Part shown: one piece after another, positions 1 to 64,000 of the stretch | Numbering within the stretch: position 1 is the first letter of the stretch | Layout: every line of letters begins with the position of its first letter | NCBI RefSeq assembly: GCF_004361065.1 | Contig: NZ_SELT01000014.1 | Span: 1 to 64,000, forward strand | Source of the DNA: Cognatilysobacter terrigena | Lineage (GTDB): Bacteria; Pseudomonadota; Gammaproteobacteria; Xanthomonadales; Xanthomonadaceae | Direction: 5' to 3' | DNA: 64,000 bases | Translations under genes and position numbers: made by a program | The notes under the pieces: model-generated | The model's input: the letters and a program-made list of their open reading frames with translations, nothing else | Told to the model about the DNA's origin: nothing | Database searches by the model: none

Positions 1-27
1 CGGCGTCGGCTTGGACGAATTGTTAGC
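1..27 (-). repeat. attC site, truncated by window edge
   Basis: This is the R'' side of an attC (on the - strand GCTAACAATTCGTCCAAGCC and onward), identical over its visible length to the complete copies to the right. It marks the end of the cassette whose gene lies at 1-420 and shows that the array continues beyond the window. Confidence 0.85.
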
Positions 28-420
28 TGCCAGCCGAGCTTCGTGCTTTTCGCCGAGACGCCAGCTTAGCCAGACCAGCCAGGCAATAGACAGGCCCCAA
101 GCAGCGAACTTCAAAATGGCACTACTTGGCGGGTCTTGAGAGTAGAACGTGAACGACACGGCTGCGCCACACACGGCGCCGAAAAGTGCTGCGATCCACC
201 AGCGGTCTAGCCTCAAACGGCGAGCTAGCAAGAGAGCGGGTAAGCCTATCGCTGCGACGATAGGCGCTGAGAACGCGTAAGTGACAAGGCTAATTGCTAA
301 GAAGACGCTTAGGGACTGATCAGTGCCGCTCAGAATGTCACGGCACGACAGAACTAGTGGCGGAATTGCCGGTGCAACGATGAAGCCGCCAAGTAGCCAC
401 AAGACGCGAATTTGTTTCAT
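1..420 (-). CDS. Integron cassette gene (partial): small multi-pass membrane protein
   Basis: An open frame starts at ATG 420-418 and runs off the left edge without a stop, giving 140 codons. It encodes an unknown membrane protein with hydrophobic segments near residues 7-25, 37-66, 74-92 and 101-120, followed by a polar tail. The ATG lies a few bases after the attC at 425-482, as is usual for cassette genes. The frame continues into the next attC (1-27), so the C-terminus becomes NNSSKPTP, the same tail as in the first cassette of the array. No family was recognised and the function is unknown. The frame is well supported by codon continuity and cassette position. Confidence 0.7.
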   Translation of the reverse strand, partial: MKQIRVLWLLGGFIVAPAIPPLVLSCRDILSGTDQSLSVFLAISLVTYAFSAPIVAAIGLPALLLARRLRLDRWWIAALFGAVCGAAVSFTFYSQDPPSSAILKFAAWGLSIAWLVWLSWRLGEKHEARLAANNSSKPTP

Positions 421-424
421 GGCA

Positions 425-482
425 GCTAACACCGAAGTTGACCCGCGCCGCGAAGCGGCGTCGGCTTGGACGAATTGTTAGC
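425..482 (-). repeat. attC site (variant)
   Basis: An integron recombination site of about 58 bp read on the - strand. It has the R'' core CTAAC, the L''/L' arms forming the hairpin GCCGACGCCGC-TTC-GCGGCGCGG, and the R' core GTTAGC. It differs from its siblings in the L'/R' side, reading GGGTCAACTTCGG where the others read GGCTTAACTCAGG or similar. The stop codon TAA of the cassette gene at 478-891 lies in its R'' box. Confidence 0.9.
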
Positions 483-891
483 TACCGCGCGTGCTCGGCT
501 GGATGCTCACGGAGCTGCCGGAACTACAGGCACTGTGAGGCGCTGCTCCGGCACTGATCGAGTTTATCGTTTGAAGGGAGAACTGCCCGGTCTTCTTGGC
601 AATGACCGCTACAACGACAGGCGGGCTACCCGGAAGATCGCGCAATTCGACGGCAAACCCCTGCGAGCGGACGTAACGTTCCAAATCGACTGTCGGCTTG
701 CCAGGAGGTAACCGCACTTCATATCCGAGTGTGACCGCTGCGCTCAGATCGGGCGCAGGACCGGCCCATGCGACGAATGGCGCGGCTGACGTGCACGTCC
801 GCTCCGCCTCTGCGGGAACCTGTGGCGATTGGCTCCGACTACAGCCTCCAAGACATATTGCGGCCAGTGCCGCAATGACGAGACAGCGCAT
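478..891 (-). CDS. Integron cassette gene: predicted lipoprotein of unknown function
   Basis: The product is 137 residues with a short signal peptide ending in a lipobox (LGGC, Cys17), so a membrane-anchored lipoprotein is predicted. ATG 891 is preferred over the upstream TTG at 906 because GGGAG lies 8-9 bases before it and the lipobox then sits at a normal distance. The mature part holds a few cysteines and no recognised domain. The TAA stop is supplied by the R'' box of the following attC, so the gene fills its cassette completely. The function is unknown. Confidence 0.75.
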   Translation of the reverse strand: MRCLVIAALAAICLGGCSRSQSPQVPAEAERTCTSAAPFVAWAGPAPDLSAAVTLGYEVRLPPGKPTVDLERYVRSQGFAVELRDLPGSPPVVVAVIAKKTGQFSLQTINSISAGAAPHSACSSGSSVSIQPSTRGS

Positions 892-911
892 GCAATCAAC
901 TCCCAAAGGCA

Positions 912-969
912 GCTAACACCTGAGTTAAGCCGCGCCGCGAAGCGGCGTCGGCTTGGACGAATTGTTAGG
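912..969 (-). repeat. attC site
   Basis: A complete integron attC on the - strand with R'' CTAAC, the same central hairpin as its siblings and R' GTTAGC. It separates the cassette genes at 978-1376 and 478-891. Confidence 0.92.
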
Positions 970-977
970 GCGCACCC

Positions 978-1376
978 TCATGGCGGCCCATAGAACGACA
1001 GCTCGATAGTTGCACCGAGGTCCGCGGCGAGACGGACCGCCTGGGCAGGGATGCTATAGCTTGGCCAAGGCCGATCTTCGGTTGCCAAATCATGCAGCCC
1101 GAAATCAATGACCACGGTGCGAAAGCCTAGCTCAGGGATGAGACTTAGGGTTGCACGGTGCTTCTTTGCGAACCGAACCGCGCCCTGAGCTTGTTTGAGG
1201 ATCCCTTCGGCGTCAGACAACTGGATGTTGAAGCCCGACTCCTGGACGTTACCCCTGCTTGCTGGCAGACGCGGCTCCCCCTTCCAGTACACACGCACGG
1301 GTTCCAGTTTCGACTCAGACAGAAAGCGGCGGACCTTCGCAGTCGATCCTGAAACCCGCAAAACGCATGAAGACAT
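978..1376 (-). CDS. Integron cassette gene: small cytosolic protein of unknown function
   Basis: The product is 132 residues without a signal peptide or membrane segment. It begins MSSCVLRVSG and ends ATIELSFYGPP, and reads like a compact alpha/beta protein. I have an impression of similar cassette-borne proteins but cannot name a family with confidence. The start lies 9 bases inside the cassette and the TGA stop falls just before the attC, so unlike its neighbours it does not borrow its stop from the recombination site. The function is unknown. Confidence 0.72.
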   Translation of the reverse strand: MSSCVLRVSGSTAKVRRFLSESKLEPVRVYWKGEPRLPASRGNVQESGFNIQLSDAEGILKQAQGAVRFAKKHRATLSLIPELGFRTVVIDFGLHDLATEDRPWPSYSIPAQAVRLAADLGATIELSFYGPP

Positions 1377-1384
1377 GTGTGCGC

Positions 1385-1442
1385 CCTAACACGTGAGTTA
1401 AGCCGCGCCGCGAAGCGGCGTCGGCTTGGACGAATTGTTAGC
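1385..1442 (-). repeat. attC site
   Basis: A complete integron attC on the - strand, with the same arms and hairpin as the other copies. Only the variable bases beside R' differ (CACGTGTTAGGG). It lies between the cassette genes at 1438-1821 and 978-1376. Confidence 0.92.
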
Positions 1443-1821
1443 GCCTTGAGGACTGCAACCGCACATGCGCCCTCTCGAATCTGCCCGCCGCGGTCAAGTT
1501 CATCTGGATAGCGTACCCGCGGCGGCGGCTGCCTGCCTGCTCCGTATCGAGGATGCACTCCAGAACAAGAGGCCGGATTTCCTTGCATGCATCGAAGTAG
1601 TAGCTGCTGGAGCCGCGGATGAGCACGCCTTTCAGTTGGCGATTCATGCCCCGCTCAATCTGAAGAGGCGTGTAGTAGCGGTAAGGGAAGCTGCTTGGAA
1701 GCCCGGCCGCCGCATAGACCAGCTGCCATGTGTTTTCACACGCACAAGGCATGGGCGAGTAGGCCAAGCTTGCACCGCCTATCGCCAGAGCGACTACAAG
1801 GGCTGAAACACTTCCATTCAT
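1438..1821 (-). CDS. Integron cassette gene: predicted exported protein of unknown function
   Basis: The product is 127 residues and starts with a hydrophobic segment (residues 5-21) that looks like a signal peptide, followed by PMPCACENTW. It is therefore probably exported. Several cysteines occur in the mature part (about residues 26, 28, 78 and 88), which could form disulfides. The TAA stop lies in the attC R'' box. No family was recognised. The start ATG lies five bases inside the cassette. Confidence 0.72.
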   Translation of the reverse strand: MNGSVSALVVALAIGGASLAYSPMPCACENTWQLVYAAAGLPSSFPYRYYTPLQIERGMNRQLKGVLIRGSSSYYFDACKEIRPLVLECILDTEQAGSRRRGYAIQMNLTAAGRFERAHVRLQSSRR

Positions 1822-1824
1822 GGC

Positions 1825-1882
1825 GCTAACACCTGAGTTAAGCCGCGCCGCGAAGCGGCGTCGGCTTGGACGAATTGTTAGC
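1825..1882 (-). repeat. attC site
   Basis: A complete integron attC on the - strand between the second and third cassettes counted from attI. The arms match the other copies, and R' reads GGTGTTAGCG. Confidence 0.92.
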
Positions 1883-2237
1883 TGCCATGCCCGTACACCA
1901 CGGAAGGACCGCCTTTGACACCCTCGGTCTCAGCGTAGAACCGCGAGCCATCATTGCCAACCACCAAGAGACCCTCACCTAAGCCAATCCGACGCTGTAG
2001 CGCGCCCCACGTGGTGGCTCGGAAGCCGCGGGAGTCTTCCAGCACTAGGCACGGGTCATCGCTGGAGAACCGTGCACGTTTCCCGGCGAAGGCTGACGGC
2101 AGTATCTCTTCGATGTTGTGGCAGATGCGCGAGTACAACCTCTCGGGGCGCTTCGAAGCTTCGTGGAGGAAGCGCTCGCGGAAACTAGCCACGACGTATC
2201 GCTGGGCAAATGCTTCGAGCGCTGACTTGCTGTCCAT
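1878..2237 (-). CDS. Integron cassette gene: cytosolic protein of unknown function
   Basis: The product is 119 residues, soluble, with a mixed charged/hydrophobic composition. It has a helical N-terminal half (YVVASFRERFLHEASKRPER) and a C-terminal half that reads as beta strands (GEGLLVVGNDGSRFYAET). No signal peptide is present. The stop TAA is provided by the attC R'' box. No family was recognised. This is the second cassette from attI, so it could be transcribed from an integron promoter if one is active. Confidence 0.72.
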   Translation of the reverse strand: MDSKSALEAFAQRYVVASFRERFLHEASKRPERLYSRICHNIEEILPSAFAGKRARFSSDDPCLVLEDSRGFRATTWGALQRRIGLGEGLLVVGNDGSRFYAETEGVKGGPSVVYGHGS

Positions 2238-2241
2238 CGCA

Positions 2242-2299
2242 GCTAACGCTTGAGTTAAGCCGCGCCGCGAAGCGGCGTCGGCTTGGACGAATTGTTAGG
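2242..2299 (-). repeat. attC site of the first cassette
   Basis: A complete attC read on the - strand as R'' GCCTAAC, the arms AATTCGTCCAAGCCGACGCC and GGCGCGGCTTAACTCAAGC, and R' GTTAGC. From memory it differs from the aadA1 cassette attC at only two or three positions. The gene of cassette 1 reads through it and stops at 2255. Confidence 0.93.
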
Positions 2300-2770
2300 C
2301 GGCGCACAGAGCTTCTGCAAGGCTTCCAATTGTTGGGCATGCAGATTCGACAGCGGACTAATTAGAAGCGCCTCCCTTCCGCCGGCTTCAAGCGCTGCCA
2401 GAGCAACCGCCGGATCGGAGTAGCGCTGAAGGACTGGCAGGCCGACCGCCTGGAACTCGGCGGCAAGCGCCCTTGCGGAATCTATCGCGGACGCGCGGGA
2501 AGAAACCGGATGGGGTGAATAGCCCGTGCCGGCAATGTTGGCCAGTTGCGCACCGATGATGGCAACTCTCTTTTTCATAGCCACGTACTCAACTGCAACG
2601 TCCCCGAGTGCGTCGAATGCGTCGGAGTAGTTCGCGAACGAAACGTGGAACAGCCAACGGACGTGCCCGTCGGTTCGCTTGAAGTGACGACTGCTCTTAA
2701 CGAACGTCCAGCCGGGCATAAGCTCCACCAGCTCGGAAATAAAAGCCGCATGTAGCTCAGATACTTTCAT
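2255..2770 (-). CDS. Integron cassette gene (first cassette): unknown protein with attC-encoded tail
   Basis: The product is 171 residues, soluble, with no recognised domain. The N-terminal part (residues 1-75) contains GWTFVKSSRHFKR and a hydrophobic strand region. The C-terminal part is alanine/leucine-rich and helical. The final residues, NNSSKPTPLRGAA, are encoded by the attC, and the TAA stop lies almost at its far end. ATG 2770 sits four bases from the attI/cassette junction at 2774-2780. Being first in the array, it is the cassette most likely to be expressed. The function is unknown. Confidence 0.72.
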   Translation of the reverse strand: MKVSELHAAFISELVELMPGWTFVKSSRHFKRTDGHVRWLFHVSFANYSDAFDALGDVAVEYVAMKKRVAIIGAQLANIAGTGYSPHPVSSRASAIDSARALAAEFQAVGLPVLQRYSDPAVALAALEAGGREALLISPLSNLHAQQLEALQKLCAPPNNSSKPTPLRGAA

Positions 2771-2773
2771 AGC

Positions 2774-2780
2774 CGCCTAA
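2774..2780 (-). other. attI/cassette recombination core (GTTAGGC)
   Basis: On the - strand the sequence ...CGGTGTTAGGCGGC occurs just before the first cassette gene and lacks the attC hairpin arms that mark the other junctions. Its left side is the start of a cassette, and the region to its right leads to the integrase gene, as expected for attI. The full extent of attI (IntI-binding sites) cannot be set by eye. Confidence 0.75.
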
Positions 2781-3084
2781 CACCGATTCTCTTGAATAAG
2801 CACAGCGGTAACCGCTCCGCAAGGAAGAAGGAGGCAGGCTCGGCCAGAAGTCTATTACGAAACAATAGTTTAGCTCTGGCCGCAGTGGCCCGTGACTTGG
2901 TCCGACTGTTTGGCGCGGCGTGCTCATCGGTAATCCGTTATCGCGGCGTCCGTGGAGGGGTAAGCGACGCCTCGCCGGCAGCGGAATTGTCCGACGCTCT
3001 ATTCGTCCATTGCCCTAGCGCACATAACGAAAACGTTCTGCACGATTGCCACCTCTTCTTGCAGTGCTGAGGACGCAACGTCGC
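2781..3084. other. attI-intI intergenic region
   Basis: About 300 bases lie between the first cassette and the integrase gene. The region should hold the rest of attI, the cassette promoter (leftward) and the integrase promoter (rightward). I see an AT-rich inverted repeat CTATT-N7-AATAG at 2852-2868 and AGCGGT-A-ACCGCT at 2804-2816. I cannot assign convincing -35/-10 boxes or a LexA box. Confidence 0.5.
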
Positions 3085-4356
3085 ATGGATGCGCTGGTAT
3101 CGCTTTACCGAAGCTTGGGTAGGCAGCTGGGACTTCGTGTCGCAGAGGACCCGCCGCCTGGAAGCAATCGCTATCGCTCCGGGGCCGGCGGGTGGCCCGA
3201 TACGCGTTCCCACTCGCCTCCGCGCTCGTCTGGAGCCAGCACGTCGACGCCGGGCTCGCGCGAAGTACCAGCGAGGAACCTGGCGGGTCGTCGGGACACG
3301 TCGCCCGGCGACGACGGCATCCACTGGCTGGGCGATGCTTATCGCGAAGATGCTGCACCCAGTGCAGGAACGAACCTCAGAACAGACGCAAGCCACGGAA
3401 AACGTCTGCTCGACCTCGTGCGAGAACGCGTGCGGGTTCGCCATTACAGCCTCCGCACCGAGCGTGCCTACGTCAGTTGGGTGCGACGCTTCATTCTCGC
3501 GAATGGCCGGCGGCATCCGCGCGAGCTGGGTGGTGCGGAGGTCGAGCGGTTCCTGACCGATCTCGCCGCACGCGACGACGTCGCGTCGGGTACGCAGAAC
3601 CAGGCGCTCGCTGCGCTGTTGTTTCTCTACCGCGAAGTTCTCGGCCTGAAGCTGCCGTGGATGCAGGACGTCGTGCGCGCGAAGCGGCCTCGGCGTATTC
3701 CCGTGGTGTTGTCGCGCGGCGAGATCGATCGGTTGCTCGGTGCGATGGATGGGCAGACGCGACTGATGGCGGCGCTGCTCTACGGCACGGGCATGCGCCT
3801 CATGGAATGCACGCGCCTGCGCGTCAAAGACGTTGATTTCGAGCGCTGCGAGATCGTGGTGCGGGAAGGGAAGGGCGACAAGGACCGCCGGGTGCCGCTG
3901 CCGCAGACGCTGCGGGAAGATCTGCGCCGCGCGATCGAACGGTCGATGTTGCTGCACCGCCATGATCTGGCGGAAGGATTCGGCGAGGCGCGTCTTCCCC
4001 ATGCACTGGCCAAGAAGTATCCGAATGCGGCGCGCGAGCCGGGTTGGCAGTTCGTATTTCCGTCCGCTCATAGATCGGTGGATCCTCGAACGAACAAGAC
4101 GCATCGTCACCATCTGGACGACAGCGCGCTGCAGCGCGCCGTGAAGCGTGCGCGTACGCTGGCGGGCATCACGAAGCCCGCGACCTGCCATACGCTGCGT
4201 CATTCGTTCGCGACGCACTTACTCGAGAGTGGGCAGGACATCCGCACCGTGCAGGAGCTGCTCGGCCACAAGGATCTCGGCACGACGCAGATCTATACGC
4301 ACGTGTTAGGACGTGGCGCGGGTGCGGTCCTGAGTCCGCTCGATCGTCAGTTCTGA
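3085..4356 (+). CDS. intI: Integron integrase IntI (tyrosine recombinase)
   Basis: It recombines attC sites with attI. From ATG 3085 the product is 423 residues. The conserved IntI core starts near residue 107 (KRLLDLVRERVRVRHYS). Patch I (LLYGTGMRLMECTRLR) holds the catalytic Arg. The IntI-specific insert (EGFGEARLPHALAKKYP, then HRHHLDDS) is present, as are HTLRHSF, LLGHKD and the nucleophile in TQIYTHV. It diverges from the cassettes, the normal integron layout. The oddity is an N-terminal extension of about 90 residues. There is no ATG, GTG or TTG in frame where IntI normally starts, while ATG codons exist there in another frame. The start is therefore uncertain, and a frameshift that splits the true N-terminus is possible. 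TTG 3046 is an alternative. Confidence 0.88.
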   Translation: MDALVSLYRSLGRQLGLRVAEDPPPGSNRYRSGAGGWPDTRSHSPPRSSGASTSTPGSREVPARNLAGRRDTSPGDDGIHWLGDAYREDAAPSAGTNLRTDASHGKRLLDLVRERVRVRHYSLRTERAYVSWVRRFILANGRRHPRELGGAEVERFLTDLAARDDVASGTQNQALAALLFLYREVLGLKLPWMQDVVRAKRPRRIPVVLSRGEIDRLLGAMDGQTRLMAALLYGTGMRLMECTRLRVKDVDFERCEIVVREGKGDKDRRVPLPQTLREDLRRAIERSMLLHRHDLAEGFGEARLPHALAKKYPNAAREPGWQFVFPSAHRSVDPRTNKTHRHHLDDSALQRAVKRARTLAGITKPATCHTLRHSFATHLLESGQDIRTVQELLGHKDLGTTQIYTHVLGRGAGAVLSPLDRQF

Positions 4357-4659
4357 TCGTGTGGACGCGAACCAGGTAGTGCGCTTCGCAGCCGTGCGCT
4401 TCGGCGCATCTCAGCGTTGCGTGTATCGCGCGAGGAGCCTTTTGTCGACTACGAACCCAACGTCAAGGGCGAGCGACCTTCGTGCGGTCGGCGTGACGGC
4501 ACGCACGCCGCTTACGCAACAGGGAATTACGCGACGGCAGTCGATCGCGCATCCCTTACAACGACCGCCGATGACGGCAATCACGACACCGAGGGACAAC
4601 GACCGAGCGGATACGAAACGTGACAGTCAGGAAACGTCGTGCAGGATACGTCACGCGAA
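4357..4659. other. Intergenic region between intI and the flagellar cluster
   Basis: About 300 bases lie between the convergent ends of intI and fleQ. I see no credible coding frame, repeat or RNA. Short open frames on both strands have no recognisable product or ribosome binding site. Confidence 0.5.
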
Positions 4660-4678
4660 AGGCGTCCTCTCGACGCCT
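4660..4678 (-). terminator. Possible terminator after fleQ
   Basis: On the - strand AGGCGTC-GAGAG-GACGCCT forms a 7-bp stem that overlaps the fleQ stop, followed by only TTCGCG. The U tract is weak, so termination efficiency is doubtful. Confidence 0.35.
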
Positions 4679-6144
4679 CAATCCGCGTCGCGATCAATCC
4701 CGTACTTGCGCAACTTCTCGACGAGCGTCGTCCGACGCAGGCCCAGTAACGGCGCGGCGTGCGCCACCACGCCATTCGCCTGCTGCAGCGCCGCCTGGAT
4801 GAGCTCGAGTTCGAGTTCCGCCATGTGGCTTTTCAGGTCCAGACCTTCCGGCGGCAGTGTCGCGCGCGGATTGATCGTCGAAGGATCCGCAGGCGAAGCC
4901 GTCGAAGGCGCCGTTGATGGCGTGCGTGTCGCGGCGATCACCGTGGCGGGCGTCGGGTTCGCGGCCACCGGCTCGACGGGCAGTTCGGCGACACCGGCGC
5001 GATAGCGCGCGGGGAGGTCGGCGGCGCGCACCTGTCCGTTCGGATGCAGCACGGCGAGGCGCTCGAGCAGGTTGTGCAGTTCGCGCACGTTGCCGGGCCA
5101 GTGGTAGTGCTTGAGCACGTTCACGGCTTCGCCCGTCAGCGAGACGCGGCCGCGACCGCTGTCGGCGAGCTGGCGCGTGATCGCGGAAATCAGATCGGGC
5201 AGGTCTTCCGTGCGTTCGCGCAGCGCGGGCATCTCGATCGGGAAGACGTTGAGGCGATAGAAGAGATCCTCGCGGAAACCGCCCTTCGCGATCTGGTCCT
5301 CGAGGTTGCGATGCGTCGCGGCGACGACGCGCACGTTGCACGAATACACCTGCGTGCCGCCGACGCGCTCGAACGTGCGCTCCTGCAGCACGCGCAAGAG
5401 CTTCACCTGCATCGCCATCGGCATGTCGCCGATTTCGTCGAGCAGAAGCGTGCCGCCCTCGGCCATCTCGAAACGGCCCTTGCGCTGCGTCAGTGCGCCG
5501 GTGAACGCGCCCTTCTCGTGGCCGAACAGTTCGCTTTCGAGCAGGTCGGCCGGAATCGCGCCGCAGTTGATCGCGACGAACGGCTTGCCGGCGCGCTTGG
5601 AACGCTCATGGATCGTGCGCGCCGCGACTTCCTTGCCGGTGCCGGATTCGCCGAGGATCAGCACTGTCGTATCGAAGCCGGCGACCTGGTCGATCATGCG
5701 ATTCAGACGCACGACCGCTTCGGACGACCCCGTCGGCCCGACGCTCTGCTTCTCCTGGCGCTCTTCCTCGTCGATTCGCTTGAGGCTGGCGCGACGGAGC
5801 GCTTCCTGCAGTTGCGGGCGACGGATCGGGTAATCGAGCGGCCACACCGAATCGGGATGCACGAGCGAACGCCATGGCGCGCGCTCGTCGTGACCGGGCA
5901 GCACCATCAGCGGCGGATGCAGCGGTTGGCGCGAGAGCCAGTCGGCGAATGCCGACCACGCGGCGACATCGCCAACGTCACCGGCGACGATCGCGACCCA
6001 GTCGCTCGCTTTCGAACGCGAGAGATCGAGGTCCGCGGTGTCGGCGACGAGGCGCGGGGTGAAGTCCATGAATTCCAGCAGAGTGGCGACGCGTTCCGCG
6101 CGCGCCATGTCGCCATCCACCACCAGGATGCGCGACTCGCTCAT
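4678..6144 (-). CDS. fleQ: FleQ-type sigma-54-dependent master regulator of flagellar genes
   Basis: It activates sigma-54 promoters of class II flagellar genes, and in related bacteria it binds c-di-GMP. The 488 residues contain an N-terminal FleQ-type receiver-like domain (1-120). The AAA+ domain has Walker A GESGTGKE (165-172), the sigma-54 contact loop GAFTGA (212-217) and Walker [10 protein letters not shown]. After a Pro/Ala/Thr-rich linker there is a C-terminal Fis-type helix-turn-helix ([20 protein letters not shown]). ATG 6144 overlaps the stop of the upstream single-domain regulator by 4 bases, and rpoN lies just upstream. The sigma-54 sites before flgB, flgF, flgJ and flgA are its likely targets. 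Confidence 0.93.
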
Positions 6145-6530
6145 TCGGTCGCTCCGACCTCCGCCGCGCGCCCGGCCAACTTCTCGAGCAGCGGCATGAC
6201 GTCGTGGATGTAGGAGAGCTTGCTGACGAACGCGTCGGCACCGGCGCGCAGTGCGTGCTCGCGATGCTCGGCGTCATCGAAATGGCTGGCGATCACGACG
6301 TAGGGCGGGGCGTCCTGCGCCTTGATCAGGCGCGTGGCCTGCAGGCCGCCCATCTCGGGCATGGCGAGGTCCATCAGCACGACGTCCGGACGCAGCGCCT
6401 CGCACTGCGCGATCGCTTCGATGCCGTTGCCGGCGGACCCGACGATGTTCACCCAGTCGAGTCGACGCAGGTGGCGCACGGCCGCGTTGATGAAGCCTTC
6501 GTGGTCGTCGACCAGCAGGACGCTCAGCAT
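6141..6530 (-). CDS. Single-domain response regulator (receiver only)
   Basis: The 129 residues form one CheY-like receiver domain. The acidic pair is at Asp8/Asp9, the phospho-acceptor is Asp54 ([11 protein letters not shown]), and the conserved Lys is at 104 (FVSK). No output domain follows. It sits between rpoN and fleQ and overlaps fleQ by ATGA, so the two are translationally coupled. A role in tuning flagellar gene expression or motor behaviour is inferred from position only. No cognate kinase is adjacent; the kinase at 28741-29991 is a candidate. Confidence 0.88.
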
Positions 6531-6549
6531 TCCCTTCTCCTCGGATCCC

Positions 6550-7959
6550 TCACCGCACCGCGGCGGCGGCGACGGGCCGCTGGCGTGCCCGCGCGGGGGC
6601 GATGTCCAGCTGGTCTCGATACTTTGCCACCGTACGGCGCGCGATGCGCACGCCCTGTCGCGCGAGCAGACCGGCGATCGTGTCGTCGGCGAGTGGCGCG
6701 TGCGGCGGTTCGGCGTCGATCAGGCGCTTGACCATCGCCTTGACCGCGGCGCCGGACACTTCCGCGCCCTCCAGCCGCACCGCGAAGAGGCGCTTGAGCT
6801 CGAACGTGCCGCGCGGCGTCTGGATGTACTTGCCGGTGGTGATGCGCGAGACGGTCGACTCGTGCATGCCGATGGCGTCGGCGACTTCGCGCAGGGTGAG
6901 CGGCGCGATGGACTCTTCGCCCTGTTCGAGAAAGGCCTGCTGGCGCTCGACCAGCACCTGCGTCGTGCGCAGCAGCGTGTCGTTGCGCATCGCGATACCG
7001 CGGACGAGCCAGCGCGCTTCGTCGAGCAGGCCGCGCAGCGCGGAGACGTCGCCGCTGGCGCCGGACAGGCCGGACTCGCAGTGCGCGGAGATGCGCACCT
7101 TCGGAAGCGTCCTGCCATTGAGGTTCACGCGCCATTGCCCGCCGAGCTTGCGCACCACGACGTCCGGCACGACGTGATCGTCGTCGCGGATCGAAGGCTC
7201 CGGCACCGGGCAGGCGTCGAGCGAGAGGATGAGACCGACCGCCGCGTCCGCGGCGTCGACGGTGCAGTCGAGGGCGGCGGCCAGTGCGCGGCCGTCGTGG
7301 CGGGCGAGTGTGGCGAGGTGGTCGCGCACGATGCGCCGCGCGAGGTCGCGGTCCTGGCCCTCCGGCAGACGGTCGAGCTGCGCGCACAGGCATTCGCAGG
7401 CGTCGACGGCGCAGAGCCCGGCCCAGTCGCCGTTGAGCAGGCGCAGGCGGACGATCTGCATTGCTTTCGGGCTCACGCCGAGTTCGCCGGCACCTTCCGC
7501 GGTCAGCGCGTCGAGTTCGCCTTCGAGCAGGCCGGAGTCGGAGGTGCGATCCAGCCACCACGCGGCGATCAGAAGGTCGCCGGTCGACCAGTCGAGCCGC
7601 AGTTCCTTCAGCAGGCGCAGGCGCCAGTCGCTGAATTCGCCATCCGCGATACGGGCGGTGGCGTCGTCATCCCCCACGGTGACGCCGCCACTCATGCCCG
7701 ACAGGAACTGCGGCTCGGGTAGCTCGTCCCAGGCCGCCGCGTCGAACGACGCTTCGTCCAATGCGGCGTCATGCGCGTCCGCATCGGTTTCGCCGGCCTC
7801 GTCGCCTTCGTCGAGTTCCAGCATCGGGTTCCGGTCCAGCGCCTGGCGCAGCTCCATCTCGAGCTGCGGCGCGGTCAGCTGCAGCAGTCGGATCGACTGC
7901 AGCAACTGCGGCGTCAGGTTGAGCGACTGCGACATCTGCGCGCGAACCGACGCCTTCAT
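6550..7959 (-). CDS. rpoN: RNA polymerase sigma-54 factor (RpoN, flagellar-cluster copy)
   Basis: It directs RNA polymerase to -24/-12 promoters. The 469 residues begin with the Gln/Leu-rich activator-interaction region I (LNLTPQLLQSIRLLQLTAPQ), followed by an acidic linker (about 50-85). The core-binding and DNA-binding regions come next, and the RpoN box IARRTVAKYRD lies near the C-terminus. Xanthomonads usually carry two rpoN genes, and the copy beside fleQ corresponds to rpoN2. ATG 7959 is followed directly by the conserved start. Its putative promoters in this window lie upstream of flgB, flgF, flgJ and flgA. Confidence 0.95.
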   Translation of the reverse strand: MKASVRAQMSQSLNLTPQLLQSIRLLQLTAPQLEMELRQALDRNPMLELDEGDEAGETDADAHDAALDEASFDAAAWDELPEPQFLSGMSGGVTVGDDDATARIADGEFSDWRLRLLKELRLDWSTGDLLIAAWWLDRTSDSGLLEGELDALTAEGAGELGVSPKAMQIVRLRLLNGDWAGLCAVDACECLCAQLDRLPEGQDRDLARRIVRDHLATLARHDGRALAAALDCTVDAADAAVGLILSLDACPVPEPSIRDDDHVVPDVVVRKLGGQWRVNLNGRTLPKVRISAHCESGLSGASGDVSALRGLLDEARWLVRGIAMRNDTLLRTTQVLVERQQAFLEQGEESIAPLTLREVADAIGMHESTVSRITTGKYIQTPRGTFELKRLFAVRLEGAEVSGAAVKAMVKRLIDAEPPHAPLADDTIAGLLARQGVRIARRTVAKYRDQLDIAPARARQRPVAAAAVR

Positions 7960-8202
7960 TCGAGCCTCCCGGTGGACCAGTAAGTGTTAGTACGGCATGA
8001 ATCCTGCAGTGCATCGTGCAGGAGTCGTGCCAGAGCTCGGATCGGGGTATTCCCGACGCACCGGCGGCGCTTCAGGTAGGGGAGGTCGGGGAAACCCTTA
8101 CGCCACTGCCGGCTTTTCGACAGGAACTGTGGCGCGCTCCGAAAAAGTGCCGCCGCTGCAGTCGGGAAGCTGAACCACTCCCCGACGAACGGTCGGGCCT
8201 GC

Positions 8203-8859
8203 TCAGGGCGACGGCGCGTCCTTCGACGGCAGACGCGCCTGCCACTGGACGGCCGTGCGCACGAGCTCGACCGCATTGCGGCAACCCAGCGCTTCCATGA
8301 GTCGCGCGCGATGGGTTTCGACGGTCTTGATCGAGATGCCGAGGTCGGCCGCGATCTGCTTGGTCGTGCGGCCCGCGCCGAGTGCGGCGAGGATCTCGCG
8401 CTGGCGCGGGGGCAGGGTGGACGGATCGGTGCCCTTGCGCGCGCGGTTGCCGCCATCGCCGAGCATCGCCGACGACACCTGCGGGCTCAGGTAGACGCGG
8501 CCCGCGAACGCGGCACGCAACGCGATGTCGAGCTCGGCCGGCGCGGCTTCCTTCACCACGAAACCCTGCGCGCCGCGCGCGATCGCTTCGCGAACGTGCG
8601 CACTGTCGTCGTGCATCGACATGATCACGACTGCCGTTTCGGGTGCGACGCGGCGCAGTTCTTCGAGCGTGTCGAAGCCGTTGCGGCCGGGCATCGAGAG
8701 ATCGAGCAGCACGACGTGCGGATGCAGGTCGCGCGTGCGCAGCACGGCTTCATCGCCGCCCGCCGCTTCACCGACGACCTCGATCCCGTCGAACGATTCG
8801 ACGAGCCGGCGCAGGCCGGCACGGATCAGGGTGTGGTCGTCGCAGATCAGGACGCGCAC
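8203..8859 (-). CDS. NarL/FixJ-family response regulator (receiver + LuxR HTH)
   Basis: The 218 residues contain a receiver domain (1-120) with Asp8/Asp9, phospho-acceptor Asp53 (LLDLSMPGRNG) and Lys107. A LuxR-type helix-turn-helix follows (about 145-205; LPPRQREILAALGAGRTTKQ, then SIKTVETHRARLMEALG). It lies between rpoN and the fliT/pilZ group on the same strand, so a regulatory role in motility is plausible but inferred. The partner kinase is not adjacent. Confidence 0.88.
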   Translation of the reverse strand: MRVLICDDHTLIRAGLRRLVESFDGIEVVGEAAGGDEAVLRTRDLHPHVVLLDLSMPGRNGFDTLEELRRVAPETAVVIMSMHDDSAHVREAIARGAQGFVVKEAAPAELDIALRAAFAGRVYLSPQVSSAMLGDGGNRARKGTDPSTLPPRQREILAALGAGRTTKQIAADLGISIKTVETHRARLMEALGCRNAVELVRTAVQWQARLPSKDAPSP

Positions 8860-8926
8860 GCATTCACGATCGGGGGAGGTGGCCGCACCTTAGCCGAGCG
8901 GGCACAGCATCGCCAAGACGCGGCGT

Positions 8927-9493
8927 TCAGCGCTGGCGTCGCCGCTCCGCCACCGCGCGACGGTGCAGGCGGAACAGATGCCGTTCGAGGAGGGCTTCGA
9001 GGCTTGCCGGCAAAGGATCGAAACGCAGCCAGGCGCGGGCGCCATCACTGCCGGTTTCGATCGCGAGCACGTGCGCCGGCAGCAGCAACGGTTCGGGCAG
9101 CGTGTCGGACGGCTGCAGGCGCAACACGACGGCGTCGCCGATCGCCGGCACTGTGTCGTCGCGCGTCATCGACACCGCGGCACCGCGCGCGGACCAGTCG
9201 AGCGGACGCACCGGATCGACAGGCTGGTCGCGTTGCATCAATGCGCCGACGAGGCCGACAAGAAGATCGACTTTCGCTTCGAGCCGGCGCACGGCCGGAT
9301 CGGTGCCGGGTTCGTCGGATTCCTCGCCGCGCGTTTCGTCGACGAGCGCGAGGGCGCGCATCAGCGCTTCGGCGCGTGCGAGCGCGGCGCGCTGGCGGGC
9401 TTCAGGTAGCGGCGGAAGGAGCGCGAGCGGCCGAGCGTCCTCGCTGGCGATCGCGTCGCCGAACAAGGAATCGCGCGCGGCCTCGGCGTTCAT
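8927..9493 (-). CDS. Non-canonical PilZ-domain protein in the fliST operon
   Basis: The 188 residues begin at ATG 9493, which overlaps the fliT-like stop. A long N-terminal helical region includes a heptad-like stretch (RRLEAKVDLLVGLVGALMQR). It is followed by a beta-rich domain with the second PilZ motif DWSARG (D/NxSxxG). The first c-di-GMP motif, RxxxR, is absent. This matches the tetrameric, non-binding PilZ type known from Xanthomonas, so it probably acts through protein contacts. Translational overlap with the FliT-like gene suggests a role in flagellar assembly or control. Confidence 0.75.
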   Translation of the reverse strand: MNAEAARDSLFGDAIASEDARPLALLPPLPEARQRAALARAEALMRALALVDETRGEESDEPGTDPAVRRLEAKVDLLVGLVGALMQRDQPVDPVRPLDWSARGAAVSMTRDDTVPAIGDAVVLRLQPSDTLPEPLLLPAHVLAIETGSDGARAWLRFDPLPASLEALLERHLFRLHRRAVAERRRQR

Positions 9494-9768
9494 CCGGCGA
9501 GGTAGGCCTTGATCGCACGGCCGTCGCGGCCCATGCGCTCGAGCGTGCGTTGCGCTTCGTCGCGCGCATCGCGCAGTTCCTCGATCAGCGCGCGCTGCGC
9601 CGCGAGCAGGTCGAGCCAGGATTCGCGGCAGCCCATTTCGGCATCGGTGCCGTTCTCGAAGGTGGCGCGTAAGGCGTTTTCGTGTTCGACCAGCAGCGCG
9701 TGGGCGCCGTCGAAATCGCTGTTGGCGATGCAGGTGCGGATCGCATCGGTCGGCAGGCCGACGGTCAT
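9490..9768 (-). CDS. fliT: FliT-like flagellar export chaperone
   Basis: The 92-residue helical protein is placed between fliS and the PilZ gene. FliT chaperones FliD and in enterics also affects FlhDC. ATG 9768 overlaps the fliS stop as ATGA, indicating coupled translation, and its own stop overlaps the next start. Sequence conservation in this family is low, so the name rests mainly on size, helical composition and position. Confidence 0.65.
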   Translation of the reverse strand: MTVGLPTDAIRTCIANSDFDGAHALLVEHENALRATFENGTDAEMGCRESWLDLLAAQRALIEELRDARDEAQRTLERMGRDGRAIKAYLAG

Positions 9769-10178
9769 GCGCCGGCTCCCGCAACGCGCGGTGCGGCGCC
9801 GGGTGCAATCGCGCTCCAGGCGGACTCGATGTCGGCGATCAGGCCGTCGCACTCGCGCAGCGCGCTCGTGTCGTTGGCGACGTTCGCCTCGAGCAGGCGA
9901 CGCTGGATGTAGTCGTAGAGCGCGAGCAGGTTCTGCGCGATCTCGCCGCCGGCTTCCATGTTCAGCGAGCCGGCGAGCGCGCCGACGATCGTCGAGGATT
10001 CGCTGATCGCCTGGCCCTTGCGGGCGATGTTGCCGGCGTCGATGCACGCGGCGGCGAGCTGCAGGCGCTCGCGCAGGCCGGTGAACATCAGCGCGACGAG
10101 GCGATGCGGATCGGCTTCGAGCACCGCGCTGGACACGGCGGTCTGTCGGTACTGGTTGGCGTAGGCGTGGATGCTCAT
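9765..10178 (-). CDS. fliS: Flagellin export chaperone FliS
   Basis: The 137 residues start with the family signature region (YANQYRQTAVSSAVLEADPH, then RLVALMFTGLRERLQ), which binds the flagellin C-terminus to prevent early polymerisation. The length is typical. The gene follows fliD by about 20 bases and overlaps the fliT-like gene by 4, so fliD-fliS-fliT-pilZ are probably one transcript from the sigma-28 promoter before fliD. Confidence 0.93.
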   Translation of the reverse strand: MSIHAYANQYRQTAVSSAVLEADPHRLVALMFTGLRERLQLAAACIDAGNIARKGQAISESSTIVGALAGSLNMEAGGEIAQNLLALYDYIQRRLLEANVANDTSALRECDGLIADIESAWSAIAPGAAPRVAGAGA

Positions 10179-10198
10179 GGCGGTGCTCGGTGCTTCGA

Positions 10199-11530
10199 TC
10201 AGGACGACAGCGACGACAACTGCTGCGAGAGATAGGTGCTCGTCGATTGCAGCTTGGTCACGAGTGCGTCGAGCGCGGTGAACTGCGTCCGGTACTGCGT
10301 GGTGAGCTGGTCGATGTGTACCTCGTAGTTATCGCGCTGCTTCTGCAGATCCTTGAGCTTTTTATTGAGACTATCGGTACGGCTGCTCAAAACGCTGCCC
10401 GTGCCGACCCACGAATCCATCGAACCGCGCAGCTGCTTGCCCAGCGCCGCGTTCGGTCCGAACAGCTTGCTGACCGCGCCGGGGTCCGCGGCGATGGCGG
10501 TGTCGAACTTCGCGCCGTCGAGCGTGAGCGAACCGTCGACGGCCGTCTTGAAGCCGAGCTTCGACAGGTCGCCGTACGCGCCGGAGACCATCGAGCGCAG
10601 TCCCTGCATGATCGAACGCGGCGTCGCGTCGCCCACCAGCGTGCCCGCGGTCTTGCCGTCGCTTCCAGCCTGCGTGAGCGAGCGCATCTGGCTGAGCGCC
10701 GTGTTGTAGGAGCTGACGAACACCAGCAGCGACGCCTTCAGCGAGCTGGCGTCGGTGGTGACGTCGAGCGAAGCCGGCGTGTTCGGCGTGGCCTTCGTCA
10801 GCGTGAGCGTGACGCCGTCGAGCGCGTCGCCGAGCGTGTTCGAGCTCGACGTGCGCAGCACGCCATCGATCTTCACCTGCGCGTCCTGGGCGGGCGCGAT
10901 CTGCGTGAGCGTGCCGCCGCTGGTAGCGAGCGCACCGAGGCCGCCATCGCCACCGGACGTCGTGATCGTGATCTGGCCGGCGCTGCCGGTTTTCGTCGCG
11001 GCGATCGTGAGCACGTCGCCGGCGTCGCCGTGCACGATGCTTGCGGTGACGCCCTTGTCGCCGGCCTTCGCGTTGATCGCATCGCGGATGCCCGCGAGCG
11101 TGCCGCTGCCGTCGGCGATGTCGATGTCGATCTGCGTGCCGCCGCCGACCTGCAGGCTCAGTCGGCCATAGCCGAGCTGCGTGGTCGCGTTGACCGGCGT
11201 CGACTGCAGCTTGTGCGCGGTCGCGAGCTTCTCGACGCTGATCGAATAGCTGCCGAGCTTCGCCGACGACGTCGCGCTCGCGGTGTAGCCGGCGTCGGTG
11301 GCGACGGTCGCCTTGCGGCCCGGAAGTGCGCCCTCCGCGTCGTAGCGCTTGATCGACGACTGCAGGCTCGACATCGCACTCGTGATCTGGCCGAACGCCG
11401 AGATCTCCGACTGCGTCGTCTTCTGGATGGCGTCGAGGCGCCGGTCGGTCGGCGCGCGCTCGGCTGCGATCAGCTGGCTGACGAGCGTGGTGACATCGAT
11501 CGAACCGCCTGTGCCGGAGACGCTGGCCAT
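10199..11530 (-). CDS. fliD: Flagellar filament cap protein FliD
   Basis: The 443 residues form the hook-associated protein 2 that caps the filament and folds incoming flagellin. The FliD_N region (SIDVTTLVSQLIAAERAPTD) and the C-terminal coiled coil (SSRTDSLNKKLKDLQKQRDN) are at the two ends. ATG 11530 has GGAGG upstream. A near-consensus sigma-28 promoter lies at 11573-11599, giving a leader of about 36 bases. This fits a late (class III) gene. Confidence 0.95.
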   Translation of the reverse strand: MASVSGTGGSIDVTTLVSQLIAAERAPTDRRLDAIQKTTQSEISAFGQITSAMSSLQSSIKRYDAEGALPGRKATVATDAGYTASATSSAKLGSYSISVEKLATAHKLQSTPVNATTQLGYGRLSLQVGGGTQIDIDIADGSGTLAGIRDAINAKAGDKGVTASIVHGDAGDVLTIAATKTGSAGQITITTSGGDGGLGALATSGGTLTQIAPAQDAQVKIDGVLRTSSSNTLGDALDGVTLTLTKATPNTPASLDVTTDASSLKASLLVFVSSYNTALSQMRSLTQAGSDGKTAGTLVGDATPRSIMQGLRSMVSGAYGDLSKLGFKTAVDGSLTLDGAKFDTAIAADPGAVSKLFGPNAALGKQLRGSMDSWVGTGSVLSSRTDSLNKKLKDLQKQRDNYEVHIDQLTTQYRTQFTALDALVTKLQSTSTYLSQQLSSLSS

Positions 11531-11572
11531 GAAACCTCCGAATGCGCCACGTGCGGCGCTTTCCCGGATTGG

Positions 11573-11599
11573 TTAACGGCGGCGGGGCAACGGCCTTTA
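11573..11599 (-). promoter_or_regulatory. Sigma-28 (FliA) promoter for fliD operon
   Basis: On the - strand TAAAGGCC-N11-GCCGTTAA matches the sigma-28 consensus TAAAGTTT-N11-GCCGATAA with the standard spacing. The predicted start is near 11566, upstream of fliD. Confidence 0.72.
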
Positions 11600-11613
11600 G
11601 CGGCTTGGCCTGT

Positions 11614-11931
11614 TCAGGCGCGGGCGTCGAGGAGCGAGCCGGTGACTGCGAGGCGTCGCGCGATGGCGAGCGCGGTTTCGTCGGGAATCTGCAGGATCAC
11701 CGCGCCTTCGCGATCGAGCACGGAGACGACGATGCGGTGCGAGGTGGAGTCGACGCGGAAGCGCAGCGAGGTGTCGCTGTCGGCGATCAGTTCGTCGAGT
11801 TGTTTCTGGAGCGCGGCCGGCGTGCGGGGCGGCGCGGGTGCGGCAGTCGTCGCGACGTGCGCCAACGACGAAACCCCGGCCGGGACGGTCGAGGTCGGGA
11901 GCAATGTTTTGACGGATGCGAGGTCGGTCAT
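11614..11931 (-). CDS. flaG: FlaG family protein
   Basis: The 105 residues include a disordered Ala/Pro/Ser-rich N-terminus (1-45). The FlaG core follows (about 45-95), with ALQKQLDELIADSDTSLRF and IVVSVLDREGAVILQIPDE. FlaG proteins are found between flagellin and fliD in polar-flagellated bacteria and influence filament length. The position between fliC and fliD is the standard one. Exact biochemical function is not established for the family. Confidence 0.85.
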   Translation of the reverse strand: MTDLASVKTLLPTSTVPAGVSSLAHVATTAAPAPPRTPAALQKQLDELIADSDTSLRFRVDSTSHRIVVSVLDREGAVILQIPDETALAIARRLAVTGSLLDARA

Positions 11932-11946
11932 GGCGACTCACCCGCG

Positions 11947-11975
11947 AAAACCCGGGACGCCGATGGCGTCCCGGG
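11947..11975 (-). terminator. Rho-independent terminator after fliC
   Basis: On the - strand CCCGGGACGCC-ATC-GGCGTCCCGGG forms an 11-bp GC-rich stem followed by TTTTCG. It lies just after the fliC stop and isolates the abundant flagellin message from flaG. Confidence 0.8.
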
Positions 11976-11998
11976 CTTCGTTTGGAACGATGGAGCGA

Positions 11999-13144
11999 TC
12001 AGCGCAGGAGGCTGAGGACGCCCTGCGTCGCCTGGTTGGCCTGGGCGAGCATCGCGGTGCCGGCCTGCTGCAGGATTTGCGTGCGGGACAGCTCGGCGGT
12101 CTCCTTGGCGTAGTCGGCGTCGCGGATACGGCTGCGCGAAGCGGACAGGTTCTCGGAGGTGGTGTTGAGGTTCGACACGACAGAGGTGAAGCGGTTCTGC
12201 AGTGCACCCAGGTTGGCGCGGGAGGTGTTGACCGACTTCAGCGCCGCGTCGGCGACGTCGATCGCCATCTGCGCACCGGAGAAGGACGACACGTTGACGT
12301 TGCCGATACCGGTCGTCGTGCTCGACGAGCCGACCGCACCGTTGGCGAAGCCGCCGACCGTCGCGCTGTTGGTCGTACCGGCGACCGTGATCGCGGCCGA
12401 CGACGACAGCGTCAGCTGGCCCGAAGCCTGGTCGTACGACGCGCCGACGCCCGTCTGCGCCGAGACGCGGTTGATCGCTTCGGCGAGCTGGCCGACGCGC
12501 TCCTGGGCGCTACCGGCAGCGGCGATCGCGCCGATGTCGGTACCGTTGATCGTCACGCCGCCGGCGGCGATCGCCGTCGCGAAGCCCGACACCGACGAAG
12601 CGGCGACCGAACCCGAGTAACGCGTGACCGAACCACCGAGAGCCGACGTCTGCACGTTGGCGATCGAGGCGACCGTGATGGTCTCGCCCGAGTTCGCGCC
12701 GACCTGGAAGGCGACGCCGGCGAACGAACCGTCGAGCAGGTTCACGCCGTTGAACTTGGTGGTCTGCGCGACGCGCTGGATTTCCGACTGCAGCTGCGTG
12801 ACTTCGGCGTTCAGCGCGTCACGGTCCGACTGCGAGTTCGTGCCGTTCGAGGCCTGCACGGCCAGCTCGCGGATACGCTGCAGGTTGTTGCCGACTTCAC
12901 CCAGCGCGCCTTCGGCGGTCTGAGCGAGCGAGATGCCGTCGTTGGCGTTGCGGGCGGCCTGGTCGAGGCCCCGGATCTGCGAGGTCATGCGCTCGGAGAT
13001 CGAGAGGCCGGCGGCGTCGTCCTTCGCGCTGTTGATGCGGAGGCCCGACGACAGGCGCTGGATGCTGGTGGCGAGGCTCGAGCCGCTGGTCGACAGGTTG
13101 CGCTGCGCGTTCAGCGACATCACGTTGGTATTAATGGCGGACAT
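11999..13144 (-). CDS. fliC: Flagellin
   Basis: The 381-residue filament subunit has the conserved D0/D1 N-terminus ([20 protein letters not shown] and onward) and C-terminus ([18 protein letters not shown]) around a short variable central part. ATG 13144 is chosen because the conserved N-terminus starts there and GGAG lies 11 bases upstream; the open frame continues further upstream only by chance. A sigma-28-like promoter precedes it and a strong terminator follows it. Confidence 0.96.
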
Positions 13145-13243
13145 TTCTGCTTGTCTCCAGTTGTGATCCGGCGGGGCGGCGAAAGCCTTTCGAGCCGGTT
13201 TCTGCAGGGTTCGGCGGGATTGCCTTCGCCGCTGCTGTGGTGA

Positions 13244-13271
13244 GTAACGGCACCACCGGCGCGGGGCTTTA
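13244..13271 (-). promoter_or_regulatory. Sigma-28 (FliA) promoter candidate for fliC
   Basis: On the - strand TAAAGCCC-N12-GCCGTTAC. The -10 is the same as at flgM (GCCGTTAC), but the spacer is one base longer than the usual 11. The predicted leader is about 90 bases. Confidence 0.55.
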
Positions 13272-13584
13272 GGCCGCTTGAGCCCGTCAAGACGTTTTTG
13301 CGCAAGTTGTGATGCACGCCACGCCGGATGCGCATGCGCGTTCGGCAACGTCACGGAAAACTTGAGCGGCCGTTCGCGCGGTCATGAAATGGTTCGCTCG
13401 AAAATGCGGGGCGACGTTATCGGCCGGGACCGAAAAACATTGAATTTCCCGTGGTTTTCGCGGGTTTTTGCGTGTTCGCGCGCGGGCGCGGTCGCGTTCT
13501 GATCACGAGAGGTGCGTTTCCCATGCATCGCTCGACAGAAGCGGGTGCCGATTGCACGGCAAAGCATTCGCATGACGCACATAC
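13272..13584. other. Intergenic region upstream of fliC
   Basis: More than 300 bases separate the fliC promoter from the ycgR terminator. The segment is locally richer in A/T (13380-13500) than its surroundings, which fits a regulatory region. I see no gene and no clear operator. Confidence 0.4.
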
Positions 13585-13612
13585 AAAAACGCGACGCACG
13601 AGGCGTCGCGTT
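13585..13612 (-). terminator. Rho-independent terminator after ycgR
   Basis: On the - strand AACGCGACGC-CTCGT-GCGTCGCGTT forms a 10-bp stem continuing into a run of U's (TTTTTGT). It lies about 25 bases after the ycgR stop. Confidence 0.8.
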
Positions 13613-13636
13613 CCGTGTGCATCGATGCAGTGACGA

Positions 13637-14392
13637 TCAGTCGTCGCGCATCTTCGCCATGTGCATGCGATCGAGCTGCATGACGTAGCGCAACAGTCGC
13701 GCCTGGTCCTGCACGGTGAGGTCGACGAAGCTGCAGCCGGCACGCCACACGCGACGACCGCGCTGGTCGATGCGCTGTGCATGCTGCACGCGCAGCGTCA
13801 CCGTCATCGGTTCCTGTTCGGGCAGTTCGAGGACGACGCCGGGATACACGTCGCCGGTGGCGACCTCGATGCTCGCATCGTCGCTCGTCAGAACCGCGAG
13901 ACCACCACCGCCGATGTCGGCGATCGTGGCGCGCACGGTGCGGCGTGTACCGCTGTCGGCATCGACGGGCAGGATGCACGACACCGTGCCCGGCGGTTCG
14001 CGCCGCACGTATTCACGACGCTGCAGGTGCATCACCTTGACCGGCACCGGCACTTCGAGCGCGGGCAGGCCTTCATGCGTGCCCATGCGCGCGGCGCCGG
14101 TGGCGAAGCGCACGGTGATGCGGTCGATCGAGCTTTCGAAGCGCAGGCGATCGGCGGCGAGCAGTTGTTCGGTGAGCGCAGCATCGCGCGGCACGTCGAT
14201 CCACAGCGACGTCGCGCCCACGCCGAGCGCCACGGACACGGCGTTCTCGGTGCCCGCGGCGTGCACGAGCAGCACGCAATGCTTCTCGACGAGTTGCTTC
14301 AGGCAACCGCGGATATCCGCGGGGTGATGGAGCATGTACTTCTCGTACAGGCTCTCGCCATCGCCCTGGGCGTAGGTCTGGCGCTCGCTCAT
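13637..14392 (-). CDS. ycgR: Flagellar brake protein YcgR (PilZ domain)
   Basis: The 251 residues contain an N-terminal YcgR domain (about 15-110) and a PilZ domain (120-235). Both c-di-GMP motifs are intact: RREYVR (125-130) and DIGGGG (159-164). In other bacteria YcgR bound to c-di-GMP slows or biases the motor. It lies between fliC and flgL on the same strand and has its own terminator. Together with the GGDEF proteins at 30-32.8 kb it links c-di-GMP level to motility. Confidence 0.9.
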   Translation of the reverse strand: MSERQTYAQGDGESLYEKYMLHHPADIRGCLKQLVEKHCVLLVHAAGTENAVSVALGVGATSLWIDVPRDAALTEQLLAADRLRFESSIDRITVRFATGAARMGTHEGLPALEVPVPVKVMHLQRREYVRREPPGTVSCILPVDADSGTRRTVRATIADIGGGGLAVLTSDDASIEVATGDVYPGVVLELPEQEPMTVTLRVQHAQRIDQRGRRVWRAGCSFVDLTVQDQARLLRYVMQLDRMHMAKMRDD

Positions 14393-14455
14393 GCGATGGC
14401 GTTCCGGGGGGCGGCGTACGGTCGCCGCGGGGTCGGGATCTGCATGCGGCCGACT

Positions 14456-15646
14456 TTACAGCTTGTCGAACAGGGACAGCGACTGCACCCGCAACATCGT
14501 CTTCTGGGCCGCCTCGATGGCGGTCATCTGCAGGCTCAGGCGGGTGGTGGCCTCGGCGTAGTCGGTGTCGCGCAGGCCCGACAGGGTTTCCTTGAGCGAC
14601 AACGCGGTGCCGGAGCGATCGTCCGCGGCCTGGTCGAGCGACGCCAGGCGCGAACCGGTGCTCGAGCGCACGGCCATCAGGTGCTCCTGCGCCTGGGTGA
14701 CGTCCGCCAGCGCGCTGCTGAGCGCGTTGCCCATCTGCGCCTTCTGCTGCGCGGTGATGGTCGGGGTCTCCAGCGCGTCCGCCAGCGTTTCGAGCGTGGT
14801 GAACACGTCCTGCCGCGGTGCAGACTGCAGGGTGAAGCTGTCGCCCGTCGCGGGTGCGCCGGTGATGCGCGTCTTGACGCCCGCGGCCTGCAACGTGTCG
14901 CCGTCGGTGTAGGTGCCACTGCCGACGACGGTCGCGCCGTCGAGCATCTGCCACGCGCCGGGCGCGGTGAATTTCAGCGTCAGCGTGCGGCCGTTCCATG
15001 CGGACGGATCGGTCACGCTCGTCTGCTGCAGCACGCCGGTGCCGCCGTTCGCCGCAGTCGCGGACGCGCGGATCGTGCCGTCGCCGGTGAGCGCGCGCAT
15101 GAAGACTTCGCTGCCCGGATCGGCATCGGCGAGCGCCATGTCGGGCGCGACGTCGACGCGGTTCTGGCCGTCGTCGCCGTTGTAGGTGACGACACCCGCG
15201 GTATCGGAGAAGGGCGTGACGGCATCGCGCTGGCCGGCGAACAGCGCGCGGCCGTTGCCGTCGCTGCGGTTCGCGACGTCGAGAAGGCTCGCGCGCAGAT
15301 GGCGGATTTCCGCGGCCGCGGTCTGGCGGTCGGCGTCGGACATCGTGCCGTTGTTCGCCTGCACGACGAGTTCGCGCACGCGCGCGAGGTAGTCGTTGCT
15401 GTCGCTGAGCGCGGCCTCCTGCGCCTGCAGGCGGTTCTGCAGCAGGCCCGCGCTCTTGTCGAACTGGTCGAGCTGCGACACCGCATAGTCGAGGCGTTGT
15501 GATTGAGCGGCACCGGCGGGATCGTCGGCGGCGCGCGTGAGCTTGTTACCCGTCGCGAGCTGCTGCTGCGTCTTGGCGATGTCGGACTGGCGCTTCATCA
15601 GCGCTGAGAGTCCCTGCTGATAGAGGCCTGCGGTGGAGATGCGCAT
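14456..15646 (-). CDS. flgL: Hook-filament junction protein FlgL (HAP3)
   Basis: The 396 residues have the flagellin-like N-terminus (MRISTAGLYQQGLSALMKRQ) and C-terminus (MTAIEAAQKTMLRVQSLSLF) of HAP3, with a variable middle. It forms the outer ring of the hook-filament junction. It follows flgK by about 14 bases and is the last gene of the flgJKL group. Confidence 0.94.
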   Translation of the reverse strand: MRISTAGLYQQGLSALMKRQSDIAKTQQQLATGNKLTRAADDPAGAAQSQRLDYAVSQLDQFDKSAGLLQNRLQAQEAALSDSNDYLARVRELVVQANNGTMSDADRQTAAAEIRHLRASLLDVANRSDGNGRALFAGQRDAVTPFSDTAGVVTYNGDDGQNRVDVAPDMALADADPGSEVFMRALTGDGTIRASATAANGGTGVLQQTSVTDPSAWNGRTLTLKFTAPGAWQMLDGATVVGSGTYTDGDTLQAAGVKTRITGAPATGDSFTLQSAPRQDVFTTLETLADALETPTITAQQKAQMGNALSSALADVTQAQEHLMAVRSSTGSRLASLDQAADDRSGTALSLKETLSGLRDTDYAEATTRLSLQMTAIEAAQKTMLRVQSLSLFDKL

Positions 15647-15660
15647 CGTGGAGTCTCCGA

Positions 15661-17535
15661 TCAGCCGCGAACGGCGCCGAGCAGCGTCTGGAACATGGTT
15701 TCGGCGGTGGAGATGACCTGCGCCGCGGCCTGGTAGGCCTGCTGGTAGCGCAGCATGTCCGCCGCTTCTTCGTCGAGGTTCACGCCGGATACGGAGTCGC
15801 GTTCGGCGGTGATCTGGTCGTGCAGCACCTGCTGCGCATCCAGGTTCATCTGCGCATTCGACGATGCCGAACCGACACGTGCGGTGATGCGCGACAGGCC
15901 CGTCGTCATGCCGGTCGTACCGCCGTCGAGCACGGTCTTGTCGTCGAGCGTGGCGAGCAGGCGCGCGTTGCTGTTGTCGGTCGACTTGGCCGGCGTGCGC
16001 GCGAGCGAAAACGAATCGCCGGCGCCCGGCGTGCCGTCGAGCTTCATCGACCAGCCGTTGCCGGTCACGGGCTGACCTGGGGTATAGAGCTGCGGCGCGC
16101 CGCCATCGACGGTGTAGTGCGTGGCGTCGATGAAATCGACCTGCGCCGTGGTGAACGAGGCGAACTGCGTGGGGTCGGTCACCGACATCGTGCCCGGCTT
16201 CGCGTTGCCGAGATTGGTCGGGTCGACCTTCGCGGTGAGCGGCGATGCCGCAGCGATGCGGTTCGGATCCTTCTGGATCAGCTGGATCGAACCCGCGGCT
16301 TCGGACGTCGGGCGCAACGTGAACTTGTCGCCGTTCGCGGCGGCGCCGCTGACGACGAGCGAAACGCCTTCGACCACCAGCGGATTCGCCGCCGTGCCCG
16401 TGCCCGTCATCGTGAGCGGTTCACCGGTGCCGGAGCGGAATGCGCCCCACGTGCCGCCGCTGAAACGCAGTTCGACGTCCGAACCCTTGAGCGCGCTGAG
16501 ATCGGTGACGCTCGCGGTGAACGACGCCGTGCCGGTGTTCATCGCGCTTGAATTGACGGGCGGCGCGGGAACCGAGAACAGGCCGGCGCCCGCAGTGCCG
16601 GTGTAGTCGACGCCCGCGCGGTTCTGCGTGTTCATCGACATCGCGAACGCGGTCGCCATGCGGCCGAGGTCGGCGCGCGCGGGATCGAGCACGCGCTCGC
16701 GGAATTCGAGCAGGCCGCCGATCTCGCCCGACACCGAGCCGGATTGCAGCTTCACCGGGCCGCCGGGCGTGTCCATCGACAGCACCTTGCGGTCGGCGCG
16801 GTACGGATCCTGCGCGAGCGTCAGCTTTCCGGCGCGCGCACCGAGCACCAGCGCCTGGCCGCCGCTGAAGACGTTGAGCGCGCCGTCGTCCTGCGCGACC
16901 ACCTGCGCGCCCGTGAGCGAGGCGAGCTTGTCGATGCGCAGGTCGCGCTGGTCGATGAGGTCCGGGCTCGCGTTGGCGCCGGACGTCGTGATCTGCTGGT
17001 TGAGCTTGGCGATCTCGGTCGCGAGCTGGTTGGCGACGTCGACCTGCGCGGCCAAGCGCTGGTCGGATTCCGTGCCCATCGAGGTGAGCTGCGAATCCAC
17101 CGCCCGGAAGCGCGCGGCGAGCTGGTCGCCGGAATCGAGCATGGCCTGGCGGGCGATGCTGGAGCCGGGCTCCGACACCACGCCTTTCACCGCGCTGTAG
17201 AAGTTCGACCACGGCGTCGCAAGACCGGTCGACGTGTTGCTGAAAAGCCCGTCGAGGCGGTCGGAATAGCCGGTGAGCTGTTTCAGGCGACCGAGTTCGC
17301 CGCTGCTGTCGGCCTGTCGCGCGAAATTCAAGCCATCCGCGAGGCGCTGCAGCTTCTGGATCGATACGCCCGCGCCGACGTAACCCGCGCCGGTGTTCTG
17401 CCCCGGTCGCGCCTCGAGGTCGACGCGCTGGCGTGAGTAGCCCTCGGTGTTGACGTTCGCAACGTTGTGGCTGACGGTGCCGAGCGCGCGCTGGAAGGCG
17501 AGCAGGGCGCTGGTGCCGGTGGTGAGCACGCTCAT
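15661..17535 (-). CDS. flgK: Hook-filament junction protein FlgK (HAP1)
   Basis: The 624 residues start with the rod/hook family signature (FQRALGTVSHNVANVNTEGY) and end in the helical HAP1 C-terminus (EEAADMLRYQQAYQAAAQVI). The length is typical for Xanthomonadaceae. The start lies 3 bases after the flgJ stop, so translation is probably coupled. It forms the junction between hook and FlgL. Confidence 0.95.
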   Translation of the reverse strand: MSVLTTGTSALLAFQRALGTVSHNVANVNTEGYSRQRVDLEARPGQNTGAGYVGAGVSIQKLQRLADGLNFARQADSSGELGRLKQLTGYSDRLDGLFSNTSTGLATPWSNFYSAVKGVVSEPGSSIARQAMLDSGDQLAARFRAVDSQLTSMGTESDQRLAAQVDVANQLATEIAKLNQQITTSGANASPDLIDQRDLRIDKLASLTGAQVVAQDDGALNVFSGGQALVLGARAGKLTLAQDPYRADRKVLSMDTPGGPVKLQSGSVSGEIGGLLEFRERVLDPARADLGRMATAFAMSMNTQNRAGVDYTGTAGAGLFSVPAPPVNSSAMNTGTASFTASVTDLSALKGSDVELRFSGGTWGAFRSGTGEPLTMTGTGTAANPLVVEGVSLVVSGAAANGDKFTLRPTSEAAGSIQLIQKDPNRIAAASPLTAKVDPTNLGNAKPGTMSVTDPTQFASFTTAQVDFIDATHYTVDGGAPQLYTPGQPVTGNGWSMKLDGTPGAGDSFSLARTPAKSTDNSNARLLATLDDKTVLDGGTTGMTTGLSRITARVGSASSNAQMNLDAQQVLHDQITAERDSVSGVNLDEEAADMLRYQQAYQAAAQVISTAETMFQTLLGAVRG

Positions 17536-17538
17536 CGG

Positions 17539-18534
17539 TTACGCACTCCCCAATGCGGCGAGCGCGCGGCGCATCGTGGCGCCGTTCGCGATCGCGGTGA
17601 TCTTGTGGGCGTACGACGGGTCCGTCGCATAGCCCGCGTGCTGCAGTGCCGACGCGAAGGCATGCGCGTCATCACCCGTGCCGCGCGCGTTCGCGTAACG
17701 GCTGCCGCCGAGCAGGCGCGCGTAATCCGAAAAGCTGTCGGCGGGCGTCGAGTACGCGCGGAAGTTCGCGCGCTGGCTCTGGCGCACGCCGTCGACGTAT
17801 TCGTGCGTGGCCGACGCGACGCTCTTGCCGCCCCAGCTGCCGCCGGCCTTGATGCCGAAGAGGTTGTGCGAGACGTTGCCGTTGCCGCCGACGAGCTTGC
17901 GGCCCCAGCCGGTTTCAAGCGCAGCCTGCGCGATCAATGCCTTCGCGGACACGCCGAGTTGCTCCGCGACCTTCTTCGCGTGCGGCCACAGCGACTTCAC
18001 GAACGCTTCGGGGCTGCTGCAGTCCATCGGCGTCAGCGGGCCGCAGGCGTCGCTGTTCGTCGAGGCGGTGCTGGCGACGGGCGTCGCGGGCGTCGCCGGC
18101 GCGGCCATCATGTTCATCGACACGCCGCTGCTCGACGGCGCGAGCTGCAGCGAGTCACCGAGCGTCATCGGCGCGAAGCCCGACGGCGCGGCCAACGGAA
18201 TCGAGCTGCCCATGGGGCGGGCGAGGGGCAGCGGGCCCTGCACGGCGGGCGTCGACGTCGACTGCCCGGTGCTGCGCTCCAGCTGGCGCATGATCATCGG
18301 CGCGAGGCCAAGGCCGCGGCCCTTCGTCAGCTCCTTGGCGAGCTGGCTGTCGTACATCTCGCGATAGGTCGTGTCGCCGCCGGACAGCGGATCGCCGCTC
18401 GATGTGGCGCGCATCGACTTGATGAGCATCGTCGCGAACTGGGTTTCCAGTTCCTTCGAAGCCTTTTCCATGGCGGGCCTCGACGTCGATTGCGTCGTGG
18501 CGTGGTCCAGGGCGATGGCGGTCTGCAGGCGCAT
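17539..18534 (-). CDS. flgJ: FlgJ: rod-cap protein with peptidoglycan hydrolase domain
   Basis: The 331 residues combine an N-terminal rod-scaffolding domain (KELETQFATMLIKSMR, TYREMYDSQLAKELTKG) with a C-terminal glucosaminidase domain (about 170-310). The catalytic region is ALIAQAALETGWGRKL, with its Glu. It opens the cell wall for the growing rod. Start choice is open. ATG 18534 has no Shine-Dalgarno and lies at the predicted +1 of a sigma-54 promoter, so it would be leaderless. ATG 18471 has GAGG six bases upstream and would give 310 residues. A sigma-28 site lies further upstream. Confidence 0.92.
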   Translation of the reverse strand: MRLQTAIALDHATTQSTSRPAMEKASKELETQFATMLIKSMRATSSGDPLSGGDTTYREMYDSQLAKELTKGRGLGLAPMIMRQLERSTGQSTSTPAVQGPLPLARPMGSSIPLAAPSGFAPMTLGDSLQLAPSSSGVSMNMMAAPATPATPVASTASTNSDACGPLTPMDCSSPEAFVKSLWPHAKKVAEQLGVSAKALIAQAALETGWGRKLVGGNGNVSHNLFGIKAGGSWGGKSVASATHEYVDGVRQSQRANFRAYSTPADSFSDYARLLGGSRYANARGTGDDAHAFASALQHAGYATDPSYAHKITAIANGATMRRALAALGSA

Positions 18535-18545
18535 GTCGGGAACGA

Positions 18546-18561
18546 TGCAAGCGGTGTGCCG
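18546..18561 (-). promoter_or_regulatory. Sigma-54 promoter for flgJKL
   Basis: On the - strand CGGCACACCGCTTGCA has the invariant GG and GC at the right distance (consensus TGGCACG-N4-TTGCW). The expected start falls at about 18535, directly at the first flgJ ATG. Confidence 0.7.
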
Positions 18562-18630
18562 GTGGGCGGGAGTTCCTGCGGTCGAGCGTGATGAACGGGA
18601 AAATCGGGCGAAGCGGCGGTCTCCACGCCG

Positions 18631-18657
18631 TTATCGGCGCGGCGTCCGCTTTCCTTG
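18631..18657 (-). promoter_or_regulatory. Sigma-28 promoter candidate upstream of flgJKL
   Basis: On the - strand CAAG-N15-GCCGATAA carries a perfect sigma-28 -10 box and a weak -35. With the sigma-54 site at 18546-18561 it would give flgJKL both early and late expression. Confidence 0.5.
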
Positions 18658-18715
18658 GCGGGTGCGCGATGTGACGGCTGTTCGTATTCAGCGAATGACC
18701 GTCGGAAATCCGGCG

Positions 18716-19984
18716 TCAGATGACTTCGAGTTCGGCCTTGAGCGCGCCGGCGCGCTTGAGCGCCTCGAGAATCGCGACGATGTCGCCCGGCGCCGCGCCG
18801 ACCGCATTCACCGCGCGAACGATCGCGTCGAGCGACGTGCCGCCCTCGAACTTGAACATGCGGCCGCCGGTCTGCGTCGCCTGGATCGTCGACTGCGGGA
18901 CGACGGCCGTGCCGCCACCCGCGAACGCGTTCGGCTGGCTGACCTGCGCCGATTCGGTGATCGACACCGTGAGCGAGCCGTGCGACACCGCCGCCGGCAT
19001 CACGCTCACGTTGCCACCCATCACCACGGTGCCGGTGCGTGAATTCACGATGACCTTGGCCGCGGCTTCGCCCGGCGAGACGTCGAGCGATTCGAGCTGC
19101 GCGAGGAACGCGATGCGATCCATCGCGGGCGGCGAGATCTCGATGGTCACACCGTCGACCGCACGCGCGTGGCCCGGGCCGAACGTGCGATCGATCGCGG
19201 AGACGATGCGCGCAGCGGTCGTGAAGTCGGAATCGTTGAGGTTGAGCGTGACCGCGCCACCCTGCGGATTGCCGGGCACCGCGCGTTCGACGATCGCGCC
19301 GTTCGGAATTGTGCCGGCGTTGGTCGCGTTGACCTGGATGCGCGAGCCGTCCTTGCCGCCCGCGCCGAAACCGCTGATCACGAGTGAACCCTGTGCGACC
19401 GCGTAGACCTGCCCATCGGCGCCCTTGAGCGGCGCCATCAGCAGCGTGCCGCCGCGCAGCGAACCGGCGTTGCCGATCGACGACACGGTGACATCGATGT
19501 TCTGGCCCGGCTTTGCGTACGGCGGAAGTTCCGCACTGATCGCGACCGCAGCGACGTTCTTGAGCTGCGGGTTCACGCCCGGCGGGATGGTGACGCCGAG
19601 CTGGTCGAGCATCGACTTCAACGACTGCACGGTGAACTGTGTCTGCGACGTGCGATCGCCCGAACCGTCGAGACCGACGACGAGGCCGTAGCCCACGAGC
19701 GGGTTGCCGCGAACGCCTGCGATCTGCGCGAGGTCTTTGATGCGTTCGGCGTGCGCGGGCGAGCCGACCAGCAGCATCGCGGCGACCGCGAACAGCATCT
19801 GCAAACGCGGCATCGCAGCGCGGCGCAGCGGCGCGCGCGTGACACCGAATTCCGCATCGCGCGCGGCGTCGAGTTCGAACGGATCGGCCACGCGCGTGAG
19901 CGGCGCGAAGCCCGGCGCGGGTCGCGGAATCGCGACGGGCGTGTTCTGCTGCACCAGTCGACGCCAGATCGAGAGAAGGTTCAT
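18716..19984 (-). CDS. flgI: Flagellar P-ring protein FlgI
   Basis: The 422 residues (from ATG 19984) include a signal peptide ([20 protein letters not shown]) only at residues 58-77. The mature FlgI domain follows, starting [20 protein letters not shown]. FlgI forms the periplasmic P ring. ATG 19984 has GAGG 8 bases upstream, overlapping the flgH stop. ATG 19813 has no visible ribosome site but gives a normal signal peptide. If the first start is used, the protein has an unusual 57-residue N-terminal extension before the signal sequence. The family assignment is certain and the start is not. Confidence 0.93.
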
Positions 19985-19994
19985 CGTCGCGGCC

Positions 19995-20762
19995 TCAGTA
20001 CGGCATCAGCGCGGAGTTGAAGAAGCGATCCAGCCAGCCCATCGCGTTGCTGCGCGACACTGGGCCGCGCCCGCCGTAGACGATCTTCGCGTCGGCGACG
20101 CGCTCGGAGCTGATGGTGTTGTCGGCGGAGATGTCGGACGTGCGCACCACGCCCTGGAACTGCACGACCTCGTCGCCCTGGTTCAGGCGCAGCTTCTTCT
20201 CGCCCGAAACGAGCAGGTTGCCGTTGCCGAGATCCTGCACGACGGTGACCGACACCGTGCCGTCCAGCGAATTGCTCTGCTTGGTGTCGCCCGCGCCGTT
20301 GAAGCCGCGCTTGCCGTCGACGCCCACCTGCAGGATGTTCTTGCCCTTGTACGTGACCGACTGGCCGGCGATCGTCGGCGCGGCGAGATCGATGCTCGAC
20401 TGCTTGTTGATCGCGGTGCTGGTCTTGGTCGACGCCGTGGTCGTTTCGACGAGGATGATCGTCAGCAGGTCGCCGACGTCGCGCGCCTTGTTGTCCTGGA
20501 ACAGACGCATCGTCTTGGTGCCGGTCGCGCCCGCGTTGCTGTAGATCGAGCCGCCGCCGTCGCCGGTGGTGGTGACCATCGCGACCGGTTGCATTGCTGG
20601 CTGCTGCGCCTGCGCACGCATCGCCGTCTGCGCGGCCATCTGCGCATGGATCTGCTGCGACGTCGGCACGGACGGATCCTGCTGGAACGTGCGCACGTCG
20701 CCCATGGCGGTGGCGCAGCCCGTGAGCGAGGCGAGGGCGCAGAGGAGGGCGAGCGTCTTCAT
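19995..20762 (-). CDS. flgH: Flagellar L-ring protein FlgH (lipoprotein)
   Basis: The 255 residues start with a lipoprotein signal ending LTGC (Cys16). The FlgH core follows ([20 protein letters not shown], and [20 protein letters not shown]). The L ring sits in the outer membrane around the distal rod. A Gln/Ala-rich spacer (about 40-65) precedes the core. It lies 9 bases after flgG and 10 bases before flgI. Confidence 0.95.
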
Positions 20763-20771
20763 CGCGAAGCC

Positions 20772-21557
20772 TTACAGGTTCTGGTTGAGATAGCCGAGCA
20801 TGTTGTCGACGGTGGAGATCGCCTTCGCGTTCGTTTCGTACGCGCGCTGCGTCTCGATCATCGACACGAGTTCTTCGACGACGTTGACGTTCGAGCCTTC
20901 GACCGAACCCTGCACGAGCGTGCCGAGGCCGGACGTGCCCGGATTGCCTTGCTGCGGCGGACCGCTGGCACCGGTTTCGGCGTAGAGGTTTTCGCCCTTG
21001 GCTTCGAGGCCCGCGGGATTCACGAAGTCGACGAGCGTGAGCGAACCGACCTGCACCGGTGCGGCCTGGCCCGCGACCTGCGCGGTGATCGTGCCGTCCG
21101 AACCGATGGTGACGCTCTGCGTGCCCTGCGGCAGCGTGATGCCGGGCTGCACCGGATAGCCTTCGTTCGTGACCATCTCGCCCTGCGAGTTGATCTGGAA
21201 CGAGCCGTCGCGTGTGTACGCGGACGTACCGTCAGGCATCAGTACTTCGAAGAAGCCGCGACCGTTCACTGCGACATCGAGCGCGTTGCCCGTGTTGGAA
21301 AGATTGCCCTGCGCGAAGCTCTTCGCGGTCGATGCGACGCGTACGCCGGTACCGATCTGCAAACCCGAGGGCAGCTGCGTCTGCTCCGACGTCGAACCGC
21401 CCGGCTGGCGAACGGTCTGATAGAGGAGATCCTCGAAGTTCGCGCGATCGCGCTTGAAGCCGGTCGTGTTGACGTTCGCGAGGTTGTTGGAGATGACCGA
21501 CATGCGCGTCTGCTGCGCGTCGAGGCCGGTCTTGGCGATCCACAAAGCCTGTGTCAT
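20772..21557 (-). CDS. flgG: Flagellar distal rod protein FlgG
   Basis: The 261 residues have the rod signature at the N-terminus ([20 protein letters not shown]) and the conserved C-terminal helix ([20 protein letters not shown]). The length is typical. It is part of flgFGHI, expressed from the sigma-54 site before flgF. Confidence 0.96.
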
Positions 21558-21569
21558 GACGGTTCTCTG

Positions 21570-22319
21570 TTACTTCGAGGAGAGCAGCGAATTGCCGCTG
21601 CGGGCGTTCTCGTCACCGCTTTGCAAGACGCGTACCTGCATCTCGAACTGGCGGCTGTACTGGATCATCGACACGAGCATGTCGGTCGGGTTCACGTTGC
21701 TGCCTTCCACCGCGCCGCTTACGAGCGACGTGCCCGCGGCCTGCGGCGGATCCTCCGCGCCCGGCTTCGCGCGCATCAGGCCGTCGTCGCCACGCACGAG
21801 GTCGGACGTCTTCGCTTCGACGACCTTGATGCGGCCGGACTCGGTGATCGTCGACGCGGGTTGCCCCTGCGGAACGATCGAGATCGTGCCGTCGCCGGCG
21901 ATGGTCAGCGTCTGGTACGGCGGGATGGAGAGCGGTGCGCCGCCGGCGTCGAGCACGGGGAGGCCGTTCGACGTGGTGAGCAGGCCGTTCTCGGTGAGCT
22001 TGAGGTCACCGGCGCGCGTGTAGGCGGTGGTGCCGTCGGACGCCTGCACCGCGAGCCACCGATCCTGGTGCAGCGCGACGTCGAGTTCGTTGCCGGTGTT
22101 GATCAACTGGCCCGCGGCGCTGGAGACGCCGGCCATCGTGGGCACGGTCGCCACGCGCGACGAGAGCCCCTGGCCGAGCACGGGCGCGGCCTTCGTCGCC
22201 ACCAGCTGCTGCTGGAAGCCGACGGTGTCGGCATTCGCGAGGTTCTGCGCGACGCTGGCCTGCGCGCGCAGCGAAGCGCTGGCGCCGGTCATGGCGATGT
22301 AGAGCGACTTGTCGATCAT
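21570..22319 (-). CDS. flgF: Flagellar proximal rod protein FlgF
   Basis: The 249 residues begin MIDKSLYIAMTGASASLRAQ, the usual FlgF start. The frame is open upstream to 22367 but that part is not conserved. The C-terminal rod motif (MLVSMIQYSRQFEMQVRVLQ) is present. A sigma-54 promoter at 22363-22378 gives a leader of about 33 bases, so flgF starts a new transcription unit. Confidence 0.94.
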   Translation of the reverse strand: MIDKSLYIAMTGASASLRAQASVAQNLANADTVGFQQQLVATKAAPVLGQGLSSRVATVPTMAGVSSAAGQLINTGNELDVALHQDRWLAVQASDGTTAYTRAGDLKLTENGLLTTSNGLPVLDAGGAPLSIPPYQTLTIAGDGTISIVPQGQPASTITESGRIKVVEAKTSDLVRGDDGLMRAKPGAEDPPQAAGTSLVSGAVEGSNVNPTDMLVSMIQYSRQFEMQVRVLQSGDENARSGNSLLSSK

Positions 22320-22362
22320 GCGAAGCCCTGCGGGCAGGCGGCTCGGGCCGATACAAGCCTTA

Positions 22363-22378
22363 GGCAAGGGATGTGCCA
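22363..22378 (-). promoter_or_regulatory. Sigma-54 promoter for flgFGHI
   Basis: On the - strand TGGCACATCCCTTGCC matches the -24/-12 consensus at every key base. The predicted start is about 22352. Confidence 0.8.
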
Positions 22379-22484
22379 GCGGGTGTGCGACGGCCGCTTG
22401 GACGATGTGATGGAGCGGATGCGCCGCGCCGCGCCGCGTCGCCGACGTCCGAACGCGAATGCGCGTTGCTGCACGGCGGCCATC

Positions 22485-22519
22485 AAAAAAAGAAGGGCCG
22501 CCCCAAACCGCGGGCGGCC
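22485..22519 (-). terminator. Rho-independent terminator after flgE
   Basis: On the - strand GGCCGCCC-GCGGTTTG-GGGCGGCC forms a stem followed by CTTCTTTTTTT. It lies about 33 bases after the flgE stop and separates flgBCDE from flgF. Confidence 0.85.
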
Positions 22520-22551
22520 GATCCCATTTCCTCCCCCGAGGAAACTCTTTA

Positions 22552-23775
22552 TCAGCGGATGTTGATCACGGTCTGCGTGATCTGGTCCTGCGTCGTGATC
22601 ATCTGCGCGTTCGCCTGGAAGTTGCGCTGCGCGGTAATCATGTTCACGAGCTGCTCGGTGAGGTCGACGTTCGACGACTCGAGCGCGCCGCCCTGCACGT
22701 TGCCGAATTCCGCCGTACCCGCCGCGCCGCGCATGGGCTGGCCGGATTCCGATGTCTCCGCCCACGCGTTGTCGCCGAGCGGCTGCATGCCCTGCGGATT
22801 CGAGAAGTTGGTGACGACCACCTGGCCCAGCGGCGTCGACACGCCGTTGGTGTAGCGCGCCTGCACCACGCCGTCCGAACCGACTTCGATGCCGGTGAGG
22901 CGACCGGTCGTGTGGCCGTCCTGCGTCAGTGCGGCGACGCTGAAGTTGCTGCCGTACTGCGTCGAGTTGCCGACGTTGAGCGTGATGTTCATCGGCGCGG
23001 CGCCGGTGGTCGGCGTGTACGCGGGCAGCGTGATGTTGCCCGGCGCGACCGGCGAAGTCAGCGTGCCGGTGGTCGAATACTGCAGCGTCTGCGCGCCGCC
23101 GACGGCGGTGCCGTCGATCGTCGTGTACGCCTGCCACTCGTTCGGGTTCGCCGTCTTGACGAAGTACAGCGACTGGCTGTGCGATGCGCCGAGCGAGTCG
23201 TACACGGTCATCGACGTCGTGTAGTTGTACGAGGTCGGATCGGCCGGATTGAACGTCGCCGTCACCGGAACGCTCGCGTTGCCCGGCAGGTTCGTGCCGA
23301 CGGCGACGTTCGACGTCGCGAGCGGCGGCGAATCGCCGGAATCGAGCTGCAGGTCGGACATGCGGCCCATGTCGAAACCGCTGCCGCTGGCGTCCGGCAG
23401 ATACACCTGCAGGCGCTGGCCCGACGGATTGACGACGAAGCCGTCCTTGTCGGTGCCGAAGTTGCCGGCGCGCGAGTAGACGGTCGTGCCGTTCGCGGAC
23501 AGCGTGAAGAAGCCCTTGCCGTTGATGGCGAGATCGAGCGCCTTGCCGGTGTTCTCGATCGTGCCCTGCGAGAACTGCTGCGCCACGCGCTGCAGGCGGA
23601 CGCCCGCGCCGATCGTGTTCTTCGACAGGCCGTAGGCCGACGTCGGATACACATCGGCGAACTCGGCGCGCGACTGCTTGAAGCCCGTCGTGTTCGAGTT
23701 GGCGATGTTGTTCGACGTGACGTTGAGGTCGGACTGGGCCGCGTTCATGCCGCTCAGCGAAACTCGGAAGCTCAT
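22552..23775 (-). CDS. flgE: Flagellar hook protein FlgE
   Basis: The 407 residues start MSFRVSLSGMNAAQSDLNVT with the rod/hook signature SNNIANSNTTGFKQSRAEFA. They include the hook D1/D2 domains and end with the conserved helix QLVNMITAQRNFQANAQMI. ATG 23775 is set by homology, since the open frame extends upstream through flgD sequence. It is followed by a strong terminator. Confidence 0.95.
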   Translation of the reverse strand: MSFRVSLSGMNAAQSDLNVTSNNIANSNTTGFKQSRAEFADVYPTSAYGLSKNTIGAGVRLQRVAQQFSQGTIENTGKALDLAINGKGFFTLSANGTTVYSRAGNFGTDKDGFVVNPSGQRLQVYLPDASGSGFDMGRMSDLQLDSGDSPPLATSNVAVGTNLPGNASVPVTATFNPADPTSYNYTTSMTVYDSLGASHSQSLYFVKTANPNEWQAYTTIDGTAVGGAQTLQYSTTGTLTSPVAPGNITLPAYTPTTGAAPMNITLNVGNSTQYGSNFSVAALTQDGHTTGRLTGIEVGSDGVVQARYTNGVSTPLGQVVVTNFSNPQGMQPLGDNAWAETSESGQPMRGAAGTAEFGNVQGGALESSNVDLTEQLVNMITAQRNFQANAQMITTQDQITQTVINIR

Positions 23776-23810
23776 GGAATCACCCCTGGATATGCGTGCG
23801 ACGTGTCGGG

Positions 23811-24467
23811 TCAGCCGATGCGGCGGACGGAGGAAAGCGGTTGCGGGCCGATGCCGCGCAGGTTGAGCATCAGGCCGTTGGCTTCGATCGACACGCTGTC
23901 GACGTGCGACGACACGCGCGTCGACAGCGCCTGCGTCGACGCGCCGGTGCCTGTGGTTGCCTTGATCGTGTACGTGCCGGCGGGCGCGGTTGCGCCGCTC
24001 GACGTCTTGCCGTCCCATTGCCACGCGACGCTGCCGGCGCCGTTCGCTTCGATCGGCACGCGGTCGACGATCTGGCCGGATGCGTCGGTGATCTCGAGCG
24101 TGATCGGACCGGACGACGTCGCGACGACTTCGCCGCTCATGCCAGCGCCCGCATCGAGCTGCACGGTGTCGGTGTCGATCAGCGCGTCGTGGCCGACGAG
24201 CGATGCGGCGCGCAGCGTCTGGTCGGACTCCATGACATTCGCGACGGAACCCAGCGCGTCCTGCATGCCGTTGATGCCCTGCACGGTGGAGAACTGTGCG
24301 AGCTGGCCCAGCATCTGCGTGCCGTCGAGCGGCTTGAGCGGATCCTGGTTCTTGAGCTGTTCGGTCATCAGCTTGAGGAAGTCGGCCTGGCCGAGCGTCT
24401 CCTTCTTGCTGAGCGGCGTGACGCCGTATGACGACAACGCGTCGGTGGTGGAGCCCACGGTACTCAT
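23811..24467 (-). CDS. flgD: Flagellar hook cap / assembly protein FlgD
   Basis: The 218 residues carry the N-terminal FlgD motif (LGQADFLKLMTEQLKNQDPL, then QLAQFSTVQGI) and the C-terminal FlgD Ig/Tudor-like domains (GSVAWQWDGKTSSG). FlgD caps the growing hook. It lies between flgC and flgE with short gaps in a single operon. Confidence 0.95.
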   Translation of the reverse strand: MSTVGSTTDALSSYGVTPLSKKETLGQADFLKLMTEQLKNQDPLKPLDGTQMLGQLAQFSTVQGINGMQDALGSVANVMESDQTLRAASLVGHDALIDTDTVQLDAGAGMSGEVVATSSGPITLEITDASGQIVDRVPIEANGAGSVAWQWDGKTSSGATAPAGTYTIKATTGTGASTQALSTRVSSHVDSVSIEANGLMLNLRGIGPQPLSSVRRIG

Positions 24468-24486
24468 GCGGAAAGTCCTCTACGGC

Positions 24487-24894
24487 TCATCGGCCGAGGT
24501 TGAGGGTTGCGACCGCGAGCTCCTTCGCGGTGTTGAAGACCTCGACGTTCGCCTGGTAGCTGCGCGAGGCGGAGATCATGTCGACCATCTGCGCGACCGG
24601 ATCGATGTCCGGCGCGTACACGTAGCCCTTGTCGTCGGCGAGCGGATTGCCCGGCTCGTAGCGCTTGAGCGGCGCGGCGTTGGATTCGGTGACGGTCTGC
24701 ACCTTGACGCCGGCGAGTGCGGGATCGCCTTCGACAGGCGTCGCCTCGAACACAGGCATCTTGGCGCGGAAGGTGTCCTCGGCCTTGCCGGACACCGAGT
24801 TGGCGTTGGCGAGGTTGGAGGCGACGGTCGACAGGCGCACCTGCTGCGCGCCCATGGCGCTGCCGGCGACGTCGAAGATGGGCAGGTTGCTCAT
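24487..24894 (-). CDS. flgC: Flagellar proximal rod protein FlgC
   Basis: The 135 residues contain the rod motif (VRLSTVASNLANANSVSG) and the FlgC C-terminus (MVDMISASRSYQANVEVFNT). The size is normal. It lies 13 bases after flgB in flgBCDE. Confidence 0.95.
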   Translation of the reverse strand: MSNLPIFDVAGSAMGAQQVRLSTVASNLANANSVSGKAEDTFRAKMPVFEATPVEGDPALAGVKVQTVTESNAAPLKRYEPGNPLADDKGYVYAPDIDPVAQMVDMISASRSYQANVEVFNTAKELAVATLNLGR

Positions 24895-24907
24895 GGCTTA
24901 TGCGTCC

Positions 24908-25279
24908 TCACTGCCCGGTGATCGCGGTGAGCATCGTGCGCACCTTCGATTCGACGAAGTTGAGCGTCGCGCGGTACTCGAGCGAGGCCTGCGCGAACGC
25001 GGCCTTCGCGCGCTCACCGTCGACGGTGTTGCCGTCGAGACTGGGCTGCGACGAGGGCGCATCGAACTGCGCACCGGTCGCGGCGGCGTTGATGGGATCG
25101 GTCCCGACGGCGTCGGCGGCCGGCGCCATTGCGGCGGTCAGCGCCTTGGTGAAGTCCATGTCCTGGGCGCGGAAGCCCGGGGTATCGGCGTTCGCGATGT
25201 TCGCGGACAGCAGCTGCAGCCGTTGCTCGCGCAGGGCGAGGGCGGTGCCGTGGATGCCGAGGAAGGATTCGGTGGCCAT
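24908..25279 (-). CDS. flgB: Flagellar proximal rod protein FlgB
   Basis: The 123 residues have the rod signature LLSANIANADTPGFRAQDMD. ATG 25279 has a strong ribosome site (GGAGGGG) four bases upstream. It is the first gene of flgBCDE and has a sigma-54 promoter at 25316-25331. Confidence 0.95.
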   Translation of the reverse strand: MATESFLGIHGTALALREQRLQLLSANIANADTPGFRAQDMDFTKALTAAMAPAADAVGTDPINAAATGAQFDAPSSQPSLDGNTVDGERAKAAFAQASLEYRATLNFVESKVRTMLTAITGQ

Positions 25280-25315
25280 GTGCCCCTCCGGGGGCGGGAT
25301 GTCGGAGGGGATTAG

Positions 25316-25331
25316 GCAAGGGGTGTGCCAG
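25316..25331 (-). promoter_or_regulatory. Sigma-54 promoter for flgBCDE
   Basis: On the - strand TGGCACACCCCTTGCC is a near-perfect -24/-12 element. It predicts a start at about 25305 and a 26-base leader with a good ribosome site. FleQ with RpoN is the expected activator pair. Confidence 0.82.
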
Positions 25332-25431
25332 CGGGTTCTGGCGGCCGCTTGGGGGCCGAGCCGTGGACGCTGGGCAGTGGGTTACTGCCGCTTGGTCGAG
25401 ATCATGTGGCTGGCGGCTCCGGCTCGCCGCC

Positions 25432-26205
25432 TGAGGCTGAAGCGACAGCAAGGGCGTTCCGTTCGCTCACGCGACCGGGTCACTTTTCTTTGCCGGTGCA
25501 AAGAAAAGTGACCAAAAGAAAGCACCTTCTCGACGAATCTACAGCTCGCGAGCGGGCGACATCATCGAGATCGCCACACTCGGCATCCTTCGGCCCGCCG
25601 CAGCGCGGCGGGCGCTCACCGGCGCGCAAACCTACGGTTTGCAGGCAGCGCCGGATCGCCAAGTGGCGACGGCGCGCGTCCTGCGCGCCGCCCCTTCGGG
25701 GTCTTCCCGATTGCCGTCAGCTGTTGAGGTCGCAACCGAAAGCGGATTCCAGCCGGTTATTGCCGTTCAGGGCTGCCGCCAGATCCAGCAGCTGTCGTTT
25801 AAGTGCGGCCGGAGCCTTTTGTGACCTCGCGTCCCGCTAGGTGCGGGTCTTGAAGGACGAGGCAGCGAGCAACCGTAGCGGCGGTACGCCGCAAAGCGGC
25901 CGTCAGCTACCGCAAGACTGGCCCTGCGACCCGAATCGTGAAGACCCCGAAGGGGCGGCCGACAGGACGTCGGCCGTCGCCACTTGGCGATCCGGCGCTG
26001 CCTGCAAACCGTAGGTTTGCGCGCCGGTGAGCGCCCGCCGCGCTGCGGCGGGCCGAAGGATGCCGAGTGTGGCGATCGCGAGGAGCCCTCACGTCGCGGG
26101 CTGTAGATCCGTCGAGAAAGGTGCTTTCTTTGGTTACCTTTCTTTGCACCAGCAAAGAAAGTAACTCGACCGCGTCAGCGGTCGAAACGCTTGTACTTCA
26201 GCAAC
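25432..26205. repeat. Long inverted repeat (arms about 270-290 bp) with 215-bp centre
   Basis: The left arm (about 25432-25722) and the right arm (about 25938-26205) are inverted copies, close to 85-90% alike by eye. Each carries an outer small palindrome (CTTTGC-CGGT-GCAAAG at left, CTTTGC-ACCA-GCAAAG at right). Each also has the block GCGCAAACCTACGGTTTGCA and the palindrome CCCGCCGCAGCGCGGCGGG. The centre shows no gene. Open frames in the arms have no plausible product. The layout is that of a non-autonomous mobile element or two inverted members of a genomic repeat family. No target duplication could be fixed. Confidence 0.8.
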
Positions 26206-26232
26206 TTGCGCGCGCCACGCGGCGGGCGGACC

Positions 26233-27174
26233 TTATGCAGCCCGCGCCCGCTGCAACGCCGAAATCCTCGCCTCGATCCGGCTCGCCAGCTCCCGCTCCG
26301 AATACTTCGGAACAAAGTCGTCCGCCCCCACCCGCTCCACCATCGCGTGGTTGAACACGCCCGACAGCGAGGTGTGCAGCAGCACGTGCAGGCCGCGCAG
26401 GGCCGGGGCGCGCCGGATTTCCGTCGTCAGGGTGTAGCCGTCCATGGCCGGCATCTCGATGTCGGAAATGACCATGGCGTAGCGGCGGTCCGGCGGGGTG
26501 CCGCTTTCGGCCAGCTGGACGAGGTGATCGAGGGCCTGGCGGCCGTCGGAGAGCAGGGTGGCGTTGAGGCCCAGCTGGTCGAGCAGCTGGCGGATCTGGT
26601 TGCGGGCGACGCGCGAATCGTCGACCACCAGCACTTCGCGCGGCACGTCGCCGCTGATGGCGAGCGGCTGCACCCCGGCGATTTCGGTGGCGCGCGGGGC
26701 GGACTCGGCCAGCACGCTTTCCACGTCCAGCAGCTGGATCAGCTCGCCGTGGAAGCGGGTGACGCCGGTGAGGTAATGGCATTCGCCGCCGAGATCCGGC
26801 GGCGGCTGGATGTCCTCGACCGCGATGTTGACGATGCGTTCGACGCCCGACACCAGGAAGCCCTGCACCGTGCGGTTGAACTCGGTGACGACCAGATACG
26901 GCGGCTCCGGGCTGCCCGCCGGCGCGGCATGGCCGACGGCGCGGGCGAGGTCGAGCACCGGCACCGTGCGGCCGCGGACGTCTGCGGCGCCGGCGAAGGC
27001 CGGGGGCAGCTGCGGCAGCGTGAACAGCGGCGGGCGCGGGATGACCTCCTGCACCTTGAACACGTTCACGCCAAAAAGCTGACGCGAACCCAGCCGGAAG
27101 AGCAGGAGCGCAAGGCGGTTGTGGCCGGCCAGGCGCGTGCGTTGGTCGATGCGGTCGAGAAGGTCGCGGCTCAT
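26233..27174 (-). CDS. cheV: Chemotaxis protein CheV (CheW-receiver fusion)
   Basis: The 313 residues start with the CheV signature (LLDRIDQRTRLAGHNRLALL, GVNVFKVQEVI), a CheW-like coupling domain (1-160). A receiver domain follows (about 180-305) with its phospho-acceptor in VISDIEMPAMDG and conserved Lys in VPKYSERE. It couples receptors to CheA and may act as a phosphate sink. It is divergent from flgA across 91 bases that hold a sigma-28-like and a sigma-54 site. Confidence 0.95.
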   Translation of the reverse strand: MSRDLLDRIDQRTRLAGHNRLALLLFRLGSRQLFGVNVFKVQEVIPRPPLFTLPQLPPAFAGAADVRGRTVPVLDLARAVGHAAPAGSPEPPYLVVTEFNRTVQGFLVSGVERIVNIAVEDIQPPPDLGGECHYLTGVTRFHGELIQLLDVESVLAESAPRATEIAGVQPLAISGDVPREVLVVDDSRVARNQIRQLLDQLGLNATLLSDGRQALDHLVQLAESGTPPDRRYAMVISDIEMPAMDGYTLTTEIRRAPALRGLHVLLHTSLSGVFNHAMVERVGADDFVPKYSERELASRIEARISALQRARAA

Positions 27175-27181
27175 GCACGCG

Positions 27182-27208
27182 TTGTCGGCCTGTTCGGCGT
27201 GTCCTTGA
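27182..27208 (-). promoter_or_regulatory. Sigma-28 promoter candidate for cheV
   Basis: On the - strand TCAAGGAC-N11-GCCGACAA has correct spacing and one mismatch in each box relative to consensus. The predicted start falls at the cheV ATG, implying a leaderless message or a false match. Confidence 0.45.
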
Positions 27209-27238
27209 GCGCGGCCGGCGTGCGCCTCGTCGCGGCTC

Positions 27239-27254
27239 CGGCACGCGGATTGCT
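27239..27254 (+). promoter_or_regulatory. Sigma-54 promoter for flgA
   Basis: CGGCACGCGGATTGCT agrees with TGGCACG-N4-TTGCW at all but the first base. The expected start, about 27265, is adjacent to the first flgA ATG. Confidence 0.68.
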
Positions 27255-27265
27255 ACGACCGGGGC

Positions 27266-27961
27266 ATGAGACGTTCCCCGCTCCTGTCGATGCTGCTGCG
27301 CTACACGGTGTTCGCCATGCTCCTGGCGGCCGTGCTCGTCGCGCAGGCCGCGCATGCGGCCGGCAGCGTGACCCCGGTCGCCGACATCCTGCGTGCCGCC
27401 GAAGCCGCGCTGGGTGGCAACGGTGCGCAGGTCGAGGCGCGCGTCGACAGCGCCGTGCGCATGCCCGCCTGCAGCCAGCCGCTGCAGGGCGTGGCGATGG
27501 GGCCGCGCATGGCGGAGGTGCGTTGCCCGGATGCGGGCGGCTGGCGCCTGACGGTGCCGGCACGCGTACGCCGCGATGCCGACGTCGTGGTGCTCACGGC
27601 GCCGGTCCAGGCGGGTTCGACGATCGACGCCGCGCAGCTCGCCGTGCAGCGCCGGGACGTCGCGAATGGAAGTGGGGTGGGGATGTCGGATCCGTCGCAG
27701 GTCGCGGGGCATGTCGCCCGCCGCGCCCTGCCGACGGGGTCGGTCGTGACGGCGGGGGATCTCGCGGACGGCGCCGGGACGCTGAAGCGCGGGGATCCGG
27801 TCGTGATCGTGTCGCGGGCCGGGGGGATCGAGGTCCGCATGGGCGGCCGCGCGCTGGGGGGCGCAGTGGCCGGGGCGGTGGTCGCGGTGGAGAACCTGGA
27901 ATCGAAGCGGATCGTGCGGGGCCGGCTGGTCGCGGACGGAGTGGTGGAAGTGCTGCAATGA
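27266..27961 (+). CDS. flgA: P-ring assembly chaperone FlgA
   Basis: The 231 residues have a signal peptide (hydrophobic LLAAVLVAQAAHA, cleaved near residue 31) and a C-terminal SAF domain (RALPTGSVVTAGDLADGA, RGDPVVIVSRAGGIEV). FlgA is a periplasmic chaperone for FlgI. ATG 27266 would be leaderless relative to the sigma-54 site. ATG 27290 keeps a signal peptide and would give a 25-base leader. It starts the + strand group flgA-flgM-flgN-kinase. Confidence 0.92.
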   Translation: MRRSPLLSMLLRYTVFAMLLAAVLVAQAAHAAGSVTPVADILRAAEAALGGNGAQVEARVDSAVRMPACSQPLQGVAMGPRMAEVRCPDAGGWRLTVPARVRRDADVVVLTAPVQAGSTIDAAQLAVQRRDVANGSGVGMSDPSQVAGHVARRALPTGSVVTAGDLADGAGTLKRGDPVVIVSRAGGIEVRMGGRALGGAVAGAVVAVENLESKRIVRGRLVADGVVEVLQ

Positions 27962-28002
27962 CCGCTCGTCTGAACCGCGGCCAAAAAAATGTGGACCGGG
28001 CC

Positions 28003-28029
28003 TCAAGTCCGATCCCCGGGCGCCGTTAC
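28003..28029 (+). promoter_or_regulatory. Sigma-28 promoter for flgMN
   Basis: TCAAGTCC-N11-GCCGTTAC fits the sigma-28 consensus with exact spacing. The predicted leader of flgM is about 25 bases. It fits the known FliA control of the anti-sigma gene. Confidence 0.65.
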
Positions 28030-28060
28030 CGGCCCTGACCGCTCAATCCCGGAGTTCGCC

Positions 28061-28375
28061 ATGACCAGCAAGATCGATGGCCTGAGCCCGCCCCCGGCCC
28101 GGGTCGTAGATACCGCAGCGTCGCCCAGCGTGGCGCGTGCGGGCACCGACCGTTCGAAACCTGTTGTCGCCGCGCCGGCGACGGACAGCGTGCGCCTGAC
28201 CGGTGAGGCCACCAGCCTGCAGGCTGCCGTGGAATCGAAGCTCGGCCAGGCTGCGCCGCTCGACATGGCGAAGGTCAATGCCGTGCGTGATGCGCTCGCC
28301 GACGGCAGCTACCAGATCAATCCGCAGGAAATCGCGAATCGACTGGTCGCGCTCGAGCGCCAGATGAGGGGATAA
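28061..28375 (+). CDS. flgM: Anti-sigma-28 factor FlgM
   Basis: The 104 residues have a disordered N-terminal half and a C-terminal FlgM motif (VNAVRDALADGSYQINPQEI, then ANRLVALE) that holds FliA until hook completion. ATG 28061 with CGGAG upstream is preferred over the longer frame from 27989. It is followed by flgN after 3 bases. Confidence 0.93.
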   Translation: MTSKIDGLSPPPARVVDTAASPSVARAGTDRSKPVVAAPATDSVRLTGEATSLQAAVESKLGQAAPLDMAKVNAVRDALADGSYQINPQEIANRLVALERQMRG

Positions 28376-28378
28376 GCC

Positions 28379-28744
28379 ATGCTCGCCGCCGCCTTCAATG
28401 CACCGTCCACCCACGTGGGTGAAGCGCTCGATGCGCTCGAGCGTGCACTGCAGGAGGAGCGGCAGGCATTGCTCGAGAACGACGCCGACGCGCTGCTGCG
28501 CTCGACGCAGGCCAAGATCGCGGCCCTGCGACGCGCCGAAACGATGCAGCCGGGCCACGCCGACGCCACGCGTGTCAGTGCGCTCAGCGAATTGAATCGC
28601 GCCAACGGCATCCTGCTCGCCCGTCGACGCCGCGAGGTGTCGTGGGCGCTGCGCCACATGGGTCGCGTGGAGAGCTCCGGCGTGTACGATGCCGGAGGTC
28701 AGGCGGGCGTTCGCCCGCAGTCGCGATGCCTGGGCGTGGGATGA
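28379..28744 (+). CDS. flgN: FlgN-like export chaperone for FlgK/FlgL
   Basis: The 121-residue helical protein contains AALDALERALQEERQALLE-type coiled coil and a FlgN-like C-terminal helix (SELNRANGILLARRRREVSW). FlgN chaperones FlgK and FlgL. It lies 3 bases after flgM, and its stop overlaps the kinase start as ATGA. Confidence 0.85.
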   Translation: MLAAAFNAPSTHVGEALDALERALQEERQALLENDADALLRSTQAKIAALRRAETMQPGHADATRVSALSELNRANGILLARRRREVSWALRHMGRVESSGVYDAGGQAGVRPQSRCLGVG

Positions 28745-29991
28745 GCGCGAACGAGACTTCGACACCCGTAATTTCCCATTCCTGGACCGCGCAGATGCGG
28801 TGGGCGGCGGACGTCGCCCCGATGGCCGTACTTCTGCTCGATGCCACCGGCGAACTCGCCTACGCGAACGCCAGCGCGCGACGCCTCGCCGCACGGCTCG
28901 AACCGACCGCCAACGACAATCCCGACGCCTTGAAGCGTCTGCTCGCGCTCGCCACCGAGGACGACTGGGCGATCGCCTGCACGCAGGGCCACGCCCGCCG
29001 TGACGTGCAGGTGCGCGACGACGTGATGCTGGCGGTCGAGGTGTTCTGCGGCAGCGGCGAGAACGCCGGCCTGCGCTTCGTCGCGATCACCGACATCTCC
29101 GCGCGCAGCGCGCGCGAGCGCGAGCTGCAGCAGCGGCACGACGAACTCGAACGCGCCTATCGCTCGCTCGCCGGCGCGCAGGAGCAGTTGCTGCAGTCGG
29201 AGAAGATGGCGTCGATCGGCCAGCTCGCCGCGGGCGTCGCGCACGAGATCAACAACCCGATCGGCTACGTGCACAGCAACCTCGGCACGTTGCGCGAATA
29301 TGTCTCTGCGCTGTTCGCGATGATCGAGACGTATGCGAGCGCGCTGGCCGCGCCCGATCCGCTGATCTATCGCAACGACATCCGCGCGCATCGCGAGAAG
29401 CTCGACATCGACTTCATCCTCGGCGACCTGCCGCAGCTGCTCGACGAATCGCGCGAAGGCATCGAGCGTGTCACGCGCATCGTGCAGGACCTGAAGGAGT
29501 TCTCGCACGTCGGCCGCAACGAGACGATGCGGCCGTCCGACCTCGTCAAGGGCCTCGAATCCACGCTCAACATCGTGTGGAACGACCTCAAGTACAAGGT
29601 CAAGCTCGAGAAGATCTACGGCGACATGCCGCTGGTCGAATGCCATGCCTCCGAGATCAACCAGGTCTTCATGAACCTGCTGATCAACGCCGGGCAGGCC
29701 ATCGCCGAGCGCGGCGTGATCACGCTCGCCTGTGGCCAGGAAAACGACGAAGCGTGGGTGAGCATCGCCGACACGGGCTGCGGCATTCCCGAGGAAGCGC
29801 TGGGCCGGATCTTCGATCCGTTCTTCACCACCAAGCCGATCGGGCGCGGCACGGGCCTGGGGCTGGCGATTTCGTACCGCATCGTCGAGAAGCACAACGG
29901 CCGCCTTGAAGTGCAGAGCACGGTCGGGCAGGGCACGACGTTCCGCGTGGTGCTGCCGGTGAAGCAGCCCGTCGAACTGTCAGCGGCCTGA
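28741..29991 (+). CDS. Soluble PAS-type sensor histidine kinase in the flgMN operon
   Basis: The 416 residues lack membrane segments. A PAS-like domain (about 20-120, TDIS near its end) and a coiled coil (126-155) precede the phospho-acceptor region AAGVAHEINNPIGYVHSN (His168). The ATPase domain has its N box in EINQVFMNLLINAGQAI, then DTGCGIP and GTGLGLAISYRIVEKHNG. ATG 28741 overlaps flgN. It has no adjacent response regulator; the orphan regulators near rpoN (6141-6530 and 8203-8859) are possible partners. Confidence 0.88.
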   Translation: MSANETSTPVISHSWTAQMRWAADVAPMAVLLLDATGELAYANASARRLAARLEPTANDNPDALKRLLALATEDDWAIACTQGHARRDVQVRDDVMLAVEVFCGSGENAGLRFVAITDISARSARERELQQRHDELERAYRSLAGAQEQLLQSEKMASIGQLAAGVAHEINNPIGYVHSNLGTLREYVSALFAMIETYASALAAPDPLIYRNDIRAHREKLDIDFILGDLPQLLDESREGIERVTRIVQDLKEFSHVGRNETMRPSDLVKGLESTLNIVWNDLKYKVKLEKIYGDMPLVECHASEINQVFMNLLINAGQAIAERGVITLACGQENDEAWVSIADTGCGIPEEALGRIFDPFFTTKPIGRGTGLGLAISYRIVEKHNGRLEVQSTVGQGTTFRVVLPVKQPVELSAA

Positions 29992-31005
29992 GCCTTCGTC
30001 GGCATCCGGCGCCGCGCGTTCGCGGCGCGCACGCTTGGCCTCGTACATCGCCGCGTCCGCGCGTGCGATGACCTGATCGACATCGTCCTCCGGATTCGCC
30101 TGTACCAGCCCGACGCTTGCGCCGCCGCTGCGCACAGGGATGCCGTCGAGGTTGAACGACGCCACCGCGCGCCGCGTCAGCCAGTTGCACAGCACGTCGC
30201 GCGCACGCGGTCCCGAGCCGCTCGCCACCGGCGCGACCACGATGAATTCGTCGCCGCCGATGCGGCCGAGCAGGTCGGCGCGCCGCAGCGACGCGCGCAG
30301 ACGGTCCGCCATCGCCACGAGGAACAGATCGCCGATGCGGTGGCCGTAGCGATCGTTCACGGCCTTGAAGTCGTCCAGATCGATGAAGCCGACCAGCAGG
30401 ACCACGCCGTCGCGCTGCGCCCACGCGAGCATGCGCGCGAGCGTCTCGCGGACGTATTCGCGGTTGGGCAGGCCCGTGAGCGGATCCTTGTGCACGAGCG
30501 CGGTCATGCGCTCCTGCGCTGCCTCGGACTCGCGCACCAGCCGCTCGCGTGCGGCGAACTCGCCGATCAGGCGTGCGATGACATCGGGCATCCACACCGC
30601 GTTCGTCGTCATCGACACCTCGTGCGGACTTATCGCGCACAACGTGCCGAGCATCTCGTCACCGACGCGCACGGGCACCGAAATGAACGTGCGGATGCCG
30701 TATTCGCGCGCGATCCAGAGATCCGCGAACGGCGTACCGGCGCACTGCACGTAGAGCCGGCCTTCGTCGAACGCGCGCTTGCACAGCGTGTCCGTCCACC
30801 GAAGACGCATGCCTTCGGGAATGCCCATGCCTTCGTCGTGCACGTAGGCGATGCGTTGCATGCCCGGCTCGACATCGGGCTCGGTGAGCAATGCCGTCTG
30901 CATGCCCGTGGAATGGACGAGGAGGCGCAGCAGCGGGCGTACGAGGTCCTCACCCGTTCGGGCGCTCGACACCAGTTCCGCCAATTGCGCGAGGCGTTGA
31001 CCCAT
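29980..31005 (-). CDS. GAF-GGDEF diguanylate cyclase
   Basis: The 341 residues comprise a GAF-type sensory domain (about 8-155) and a GGDEF domain (172-325) with an intact active site (RIGGDEF, 250-254). An I-site RRAD at 241-244 lies five residues before it, so it should be an active, product-inhibited cyclase. No membrane segment is seen. It is convergent with and overlaps the kinase gene by 12 bases, and follows the GGDEF-EAL-receiver gene. Its likely target in this window is YcgR. Confidence 0.9.
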   Translation of the reverse strand: MGQRLAQLAELVSSARTGEDLVRPLLRLLVHSTGMQTALLTEPDVEPGMQRIAYVHDEGMGIPEGMRLRWTDTLCKRAFDEGRLYVQCAGTPFADLWIAREYGIRTFISVPVRVGDEMLGTLCAISPHEVSMTTNAVWMPDVIARLIGEFAARERLVRESEAAQERMTALVHKDPLTGLPNREYVRETLARMLAWAQRDGVVLLVGFIDLDDFKAVNDRYGHRIGDLFLVAMADRLRASLRRADLLGRIGGDEFIVVAPVASGSGPRARDVLCNWLTRRAVASFNLDGIPVRSGGASVGLVQANPEDDVDQVIARADAAMYEAKRARRERAAPDADEGSGR

Positions 31006-31071
31006 GGCTCCGTGCGGCAGGACGCGGAGCGCGCGACCTTACCGGCTCGCCGTTAGAGGCAGGTGAGCGGC

Positions 31072-32811
31072 CTAGAAGCCGACTTGCTCGCCCGCTTCGC
31101 GCCGCTCGTGGGCGCGGAACGCGGCCTGGATGTGTTCGCGCAGCTCGTCGTCGTTCCACGGCTTCGTGAGGAAACGGTAGATCGCGCCCTGGTTCACCGC
31201 TTCGGTGATCGTCGCGAGATCGGTATAGCCCGACAGCACCATGCGCACGGTGTCGGGATAGAGATCGCGCACGCGGCCGAGGAATTCGGTGCCGCTCATG
31301 TCGGGCATGCGCTGGTCGGACACGATCACCTGCACGCGGTTCGCGGCGAGCAGGTCGAAGGCTTCGCGCACCGAGTTCGCGGTGAGGATCTGGTAGCCGT
31401 CGCGACGGAACAGGCGAACGAGCGAACGCAGCACGTTCTCCTCGTCGTCGAGCAGAAGCAGCGTGCGCTCCGGGCGCGTCTGCGCGAACGCCTCGGGCAG
31501 CAGGAAGCGCTTGCGAATGAGTTCGCCGAGCGCTTCCGCCGGCTGCGGCGCGCTGAAGATGTAGCCCTGGAAGAAGTCGCAGTGGTTGCGGCGCAGGAAG
31601 CCGAGTTCCGCTTCGCTCTCCACGCCCTTCGCGCAGACCTTCATGTCGAGGCGATGGCCCATCGCGATGATGCCGCGCACGATCGCCGCCGAGCGCGTAT
31701 CGCTGGTGACGTTGCGGATGAAGCTGCGATCGATCTTGAGGCGGTCGAGCGGGTATTGAGCGAGCGCCGCGAACGACAGGCCACCGAGGCCGAAGTCCTG
31801 CACGGTGAGGCACGCGCCGAGCTCACGCAGGCCGACGAGCGTTTCGTACGTGTGTCGCGCATCGAGCGACAGCGCGCCTTCCGGTACTTCGAACTCGAGC
31901 GCGCGGCCGGGCAGGTTCAGTCGATGCAGAAGTTCGCCGATGCGATCCCGGCAGTCGGGTTGCGACAGCAGCGTCGTCGGCAGGTGCACCGAGATCGTCA
32001 GGTAGTCGATGCCTTCGTCGCGCCATTGCGCGAGCTGTCGCGCCGCCGCTTCCACCACCCACGAGCCGAGGCGCGCAGACAGACCGACGCGTTCGACGAT
32101 GTCGAGGAACCGGTTCGGACGCAGCAGCCCGTTGCTCTCGGAATTCCAGCGCAGCAGCGCGGAGAAGCCGGCAAGCGAGCCGTCGTGGCCATTGACGAAG
32201 GGCTGGTAGAACAGCCGGAATTCATCGCGGTCGAACGCGTCCGCAAAGCGCTGCGCGAAGCCATCGTTGATCGGGCCGCGGTCGGGGCGTCCCGAGTACA
32301 GGCCGACGTTGTCGAGGCCCGTCTGCTTCGCATGCCGCAGCGCGTGTTCGGCGGTGGCGAGCAACGCCGCGGCGTTCTGCGCGTGATCCGGGAACACGGC
32401 AATGCCGATCGAGATCGTGATCGGCAACGTGTACGGCGGAATCGACAGCGGCACTTCGAACGCGTCGCGAAGGCGCTCGGCGAGCGCTTCACCGTCGGGC
32501 TCGCCTTCGCGATAACCGATACCCGCGACGAACTCGTCGGTGCCGCGACGCCACAGCCACGCATCGGCCGGCATCGCGTTGCGCAGGCGCTGGGCGACGG
32601 CGGCGAGCACCTGGTCGCCCACCGTCTCGCCCATGTTGCTGTTGATCGAGCCGAACATGTCGACGTCGATGTGCAGCAGCGCGACCTTGCGTCGCGTCGC
32701 TGCGGCCGCGGCAATGGCGGTGGCGAGCGCCGGGCCGTTCGCGCCGAGGCGGTAGATGCCGGTCACCGGATCGACCGGGACGCTGCCGTACTCGTCGTAG
32801 CGTTGGCTCAT
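31072..32811 (-). CDS. GGDEF-EAL-receiver protein with degenerate catalytic motifs
   Basis: The 579 residues contain a GGDEF domain (about 15-175), an EAL domain (about 190-425) and a C-terminal receiver domain (about 450-570). GGDEF reads GTDEF (90-94). The EAL signature reads GFSALLRW (215-222), so its Glu is replaced by Ser. The usual SVNLS reads SVHLP, the DDFGTG motif reads QDFGLGG, and the EGVE motif reads KGVE. Only LKIDRSFI is normal. Both enzymatic domains are therefore probably inactive and serve as sensors or binding modules. The receiver (VIVSDQRMPDMSG, then SGYTDL) resembles RpfG-type receivers. Confidence 0.88.
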   Translation of the reverse strand: MSQRYDEYGSVPVDPVTGIYRLGANGPALATAIAAAAATRRKVALLHIDVDMFGSINSNMGETVGDQVLAAVAQRLRNAMPADAWLWRRGTDEFVAGIGYREGEPDGEALAERLRDAFEVPLSIPPYTLPITISIGIAVFPDHAQNAAALLATAEHALRHAKQTGLDNVGLYSGRPDRGPINDGFAQRFADAFDRDEFRLFYQPFVNGHDGSLAGFSALLRWNSESNGLLRPNRFLDIVERVGLSARLGSWVVEAAARQLAQWRDEGIDYLTISVHLPTTLLSQPDCRDRIGELLHRLNLPGRALEFEVPEGALSLDARHTYETLVGLRELGACLTVQDFGLGGLSFAALAQYPLDRLKIDRSFIRNVTSDTRSAAIVRGIIAMGHRLDMKVCAKGVESEAELGFLRRNHCDFFQGYIFSAPQPAEALGELIRKRFLLPEAFAQTRPERTLLLLDDEENVLRSLVRLFRRDGYQILTANSVREAFDLLAANRVQVIVSDQRMPDMSGTEFLGRVRDLYPDTVRMVLSGYTDLATITEAVNQGAIYRFLTKPWNDDELREHIQAAFRAHERREAGEQVGF

Positions 32812-32873
32812 GCCCGCAGTCTAGGCGGTCGCGCGGGCACTTCGCAGCGCCCGCGCGAACGAAGCGGCGGGGC

Positions 32874-34307
32874 TCAGTGGCCGGCGGCGGGCGTCTCGGG
32901 CGCCTTCGGCGCGCTGCCGAAGCTGCCGTCCGCTGACGCGGCGAGGTAGGCGAACACCGCGTACGCCGCGGCGTTCTGCTGGATCTGCGCCGGGTCGATC
33001 TTGTCGAAGGTGTCGTCCGGCGTGTGGTGCAGGTCGAAGTAGCGCGTGCCGTCCTGCGCGAGCGACGCCCACGCCAGGCCCAGCTGCGCGAACGGGCCGA
33101 TGTCCGAGCCCGGGCCTTCGCCCTTGCCGTTCTCCAGGCGCGTGATGCCCAGCGGCGCAAGCGCCGACAGGATCTGCTCGTCGGCCTCGCGAGCGTTCTC
33201 CGGGAGATTGCTGGCGTAGCCGTAGATGCGGTCCGCGCCGAAGTCGCTCTCCGCGCCGATCTGGTGCTTGGTGATGTCGGGCAGGTGCTTCTGCGCGTAG
33301 GCGCGGCCGCCCAGCAGGCCCTGCTCCTCGTTGGCGAACGCGACCACCCGGATCGTGCGCGCCGGATGCTTCGGAAGCTTCGCGATCATCGCGCCGGCCG
33401 CCATCGAAATGCCGACGCCGGCACCGTCGTCGATCGCACCGGTGCCGAGATCCCACGAATCCAGATGCCCGCCGATGACCACGACTTCGTCCGGCTTCGA
33501 GCTGCCGCGTACTTCGCCGATCACGTTGTACGAGGTGTATTCGCCGTTCCAGCCGCAGTCGAGTGCGACGCGGATCTTCTGCGGGCCCATCGCGACGAGG
33601 CGCGACAGCTGCTGCGCATCGGGGGACGACAGCGCCGCAGCCGGGATCGGCTTGACGCCCTCGTCGAAGCGCGTCATGCCGGTGTGCGGCATGCGGTGCG
33701 AGTCGGTGCCCGCCGAATGCATGACGTAACCGATCGCGCCCTGCTGCGCCGCGGCGTTCGGGCCGCGCGAACGGATGCGCGAGCCCATGCCGTAATCGTC
33801 GCCGCCGCGCTTGGGCATCATCTGGAAATCGATGAAGACGATCTTGCCGACGAGCGAACCGGCGGGCGCCGCTTCGAGCGAGGCGAGGTCGGTGAAGCGC
33901 ACGACGTCGCCTTCGACCGTGCCGCCCGGGCTGCCCCCGAGCGCGGTGAGCTTCATCGGCTGCGAGTGCGCGCCGAGGATCATGCCGCTCTCGCTGCGGC
34001 GCTCCCACTTCGGGAACGTCACCGGCTCGGTCCAGACCTTGTCGAAGCCCAGCGACTTGAACTTCGCCTTTGCCCATTCGACGGCGCGCGGGTCCGCTTC
34101 GCTGCCCGCCATGCGCGGGCCGACTTCCGTCGTCAGCGATTCGGTGATGCGGTAGGCAAGATCGCTCTGCAACGCGGCCTCGCGCAGCTTCGCAGCCTGC
34201 GCCATCGCGGCGTCCGGGATGCGCACCGGTTTGGCGGCGTCCGCGGCCAGCGCGGGCAGCGACGCAAGGGCGAGGGAGAGTGCCGCCACGATCATCCGGG
34301 TGCGCAT
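32874..34307 (-). CDS. Exported M28-family zinc aminopeptidase/carboxypeptidase
   Basis: The 477 residues begin at ATG 34307 with a signal peptide (MRTRMIVAALSLALASLPAL-AA). A PA-like insert (about 130-260) precedes the M28 catalytic domain with zinc ligands in GGHLDSWD, IDDGAG, NEEQG, ESDFGAD and LHHTPDDT. The set of ligands is complete. It probably trims peptides in the periplasm or outside the cell, in keeping with the proteolytic habit of Lysobacter relatives. The frame upstream of 34307 is not conserved. Confidence 0.92.
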   Translation of the reverse strand: MRTRMIVAALSLALASLPALAADAAKPVRIPDAAMAQAAKLREAALQSDLAYRITESLTTEVGPRMAGSEADPRAVEWAKAKFKSLGFDKVWTEPVTFPKWERRSESGMILGAHSQPMKLTALGGSPGGTVEGDVVRFTDLASLEAAPAGSLVGKIVFIDFQMMPKRGGDDYGMGSRIRSRGPNAAAQQGAIGYVMHSAGTDSHRMPHTGMTRFDEGVKPIPAAALSSPDAQQLSRLVAMGPQKIRVALDCGWNGEYTSYNVIGEVRGSSKPDEVVVIGGHLDSWDLGTGAIDDGAGVGISMAAGAMIAKLPKHPARTIRVVAFANEEQGLLGGRAYAQKHLPDITKHQIGAESDFGADRIYGYASNLPENAREADEQILSALAPLGITRLENGKGEGPGSDIGPFAQLGLAWASLAQDGTRYFDLHHTPDDTFDKIDPAQIQQNAAAYAVFAYLAASADGSFGSAPKAPETPAAGH

Positions 34308-34376
34308 TGCGTCGAACCTGCTCGGGGAAACCCCGGAGCGTAGCAATGCGTCAGTCGCTGGCGGCCGTGACGTTCG

Positions 34377-34802
34377 TCATGGTGATGTGACCGGTTTGGC
34401 TTTCAGCGCGTCGCGGATCTCGCGCAGCAGCAGGACGTCTTCCGGCGGCGCGGCCGGCGCGTCCTCGGACGGCCTGCGCAGGCGGTTGTACGCACGCAGC
34501 ACAAGGAAGATGACGAACGCGATGATCAGGAAGTCGAGCGTAGCCTGCAGCACCGCGCCGTACTTCAAGGCGACTTCGGGCGTCGCCACCTTGCCCGCTG
34601 CATCGAGCACCGCGGGCTTGAGCACGACCTTCCACTGGTCGACGCGGACGCCGCCGGTGGCCATCGCGATGACCGGCATCACCAGTCCGTCGACCAGGGC
34701 GCTGACGATCTTGCCGAACGCCGCGCCGATCACCACGCCGACCGCGAGGTCGACGACGTTGCCGCGTGCGATGAAGGCCTTGAACTCGTCGAGGAATCGC
34801 AT
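34377..34802 (-). CDS. mscL: Large-conductance mechanosensitive channel MscL
   Basis: The 141 residues have the MscL N-terminus (FIARGNVVDLAVGVVIGAAF, then GKIVSALVDGLVMP), two membrane helices and a cytosolic C-terminal helix (LLLREIRDALKA). It releases solutes on hypo-osmotic shock. ATG 34802 is fixed by the conserved start. Confidence 0.96.
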   Translation of the reverse strand: MRFLDEFKAFIARGNVVDLAVGVVIGAAFGKIVSALVDGLVMPVIAMATGGVRVDQWKVVLKPAVLDAAGKVATPEVALKYGAVLQATLDFLIIAFVIFLVLRAYNRLRRPSEDAPAAPPEDVLLLREIRDALKAKPVTSP

Positions 34803-34818
34803 GCGGTGGTCTCCGGAA

Positions 34819-35529
34819 TCAGGCGGGCAGGATGCGGCCGTCCAGCACCGCGAGGTCGTCGAACGTGGCGTGGAACGCATCGCCCGGCACCAGCGCGGCG
34901 ACACCGGCGGGCGTGCCCATGAAGATCAGGTCGCCCGCTCTCAGCGCGTAGAGCTTCGACAGCTCGTGGAGGATGTCTTCGACAGTCCACACGAGGTCGG
35001 TCAGCGCGCCGTGCTGGCGGCGCTGGTCGTTGATGTCGAGCGAGATCGAGCGCTGCGTGTAGTCACCGACGCGTGCGGCGGGCACAAGCTTGCTGACCGG
35101 CGCGGAATGATCGAACGCCTTGCCGATATCCCACGGCAGGCCTTTCGCCTTCGCATTGCCCTGCAGGTCGCGGCGCGTCAGGTCGAGGCCGACGCCGTAG
35201 CCGAACACGAGATCCAACGCGTTCGCGGGGTCGATCTCGCCGGCGGGCGCGTCCTTGCCGAGCGCAACGACGAGTTCGACCTCGTGATGCAGGTCGTTCG
35301 TGCCGGGGGGATACGGCACCTGGCCGTCGAGCACGACCGCATCGGCCGGCTTGAGGAAGAACACCGGCGTGCCGCGGTCGGCCTTCGACGTCGGCACCGC
35401 CGCGCCCATCTCGCGCGCGTGGTCGGCGAAGTTGCGGCCGACGCAGTAGATGCGGCGGACAGGAAAATGGTCGGAGGTGCCGTCGACCGGAATGCGGACC
35501 GGGGCGGGGGCGGAAACGACGTCGGCCAT
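34819..35529 (-). CDS. Fumarylacetoacetate hydrolase (FAH) family protein
   Basis: The 236 residues match the small FAH family (acylpyruvase-like): IYCVGRNFADHAREMG, PVFFLKPADAV, HHEVELVVALGKDA with metal-binding Glu residues, FGYGVGLDLTRRDLQ and GDLIFMGTPAGVA. A hydrolase or decarboxylase acting on acylpyruvates or oxaloacetate is likely; the substrate is not determinable here. It lies between mscL and a small membrane protein on the same strand. Confidence 0.9.
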   Translation of the reverse strand: MADVVSAPAPVRIPVDGTSDHFPVRRIYCVGRNFADHAREMGAAVPTSKADRGTPVFFLKPADAVVLDGQVPYPPGTNDLHHEVELVVALGKDAPAGEIDPANALDLVFGYGVGLDLTRRDLQGNAKAKGLPWDIGKAFDHSAPVSKLVPAARVGDYTQRSISLDINDQRRQHGALTDLVWTVEDILHELSKLYALRAGDLIFMGTPAGVAALVPGDAFHATFDDLAVLDGRILPA

Positions 35530-35531
35530 GC

Positions 35532-35837
35532 TCAGCGCGAGAGCAGCGGGCGCGTGACCACGCGATACGTGCCGTCGAGCACGCGCGGATCGCGCGGCGC
35601 CCGGGGCGTGCGGTGCAGCAGCTTCCAGCCCAGCCCACCGATGATCATCACCGCGCCCACGGCCACCGCCACGACGAGGAACGCCGCGAGCAGCGCGAGG
35701 CCGAACAGCGCGAGCACGACGCGCAACAGGCGATGACGCGGCTTGCGCGGCTCGATCACGGCACGGAACACGCCGCGTGCGGGGCGTTCGGCGCGGCCGA
35801 GCAGGTCGGAAAGGCGGAGCAGGGTGTAAAGGCGCAT
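35532..35837 (-). CDS. Small single-pass membrane protein of unknown function
   Basis: The 101 residues have one strongly hydrophobic segment (about 38-70, LLRVVLALFGLALLAAFLVV) between basic stretches. No family was recognised. It lies two bases upstream of the FAH gene on the same strand, so the two may be co-transcribed. Confidence 0.65.
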   Translation of the reverse strand: MRLYTLLRLSDLLGRAERPARGVFRAVIEPRKPRHRLLRVVLALFGLALLAAFLVVAVAVGAVMIIGGLGWKLLHRTPRAPRDPRVLDGTYRVVTRPLLSR

Positions 35838-35914
35838 GAGAAACTGACCGGGTCTTGCGAGCGACGGAGTATCCGGCGCTCCTTCCGGTGGGGTGTGAGG
35901 GAAGCGTTAATCCG

Positions 35915-36247
35915 ATGAGCCAGGTTCTCGTTTCGTTCGACGCCCTCGTCGACGGTCAACCGTCCGAGGCGGAAGCGCAGATCGATGGCGCGCCGGAGTC
36001 GCTGATCGTCCTGCGCACGGGCGACCGCGTCGACGCCTTCCTGAACATCTGCCCGCATGCCGGCCGGCGGCTGGACTGGGCGCCGGGGAAGTTCCTCCTG
36101 ACGCGCGAGGGGCTGCTCGTCTGCGCGGCGCACGGCGCGTCGTTCTCGCTGCCGTCGGGCGAATGCGTCGCGGGTCCGTGCAAGGGCGATTCGCTGCGCC
36201 GCGTCGACGTGCAGGTCGACGACGGCGAGGTGCGGCTGCCCGACTAG
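35915..36247 (+). CDS. Rieske [2Fe-2S] domain protein
   Basis: The 110 residues contain the two cluster motifs CPHAG and CAAHGASF at the normal distance. It is a stand-alone ferredoxin-like Rieske protein, probably an electron carrier. ATG 35915 is chosen since GAGGGA lies upstream and the domain begins there. The gene is convergent with and overlaps the following YCII gene by 4 bases. Confidence 0.88.
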   Translation: MSQVLVSFDALVDGQPSEAEAQIDGAPESLIVLRTGDRVDAFLNICPHAGRRLDWAPGKFLLTREGLLVCAAHGASFSLPSGECVAGPCKGDSLRRVDVQVDDGEVRLPD

Positions 36248-36618
36248 GCGCCGACGCGACGACGCACGGCGTCGATATCGCGCACCGGGCGCACTTCGAT
36301 CGCGCCGTAGCGCGTCCACGGCATCGATTCGGCGATGCGCACCGCCTCGTCGATGTCCGCCGCTTCGATCAGGTTGAAGCCGGCGAGGAATTCCTTCGTT
36401 TCCGCGAACGGGCCGTCGCTGATGCGCGCCGCGCCGTCGCGATGCCGCGCGGTGCGTGCGCTGGCCGGCGGCTCGAGCTGTTGCGATTGCAGCAGCCGGC
36501 CTTCGGTGCGCAGTTCGTCCGCATTGACGAAGCAGTGGTGCATGTGGCGATCAAATTCGTCGTCCGAGAGTTCGGACAGGCGTTCGTCGTCGATGTACAC
36601 GAGCAGGAGGAACTGCAT
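36244..36618 (-). CDS. YCII/DGPF-domain protein
   Basis: The 124 residues begin MQFLLLVYIDDE and contain the hallmark ISDGPFAETKEFLAGF. The function of these proteins is unknown, but they accompany ECF42 sigma factors, one of which lies immediately upstream. ATG 36618 is favoured by homology. Confidence 0.88.
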   Translation of the reverse strand: MQFLLLVYIDDERLSELSDDEFDRHMHHCFVNADELRTEGRLLQSQQLEPPASARTARHRDGAARISDGPFAETKEFLAGFNLIEAADIDEAVRIAESMPWTRYGAIEVRPVRDIDAVRRRVGA

Positions 36619-36671
36619 GGGCGGCGTCCGGGCGGCGGTCACCGACATGCTGCGCGAGCGGACGGCGGCTG

Positions 36672-37934
36672 TCACGCGGCCCCGCAGCGTGCCGCGCGAT
36701 CGAGCAGCACGCGGCGCTCGCGCGCGTTGCGGATGAGCGACGCCGCGCGTTCGAACTCGATGCGCGCTTCGGCCGCGCGGCCCAGGCGGTCCAGCAGATC
36801 GCCGCGCACGGCGGGCAGCAGCGCGTAATCGCCGAGCGCACCGTCCTCGATCAGACGGTCGACGCGGGTGAGCGCGCGTTCCGGCCCGAACGCCATCGAC
36901 TCCGCGACCGCGCGATTGAGTTCAACGACGGGCGAGCCCGTCACGTCCGACAACTGCGCGTACAGCGTCGCGATGCGCGTCCAGTCGGTGGCGTCGGTCG
37001 AGGCCGCACGTGCGTGGCAGGCCGCGATGGACGCCTGCAACGTGTACGAACGGTCTGCGCCGCCGAGCGCGATCGCGCGATCGAGTTCGGCGAGACCATG
37101 CTGGATCAGCGTGCGGTCCCAGCGGCGGCGGTCCTGATCGGCGAGGAGAATGGCGTTGCCGTCGGCATCGGTGCGCGCATTGAGGCGCGACGCCTGCAGC
37201 TCCATCAGCGCGACCAGGCCGCGGACTTCGGATTCATCCGGCATCAGTCCAGCCAATACACGGCCCAGACGCATCGCGTCTTCGCAGAGCGCAGGTCGCA
37301 CGAGATCGTCGCCGGCCGTCGCGGCATAGCCTTCGTTGAAAACGAGATAGATCACCTGCAGCACGGCGTCGAGACGTTCCGGCAATTCATCGCGACGCGG
37401 CACTTCGAACGGAACGTGCGCCTCCCGCAGCTTCTGCTTGGCGCGGACGATGCGCTGCGAGATCGTGGCGTCGCGTGTGAGGAACGCGCGTGCGATCTCT
37501 TCGACGGAGAGGCCGCCGAGCAGTCGCAACGTCAGCGCGACGCGCGCATCGACCGGCAGCACCGGATGGCAGGCGACGAACATCAACCGCAGCAGGTCGT
37601 CGCCGATGTCGTCGTGCGCGTGCATCTCCGGGCCTCCGTCGCGCGAGGCATCGTGCAGGTCGAGTTCCACGGCGTACTCCCGCTGGCGTTCGCCATGCAG
37701 TGCGCGTTGGCGCAGGTGGTCGACCGCGCGATGGCGCGACGCAGTCATCAGCCACGCCGCGGGGTTGTCCGGCACGCCGTTGACGGGCCAGCGCTGCAGC
37801 GCCTGCACCAGCACGTCCTGCACCAGTTCTTCGGCGACGCCGACGTCGCCGGTCATGCGGGCGACGCGCGCGACCAGCCGTGGCGATTCCATCCGCCACA
37901 GGGTTTCGAGCTGGCGCGCGGCGTCGCTCGTCAT
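36672..37934 (-). CDS. ECF42-type RNA polymerase sigma factor with C-terminal TPR-like extension
   Basis: The 420 residues have sigma region 2 (AEELVQDVLVQALQRWP, NPAAWLMTASRHRAVDHLRQ) and region 4 (LLGGLSVEEIARAFLTRDAT). A long helical C-terminal extension (about 200-420) resembling TPR repeats follows. ECF42 proteins have no anti-sigma factor and are linked to DGPF proteins, as here (36244-36618 and 38817-39236). The extension probably controls activity. Confidence 0.92.
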   Translation of the reverse strand: MTSDAARQLETLWRMESPRLVARVARMTGDVGVAEELVQDVLVQALQRWPVNGVPDNPAAWLMTASRHRAVDHLRQRALHGERQREYAVELDLHDASRDGGPEMHAHDDIGDDLLRLMFVACHPVLPVDARVALTLRLLGGLSVEEIARAFLTRDATISQRIVRAKQKLREAHVPFEVPRRDELPERLDAVLQVIYLVFNEGYAATAGDDLVRPALCEDAMRLGRVLAGLMPDESEVRGLVALMELQASRLNARTDADGNAILLADQDRRRWDRTLIQHGLAELDRAIALGGADRSYTLQASIAACHARAASTDATDWTRIATLYAQLSDVTGSPVVELNRAVAESMAFGPERALTRVDRLIEDGALGDYALLPAVRGDLLDRLGRAAEARIEFERAASLIRNARERRVLLDRAARCGAA

Positions 37935-37938
37935 CGGT

Positions 37939-38349
37939 TCACGCCGCCGGCGGCATCTGCGACGCGTCCATCCAGAACAAGCCCCACTGATGGCCTTCCG
38001 GATCGTTGAACGCGCGCTGGTACATGAAGCCGGAGTCCTCGGCGTCGTGCTCCGTGACGGCGCCCGCGTCGACGGCGCGCTGGTGGAACTCGTCGACGGC
38101 TTCGCGCGAATCGAAGGACAGCGTGAGGAAGTGCTGCGTCGAGGTCATGGGGTCGCCCGCGGTCTTCTTCGTGAACGACTGGAACATCGGCCGCGCGAGG
38201 AACATCAGCTGCACGCCCTCGTTGAGGGGCACGCAGACCGCCTGTTCGCCGCTGAACTTCGCATCGATATCGAGGCCCAGCGCTTCGACGAAGCGCTTGG
38301 TGCGCGCGACGTCGGTGACGGGCAGGTTGAGATAGAGCGGATGACTCAT
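37939..38349 (-). CDS. VOC (glyoxalase-like) family protein
   Basis: The 136 residues include LYLNLPVTDVARTKRFVEAL and a C-terminal FNDPEGHQWGLFWMD typical for the VOC fold. Substrate is unknown. It lies 4 bases upstream of the sigma factor on the same strand, so it is probably part of the same operon. Confidence 0.87.
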   Translation of the reverse strand: MSHPLYLNLPVTDVARTKRFVEALGLDIDAKFSGEQAVCVPLNEGVQLMFLARPMFQSFTKKTAGDPMTSTQHFLTLSFDSREAVDEFHQRAVDAGAVTEHDAEDSGFMYQRAFNDPEGHQWGLFWMDASQMPPAA

Positions 38350-38359
38350 GTCGGTGTCC

Positions 38360-38791
38360 TCAGTGCGGCGGCTGTGCGGTCGGGCAGTTGACCATCCACG
38401 GCTTGCCGAAGCGATCCTTCAGCATGCCGAAGCGTTGTGCCCAGAACGTCGGTGCCAGCGGCATGGTGACCTGCGCGCCTTCGGACAGCTTCGCCCAGAT
38501 GCGCTCGGCCTCGTCCGGGGTGTCGACGGAGATGTTCACCGTGGTCGATCCCGCGGCGGTGCTGGCTTCGCAGCCCTCACCGCCACCGCCGTCGGACCCC
38601 ATCAGCGCCGCGCCACCGACCTGCAGATGGATGTGCATGAGCCGGTCGTGCGTCTCCGGCGGCATGTCGGCGGCCATCGGCGATTCGCCGAAGGTCGCCA
38701 CGTAGACGAACTCGCCGCCGAGCGCGGCGCGATAGAACTCGAAGGCTTCGCGGCAGTTGCCGTCGAACGCGAGGTAGGCAATCAGTTGCAT
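38360..38791 (-). CDS. PhnB-like VOC family protein
   Basis: The 143 residues begin MQLIAYLAFDGNCREAFEFY, with FGMLKDRFGKPWMVNC near the end, as in PhnB-like proteins. The role is unknown. It lies between the DGPF gene at 38817-39236 and the VOC gene, with gaps of 10-25 bases, in the ECF42 group. Confidence 0.88.
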   Translation of the reverse strand: MQLIAYLAFDGNCREAFEFYRAALGGEFVYVATFGESPMAADMPPETHDRLMHIHLQVGGAALMGSDGGGGEGCEASTAAGSTTVNISVDTPDEAERIWAKLSEGAQVTMPLAPTFWAQRFGMLKDRFGKPWMVNCPTAQPPH

Positions 38792-38816
38792 GGTCAGTTT
38801 CCTTGGGTGGGCGGGA

Positions 38817-39236
38817 TCAGTTCTGCGCGAGCTGCGCGCGCTTGCGGGCTTCGCTGTCGCGAAGTTCGTCGGTCGCCGCATCGAAGTCGGCCATCTCCCA
38901 GACGGGGCGGATTTCCAGGATGCCGCCATCGGCATGCGGCTTGGGGCAGCGACGCGCCCACTCCAGCGCTTCGTCCATCGAGCGCACCTGCCACAGCCAG
39001 AAGCCGGCCACGAGCTCGTGCGTCTCGGTGAACGGGCCGGCGTGCAGGCGGCGCGCGTCGCCGTCGAACGTCAGGCGGAAGCCCAGCGACGAGGGCTTCA
39101 GGCCTTCGGCGGCCAGCAGCACGCCGGCCTTGATCAGCTCGTCGTTGAAGCGATCCATGGCCTGAATCAGTTCGAGGTTCGGCATCTCGCCGGCTTCCGA
39201 GGCCTTGCTGGCCTTCACGATCACCATCACGCGCAT
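38817..39236 (-). CDS. YCII/DGPF-domain protein (second copy)
   Basis: The 139 residues begin MRVMVIVKASKASEAGEMPN and carry a divergent hallmark, HAGPFTETHELVAGF, instead of DGPF. It is the first gene of the ECF42-associated group on the - strand. The C-terminus (TDELRDSEARKRAQLAQN) is charged and helical. The function is unknown. Confidence 0.87.
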   Translation of the reverse strand: MRVMVIVKASKASEAGEMPNLELIQAMDRFNDELIKAGVLLAAEGLKPSSLGFRLTFDGDARRLHAGPFTETHELVAGFWLWQVRSMDEALEWARRCPKPHADGGILEIRPVWEMADFDAATDELRDSEARKRAQLAQN

Positions 39237-39349
39237 CGTCGTCTCTCCGGTCGGCCGGCGTCATTGCCGGCCTTCATGGGGTACGACGAACGGGGAACCT
39301 CGATTTCGACATCGTCGTGGCGTCGGCCGACGAACGGTCGAAGCGGCGG

Positions 39350-41191
39350 TCAGAAGAGCAGGTTGACCATCACGACGGTCACGACCGTATAGATCAGCGT
39401 CAACGGGCCGCCAACGCGCCACAGATCGCGCGGCGTGTAGCCGGCGGGGCCGGTGATCATGGGGATGATCGCGTTCGACGGCGTCAGGAAGTTGTTCGAC
39501 GCCGCGAGCGCGACGGTCAGCGCGAACGCGGTCGGATTGCCGCCTGCGGCCAGCGCGAGGTTGATCGCGAGCGGCACGACGACGATCGTCGCGCCGACGT
39601 TGCCGATGGCGATCGAGAACGCGGTGGTGCCGAGCGCGATGACGATCTGCAGCACCCACGCCGGCAGCCACTCCGGCAGCAGCGCGATCGCATGCCCGGC
39701 CAACCACGCGGCTGCACCGCTCGAATCCATGGCCCAGCCCAGCGGAATCAGACAGGCCATCAGGAAGACGGTCTTCCAGCTGATCGCCGCGTAGGCCTCG
39801 TCGATGTCGATGACGCCGGCGATGAGCATGCCGGCGACGCCCGTCATCATCGCGATCGGCACCGGCAGGCGCGACGACAGCGCGAGCAGCATCGTGATCG
39901 CGAAGATCACCAGCGCGGCCTTGAGCTTGTGCGGGCGCGTCTTCGCCTTCGGGTAGTCGGTGACCACCACGAGGTCGCGTTGCGCGGTGAGCTGCGGCAG
40001 GTCGCTCCACACGCTGTGCAGCACGAGCATGTCGCCCGAGCGCAGCGCGACGTCGCGCACGTCCTCGCGGATCACGTCCTTGTCGCGATTGATCGCGAGC
40101 AGGCTGACGCCGTAGCGCCGACGCAGCTGAAGGTCACCGGCGGTGCGGCCGATGTAGCGCGAGACCGCCGGCACCACCGCTTCGGAAATGCCCGAGCGCG
40201 ACGGATTGAACGTGTCGGCGAAATACTCCAGTCGCGAGCCGACCGTCAGCTTCTTGCGCTCGGCGAATTCGCGCACCTGCTGTTCCGTGCCCATCACGCC
40301 CAGCACGCTGCCGACGTTGATGCGCGAATCGGCGGGCGGCGCGAGGCGGCCTTCCTCGCCGTTGCGCAGCGCGAGGAGGTGCGGCGCGCCGAGCTGCTTT
40401 TCCGCTTCGCCGACGGTGAGCCCGGCGAGGGGGCTGTCGGGCATCACTTCGACTTCGAAGACGTCTCCGGCGATGCCGTAGGCCTCCGCGAAATAACTCT
40501 GCGTGCGACCGGGCGTCGCACCCTTGCCTTCGGTATCCGGCAGGCGACGGCTGCCGTAGTAGTGGAAGTAGGCGATCGACGCAGCCAGCAGCGCGAGGCC
40601 GATCGGCATCGGCGCGAACATCTTCAACGGCTGCAGTGTGGCCGCGCCCGACGGCAGATTGGCATTCGCCGCGATCAGCAGGTCGTTGAGCAGGATCAGG
40701 GGCGAGTTGCCCACCATCGTCAGCCCGCCGCCCATCACGATCGCCGCGGCGATCGGCATCAGGAACTTCGACAGCGGCAGGCCGGTGCGCGACGACAGGC
40801 GTGCGGCGACCGGCATGTACAGCGCCATCACCGACGGGTTCTGCATCAGCGGCGAATTGATGCCGGCCGCGGCGGTCGTCAGCAGCATGAGGCGTCGCTC
40901 GTCGCCGTGCGCGCGGCGCAGCAGCCACGCAGCGAGGCGGTTCACCGCGCCCGTGCGGTCGAGGCCCGCACCGAGGATCATCGTGCCCATCACGCTGATC
41001 ACCGCGTTACCGGCGAACCCGTTGAACAGCGATTCCGGTTCGACGAGACCGGTGAGCCCCAGCAGCACCAGCACCACCAGCGCGACGACATCCGCGCGGA
41101 TCCGTTCGAACAGGAACATCACCATGGTGAAGGCGGCGATCGCCAGCACCACGACCATGTCCTGCGTCAGCGGGAGTGCGGTGTCGTCCAT
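39350..41191 (-). CDS. SLC13/DASS-type anion transporter with two RCK_C (TrkA-C) domains
   Basis: The 613 residues have about 11-12 membrane helices in two halves (1-200 and 400-613) separated by a cytosolic region with two TrkA-C-like domains (about 215-385). The second half contains GNVGATIVVVPLAINLAL. This architecture is common for sodium-coupled sulfate, dicarboxylate or citrate carriers; the substrate cannot be read from sequence. It follows trmB with a 68-base gap. Confidence 0.88.
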   Translation of the reverse strand: MDDTALPLTQDMVVVLAIAAFTMVMFLFERIRADVVALVVLVLLGLTGLVEPESLFNGFAGNAVISVMGTMILGAGLDRTGAVNRLAAWLLRRAHGDERRLMLLTTAAAGINSPLMQNPSVMALYMPVAARLSSRTGLPLSKFLMPIAAAIVMGGGLTMVGNSPLILLNDLLIAANANLPSGAATLQPLKMFAPMPIGLALLAASIAYFHYYGSRRLPDTEGKGATPGRTQSYFAEAYGIAGDVFEVEVMPDSPLAGLTVGEAEKQLGAPHLLALRNGEEGRLAPPADSRINVGSVLGVMGTEQQVREFAERKKLTVGSRLEYFADTFNPSRSGISEAVVPAVSRYIGRTAGDLQLRRRYGVSLLAINRDKDVIREDVRDVALRSGDMLVLHSVWSDLPQLTAQRDLVVVTDYPKAKTRPHKLKAALVIFAITMLLALSSRLPVPIAMMTGVAGMLIAGVIDIDEAYAAISWKTVFLMACLIPLGWAMDSSGAAAWLAGHAIALLPEWLPAWVLQIVIALGTTAFSIAIGNVGATIVVVPLAINLALAAGGNPTAFALTVALAASNNFLTPSNAIIPMITGPAGYTPRDLWRVGGPLTLIYTVVTVVMVNLLF

Positions 41192-41259
41192 CGCTCAGCC
41201 GACTCGCGCAGGCGCGCGATGCGCGTGGGTGGCGAGAGGGGCGAGGGCGACCGTCGCTG

Positions 41260-41982
41260 TCATCCGATGCGGTTGTACACGAGGTCCCAAACGCCGTGGC
41301 CGAGCTTCAGGCCGCGTTTCTCGAAATGCGTCTCCGGTCGCCATTCCGGCCGTGGCACGTGGCCGCGCGGGCCGGCGCTGTTCGCGAGGCCAGGGGTCGC
41401 ATCGAGCACGTCCCACATGTGCTCCGCATAGCCTTCCCAGTCCGTCGCGAGATGGAGCAGGCCGCCCAGCGCGAGCTTGCGCACGAGCATCTGCGCGAAC
41501 GCCGGCTGCACGATGCGGCGCTTGTGATGCTTCTTCTTGTGCCAGGGATCAGCGAAGTAGATGCGCACTTCCTGCAGCGCGCCGTCGGCGATCTCGTTCT
41601 CGAGCACTTCCACGGCATCGTGGTGATAGACGCGCACGTTCGGGGTGCCGTCCGCCGCGAGTGCATTGAGGAAGCGACCCACGCCCGGCGCATGCACTTC
41701 GATCCCGATGTAGTCGCGCGCTGGATCGTTCGCCGACGCGAACCGCAGCGCCTCACCATTGCCGAACCCGATCTCCATGACGCGCGGCGCGTGGCGACCG
41801 AACGCGGCGTCGAGTTCCCGCGGCGCGCCCGTGTAGTCGAGGCCGTAGCGCGGCCACAGTTCGTCGAACGCGCGCTGCTGCGCGTCGGTGAAACGCCCCT
41901 GCCGCAGCACGAAGCTGCGGATGCGGCGGTTGCCTTCCTCGACGGTGAACGGCTTCGCGTGCGGCGCGTGAGGCTCGGTCAT
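41260..41982 (-). CDS. trmB: tRNA (guanine-N7-)-methyltransferase TrmB
   Basis: The 240 residues contain the SAM-binding [15 protein letters not shown] and the TrmB-specific [19 protein letters not shown]. It methylates G46 in the variable loop. The start overlaps the thiG stop by one base (TGATG), implying coupled translation. Confidence 0.95.
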
Positions 41983-42776
41983 CAGCCGATCAGTCCGTCC
42001 ACCGGAGACGAGGCACTGGCGAAGCGCTTGCGCGGAATGCGCCCGGCCTTGAATGCGGTGCGTCCAGCTTCGACGGCCAGCTTCATCGCGTGCGCCATCA
42101 GCACCGGATCTTTCGCACCGGCGATCGCGGTATTCATCAGCACGCCGTCGCAGCCGAGTTCCATCGCGATGCTCGCGTCGGACGCCGTGCCGACGCCCGC
42201 GTCGACGATGATCGGCACCTTCGCCTGCTCGATGATCTCGAGTAGGTTGTACCGGTTCTGGATACCGAGGCCCGAACCGATCGGCGCGGCCAGCGGCATC
42301 ACCGCGACGCAGCCGATCTCCTCGAGGCGCTTGCAGAGGATCGGGTCGTCGGACGTGTAGACCATGACGTCGAAGCCGTCGCGCACCAGCGTTTCGGCGG
42401 CGGCGAGCGTCTGCACGACGTCCGGATACAGCGTGCGCTGGTCGCCGAGCACTTCGAGCTTGACCAGCTTGTGGCCCTCGAGCAGCTCGCGCGCGAGGCG
42501 GCAGGTGCGCACCGCGTCGTCGGCGGTGTAGCAGCCGGCGGTGTTCGGCAGGATCGTGTATCGCTCGGGCGGCAGCACGTCGAGCAGGTTCGGCTCGCCC
42601 GGGTTCTGCCCGATGTTCGTGCGACGGATCGCGACGGTGACGATCTGCGCGCCGGCGGCTTCGGTCGCGACGCGGGTCTGCTCGAGGTCGGCGAACTTGC
42701 CAGTGCCGGTGAGGAGGCGGGACGAATAGCGAACACCCGCGATGACGAGCGGGTCGGTCGAGGCGAAATCGGTCAT
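41982..42776 (-). CDS. thiG: Thiazole synthase ThiG
   Basis: The 264 residues form a TIM barrel that condenses DXP, dehydroglycine and ThiS thiocarboxylate into thiamine thiazole. The Schiff-base Lys lies in [16 protein letters not shown]. Other conserved parts are [17 protein letters not shown] and [20 protein letters not shown]. It lies 30 bases after thiS. Confidence 0.96.
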
Positions 42777-42805
42777 GTCGGGATTATCGCATCGTCACGG
42801 CGGGC

Positions 42806-43018
42806 TCAGCCCCCACCGAGCGCGTGCACGATCTCGACGCGGTCTCCCCCGTGCAGCGCATAGTCGGCGTGGCGGCTGCGCGGCACGATCTCGCCGTTGA
42901 TTTCCACGGCAACGCGTCGCTGACCCAGGCCTTCGAGGTCGAGAAGATCGCGGAGACGGGTTCCGACCGGGACGACCCGCGTCTCGCCATTGAGCTGGAG
43001 GGTGAGGCTCGATTCCAT
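42806..43018 (-). CDS. thiS: Sulfur carrier protein ThiS
   Basis: The 70-residue ubiquitin-like protein ends in the essential Gly-Gly (VEIVHALGGG) and contains VAVEINGEIVPRSRHADY. ATG 43018 gives the normal family length. It is followed by thiG. Confidence 0.93.
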   Translation of the reverse strand: MESSLTLQLNGETRVVPVGTRLRDLLDLEGLGQRRVAVEINGEIVPRSRHADYALHGGDRVEIVHALGGG

Positions 43019-43174
43019 CCCCGCATTGTCGCCGCCGGCGCCTCCTGGTGCACCCCGCTGCCGCTTGTCCGCCCTGCCTGACGGCGCTTGCGTAACGGGA
43101 TGTTCACGTGCTTCGATGCCGGCCATCCGCCCGCGTACGCCGGCGGTTTCCCAACGTTTTCAAGGACGCAACGC

Positions 43175-45022
43175 ATGAAACCTGTCCGTACCGCGCTGGC
43201 TGCCGCCCTTGCGCTCGCCGCGATGCCCGCCTTCGCGCAGACCTATTCGCAGACGATCTTCTTCGGCGACTCGCTGACCGACACCGGCGCGTTCCGTCCG
43301 GCGCTGGTCCAGGCCGCCGGCCCGTCCGCCGCGATCGCGGGTCGCTTCACCACCAACCCGGCGCTGATCTGGGCCGAGTACCTCGCCGACTTCTACGGCA
43401 CCTCGGCCAACCCGTACTACGGCGCGAACAGCACCGTGCAGAACCCTGCTGGGACGGATTACGCAGTCGGCGGCGCATTTGTTGCGACCACGGTGCCGAG
43501 TGCGTTCGGGGCGGTTCCGTCGCTCAAGACGCAGGTCGCCGCTTACCTCAATGCCAACAGTGGACGCGCGGACCCCAACGCGTTGTACACGGTGTGGGGT
43601 GGCGCGAATGATCTCTTCGCAGTTGCTAACGGTTTAGCGCCAGCTACCACGGTGCCTACGGCAGCTGCGGCGGATGTCGCTCTGATCAAACAGCTTTCCG
43701 ATGCCGGCGCGCGCTACATCCTCGTGCCGACGATTCCTGATCTGGGCCAGACCCCCGCGGCTAAGGCCAAGGGACCGGCAGCACAGGCAGGCGGTACCCA
43801 GCTTGCGACGAATTACAACACTGCGCTGTTCTCGGGCCTCGCTGCTGCGAACCTCCATGTCATCCCGCTCGACACGTTCCATCTCTTGAATGAGGTGATC
43901 GCGAGCCCCGCCGAGTTTGGAATCACCACGACGCTCAACGGCACCGCCTGCCAGCCGCAGATCACCGCGCAGTCGCTGACCTGCAACCCGACGACCTACG
44001 TCAACGTCAATGCGCCGTACACCTATCTGTTCGCCGACGGCGTGCATCCGACGCTTGCCGGTCACCAGATCATGGGCGACTACGCGATCTCGATCCTCGA
44101 GGCGCCGCGCCAGGTGCAGCTGCTGACGCACACCACGTCGGTGATCAACCGTGCGCGTTCGGAAGTCGTCGGCGGTGAAGCGCTGGCGCGTTCGCTGGTC
44201 GATGGCGACGCGATGCACTGGTGGATCAACGCGCGCGGCGATTTCCAGCGCTACGGCAAGGGCGACCTGTACGACGGCGTCGGTCCGTCGCTCACCGGCG
44301 GCGTGGACTGGAAGTCGGGCAACCTCGTGTACGGCGCGTTCGGCGGCTTCGGTCGCGCGTCGTTCGACTGGGGCCAGCGCGGCGGCGAGTTCGACCAGCG
44401 TGACGCCGCGCTCGGCGGCTACATCGCCTGGCACAGCGGCGCGGCATGGGTCGACGGCCAGATCAGCTACACGCGCACCAACTACGACCTCGACCGTCAC
44501 GTGCGGCTGGGCAATGCCGAGCGCATCCATCGCGGCGACACCAACGGCAACACGCTGACGATCGGCGCCGAGGGCGGTTGGGAGTTCGGCACGGGCGCGT
44601 TCAAGCACGGCCCGGTGGTCGGCGTGCTGTCGCAGCACATCGACATCGACGGCTTCCAGGAAGACCAGGCGTCGCTGTCGACCTCGCTGGCCTACCCGGA
44701 CCAGTCGTTCGACTCGCTGATCGGCAAGGTCGGCTGGCAGGCGCATTACGACGCCGCGTCGGTGATGCCGTACGCCCGCCTGACCGTCGACAAGGAGTTC
44801 GAGGACCAGCCCGAGCAGGCCTTCGCGCGTTCGCAGTCGCTGGGCACCACGGGTGACTACGCTGTGCCGGGCGTGATGCTCGACGACACGTACTCGACGC
44901 TGACGTTCGGCGTGCGCACCAAGACCTTCGGTCTCGACGCCAACATCGGCGCCAGCCTCACCGCGACGCAGAAGGGTGGCAACGACGCGTCGGTGTTCCT
45001 GACCGTCGGCAGCGGGTTCTGA
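43175..45022 (+). CDS. GDSL-family autotransporter esterase/lipase
   Basis: The 615 residues begin with a signal peptide (ending AAMPAFAQ, ATG 43175). The GDSL hydrolase domain (about 28-330) has the nucleophile block FFGDSLTDTG, block III WGGANDLF and the DGVHPTLAGH Asp-His pair. The C-terminal autotransporter barrel (about 345-615) ends FLTVGSGF. It resembles outer-membrane esterases of the EstA type. The stretch 43440-43930 uses more A/T-rich codons (GTT GCT AAC GGT TTA) than either flank, which may mark a recombined segment. A strong hairpin without U tract follows (45029-45063). Confidence 0.92.
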   Translation: MKPVRTALAAALALAAMPAFAQTYSQTIFFGDSLTDTGAFRPALVQAAGPSAAIAGRFTTNPALIWAEYLADFYGTSANPYYGANSTVQNPAGTDYAVGGAFVATTVPSAFGAVPSLKTQVAAYLNANSGRADPNALYTVWGGANDLFAVANGLAPATTVPTAAAADVALIKQLSDAGARYILVPTIPDLGQTPAAKAKGPAAQAGGTQLATNYNTALFSGLAAANLHVIPLDTFHLLNEVIASPAEFGITTTLNGTACQPQITAQSLTCNPTTYVNVNAPYTYLFADGVHPTLAGHQIMGDYAISILEAPRQVQLLTHTTSVINRARSEVVGGEALARSLVDGDAMHWWINARGDFQRYGKGDLYDGVGPSLTGGVDWKSGNLVYGAFGGFGRASFDWGQRGGEFDQRDAALGGYIAWHSGAAWVDGQISYTRTNYDLDRHVRLGNAERIHRGDTNGNTLTIGAEGGWEFGTGAFKHGPVVGVLSQHIDIDGFQEDQASLSTSLAYPDQSFDSLIGKVGWQAHYDAASVMPYARLTVDKEFEDQPEQAFARSQSLGTTGDYAVPGVMLDDTYSTLTFGVRTKTFGLDANIGASLTATQKGGNDASVFLTVGSGF

Positions 45023-45079
45023 TCGACCGGCCGCGCGCGTTGCCAAGCGGCGCGCGCGCGGCCTAGACTTCGCCCCATC

Positions 45080-45153
45080 GCGGGTGTAGTTCAATGGTAG
45101 AACTGCAGCTTCCCAAGCTGCTAGCGTGGGTTCGATTCCCATCACCCGCTCCA
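45080..45153 (+). tRNA. tRNA-Gly (anticodon CCC)
   Basis: The 74 bases fold as a cloverleaf: acceptor stem GCGGGTG/CACCCGC, D arm GTTCAATGGTAGAAC, anticodon stem GCAGC/GCTGC with loop TTCCCAA (anticodon CCC), T arm GTGGGTTCGATTCCCAT, and encoded CCA end. Confidence 0.96.
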
Positions 45154-45214
45154 CATTTTCGAAACGGCGACCCGTCACACTGGTCGCCGTTTTCTTTTGC
45201 GCCAGGGGAACCGA

Positions 45215-45676
45215 TTGGACACCGCGTCGTCCCGCATCGTGGTCGGCTGGCGTGAGCGCGTGGCGTTGCCGGACCTCGGCCTCGCCGCACTGCGCGCGAA
45301 GATCGACACCGGCGCCCGCACGTCGGCGCTGCACGTCGACGCGCAGTGGCGGTTTGAGCAGGACGGCGCGCCCTGGGTCGGTTTCCGCATCAGCCCCGGC
45401 GGCCGCCAGGTGGTCGAACTCACCGCGCCGGTGCACGACGAACGCGATGTCGTCGACTCCGGCGGTCATCGCACCACACGAATCTTCCTCCGCATGCGCA
45501 TGCGGCTGGCGAGCGTGGAGCGGGATATTGAGGTCAACCTCGCCGACCGTCGTGGCATGCGCTTTCCCATGCTGATCGGCCGCACCGCACTCTCCGGAAT
45601 TTTTACGGTCGATCCGTCACGATCCTTCCTGCACGGCCGCGCTCCGCGACGGTCGCCTCTCCCGGCGCTCCCATGA
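45215..45676 (+). CDS. rimB: RimB-like retropepsin-family protease (ATP-dependent zinc protease family)
   Basis: The 153 residues have the retropepsin-like motif [14 protein letters not shown] and a C-terminal [19 protein letters not shown]. In Pseudomonas the partner RimB works with RimK on ribosomal protein S6 modification. TTG 45215 is preferred over TTG 45197 because AGGGG precedes it by 5-8 bases. The stop overlaps the rimK start as ATGA. Confidence 0.85.
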
Positions 45677-46581
45677 AACTCGCGATCCTCTCGCGCAACA
45701 GTTCGCTGTACTCCACGCGCCGGCTCGTCGAGGCCGCGCGCGAAGCCGGTCATGTCGTCCGCGTGCTCGATCCGCTGCGCTGCTACATGCGCATCGCGTC
45801 GGAAGGCTTCGCCATGCATTACAAGGGCAAGCCGCTGACAGGCTTCGACGCGGTGCTGCCGCGCATCGGCGCATCGGTCACGCGCTACGGTTCGGCCGTG
45901 CTTCGCCAGTTCGAACTGATGGGCACGTACACACCGAATCCGTCCGACGCGATCCTGCGCGCGCGCGACAAGCTGCGCGCGCACCAGTTGATGGCCGCGG
46001 AAGGCATCCGCATGCCGGTGACGGTGTTCGGCGACAACCCGGACGACACCAGCGACCTGCTCAAGCTGCTCGGTCCGTCGCCGCACGTCATCAAGCTCAC
46101 GGAGAGTTCGCAGGGCGCGGGCGTGATCCTCGCGGAGAAGCTGTCGGCGTCGCGCGGCATCACCGAAGCGCTGCGCGGCCTGTACGCGAATTTCCTCGTG
46201 CAGGAATTCATCGCCGAAGCGAAGGGCGCCGACCTGCGCTGCTTCGTCGTCGGCGACAAGGTGATCGCGGCGATGCGCCGCCAGGCGCCGGCCGGCGAGT
46301 TCCGGTCGAACCTGCACCGCGGCGGCAGCGCGGTCGGGGTCAAGGCGTCGAAGGCGGAGGTCGAGGTCGCCGTCCGGGCGACGCAGGTACTCGGCCTGGG
46401 GGTCGCGGGCGTCGACCTGATCCGCTCCGACCGGGGGCCGCTGGTCCTGGAGGTGAACGCTTCACCCGGCCTCGAAGGCATCGAAAGCGCCTCGAAAAAG
46501 GACGTTGCCGGTGAAATCGTGCGGTTTGTTGCACAGGCGTGCCCGCCGAAAAAGCCGTCGCGAACCGTCCGTAAGAAATAA
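45673..46581 (+). CDS. rimK: Ribosomal protein S6 glutamate ligase RimK
   Basis: The 302-residue ATP-grasp ligase adds Glu residues to the C-terminus of S6. It contains [56 protein letters not shown] and the metal-binding [14 protein letters not shown]. Coupled to the rimB-like gene, it is followed by a structured element with a terminator. Confidence 0.94.
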
Positions 46582-46645
46582 CGGATTCCTAACGAAAAAA
46601 CCGGTCTGCCCTTAACCATCGTTTAAGGGTTTCGGGCGTAGCGTG

Positions 46646-46742
46646 CCCCGACCGCAGCTCATCCCGGGGTGGCTCCTCGGCGGGCCGCGGTAATCGGGGT
46701 AACACCTTTTTGCCCGGGCGCATGCGTCCGGGCACTTTTTTT
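46646..46742 (+). ncRNA. Candidate structured RNA ending in a rho-independent terminator
   Basis: Downstream of rimK the sequence CCCCGA (46646-46651) pairs with TCGGGG (46694-46699) and CCGC (46652-46655) with GCGG (46687-46690). A further GC-rich internal part lies between them, and a strong terminator hairpin with U7 follows (46711-46742). It could be a small RNA or a leader attenuator for the regulator gene at 46889. No known RNA family was recognised, so the call is tentative. Confidence 0.4.
46711..46742 (+). terminator. Rho-independent terminator after rimK
   Basis: TGCCCGGGCG-CATG-CGTCCGGGCA forms a 10-bp stem (one G-U pair) followed by CTTTTTTT. It ends the rimB-rimK transcript or a small RNA. 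Confidence 0.85.
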
Positions 46743-46888
46743 GGTGCCGCCGGTCGGATGTGAAGACGAAGCATGAACAGCCGTCTGACAGAATCGAGAC
46801 CATGCACACACGAACCCCCGATCCCCGCGCACACAACCCGCATCCGATGGCCGCGGGCGGTAGCCGGCTCCAGCCCCAGGAAACCTCC

Positions 46889-47572
46889 ATGCGCATCCTT
46901 GTGATCGAGGACAACCCCGACATCGCGGCCAACCTCGGCGACTTCCTCGAGGACCGCGGGCACACCGTCGACTTCGCGGCGGATGGCATCACCGGCCTGC
47001 ATCTCGCCGTGGTGCACGACTTCGACGCGATCGTGCTCGACCTCAACCTGCCGGGCCTCGACGGCCTGGAGGTCTGCCGCAAGCTGCGCAACGAAGCGCG
47101 CAAGCAGACGCCGGTACTGATGCTCACCGCGCGCGACTCGCTCGACAACAAGCTCGCGGGTTTCGACTCGGGCGCCGACGACTACCTCATCAAGCCGTTC
47201 GCGCTGCAGGAAGTGGAAGTGCGACTCGCGGCGCTGTCGCGTCGCGGGCGCGGCGTGCAGACGCGCGTGCTCAACGTCGCCGACCTCGAATACAACCTCG
47301 ATACGCTCGAAGTGCGCCGGCAGGGCAAGCTGCTGCAGCTCAACCCGACCGCGCTGAAGATCCTGCAGGCGTTGATGGAAGCGTCGCCGGCCGTGGTGAC
47401 GCGCCAGGAACTCGAAACGCGCGTCTGGGGCGAGGAGCTTCCGGACTCCGACTCGCTGCGCGTGCACATCCACGGCCTGCGTTCGGTCGTCGACAAGCCG
47501 TTCGGCACGCCGCTGATCCAGACGCGCCACGGCATCGGCTATCGCATCGCCGCGCCCGACGGCGGCGCCTGA
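46889..47572 (+). CDS. OmpR/PhoP-family response regulator
   Basis: The 227 residues from ATG 46889 (MRILVIEDNPDIAANLGDFL) contain a receiver (phospho-acceptor in IVLDLNLPGLDG, Lys in LIKPFALQEVEVRL). A winged-helix output follows (LNPTALKILQALMEASPAVV, then VHIHGLRSVVDKPF, ending RHGIGYRIA). It resembles RaxR-like regulators of Xanthomonas as I remember them. The kinase gene follows 85 bases later. The longer upstream frame is not conserved. Confidence 0.92.
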   Translation: MRILVIEDNPDIAANLGDFLEDRGHTVDFAADGITGLHLAVVHDFDAIVLDLNLPGLDGLEVCRKLRNEARKQTPVLMLTARDSLDNKLAGFDSGADDYLIKPFALQEVEVRLAALSRRGRGVQTRVLNVADLEYNLDTLEVRRQGKLLQLNPTALKILQALMEASPAVVTRQELETRVWGEELPDSDSLRVHIHGLRSVVDKPFGTPLIQTRHGIGYRIAAPDGGA

Positions 47573-47657
47573 GCCGATCGATCCCGGCATCGCGCGGCCC
47601 TCGTGAGCGGCCGCGCGAACGCATAGACTGCGTGCATCCCGTACGTCCCTGACGACC

Positions 47658-48983
47658 ATGGCGTCCGCCCCGGCCGAGACCCCGCGCGCCCGCACGCGCA
47701 CCCGCTACCGTCGACGCCTGCGCAGCCGAATCATTCTCGGCTTCGTGTTGCTCGGCTTCGGGTTGACGTTGCTGCTGGCGTTCGCGACCAACTGGGTGCG
47801 CGACACCGTCGAGGACGAACTCGTCACCGATGTGATGAATCGCAACATCGACGAGGTGGCGCGTCAGTACTCGCGTGATCCGACACGTCAGCCGGCCATC
47901 GCGGTGCAGCAGTTCTTCGCGCGTGTCGTGCCGGCCGGGAAATTCGACAAGCTCAAGGCCGAACAACCCGAGTGGTATGCGCTCGGCGATGGCATCCACA
48001 CGGTGCGGGGCGTCAACGATGACGGCACGCCGTTCGCTTACCGGCTCGCGGTGCGCAAGACGAACCAGGCGTGGTTCTTCCTCGCGATGGACCTCACGGA
48101 GTCCGAGCGCGGCAAAGGACGTTTCAACCAGCTGCTGATCGGCGTCATCCTGTTCTTTACGCTGCTTTCGTTTCTTCTCGGATGGTGGTCCGCCTCTCGC
48201 GTCATGAGCCCTGTGCTCGAACTCGCGAAGCGGTTGAAGCGGTCGCGTAGCGGCTTGACCGAGCCGCTTGCCAATGACTTTGCGGACGATGAAGTCGGAC
48301 AGCTCGCCGCGGCGCTCGACGAATACTCCGCGCGCCTGACGCATGTCGTGCAGCGCGATCGCGAATTCAATGCGGACGTCAGCCACGAACTGCGCACGCC
48401 GCTCGCGGTGATTCGCGGTGCGATCGAGCTTCTGCTGGCGCGGCAGGACTTCGACGAGAAGACCCGGAACCGCCTGCTGCGCATCCAGCGTTCGGAGCAG
48501 CAATGCACCGACCTCATCGGCGCGTTGTTGCTGCTCTCGCGCAACGAGCGCGGCTCCGGCAGTACGGATGTCGCGAAGGTATCCGAGCAGTTGATCGAGG
48601 CGCATCGCGCGCAGCTCGGTGGCAAACCGGTGACGTTACGCGTCGAGGGGCAGCGCGGGCTGATCGTCGATGCGCCCGAGTCCGCGGTGACCGTCGCGCT
48701 CAATAACCTGATCGGCAATGCCGTGAAGTACACGGCGTCGGGCGAAGTCGTGGTGCGACTCCAGCCGCTGGCGGTGGACGTGATCGATTCCGGCCCGGGC
48801 CTCAGTCCCGAGGATGCGGCGCGCCTGTTCGAGCGCGGCTACCGCGGCACGCACGCCGGCCATTCGCAGGGCGGCGGCATTGGCCTGTCGATCGTGCGGC
48901 GCCTCTGCGAACTCTACGGTTGGGACGTGCAGGTCAAGCCGGGTGCGGAGCGCGGCGTCGTGGCGACACTGACGTTCGGCTGA
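47658..48983 (+). CDS. Membrane sensor histidine kinase
   Basis: The 441 residues contain two membrane helices (about 25-46 and 160-182) with a periplasmic sensor of about 110 residues, and a HAMP-like linker. The phospho-acceptor motif is FNADVSHELRTPLAVIRGAI. The ATPase domain has its N box in ALNNLIGNAVKYTASG, then VIDSGPGLS and GGGIGLSIVRRLCEL. It is the partner of the regulator at 46889-47572. The signal it senses is unknown. Confidence 0.92.
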   Translation: MASAPAETPRARTRTRYRRRLRSRIILGFVLLGFGLTLLLAFATNWVRDTVEDELVTDVMNRNIDEVARQYSRDPTRQPAIAVQQFFARVVPAGKFDKLKAEQPEWYALGDGIHTVRGVNDDGTPFAYRLAVRKTNQAWFFLAMDLTESERGKGRFNQLLIGVILFFTLLSFLLGWWSASRVMSPVLELAKRLKRSRSGLTEPLANDFADDEVGQLAAALDEYSARLTHVVQRDREFNADVSHELRTPLAVIRGAIELLLARQDFDEKTRNRLLRIQRSEQQCTDLIGALLLLSRNERGSGSTDVAKVSEQLIEAHRAQLGGKPVTLRVEGQRGLIVDAPESAVTVALNNLIGNAVKYTASGEVVVRLQPLAVDVIDSGPGLSPEDAARLFERGYRGTHAGHSQGGGIGLSIVRRLCELYGWDVQVKPGAERGVVATLTFG

Positions 48984-49097
48984 TTGGTTGTATGCGCGCT
49001 CACTGCGCCGCCTAGCGCGATCGACGCAAGCAAGAGACGCATCGGCGTCGCGTGTCGACCTAGTGCGGTACTGCTCGGGTTCCGCTTCGATGCGAAG

Positions 49098-49124
49098 CAA
49101 AAAGGCCGACATGACGTCGGCCTT
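49098..49124 (-). terminator. Rho-independent terminator after ilvE
   Basis: On the - strand AAGGCCGAC-GTCAT-GTCGGCCTT forms a 9-bp stem followed by TTTGC. It lies between the convergent kinase gene and ilvE and may act on both strands. Confidence 0.75.
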
Positions 49125-49146
49125 CTTGCATTCCAACATCGGACAG

Positions 49147-50064
49147 TTAGCCCGCCAGCGGCTCGAGCCAGCCGTAGCGATCCGGTGTCGTGCCTTCGAA
49201 CAGGCCGAAGAACAGATCCTGGATGCGCTTGGTCACCGGGCCCGGCTTGCCGGCGCCGACCTGGCGGCCGTCGACCGAGCGGATCGGCGTGATCTCCGCC
49301 GCGGTGCCGCACATGAAGAGTTCGTCGCAGAGGTAGAGGTATTCGCGCGGGATGTCGCGCTCGATGACGGTGATGCCGCCCTCGCGCGCGAGCGTCATGA
49401 TCGTGTTGCGCGTGATGCCGTTGAGCAGCGCGGCGCTGACGGGCGTGGTGTGCAGCGCGCCGTCGAATACGAGGAACAGGTTCTCGCCAGCGCCTTCGCT
49501 GAGCAGGCCGGTCGAGGCGAGCGCGATGCCTTCGCCGAAGCCGAGGCGACGTGCTTCGCGCGCGATCAGCTGGCCCGACAGGTAATTGCCGCCGGCTTTC
49601 GCGCCGGCCGGAATCGTGTTCGGCGCGAAGCGCTGCCAGCTCGAGACGCAGGCGTCGATGCCCTGTTCGAGCACGCCCTCGCCGAGGTACGGGCCCATGA
49701 ACCACGAGGCGACCGACACGTCGACCGGCGTCTCCGCCGACAGGCCGAAACCACCGAGGCCGCGATAGGCGAGGGGACGCAGGTAGGCGCGCGTCAGGCC
49801 GTTGCGCAGGATCACGTCACGGCAGGCCGCGTTGATCTCGTCGAGCGAGTACGGCAGGTCCATCTCGTAGATGCGCGCCGACGCGAACAGGCGACGGTTG
49901 TGGTCGGTGAGACGGAAGATCGCCGGACCGTTCGGCGTCTGGTAACAGCGGATGCCCTCGAACACCGACGAGCCGTAATGCAGCGCATGCGACATCACGT
50001 GGGTGGTGGCCTCGGCCCACGGCTTGATCGTGCCGTTGTGCCAGATCCATTCGGGGTAGTGCAT
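49147..50064 (-). CDS. ilvE: Branched-chain amino acid aminotransferase IlvE
   Basis: The 305-residue PLP class IV aminotransferase interconverts Leu/Ile/Val and 2-oxo acids. It includes HALHYGSSVFEGIRCY, the PLP Lys region AGAKAGGNYLSGQLIAREA, EGAGENLFLVFDG, GITRNTIMTLA and MCGTAAEITPIRSVDGR. ATG 50064 is the homologous start; the frame is open further upstream. Confidence 0.95.
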   Translation of the reverse strand: MHYPEWIWHNGTIKPWAEATTHVMSHALHYGSSVFEGIRCYQTPNGPAIFRLTDHNRRLFASARIYEMDLPYSLDEINAACRDVILRNGLTRAYLRPLAYRGLGGFGLSAETPVDVSVASWFMGPYLGEGVLEQGIDACVSSWQRFAPNTIPAGAKAGGNYLSGQLIAREARRLGFGEGIALASTGLLSEGAGENLFLVFDGALHTTPVSAALLNGITRNTIMTLAREGGITVIERDIPREYLYLCDELFMCGTAAEITPIRSVDGRQVGAGKPGPVTKRIQDLFFGLFEGTTPDRYGWLEPLAG

Positions 50065-50120
50065 GCGCGCGGTCCGGTGAAGGGAGACCGCACATTGTCC
50101 CACGAGGCGGCGGTGCGCCG

Positions 50121-50729
50121 TCAGTAGACCGGTGGATCCGGCGGCGTATCGGGCGGGACGCTGTCTTGCGGCTTCGGCGCAACACGGCGCGCGCCGCCCT
50201 CGACGATCCACCAGCAGTCGAGATACTTGCGCAGGCCGAATACGGCGCGGATCGGCGTGCTCCCGCGCGCGGAGGTCTGCTCGAGCCGCAGGGCGACCGG
50301 TGGGCGCGTCGGCACGGTGGTGGGGTACGGATCGTCCGGATTACCCGGCCAGACGGGCTGCAGGTCCACCAGGGGGCGGTCGACGACGGCCTGGAGGCGG
50401 TCCATCAACGCATAGCCTTCGCGGGTGCCGATCCCGTCCCAGAGGTAGACGCCGGCGAGGCGGTTCACGTCATGCGCCTCGACCGCCGAGGTCACCTCGT
50501 AGGCCAGGTCGCGCAGCGTGCGCGGGCAGGCAGGGCGATAGGACCGCAGCTGTGGGGTGCTCGGGGCCGGGGGCGCCGCGGCCCGCTCCCGGGCGCCGAT
50601 CGCCTCGCAGCGCCGGTCGGTGTAGACGACGGTGCCGTCGGCCAGCGTGCAGTGGCGCACCTGCGCCGCGACCGTTAAGGGGAGCGTGCAGAGGAGGAGG
50701 GCGAGGAGGAGCAGGAGGCGACGTCGCAC
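50121..50729 (-). CDS. Exported protein with DUF4124-like N-terminal motif
   Basis: The 202 residues have a signal peptide (LLLLLALLLCTLPLTVAAQ) and a short motif RHCTLADGTVVYTDRRC like DUF4124. A C-terminal domain (about 65-175) has conserved Trp/Cys residues (KYLDCWWIVEG). The gene at 50775-51413 has the same layout, so the two are diverged paralogues. The function is unknown. Confidence 0.8.
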   Translation of the reverse strand: MRRRLLLLLALLLCTLPLTVAAQVRHCTLADGTVVYTDRRCEAIGARERAAAPPAPSTPQLRSYRPACPRTLRDLAYEVTSAVEAHDVNRLAGVYLWDGIGTREGYALMDRLQAVVDRPLVDLQPVWPGNPDDPYPTTVPTRPPVALRLEQTSARGSTPIRAVFGLRKYLDCWWIVEGGARRVAPKPQDSVPPDTPPDPPVY

Positions 50730-50774
50730 CCGCCAAGCCTAAAGCCGGCGCGCGTCGGCGTCGCCCCGTCGCGG

Positions 50775-51413
50775 TCAGAACCGGACGAAATAGCAGCCCG
50801 CGTACCGCTCGACGTTCAGCTCGAGCGACTGCGGCGCGTTCTTGCCGACGACGGACATCTGCAGGATGCCGGCGCGGCCATCCGCCGACGAGTTGTCGTT
50901 CGACGCGAGCTGCAGGCCGAAGCCGATCTGCGCGTCGAAGTACTGCGTCGATACGAGTTGCTCATGCGTGAGCTTTTCCAGTCGCGCCATCAGCGGCATC
51001 GCCTGCTGCTTGCTCATGCCCGCCCACTGCCAGCTCTCGGCGAGACGGTTCACGTCGCGCATCGCCATGGAACCCTGGATGTCCATCGCGAGTTGCGTGG
51101 GCGTGCGGGCGCAACCGTCGGCAAGCGAGCGACGGCCGACACCTGCCGTACTCGCGATCGCATTGCTCTGGTTGGCATCGGCGTACGCCTCGGGCTCGCG
51201 CGTCGCTTCGCTGGCGAGGCGCATGCCGAGATCCTGCGACATCGCTTCAGGCGACGCTCCGAACATCGCGCAGGGCTTGTCGGTGTAGACCGACGTGCCA
51301 TCGGCGGCGCGGCAACGCTGGATGCCTGTAAACGCCGCCTGTGCGTCGTGCGATGCCGGCAGCGTCAGGCCGAGGCCCAGCGCGAACGTGAGAACGGACA
51401 TCGGGACTTTCAT
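50775..51413 (-). CDS. Exported protein with DUF4124-like N-terminal motif (paralogue)
   Basis: The 212 residues from ATG 51413 have a signal peptide, the motif QRCRAADGTSVYTDKPC, and a C-terminal part with DVNRLAESWQWAGMSKQQAM that aligns with DVNRLAGVYLWDGIGTREGY of the neighbour, ending ERYAGCYFVRF. AGGTG precedes the start. Envelope location is predicted; the function is unknown. Confidence 0.8.
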   Translation of the reverse strand: MKVPMSVLTFALGLGLTLPASHDAQAAFTGIQRCRAADGTSVYTDKPCAMFGASPEAMSQDLGMRLASEATREPEAYADANQSNAIASTAGVGRRSLADGCARTPTQLAMDIQGSMAMRDVNRLAESWQWAGMSKQQAMPLMARLEKLTHEQLVSTQYFDAQIGFGLQLASNDNSSADGRAGILQMSVVGKNAPQSLELNVERYAGCYFVRF

Positions 51414-51521
51414 GGCACGCACCTGCGAACTTCGGTGCGTGAAATGCTGGGAACGACCGCGTCAACGCGAAGTGTGACGGAGGCCTCTTAACTGAATCAG
51501 TTGCGAACCAAACCGGCGCAT

Positions 51522-52343
51522 TCAGCGCAATTGGCCGAGAACGTTCAGAGTCGGTTTCGAAAGATTCAACGTGTAGAAGTGAAGCGACGGTGCGCCGCCG
51601 TCGATCAAGCGGCGGCAGAGCTGCGCGACGACTTCCGCGCCGAACGCGCGGACGCTTTCCGCGTCGTCCGCGTACGCGAGCATGCGCTGTGCGATCCACC
51701 GCGGAATCTCCGCACCGCAGAGCTCGGAGAAGCGGCGGATCTGGCTGAAGTTCGCGATGGGCATGACACCGGGCACGACGGGGATGTCGATGCCGGCGCG
51801 ACGCACGTCGTCGACGAAGCGGAAGTAGGCGTCGGCGTTGTAGAAGTACTGCGTGATCGCACCGTTCGCGCCCGCGCGCACCTTGCCGATGAAGTTCTTC
51901 AGGTCGACCTGCGCGTCGCGCGCCTGCGGATGCATCTCCGGGTACGCGGCGACCTCGATGTGGAAATGGTCGCCGGTTTCCTCGCGGATGAAGCTCACGA
52001 GCTCATCGGCGTAGCGCAGCTCACCGGCGCTGACCGTGCCCGACGGCAGGTCGCCACGCAGTGCCACCAGCCGCTTGGCGCCGAGCGCGCGATAGAGCTT
52101 CAACAGGCCGCGGATTTCCTCACGCGAGCCGCCCATGCAGGTGAGGTGCGGCGCGGCATCGAAACCGTCGGTGCGCAGCTTCTGGATTGTCTCGGGGGTA
52201 TGGCTGAGCGTCGAACCGCCGGCGCCGAAGGTGACGCTGACGTACTCCGGCCCGTGTGCCTTGAGCTTGGCGACCGTCTTGTCGAGCTGGGCGTGCTGCT
52301 CGGGCGTCTTCGGCGGGTAGAACTCGAAGCTGACGGGAACCAT
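51522..52343 (-). CDS. metF: 5,10-methylenetetrahydrofolate reductase MetF
   Basis: The 273-residue FAD-dependent barrel makes 5-methyl-THF for methionine synthesis. It contains VSFEFYPPKTPEQ, YVSVTFGAGGST, LVALRGDLPSG, ANGAITQYFYNADAYFRFVD and IPVVPGVMPIANF. It is one of the activated-methyl-cycle genes in this region, together with ahcY and metK. Confidence 0.95.
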   Translation of the reverse strand: MVPVSFEFYPPKTPEQHAQLDKTVAKLKAHGPEYVSVTFGAGGSTLSHTPETIQKLRTDGFDAAPHLTCMGGSREEIRGLLKLYRALGAKRLVALRGDLPSGTVSAGELRYADELVSFIREETGDHFHIEVAAYPEMHPQARDAQVDLKNFIGKVRAGANGAITQYFYNADAYFRFVDDVRRAGIDIPVVPGVMPIANFSQIRRFSELCGAEIPRWIAQRMLAYADDAESVRAFGAEVVAQLCRRLIDGGAPSLHFYTLNLSKPTLNVLGQLR

Positions 52344-52455
52344 GGCGCGCCCAGAGGAGAAGTGGGCGCATTCTATCTCTCTATCGCGATGGATAGAAAC
52401 TGAGTCGGTGGTCCGGCTCGCGAATGCGACGGCGTGTGCCGCGTCTTGGGCGCAG

Positions 52456-53136
52456 TTACTGCGAGGTCCGCGCCGTATCCGCGCGCGCGCTGCCGTGCAG
52501 GATATGCCCCGTATTCGTATCGAGCGACGCCGCGTGCCCCGAGGTATCGAGCAGCAGGAACGGCACGCCGCCGGTTTTCAGCTCGTAGGGGCTGAACCAG
52601 CTCATCGCACTCGCCGGTGTCGCCGCGCCGACCGCGATCACGCGTTCCGGGAAGCCCGCATGGCGCAGCACGTCGTCGGTCTGGCGGTCGTTGCGCGCCA
52701 TGATCTTCTCGCGCACCAGATTCGGCAGGGCGAGCGAGGGATCGAGCGCGCTGCGGTGCAACCCGAGGCCCGAATCGAACGTCATCTCACGCGTGTTCGC
52801 CGCCGCCCACATGAGCGCGCACGCACTCGCGCAGCGACCGGCCACGCGCACCGCGAGGCCGCGCGCGTTCGCGAGTTCCGCCACGCGCAACGCCTGCGCA
52901 CGCATGCCGCCCGGTCCGCTGACGATCAGGCGCTGCGTCTCCGGATGGCTCTGCAGCGCGGCGCGGACATCGTCTTCGAAGCGTCGGCCGATGACGCCGC
53001 TGATCCGCAATGCGTGCTCGGACGGGACGGCTTCGACTGCCGCATTGTCGTCGTCGACATCGGGTACGTCGGCGGCACGCACGGTGCCTGCGGCCATCAG
53101 AAGGGCGAGGTTCGCCACGACGAGAAAGCGCTTCAC
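52456..53136 (-). CDS. Exported ClpP/crotonase-like protein (COG3904-like), unknown function
   Basis: The 226 residues begin with a signal peptide (MKRFLVVANLALLMAAGTVR-A). The core (about 40-190) has RLIVSGPGGMRAQALRVAEL and a serine in GRCASACALMWAAANTRE, the layout of a periplasmic ClpP-like fold. A His follows at about residue 130 (GLGLHRSAL). Protease activity is possible but unproven. Confidence 0.75.
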   Translation of the reverse strand: MKRFLVVANLALLMAAGTVRAADVPDVDDDNAAVEAVPSEHALRISGVIGRRFEDDVRAALQSHPETQRLIVSGPGGMRAQALRVAELANARGLAVRVAGRCASACALMWAAANTREMTFDSGLGLHRSALDPSLALPNLVREKIMARNDRQTDDVLRHAGFPERVIAVGAATPASAMSWFSPYELKTGGVPFLLLDTSGHAASLDTNTGHILHGSARADTARTSQ

Positions 53137-53364
53137 GGATGCATCTTCGGTTCGGAATCCCCGACCTCATCCTCGCGCAATGGTTGGGGCGCTCCGTGCC
53201 GTTCGTCGCGAAACAATCCAAAACTCGGCAACTGAATGTGCGCGGGTCCGCAATTTCACGGTAGTGATTCACGGCGCGATCACGCCGACCGTGCTGGCGG
53301 CGGCACAAGAACGGCCGCTTCTCGTTCTAAAGCCGCTCGCCCTTTCACGTTGGGTCGTCGCAAA

Positions 53365-53391
53365 GGAAAACGGGCGCCGAAGCGCCCGTTT
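53365..53391 (-). terminator. Rho-independent terminator after ahcY
   Basis: On the - strand AAACGGGCGC-TTCG-GCGCCCGTTT forms a 10-bp stem with a UUCG loop, running into TTTTCC. It lies 28 bases after the ahcY stop. Confidence 0.85.
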
Positions 53392-53418
53392 CCCTGTGTT
53401 GCGATACCGCCGCTTGGA

Positions 53419-54849
53419 TCAGTAGCGGTAGTGGTCCGGCTTGTACGGGCCTTCCTTGTCCACGCCGAGGTACGCGGCCTGGTCGTCGGTCAGCACGGTC
53501 AGCTTCACGCCGATCTTCTCGAGGTGCAGGCGAGCGACTTCCTCGTCGAGCTTCTTCGGCAGGATGTAGACCTTCGCCTCGTACTCGTCCTTATTCGCCC
53601 ACAGATCGAGCTGCGCGAGCGTCTGGTTCGAGAACGAGTTCGACATGACGAAGCTCGGGTGGCCGGTGGCGCAGCCGAGGTTCACCAGGCGGCCTTCGGC
53701 CAGCAGGAAGATCGAGTTGCCGTTCGCGAACGTGTACTTGTCGACCTGCGGCTTGATGTTGGTGCGAACCGCGCCCGAGGTGTTCAGCGCATCGACCTGG
53801 ATCTCGTTGTCGAAGTGGCCGATGTTGCAGACGATCGCCTGGTCCTTCATGCGCGACATGTGCTCGAGCGTGATGACGTCCTTGTTGCCGGTCGTCGTCA
53901 CGTAGATGTCGCCGCGGCCGAGCGTGGACTCGACGGTGTTGACCTCGAAGCCTTCCATCGCGGCCTGCAGGGCGTTGATCGGGTCGATCTCGGTGACGAC
54001 CACGCGCGCACCGTAGGCCCGCAGCGAGTGCGCCGAACCCTTGCCGACGTCGCCGTAGCCGCAGACCACCGCGACCTTGCCGGCGAGCATCACGTCCATC
54101 GCGCGCTTCAGGCCATCGGCCAGCGACTCGCGGCAGCCGTAGAGGTTGTCGAACTTCGACTTGGTGACCGAGTCGTTGACGTTGATCGCCGGCACCAGCA
54201 GCGAGCCTTCCTCGGCGAGCTTGTAGAGGCGGTGCACGCCGGTGGTGGTCTCTTCCGAGACGCCCTTCCAGTCGGCGACGACCTTGTGCCAGAAGCCCGG
54301 GCGCTCATCCTTGACGCGCTTGAGCAGGTTCTTGATGACCTGCTCCTCGTGGGAGCCGGACGGGGAGTTGACCCAGTCGGAACCGTTCTCGAGCTCGTAG
54401 CCCTTGTGGATCAGCAGGGTGACGTCGCCGCCGTCGTCGACGACGAGCTGCGGGCCCAGGCCACCCGGGAAGGTCAGCGCGTCGAGCGTGCAGTCCCAGT
54501 ACTCCTCGAGCGACTCGCCCTTCCACGCGAACACCGGCGTGCCCGATGCGGCGATCGCCGCCGCGGCGTGGTCCTGCGTCGAAAAGATGTTGCACGAGGC
54601 CCAGCGCACGTCGGCGCCGAGGTCCTTCAGCGTCTCGATCAGCACGCCGGTCTGGATCGTCATGTGCAGCGAGCCGGTGACGCGCACGCCGGCGAGCGGC
54701 TTGCTCGGCGCGTACTTGCGGCGGATCGACATCAGGCCCGGCATTTCCTGCTCGGCGATGTCGAGTTCCTTGCGGCCCCAGTCGGCGAGCGAGATGTCGG
54801 CGACCTTGTAGTCGCCCTCGGTCGAAAAGGTCTTGATCTGTGCGTTCAT
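53419..54849 (-). CDS. ahcY: S-adenosylhomocysteine hydrolase AhcY
   Basis: The 476 residues contain the NAD-binding [16 protein letters not shown], the catalytic region [20 protein letters not shown] and the C-terminal PDHYRY. It splits SAH to adenosine and homocysteine, relieving product inhibition of methyltransferases. Its leader carries a SAH riboswitch and its 3' end a terminator. Confidence 0.97.
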
Positions 54850-54912
54850 GGATTGCTCCGTTCAGGAGTCCAGAAGGACTCGCGTCAAACGGGCGCCGTT
54901 GCAGGAAAACCG

Positions 54913-54977
54913 TGCCGAGCCTGATTCCGGTGTGACACCACGCCTGACGGCGGCCGGACTTGCAGCGCCCCTCGGCA
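54913..54977 (-). ncRNA. SAH riboswitch upstream of ahcY
   Basis: On the - strand TGCCGAGGGGCGCTGCAAG at the 5' side and ATCAGGCTCGGCA at the 3' side enclose a variable hairpin. They match the conserved core of the SAH riboswitch (CCGAGGRGCGYUGCR ... YCAGGCUCGG). In this class SAH binding turns on ahcY. The position in the ahcY leader and the upstream -10 box agree. Confidence 0.9.
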
Positions 54978-54987
54978 GGGCCCGCGA

Positions 54988-54993
54988 ATTGTA
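54988..54993 (-). promoter_or_regulatory. -10 box of the ahcY promoter
   Basis: TACAAT on the - strand (within GCTGTACAATTCG) places the start at about 54981, four bases before the riboswitch. No clear -35 could be chosen. Confidence 0.5.
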
Positions 54994-55161
54994 CAGCGAG
55001 GCGGCCCGCGGCACTCGTGGCGCTGTCGGGATGCCAGTCGGTTTGAGGCTTACGCGGCTAGTCCACCGCGAAGCGGCCGTTGGAGCGAGTGCTGCCGCTC
55101 ACTCGCTACGGTGGCGGCGTATGAAGTCGGCGACTTCGCGTGACGATGCCTCGAGTGAGCG

Positions 55162-56763
55162 TCACCAATCCGTGGGCCGATAGTCCTTCAGGAACTGACC
55201 CCAGACGTGTTCGCCGGTGTTGATGCCGTGGATGATCGGATCGACGATGCGTGCCGCGCCGTCGACGATGTCCAGCGGCGGATGGAAGCGCTCATCGACG
55301 ACCTTGCGCGCTGCGATCTCCACCGGATCCTCGTCCGTCACCCAACCGGTGTCGACCGAATTCATGTGGATGCCGTCGGCCTGGTAATCCGCGGCCGACG
55401 TGCGCGTCATCATGTTGAGCGCCGCTTTCGCCATGTTCGTATGCGGATGACGCGTCGTCTTGAAGTTGCGATAGAACTGACCTTCCACCGCCGACACGTT
55501 GACGATGTGCTTGTCGCGACCGGGCGTGCGCAGCATCAGCGGCTTCAATCGCGCATTGATGATGAAGGGCGCGACGGCATTGACGAGCTGCGTCTCCAGC
55601 AGCTCGACCGCGGGCACCTCGTGCATCAGCAGTCGCCATGAATTGCGACCGCGCAGGTCGACCTGCTGCAGGTCCTTGTCGAGCTGGCCTTCGGGGAAGA
55701 GGTGCTTCTGGCCGAGGAGTTCGTCGGCGAGGAGCGGCACCTGCGACAGTTCCGCCGCGCGCGTCAGACCGGCGGCATCGTGCAGCGCACTTTCGCCGTG
55801 CGACATGAGCGACTGCGCGGTATCGCCTTCCGGCAGCATCGCGTAGCCGCGCAGGCCTTCGTAACGACCGACGAGCCGACGGATCTGTTCAGGCGCGTCA
55901 TGCAGCGCCGCGGTTTCGCCGGCCATCATGTGCGCGTAGAAGCCGGGCGGACGTCGCACCGTCTGGCAGGCATTGTTGATGATGAAATCGAGCCGATCAT
56001 GCGTGCGCAGCATCTCGCTGCAGAACGCTTCGACGCTCGGCGTGTGTCGCAGGTCGAGGCCGAAGATTTCCAGGCGATCGCTCCACTCCGCGAAGTCCGG
56101 CTCCTGCGCGTAACGCATCGCGGAATCGCGCGGGAAACGTGTCGTCACGATCAAACGCGCGCCGGCGCGCAGCAGCTTGATGCCGGCCTGATACCCGATT
56201 TTGACGCGGCCACCCGTCAGCAGCGCAACGCGCCCCGACAGGTCCGCCAGCTCGCCGCGCTTGAAGAAATTTAAGTCCGCGCACGGCGGGCAGAGCTGGT
56301 CGTAGAAGTGATGGACCTGCGTGTACTTCTGTTTGCAGACGTAGCAGGTCAGCACTTCCGGCGACTCGCGTTCCGGCGTGTCGACATGCACTGCGGGGGC
56401 TTCCAGCGCGAGGCGATCAGGCCCGCGCGGCGGCAGGTAGTTCGGTGTGGTGAACACCGGCTTGCGGCGCAGCTCGCGGATGCCGGTGCTGTCGAGCAAC
56501 GCTTCGGTGCGACGCACGTTCTCGGCATTGCGCTCGCGTTCGCGATTCTTTTGCCGTTCCTTGCGCGCCTTGCGATCCGGATGGAACGCGGCGGCGATCG
56601 ACGCATGCAGCCGTGCGCGATCCTCGGCGGGCAACGCGTCGAGGACGGTACGGTCCGTGGCGACCTGCGTCAGCAACGCCGTGGCATCGCGCACGCGGTC
56701 GAGCAGGGCGGTATCAGCGGACGGGGAGGCGTGCGGGGCCGCCGCCGCGGGATTCGGGGTCAT
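55162..56763 (-). CDS. Atypical SDR-family protein with N-terminal Cys4 zinc-ribbon-like segment
   Basis: The 533 residues from ATG 56763 (56820 is an alternative) start with a charged helical region (RKARKERQKNRERERNAENV). A CYVCKQ ... LCPPC segment follows (about 185-210), then a Rossmann domain with LLTGGRVKIGYQAG. The position of the SDR YxxxK motif reads TNMAK, so the catalytic Tyr is replaced by Thr. NNAC and NVSAVEGQFYR are present. The role is unknown; a non-standard dehydrogenase or binding protein is inferred. Confidence 0.82.
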   Translation of the reverse strand: MTPNPAAAAPHASPSADTALLDRVRDATALLTQVATDRTVLDALPAEDRARLHASIAAAFHPDRKARKERQKNRERERNAENVRRTEALLDSTGIRELRRKPVFTTPNYLPPRGPDRLALEAPAVHVDTPERESPEVLTCYVCKQKYTQVHHFYDQLCPPCADLNFFKRGELADLSGRVALLTGGRVKIGYQAGIKLLRAGARLIVTTRFPRDSAMRYAQEPDFAEWSDRLEIFGLDLRHTPSVEAFCSEMLRTHDRLDFIINNACQTVRRPPGFYAHMMAGETAALHDAPEQIRRLVGRYEGLRGYAMLPEGDTAQSLMSHGESALHDAAGLTRAAELSQVPLLADELLGQKHLFPEGQLDKDLQQVDLRGRNSWRLLMHEVPAVELLETQLVNAVAPFIINARLKPLMLRTPGRDKHIVNVSAVEGQFYRNFKTTRHPHTNMAKAALNMMTRTSAADYQADGIHMNSVDTGWVTDEDPVEIAARKVVDERFHPPLDIVDGAARIVDPIIHGINTGEHVWGQFLKDYRPTDW

Positions 56764-56959
56764 GAGCAGGATGTCGAGCGGAGCCGGGGCGGCCTCCGGC
56801 CGCGGGCGGTGCGGCATTTTCGCATTGCGACCCCTGTCAGCGGCTGTGCGCACATGAACGCGAATAGCGGGCGATCGATTCCTCGTTCCGCACGGCACAG
56901 CGATCGCGACTCCGGTCGCGTCCGCCATGCCTTCTGGCGCATGACAGTCCAGCGGCCGG

Positions 56960-59512
56960 ATGCGAAGCATGGCGATTCGCCCGCTTCGGAACCGCCACGT
57001 GCCCCGTCACGCCCACCTGTTGCGCCACGTTCTCCTTCCCACCCTGCTGTCGCTGGCCTGCGCCGGCGTCGCGATCGGCCAGCCAGCGGCGCTCACCACG
57101 CCGAACGCCGCGAAAGCCGACGCCGGCTACCGCCTGCCCGCCGCCGAGTTGCAGGCCATCGTCGACGCCCCGCGGCCGCCGCAGCTGCTGCTCGGGCCGA
57201 AGCGCGACGTCGCCGCGATGCTGCAGACGCCGCCGCTCCCGTCGATCCGCCTGGTCGCGCAGCCCGAACTCAAGCTCGCCGGCATCCGCATCAACGCGCG
57301 GAGCTATGCGCCGAGCCGATTCTCGTTCGGCAGCGACCTGTGGCTGATGGACGTCGCCACCGGCAAGAACGCGAAGATCGACGGCCTGCCGCAGCCCCTG
57401 TCGGTCGCGGGCGCGGTGTGGTCGCCGGACCAGCGCTTCCTCGCGTTAAACCAGCAGGACCCGGTGAGCGGCGCGAACGAGGTGTGGCTGGTCGACGTGC
57501 AGGCGCGCAAGGCGCGTCGCGTCGCGGCCGGTCTGAACACCGTGATGGAAGCGCCGCGCTGGATGCCTGATTCGCGCAACCTGCTGGTGAACCTGCGTCC
57601 CGCAGGGCAGGGTGAGCCGCCCGCAGGCGACAGCGCGCCCGCCGGCCCGAACGTGCAGGAAACGCAGGGCAGCGGCACCGTGCGCCAGCTGCGCACCTAC
57701 CAGGACATGCTGCGCAGCGAGACCGATGCGCGCGTGCTCGACCACTACCTCACCGCGCAGCCCGCGCTGGTGTCGGTCGATGGCGAAGTCCGCACGATCG
57801 GCGAACCCGCGCGCTACGTCGACGTCGCACCGTCGCCGGACGGTCGCCACCTGCTCGTGCAGACGATCGATCGTCCGTATTCCTACATCGTCCCGCTGTC
57901 GTACTTCCCGCGGCGCATCGCGGTGGTCGGGCTCGACGGTCGCGCCGAACACACCATCGCCACGCTTCCATTGTTCGAAGGCCTGCCGAACGGCAACGAC
58001 GCCGTGCCGACGGGCGTGCGCGACATCGAATGGCGCAGCGACGCGCCGGCCACGCTCGTCTGGGCCGAAGCGCAGGACGGCGGCGATCCCGCGAAGGCGG
58101 CCGACATCCGCGACGTCGTCTACCAGCAGGCGGCACCGTTCGATGCGGCGCCGACCGTGCTCGCAAAACTCGCCACGCGTTTCGCCGGCGCGACGTGGGG
58201 TCGCGGCGACGTCGCGCTGGTGGACGAGTTCTGGTGGAAGACGCGCCAGCAGAAGCAGTGGCTGGTCGCGCCCGATGCACCGACGATCGCGCCACGCCTC
58301 GTGCACGAAGGCTCCAGCGAAGATCGCTACGCCGACCCGGGCAACGCGGTCACCACGCGCAACGGCAGCTACCTGCCGCGTCTGCAGTTCACTGCGGACG
58401 GCAGCGCGTTCTTCCGCATCGGCGACGGCGCATCGCCCGAGGGCGACCGCCCGTTCGTCGATCGCGTGAACCTGGCGGACTTCGCCACGACGCGCGTGTT
58501 CCGTTCGGCGGCGCCGAACTACACCGCACCCGTCGCGGTGCTCGACGATGCCGGCAACCGCCTGCTGGTGACGCAGGAGTCGCCCGCGAATCCGCCGAAC
58601 TACTTCGTGCGCGACGACAAGGGCGCGTTGCGCGCGCTCACCGCGTTCAAGCATCCGACACCGCAGCTCAAGGACATCCGCAAGGAGCAGATCCGCTACA
58701 AGCGCAAGGACGGTGTCGAGCTGACCGGCACGCTGTACCTGCCACCGGGCTTCAGGCCGGGCAAGGACAAGCCGCTGCCGCTGCTGATGTGGGCGTATCC
58801 GGCCGAGTTCAAATCCGCCGCGGCGGCGTCGCAGGTCACCGATTCGCCGTACCGCTTCAATGCGGTGAGCTACTGGGGTCCGCTACCGTTCCTCGCGCGC
58901 GGCTTCGCGGTGCTCGACGATCCGTCCATGCCGATCGTGGGCGAGGGCGATCGCGAGCCGAACGACACCTACATCGAGCAGCTCACCTCGAGTGCGCAGG
59001 CGGCGGTCGACGAAGTCGTGCGTCGTGGCATCGCCGATCGCGATCGCATCGCCGTGGGCGGGCATTCGTACGGCGCGTTCATGACGGCGAACCTGCTCGC
59101 GCACACGCGCCTGTTCAAGGCGGGCGTCGCACGCAGCGGCGCGTACAACCGCACGCTCACGCCGTTCGGCTTCCAGGCCGAGGAACGCAACTACTGGGAC
59201 GCGCGCGAGACGTACATGACGATGTCGCCGTTCAACTACGTCAAGGACATCAAGGACGCGCTCCTGATGATCCACGGCGAAGACGACAACAACTCCGGCA
59301 CGGTCCCGATCCAGAGCGAACGCATGTTCGCCGCGATCAAGGGCGTCGGCGGCACGGCGCGCCTGGTGATGCTGCCGCGCGAAGCGCACGGCTACCGCGC
59401 GCGCGAGTCGATCATGACGATGCTCGCAGAAACGGACGACTGGCTGACGCGTTACGTGAAGAATGCCAAGGCGACTGCGCCGTCCGCATCGGCGAGCGCC
59501 GCAGCGAAGTGA
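56960..59512 (+). CDS. S9-family (glutamyl endopeptidase-like) serine peptidase
   Basis: The 850 residues include a signal peptide (hydrophobic HVLLPTLLSLACAGVAIG), a beta-propeller (about 80-580) and the alpha/beta-hydrolase catalytic domain with nucleophile GGHSYGAFMTA, then LLMIHGEDDNNSGTVPIQSE (Asp) and REAHGYRARES (His). It is probably periplasmic. ATG 56960 and 56969 are both possible. It is divergent from the SDR gene. Confidence 0.92.
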   Translation: MRSMAIRPLRNRHVPRHAHLLRHVLLPTLLSLACAGVAIGQPAALTTPNAAKADAGYRLPAAELQAIVDAPRPPQLLLGPKRDVAAMLQTPPLPSIRLVAQPELKLAGIRINARSYAPSRFSFGSDLWLMDVATGKNAKIDGLPQPLSVAGAVWSPDQRFLALNQQDPVSGANEVWLVDVQARKARRVAAGLNTVMEAPRWMPDSRNLLVNLRPAGQGEPPAGDSAPAGPNVQETQGSGTVRQLRTYQDMLRSETDARVLDHYLTAQPALVSVDGEVRTIGEPARYVDVAPSPDGRHLLVQTIDRPYSYIVPLSYFPRRIAVVGLDGRAEHTIATLPLFEGLPNGNDAVPTGVRDIEWRSDAPATLVWAEAQDGGDPAKAADIRDVVYQQAAPFDAAPTVLAKLATRFAGATWGRGDVALVDEFWWKTRQQKQWLVAPDAPTIAPRLVHEGSSEDRYADPGNAVTTRNGSYLPRLQFTADGSAFFRIGDGASPEGDRPFVDRVNLADFATTRVFRSAAPNYTAPVAVLDDAGNRLLVTQESPANPPNYFVRDDKGALRALTAFKHPTPQLKDIRKEQIRYKRKDGVELTGTLYLPPGFRPGKDKPLPLLMWAYPAEFKSAAAASQVTDSPYRFNAVSYWGPLPFLARGFAVLDDPSMPIVGEGDREPNDTYIEQLTSSAQAAVDEVVRRGIADRDRIAVGGHSYGAFMTANLLAHTRLFKAGVARSGAYNRTLTPFGFQAEERNYWDARETYMTMSPFNYVKDIKDALLMIHGEDDNNSGTVPIQSERMFAAIKGVGGTARLVMLPREAHGYRARESIMTMLAETDDWLTRYVKNAKATAPSASASAAAK

Positions 59513-59540
59513 CGCGAGCGACACATTCCGTCGTTCCATG

Positions 59541-59569
59541 AAAAAGGGCCGCATCTCGCGGCCCTTTTT
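59541..59569. terminator. Bidirectional terminator between the S9 peptidase and metK
   Basis: AAAAAGGGCCGC-ATCTC-GCGGCCCTTTTT is symmetrical, with an A run on one side and a U run on the other. It can end both convergent transcripts. Confidence 0.88.
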
Positions 59570-59605
59570 CTTTGCCGGATCGCTCCGGCGATGAAGCGAA
59601 GCCGA

Positions 59606-60817
<1,212 letters not shown>

Positions 60818-60924
60818 CGGGCTTTATCCTTGTATTCGGATAGAAAGATGGCCGCGCATGATACAGGCTCGGCCCGGCCGGTGCATTCTGCGCCGGCCCA
60901 CGCGCGGAAGGGGTCAACGGCGGT

Positions 60925-61755
60925 TCAGAACACGGTCGCCCGCGCCTGCAGGAACGAATAGAAGAACACGGCGTTCGGGTCGTTCTGGACCTGGTGCATC
61001 TCGCGGCGCACCCCATCGACGATGTCGGGCGTGACGACGCCGGCCTCGATCAGGTTGTCCGCGGCCGACAGCAGCAGTTCCTCCCAGAACGCGATCATGA
61101 CCTTGCGACGCGCCGGCTCGCGATTGTCGAAGTAGAACGTCTTCACTTCCGTCGAGACGTCGCGGTAGCCACCGGCGAGCAGCAGGTTGCCGAGCTTCGC
61201 GCCCACGAACGGGTCGCCGCCGTGTTCGTGCTGGAAGTCGTTGAACGCCATCCAGTAGCGCCAGACGTTCGGCGAATACGGGTCGAGGAAGAACGAGGAG
61301 TTCATGACCTCGGTGATGTAGACCGGCGAGCCCGGATTGAGCACGCGGCGCACCTCGTTGAGCACGCGGGCGGGCGACGGCACGTGTTCGAGCACCCAGC
61401 ACAGGAACGCGCCGTCGAAACTGCGCGGCTCGAAGGGCAGGTCGGTGGCGTCGGCCTGCTTCAGTTCGTAGCGGCCGTCGAGCCAGGGCTTGCCGCCGAG
61501 ATGCTCACGCGCCGCTTCGAGCTGCGGCTCGCTCAGGTCGATGCAGGTGACGTGCAGGTCGGGAAAGCGCCGCAGCAGGATCTCCGTCTGCGCGCCGACG
61601 CCGCTACCGACCTCGAGCACGCGACGCGCGCCGGTGTAGTCGATCGTCGAGAAGATCGTCGACTCGGCGATGCGCGCCTGCTTGAGCAGGCGGGCCTGCT
61701 CGGTGCGCGAAAAGCCGTGCAGGTAGACGTGGTCGGTGTCGTCGTGGTCGGTCAT
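60925..61755 (-). CDS. SAM-dependent class I methyltransferase
   Basis: The 276 residues have the SAM motif RVLEVGSGVGAQTEILLRR, acidic motif ITCIDLSEPQLEAAR-type (VTCIDLSEPQ) and the post-motif region FDGAFLCWVLEHVPSPARVL. The C-terminal half has a specific substrate part. The substrate is unknown. It lies upstream of metK on the same strand. Confidence 0.88.
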   Translation of the reverse strand: MTDHDDTDHVYLHGFSRTEQARLLKQARIAESTIFSTIDYTGARRVLEVGSGVGAQTEILLRRFPDLHVTCIDLSEPQLEAAREHLGGKPWLDGRYELKQADATDLPFEPRSFDGAFLCWVLEHVPSPARVLNEVRRVLNPGSPVYITEVMNSSFFLDPYSPNVWRYWMAFNDFQHEHGGDPFVGAKLGNLLLAGGYRDVSTEVKTFYFDNREPARRKVMIAFWEELLLSAADNLIEAGVVTPDIVDGVRREMHQVQNDPNAVFFYSFLQARATVF

Positions 61756-61878
61756 CGTGGGCCTCCGTGCGCCACATCATGGACGCGACGCGCTAAGCGT
61801 CCGTGACATCGACCGGCAGCGGGCGGCTTCGGCTGGAACACGATGTCGCGGGAGCGCGACTGCAACGCGGCGGGTAGA

Positions 61879-62871
61879 TCAGGCCGCGAGTTCGAGCGGC
61901 GTGCCGGCGATCAGGGCGTCGAAATAGTCGCGGGTCAGGCGCAACTGCGCGTCGGCCGTCTCCGCGCGGTTGACGACGGCACGGAACGCCGCGTTTTCCG
62001 GCCTGTCCTTCGCGTACCAGCCCAGGTGCTTGCGCGCGATGCGCACGCCGGAGACTCCGCCGTAGAACGCATGCAGCGCCTCGAGGTGGCCAAGCAGGAC
62101 GTCGCGCACCTCCTCGAGCGAGGGCGGTGCAAGTTCTTCGCTCGTCGCGAGGAAATGCGCGACCTCGCGGAAGATCCACGGTCGGCCTTGCGCGGCGCGG
62201 CCGATCATCACCGCGTCGCAGCCGGTGTAGGCGAGTACCTCGGCGGCCTTGCGCGGGGAGTCGACATCGCCGTTCGCGACGACCGGAATCGACAGCGCCG
62301 CTTTGACCATCGCGATCGTGTCGTACTCGGCGAACCCGGTGTACTGCTGGTCGCGCGTGCGGCCGTGGATCGCGAGCGAGGCCATGCCCGCGCTTTCGGC
62401 GATGCGCGCGATGGTCAGCGCGTTCTTCGCGTCCGCCGCCCAACCGGTGCGGATCTTCAGCGTGACCGGCACGTCGACCGCGTTGACCACGGCATCGAGG
62501 ATGCGGCCGACCAGCGCCTCGTCGCGCATCAGCGCCGAGCCCGCCCAGGCGTTGCACACCTTCTTGGCCGGGCAGCCCATGTTGATGTCGATGATCTGCG
62601 CGCCGTGCTCGACGTTGTGACGCGCCGCGTCGGCCATCGCCTCGGGGATCGTGCCAGCGATCTGCACGCTGATCGGCGCGGGTTCGTCGACGTGGTCCAT
62701 GCGGTGGCGCGACTTCGCGGTCGTCCAGAAGCGCGGGTCCGACGTCGTCATTTCCGACACGCACAGCCCCGCGCCCAGCCGCTTGCACAGCAGCCGGAAC
62801 GGTTTGTCGGTAACGCCCGCCATGGGCGCGAGGATCACGCGCGGCGCGATCTCGTAGGGGCCGATGCGCAT
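61879..62871 (-). CDS. dusB: tRNA-dihydrouridine synthase DusB
   Basis: The 330-residue FMN barrel contains ILAPMAGVTDKPFR, the catalytic Cys in DINMGCPAKKVC, IHGRTRDQQYTGFAEYD and ANGDVDSPRKAAEVL. The NMGCPAKKVC motif is the DusB type. It reduces a uridine in tRNA. Confidence 0.95.
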   Translation of the reverse strand: MRIGPYEIAPRVILAPMAGVTDKPFRLLCKRLGAGLCVSEMTTSDPRFWTTAKSRHRMDHVDEPAPISVQIAGTIPEAMADAARHNVEHGAQIIDINMGCPAKKVCNAWAGSALMRDEALVGRILDAVVNAVDVPVTLKIRTGWAADAKNALTIARIAESAGMASLAIHGRTRDQQYTGFAEYDTIAMVKAALSIPVVANGDVDSPRKAAEVLAYTGCDAVMIGRAAQGRPWIFREVAHFLATSEELAPPSLEEVRDVLLGHLEALHAFYGGVSGVRIARKHLGWYAKDRPENAAFRAVVNRAETADAQLRLTRDYFDALIAGTPLELAA

Positions 62872-62893
62872 GCCGCCATTCTAAGCGGCGCGG

Positions 62894-63874
62894 TCAGGCG
62901 GGGAGCGCGGCGTCCGGGAAGCGGGTGTGGACGGCGTCGCGTGCCGGCATCGACGGCGCTGCGCCGGGCTGTTCGGTCGACACGCTGGCGTAAGCGATCG
63001 CGTAGCGGATGTTCGCCGCGAAAGCCTGGCCGGGCCGCAGCGCGAGGGACGCGGCGAGCGCGCCGTTGAAGGCATCGCCCGCGCCCGTGGTGTCGACGAC
63101 GGCGACCTTCGGCGCGGGAATCCGGTAGTGCGACGCGTCGTCACCGCGGCGGCGCGAGTCCGCATGCGAGACGAACGCACCTGCGGAGCCGAGCGTGACG
63201 ACGACGGTGCCGTTCGGCACGAGTTCCCGGCAGATCGCGTGCAGCGCAGGATCGGCCAGCGCGCGTACCGCGTCTGCATCGAGCTCGCGACCCAGGTGCG
63301 TGCGCACCAGCGCAGCGAATTCTGTCTCGTTCGGCGTCACGATGTCGGTGGCCGCAAGCAATGCGGCATCGACACGCACGTTCGCCGGCGCGGGATTGAG
63401 CATCGTGAGCGCACCGCTCGCACGTGCGAGTGCGAACGCTTCGATCGCGGCTTCGCTGGGTGTCTCGAGCTGTGCGAGCACGACGGCCGGCACGTCGCCC
63501 GACAACGTCCCACGCACGTGCACTGCGGTCAGCGTGTCGTTCGCGCCACCGGCGACGGCGATGGAATTGCGACCCTTGGCATCGACGAAGATGCCCGCCG
63601 AACCGGTCGGCAGATCGCTGTGTGCATCGCGCAGGTCGATGTCGTCCGCAACGGCGAGCGATCGCGCGTAGGCACCGCCCGCGTCCTCACCGAGCGCGCA
63701 GATGAAGCGCGTCGCCGCACCCGAACGCGCGGCAGCGACCGCCTGGTTGAAGCCCTTGCCACCCGGCCCGCTCATGTAGCGGGCGGAGCGTGTTTCGCCC
63801 GCGACCGGAAGCGCGTCCAGCATCCAGACATGGTCGACGTTGAAGCTGCCGACGACGGCGACGATCCGACTCAT
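62894..63874 (-). CDS. rbsK: Ribokinase-family sugar kinase
   Basis: The 326 residues from ATG 63874 contain the N-terminal family motif GPGGKGFNQAVAAARSG and the C-terminal DTTGAGDAFNGALAASLAL with the catalytic Asp. A ribokinase role is likely, but related PfkB kinases act on other sugars or nucleosides. The start overlaps the upstream gene stop as ATGA. Confidence 0.88.
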   Translation of the reverse strand: MSRIVAVVGSFNVDHVWMLDALPVAGETRSARYMSGPGGKGFNQAVAAARSGAATRFICALGEDAGGAYARSLAVADDIDLRDAHSDLPTGSAGIFVDAKGRNSIAVAGGANDTLTAVHVRGTLSGDVPAVVLAQLETPSEAAIEAFALARASGALTMLNPAPANVRVDAALLAATDIVTPNETEFAALVRTHLGRELDADAVRALADPALHAICRELVPNGTVVVTLGSAGAFVSHADSRRRGDDASHYRIPAPKVAVVDTTGAGDAFNGALAASLALRPGQAFAANIRYAIAYASVSTEQPGAAPSMPARDAVHTRFPDAALPA

Positions 63875-63999
63875 GCGTTCTCCTGGACCAACGTGCCCTG
63901 GTGGTACACCGCGCGCCAGTCGGCCGCGTCGCGCCGCCACAGCGTCATGCGGCGGGTGACGCGCGGACCCTGGTGCAGCGTGTAGGTCAATAGATAGAT
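63871..63999 (-). CDS. NTF2-like (DUF4440-type) protein, 3' end only
   Basis: A frame enters from the right edge and ends with TGA at 63871, giving 42 residues, ending RVTRRMTLWRRDAADWRAVY-HQGTLVQENA. This pattern is typical of the C-terminus of DUF4440/NTF2-like proteins. It overlaps the kinase start (ATGA), so both are probably in one operon. Confidence 0.65.
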   Translation of the reverse strand: MYLLTYTLHQGPRVTRRMTLWRRDAADWRAVYHQGTLVQENA

Positions 64000-64000
64000 G

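What the first reader, a model, noticed from the sequence alone, without database searches (positions are those of the whole stretch)
1..4356. Chromosomal integron with attC sites nearly identical to those of aadA resistance cassettes
Five complete attC sites and one partial attC, about 58 bp each, separate at least six cassettes running away from an intI gene. Seen: the arms AATTCGTCCAAGCCGACGCC and GGCGCGGCTTAACTCA are shared by almost all copies. From memory, the aadA1 attC differs at only two or three bases from the first copy. Xanthomonad chromosomal integrons are thought to be sources of mobile resistance cassettes; such a close match in a chromosomal array with unrelated genes supports exchange between the two pools.
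Basis: partly seen in the sequence, partly recalled or inferred. Interest (0 to 1): 0.75.

Follow-up and report, generated by a model that had tools for sequence, protein, structure and literature searches.

The report
Chromosomal integron with resistance-type attC sites
A chromosomal integron in a relative of Lysobacter has cassette recombination sites that match, base for base in two copies, the site of the aadB antibiotic-resistance cassette, so the chromosomal and the resistance cassette pools can likely exchange genes, as related genomes holding whole aadA resistance cassettes in such arrays suggest.

Summary
Observation confirmed. The window starts inside a chromosomal integron: an intact intI (+), then cassettes on the minus strand with five complete 54-base attC cores and one cut at the contig end. 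The array continues on contigs C46 and C49, at least 16 cassettes in all. The match is closer than stated: window 2244-2297 differs from the aadA1 attC at 1 of 54 bases; 914-967 and 1827-1880 equal the aadB attC. It is no class 1 integron: the integrase is 55% identical to IntI1 and 88-91% to three Cognatilysobacter ones, at a shared chromosomal position. The attC type is taxon-linked: 64 of 398 genomes of the order (own included) carry it within 3 mismatches, against 1 of 364 elsewhere in the class. Exchange is better shown in relatives: an aadA2 cassette (858 of 861 bases) sits at the attI box beside a Lysobacteraceae integrase. Direction is inferred. The attC link has been in print since 2021 (PMC8352920). 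Apparently new: this integrase has a conserved N-terminal head on a roughly 85-residue tether, missed by some public gene starts.

The parts
3085..4356 (+). intI, integron integrase, 423 aa from the likely ATG at 3085
   Evidence: TIGR02249 integron integrase 490 bits, cut-off 265; residues aligned with IntI1 positions 146, 171, 277, 280, 303, 312 all the same as in IntI1 (that these are the catalytic positions is recalled); start from conservation
3085..3150 (+). conserved N-terminal head of the integrase, MDALVSLYRSLGRQLGLRVAED
   Evidence: in frame upstream of intI in L011, L012, L013 (31-39 bits), at most 2.5 bits in 69 other loci; dN below dS in 6 of 6 pairs
3151..3405 (+). variable Gly/Ala/Arg/Pro-rich tether between head and integrase core, predicted disordered
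   Evidence: composition; pLDDT 30-36 in blocks of ten
2775..2781 (-). attI crossover box GTTAGGC at the start of the first cassette
   Evidence: sequence; inferred from position and the recalled consensus
2255..2770 (-). cassette 1 ORF, 171 aa, ends inside its attC with the tail NNSSKPTPLRGAA
   Evidence: no NCBIfam, Pfam or PADLOC family
2244..2297 (-). attC 1, one base from the aadA1 attC
1878..2237 (-). cassette 2 ORF, 119 aa, unknown function
1827..1880 (-). attC 2, identical to the aadB attC over 54 bases
1438..1821 (-). cassette 3 ORF, 127 aa, unknown function
1387..1440 (-). attC 3, one base from the aadB attC
978..1376 (-). cassette 4 ORF, 132 aa, unknown function
914..967 (-). attC 4, identical to the aadB attC over 54 bases
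478..906 (-). cassette 5 ORF, 142 aa, looks like a lipoprotein by its N-terminus (judged by eye)
427..480 (-). attC 5, the most diverged complete site in the window (4 edits from aadB)
26..420 (-). cassette 6 ORF (runs into the attC cut by the contig end), membrane-like by eye; DUF2834 below its cut-off
1..25 (-). partial attC 6, cut by the contig end
4678..7959 (-). chromosomal flank: sigma-54-dependent regulator, response regulator, rpoN
   Evidence: rpoN above the TIGR02395 cut-off; the two regulators match families below their cut-offs; collinear with L012 and L013

Best explanation
This is a sedentary chromosomal integron of a Lysobacteraceae bacterium, with an intact integrase gene and a cassette array whose attC sites are the same type as, and in two window copies identical to, the attC of mobile resistance cassettes, so its integrase would likely take up and release such cassettes. 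Mechanism (inferred from known integrons): IntI recombines the folded bottom strand of attC with attI, inserting each new cassette next to intI. Because Lysobacteraceae integrases presumably act on this attC type, cassettes such as aadB and aadA would carry a passport valid both in these chromosomes and, through IntI1, in class 1 integrons. Shown here: the anatomy, the site identity, the taxonomic bias of the site type, and aadA1, aadA2 and aadA16 cassettes in arrays that hold this site type in related genomes. Inferred: activity of this integrase, and the direction of flow (probably both ways: an old Lysobacteraceae pool of sites, with recent returns of resistance cassettes).
For: Anatomy. 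Site identity: aadB 0 and aadA1 1 of 54. Model from this array only: the seven short mobile sites score 69-89 bits; chromosomal loci above 50 bits are 5 of 10 Lysobacteraceae and 0 of 70 others, best 47.7. Whole genomes, 3 or fewer mismatches: 64 of 398 in the order, own genome included (50 of 129 in the own family, 14 of 269 in others, by my count of the rows), 1 of 364 outside it. Chromosomal and vertical. Exchange in relatives: G365 aadA2 cassette 858 of 861 bases, at the attI box of an integron with a Lysobacteraceae integrase; G155 aadA1 cassette 860 of 861; G353 aadA16 cassette 866 of 872. Published assignment of aadA1a, aadA2, aadA6, aadB and catB3 to Xanthomonadales (PMC8352920, passages).
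Against: No resistance gene was recognised among the cassette proteins tested. The aadB protein itself was found in 0 of 398 genomes of the order (the positive control worked), so for the exact site match no chromosomal gene source is known. One genome outside the order (G619) has an aadA gene 92% identical to aadA1 with an attC 1 edit from aadA1's beside a non-class-1 integrase, and G658 has such an attC too: the type is not exclusive. Of the 11 loci nearest in integrase, L011, L013, L014 and L021 show no site of this type; three of them hold little sequence before intI, but L013 (L. xinjiangensis) holds 10 kb. No sigma-70-like promoter was found between intI and cassette 1. Integrase activity untested.
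Confidence: 0.9

Rival explanations
1. Lysobacteraceae are recipients only: this attC type arose elsewhere, spread with mobile integrons, and chromosomal arrays copied it.
For: In G365 and G155 the aadA cassette is the one next to attI or an attI-like sequence, the newest position, with 99.65-99.9% identity to plasmid copies; G151 even has class 1 qacE-delta-1 and sul1 next to such an array. G619 and G658 of other orders have the type too.
Against: The type occurs in 27 of 99 genera searched in the order with many variants; the cassettes of this array share nothing but attC with 11 named relatives; the integrases of G365 and G231, which neighbour it, are Lysobacteraceae. A divergent aadA relative (72% to aadA1, 81-82% to aadA6 and aadA16) sits in an integrase-bearing array, G030.
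Confidence: 0.15
2. The sites resemble each other by convergence, because short attC hairpins are constrained by integrase recognition.
For: attC recombination depends on folded structure more than on sequence (recalled), and the stem is GC-rich and simple.
Against: Identity covers the unpaired parts as well (54 of 54), while integrons of other lineages use clearly different sites (0 of 70 loci above 50 bits); other mobile sites point elsewhere, e.g. the qacG2 attC is 2 edits from a site in Stutzerimonas stutzeri.
Confidence: 0.03
3. The window holds a mobile (class 1-like or transposon-borne) integron inserted in the chromosome.
For: The attC sites look like those of resistance cassettes; the left side of the array lies on other contigs and its flank could not be placed.
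Against: 55% identity to IntI1 and no sul1 or qacE-delta-1 hit in the window; intI is followed by the same genes in three other species and, in part, a MAG.
Confidence: 0.02

Closest known systems
Xanthomonadales-type attC sites of Ghaly, Tetu and Gillings 2021 (PMC8352920)
   Same: Same taxon; mobile cassettes named there (aadA1a, aadA2, aadA6, aadB, catB3) are among those that match this array here.
   Different: Here a single array has copies identical to aadB's site; and whole aadA1, aadA2 and aadA16 cassettes are seen in arrays of relatives, whereas the passages read report only catB3, qacI and qnrVC1 in chromosomes (98% identity or more, complete chromosomes).
Xanthomonas chromosomal integrons downstream of ilvD (Colombi et al. 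2025, PMC12444791)
   Same: Sedentary, mostly vertically kept integron of the same family, all attC sites of Xanthomonadales type.
   Different: Here intI lies beside a sigma-54-dependent regulator and rpoN, with an integrase carrying a long N-terminal leader.
Class 1 integron with aadA or aadB cassettes
   Same: attC sites of aadB and aadA1 (0 and 1 base of 54).
   Different: Integrase 55% identical; no 3' conserved segment genes; chromosomal.

Membership tests
Sedentary chromosomal integron | integron integrase family with catalytic residues | tested here: met
   TIGR02249 490 bits; residues
Sedentary chromosomal integron | array of cassettes with near-uniform attC sites, read away from intI | tested here: met
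Sedentary chromosomal integron | same chromosomal position in relatives, no mobile element | tested here: inconclusive
   right flank shared with four relatives (met); the left flank (C49 end) had no match in the 11 loci, so that side is open
Sedentary chromosomal integron | recombination activity | not testable with these tools
   needs an assay
Xanthomonadales-type attC | scores with the taxon's published covariance model | not tested
   the published models are not at hand; an own model from this array was used
Xanthomonadales-type attC | sequence type concentrated in the order | tested here: met
   64 of 398 against 1 of 364
Class 1 (mobile) integron | IntI1 itself and a 3' conserved segment (definition recalled) | tested here: not met
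   55% identity, no qacE-delta-1 or sul1 hit
Canonical IntI (IntI1; IntI4 of 2a3v) | short leader (14 residues in IntI1) before the core | tested here: not met
   about 105 residues here; 2a3v matches residues 105-421 only

The most novel reading that the evidence does not exclude
This integron is driven by an undescribed subfamily of integron integrases that carry a conserved N-terminal helix (MDALVxxYRxxGxxLGLRxxED) on a long disordered tether, a docking module that no characterised integrase is known to have and that some public gene starts cut off. Such platforms, with attC sites identical to those of resistance cassettes, could be an active two-way gate between chromosomal and resistance cassette pools.
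Probability: 0.5. Interest if true: 0.55.

Novelty: new member of a known kind. Interest (0 to 1): 0.45.

Why it matters
Where resistance cassettes come from is an open question. A chromosomal array with sites equal to aadB's base for base, together with a relative that holds aadA2 at the attI box of a Lysobacteraceae integron, makes the exchange between environmental chromosomes and mobile resistance integrons directly testable with natural parts. The extended integrase, if its leader matters, would be a new handle on how integrases are assembled or regulated.

Tried and rejected
Tried and rejected or set aside. (1) Sigma-70 promoter scan between cassette 1 and intI: 0 found, one weak terminator-like site at 2804-2816; a LexA-type motif scan of 2761-3420 printed nothing; inconclusive, since other promoter types are not covered. 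(2) Nucleotide similarity of the array to the 11 relatives nearest in integrase: only attC sites and intI match. (3) The aadB gene in the order: 0 of 398. (4) Phage records with an attC of C49: 2 records at 80-90% identity, a P1 and a Salmonella record, not followed. (5) Search of the integrase leader alone (residues 1-110) against the protein database: 616 candidates, none at E 0.01 or better, although the full-length search and alignment show it. (6) Amphipathic character of the head: in 18 of 20 rows more than a tenth of shuffles do as well, so not claimed. (7) Structure prediction of the whole integrase: low confidence (mean pLDDT 53.8, pTM 0.30), so no fold search was made. (8) Covariation within the 14 sites is uninformative: they vary too little (82 of 500 shuffles reach the observed values). 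(9) My first attC finder was too strict and found one own site; the second missed two window copies (1387, 2244) and three on C46, so its distances for the own array are superseded.

Dropped rows and bias: the integrase tree used 31 of the 80 named loci plus 6 others; the leader test used 72 of 80 named loci plus the window, the other 8 having under 320 bases before intI. The plasmid loci were chosen from hits to the window's attC or array, so they are biased toward this type; 10 records were fetched. The leader profile contains one database row (P0016) that is nearly the same as L013's leader, so that L013's score is not fully independent.
Full report
What is there. The window is contig C14 of a 3.22 Mb draft genome in 88 contigs and begins at the contig end. 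On the plus strand lies an integron integrase gene (TIGR02249, 490 bits against a cut-off of 265). To its left, read away from it on the minus strand, are five complete attC sites and a sixth cut by the contig end, each following a different ORF. By my reading six cassettes lie in the window, seven on contig C46 and four on C49, the last with a degenerate attC, so I count at least 16 (the order of the contigs is inferred). The C49 end, with a GFA-domain and a glyoxalase-like gene, looks like the distal end of the array. Of the six window cassette proteins, five were tested against NCBIfam (none matched) and six against Pfam (none above a cut-off); none of nine cassette proteins tested has a PADLOC family. 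On C46 and C49 an L,D-transpeptidase and an HNH endonuclease stand out. No resistance gene was recognised in the proteins tested.

How close the sites are. The attC core is 54 bases. Two window copies (914-967 and 1827-1880) and one on C46 are identical to the attC of aadB on a Pseudomonas aeruginosa plasmid; window 2244-2297 differs from the aadA1 attC of E. coli plasmid p1658/97 at one base; the nearest of the 14 own sites lie 3, 5, 4, 7 and 7 edits from the attC of aadA6, aadA16, qacL, catB3 and aadA2 (plasmid stretches).

Is it lineage-specific? I fetched the 80 best chromosomal relatives of the integrase: 10 Lysobacteraceae, one unclassified gammaproteobacterial MAG and 69 others. For each of the seven short mobile sites the lowest edit distance in this set (0-8) is in L012, L018, L019 or L020, all Lysobacteraceae; the best outside the family is one Pseudomonas (L087, 8-14 edits), the rest 14 or more. 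The test discriminates: the qacG2 attC is nearest Stutzerimonas stutzeri (2 edits), while the 106-base aac(6')-Il attC is nearest Lysobacter spongiicola (4 edits). A covariance model made only from this genome's 14 sites scores the seven mobile sites 69-89 bits, and among the 80 loci exceeds 50 bits in 5 of 10 Lysobacteraceae and in 0 of the 70 others (best 47.7). In whole genomes, the aadB-identical core with up to 3 mismatches occurs in 64 of 398 genomes of the order, the own one included (50 of 129 in the own family by my count of the rows, 14 of 269 in the other families), and in 1 of 364 genomes of other orders of the class; the reversed control pattern gave none. The single outside genome, G658, has the site between two cassette-like genes.

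Chromosomal, not mobile. The integrase is 91% identical to that of Lysobacter (now Cognatilysobacter) lacus and groups with L. lacus, L. segetis, L. xinjiangensis and a MAG at 100/100 support, inside a clade of Lysobacteraceae plus one unclassified MAG at 97/93 (genus name). The genes right of intI, a sigma-54-dependent regulator, a response regulator and rpoN, follow intI in L012 and L013 over more than 7.5 kb at 81% identity, and partly in L011 and L014. IntI1 is 55% identical; sul1 and qacE-delta-1 have no hit in the window. The left flank could not be placed: the C49 end matches none of the 11 loci.

Do cassettes really cross? The window does not show it; relatives do. The aadA1 protein has matches in 16 of 398 genomes of the order, three of them weak. 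Six are 72% identical or more. G365: an aadA2 cassette (99.6% protein; 858 of 861 bases) begins exactly at the attI box of an integron whose integrase is Lysobacteraceae by the tree, and ten more attC sites within 8 edits of this type follow. G155: an aadA1 cassette (100% protein, 860 of 861 bases) on a single-contig chromosome, first in an array with sites of this type, after an attI-like sequence; no integrase hit within about 9 kb on either side. G353: a cassette 866 of 872 bases identical to aadA16, on an 8.4 kb contig with mixed sites. G030: an aadA relative (72% to aadA1, 82% to aadA16) in an integrase-bearing array, with an attC one edit from that of aadA6. G151: aadA2 with class 1 qacE-delta-1 and sul1, then sites 3-5 edits from this type. 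G359: 75%, with sites 5-12 edits away. The other seven clear matches (40-68%) have no site of this type within the 20 kb fetched. Against a taxon-only story, G619 from another order carries an aadA gene 92% identical to aadA1 with an attC one edit away, beside an integrase 55% identical to IntI1, and elsewhere a class 1 integrase; it is the only one of 364 genomes outside the order with an aadA match above 40% over most of the protein. The aadB protein was found in 0 of 398 (control). So exchange is well supported, while direction is inferred: the attI-proximal, nearly identical cassettes look like recent arrivals; the breadth of the site type in the family looks old.

The integrase leader. 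Some public gene starts lie near the core (316-320 aa; P0014, P0015, P0018), while others run to 416-432 aa (for example P0001 to P0008). In the window the frame runs upstream to an ATG at 3085, giving 423 aa. The first 22 residues (MDALVSLYRSLGRQLGLRVAED) recur in similar form, in frame and beginning with ATG, upstream of intI in L011, L012 and L013. A profile of this head, built from 19 database proteins and the window, scores those three at 31-39 bits and no other of 69 loci above 2.5; dN is below dS in all six pairs (only 26 codons, so rough). Of the 120 database homologues listed (of 7303 found), 27 have leaders of 60 residues or more and 21 of these carry the head at 8 bits or more, 19 of them by construction of the profile. 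The structure prediction shows a helix at residues 2-14 with modest confidence and no structure at 16-105. The solved integron integrase 2a3v aligns only from residue 105 on. Two literature searches found no description: the one paper holding both terms (PMC3414803, passages read) speaks of extensions in other recombinases, and the two papers were seen as listings only. The function is unknown; a docking helix on a flexible tether is my guess.

What is known. Ghaly, Tetu and Gillings 2021 (PMC8352920; abstract, outline and passages read) modelled chromosomal attC sites and assigned 19 of 108 resistance cassettes to Xanthomonadales, among them aadA1a, aadA2, aadA6, aadB and catB3, and found catB3 and qacI in Lysobacter oculi. 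Colombi et al. 2025 (PMC12444791; passages read) describe Xanthomonas integrons, mostly beside ilvD, with only Xanthomonadales-type sites. Six integron searches in all (seen as listings apart from these two papers) listed no title or abstract start that reports the exact aadB match or aadA cassettes at a Lysobacteraceae attI; full texts of the others were not read, and the library lacks most subscription journals. The finding is thus a good new member of a known kind, with a stronger site identity and clearer exchange examples than I found in print, plus one apparently undescribed trait of its integrase.

Noticed in passing
window 2255-2770 and 26-420; L009:518-973, 1444-1935, 2251-2655; L010:15-482: Cassette ORFs that enter attC in one frame end with the same attC-encoded tail (NNSSKPTPLRGAA or a near variant; the one at the contig end is cut), at six of the 15 sites scanned; ORFs in another frame stop at the TAA of the first attC box. 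Whether the shared tail has a function is unknown.
   Followed up: partly
window 3085-3405; L011:369, L012:1306, L013:9785: Conserved N-terminal head and disordered tether of the integrase, cut off in some public gene starts.
   Followed up: yes
L152 (G151), about 9034-11389 then 11689 on: A class 1 segment (aadA2, qacE-delta-1, sul1; 99.66% identical over 2356 bases to a plasmid) lies directly beside attC sites of this type, as if the two kinds of integron had fused; a misassembly is not excluded.
   Followed up: partly
L174 and L175 (G619): A genome of another order carries two aadA genes (92% and 57% to aadA1) beside a non-class-1 integrase and, elsewhere, a class 1 integrase with an aadA2-like gene (86% to aadA1).
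   Followed up: partly
L178 (G231), 9847-10134: A qacE-like cassette gene (74% over 96 residues) in a Lysobacteraceae array; possibly the Lysobacter oculi case already published, not checked.
   Followed up: no
L020: Pseudoxanthomonas broegbernensis array with 16 sites within 8 edits of the mobile ones, one identical to the attC of aadA6.
   Followed up: no
L013, left of intI: Lysobacter xinjiangensis keeps the integrase, but no site of this type lies within 10 kb: perhaps an integron that has lost its cassettes.
   Followed up: no
window 54884-54979, minus strand: SAH riboswitch, 58 bits.
   Followed up: no
L067: The integrase of a Stutzerimonas nitrititolerans integron has an internal stop codon.
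   Followed up: no
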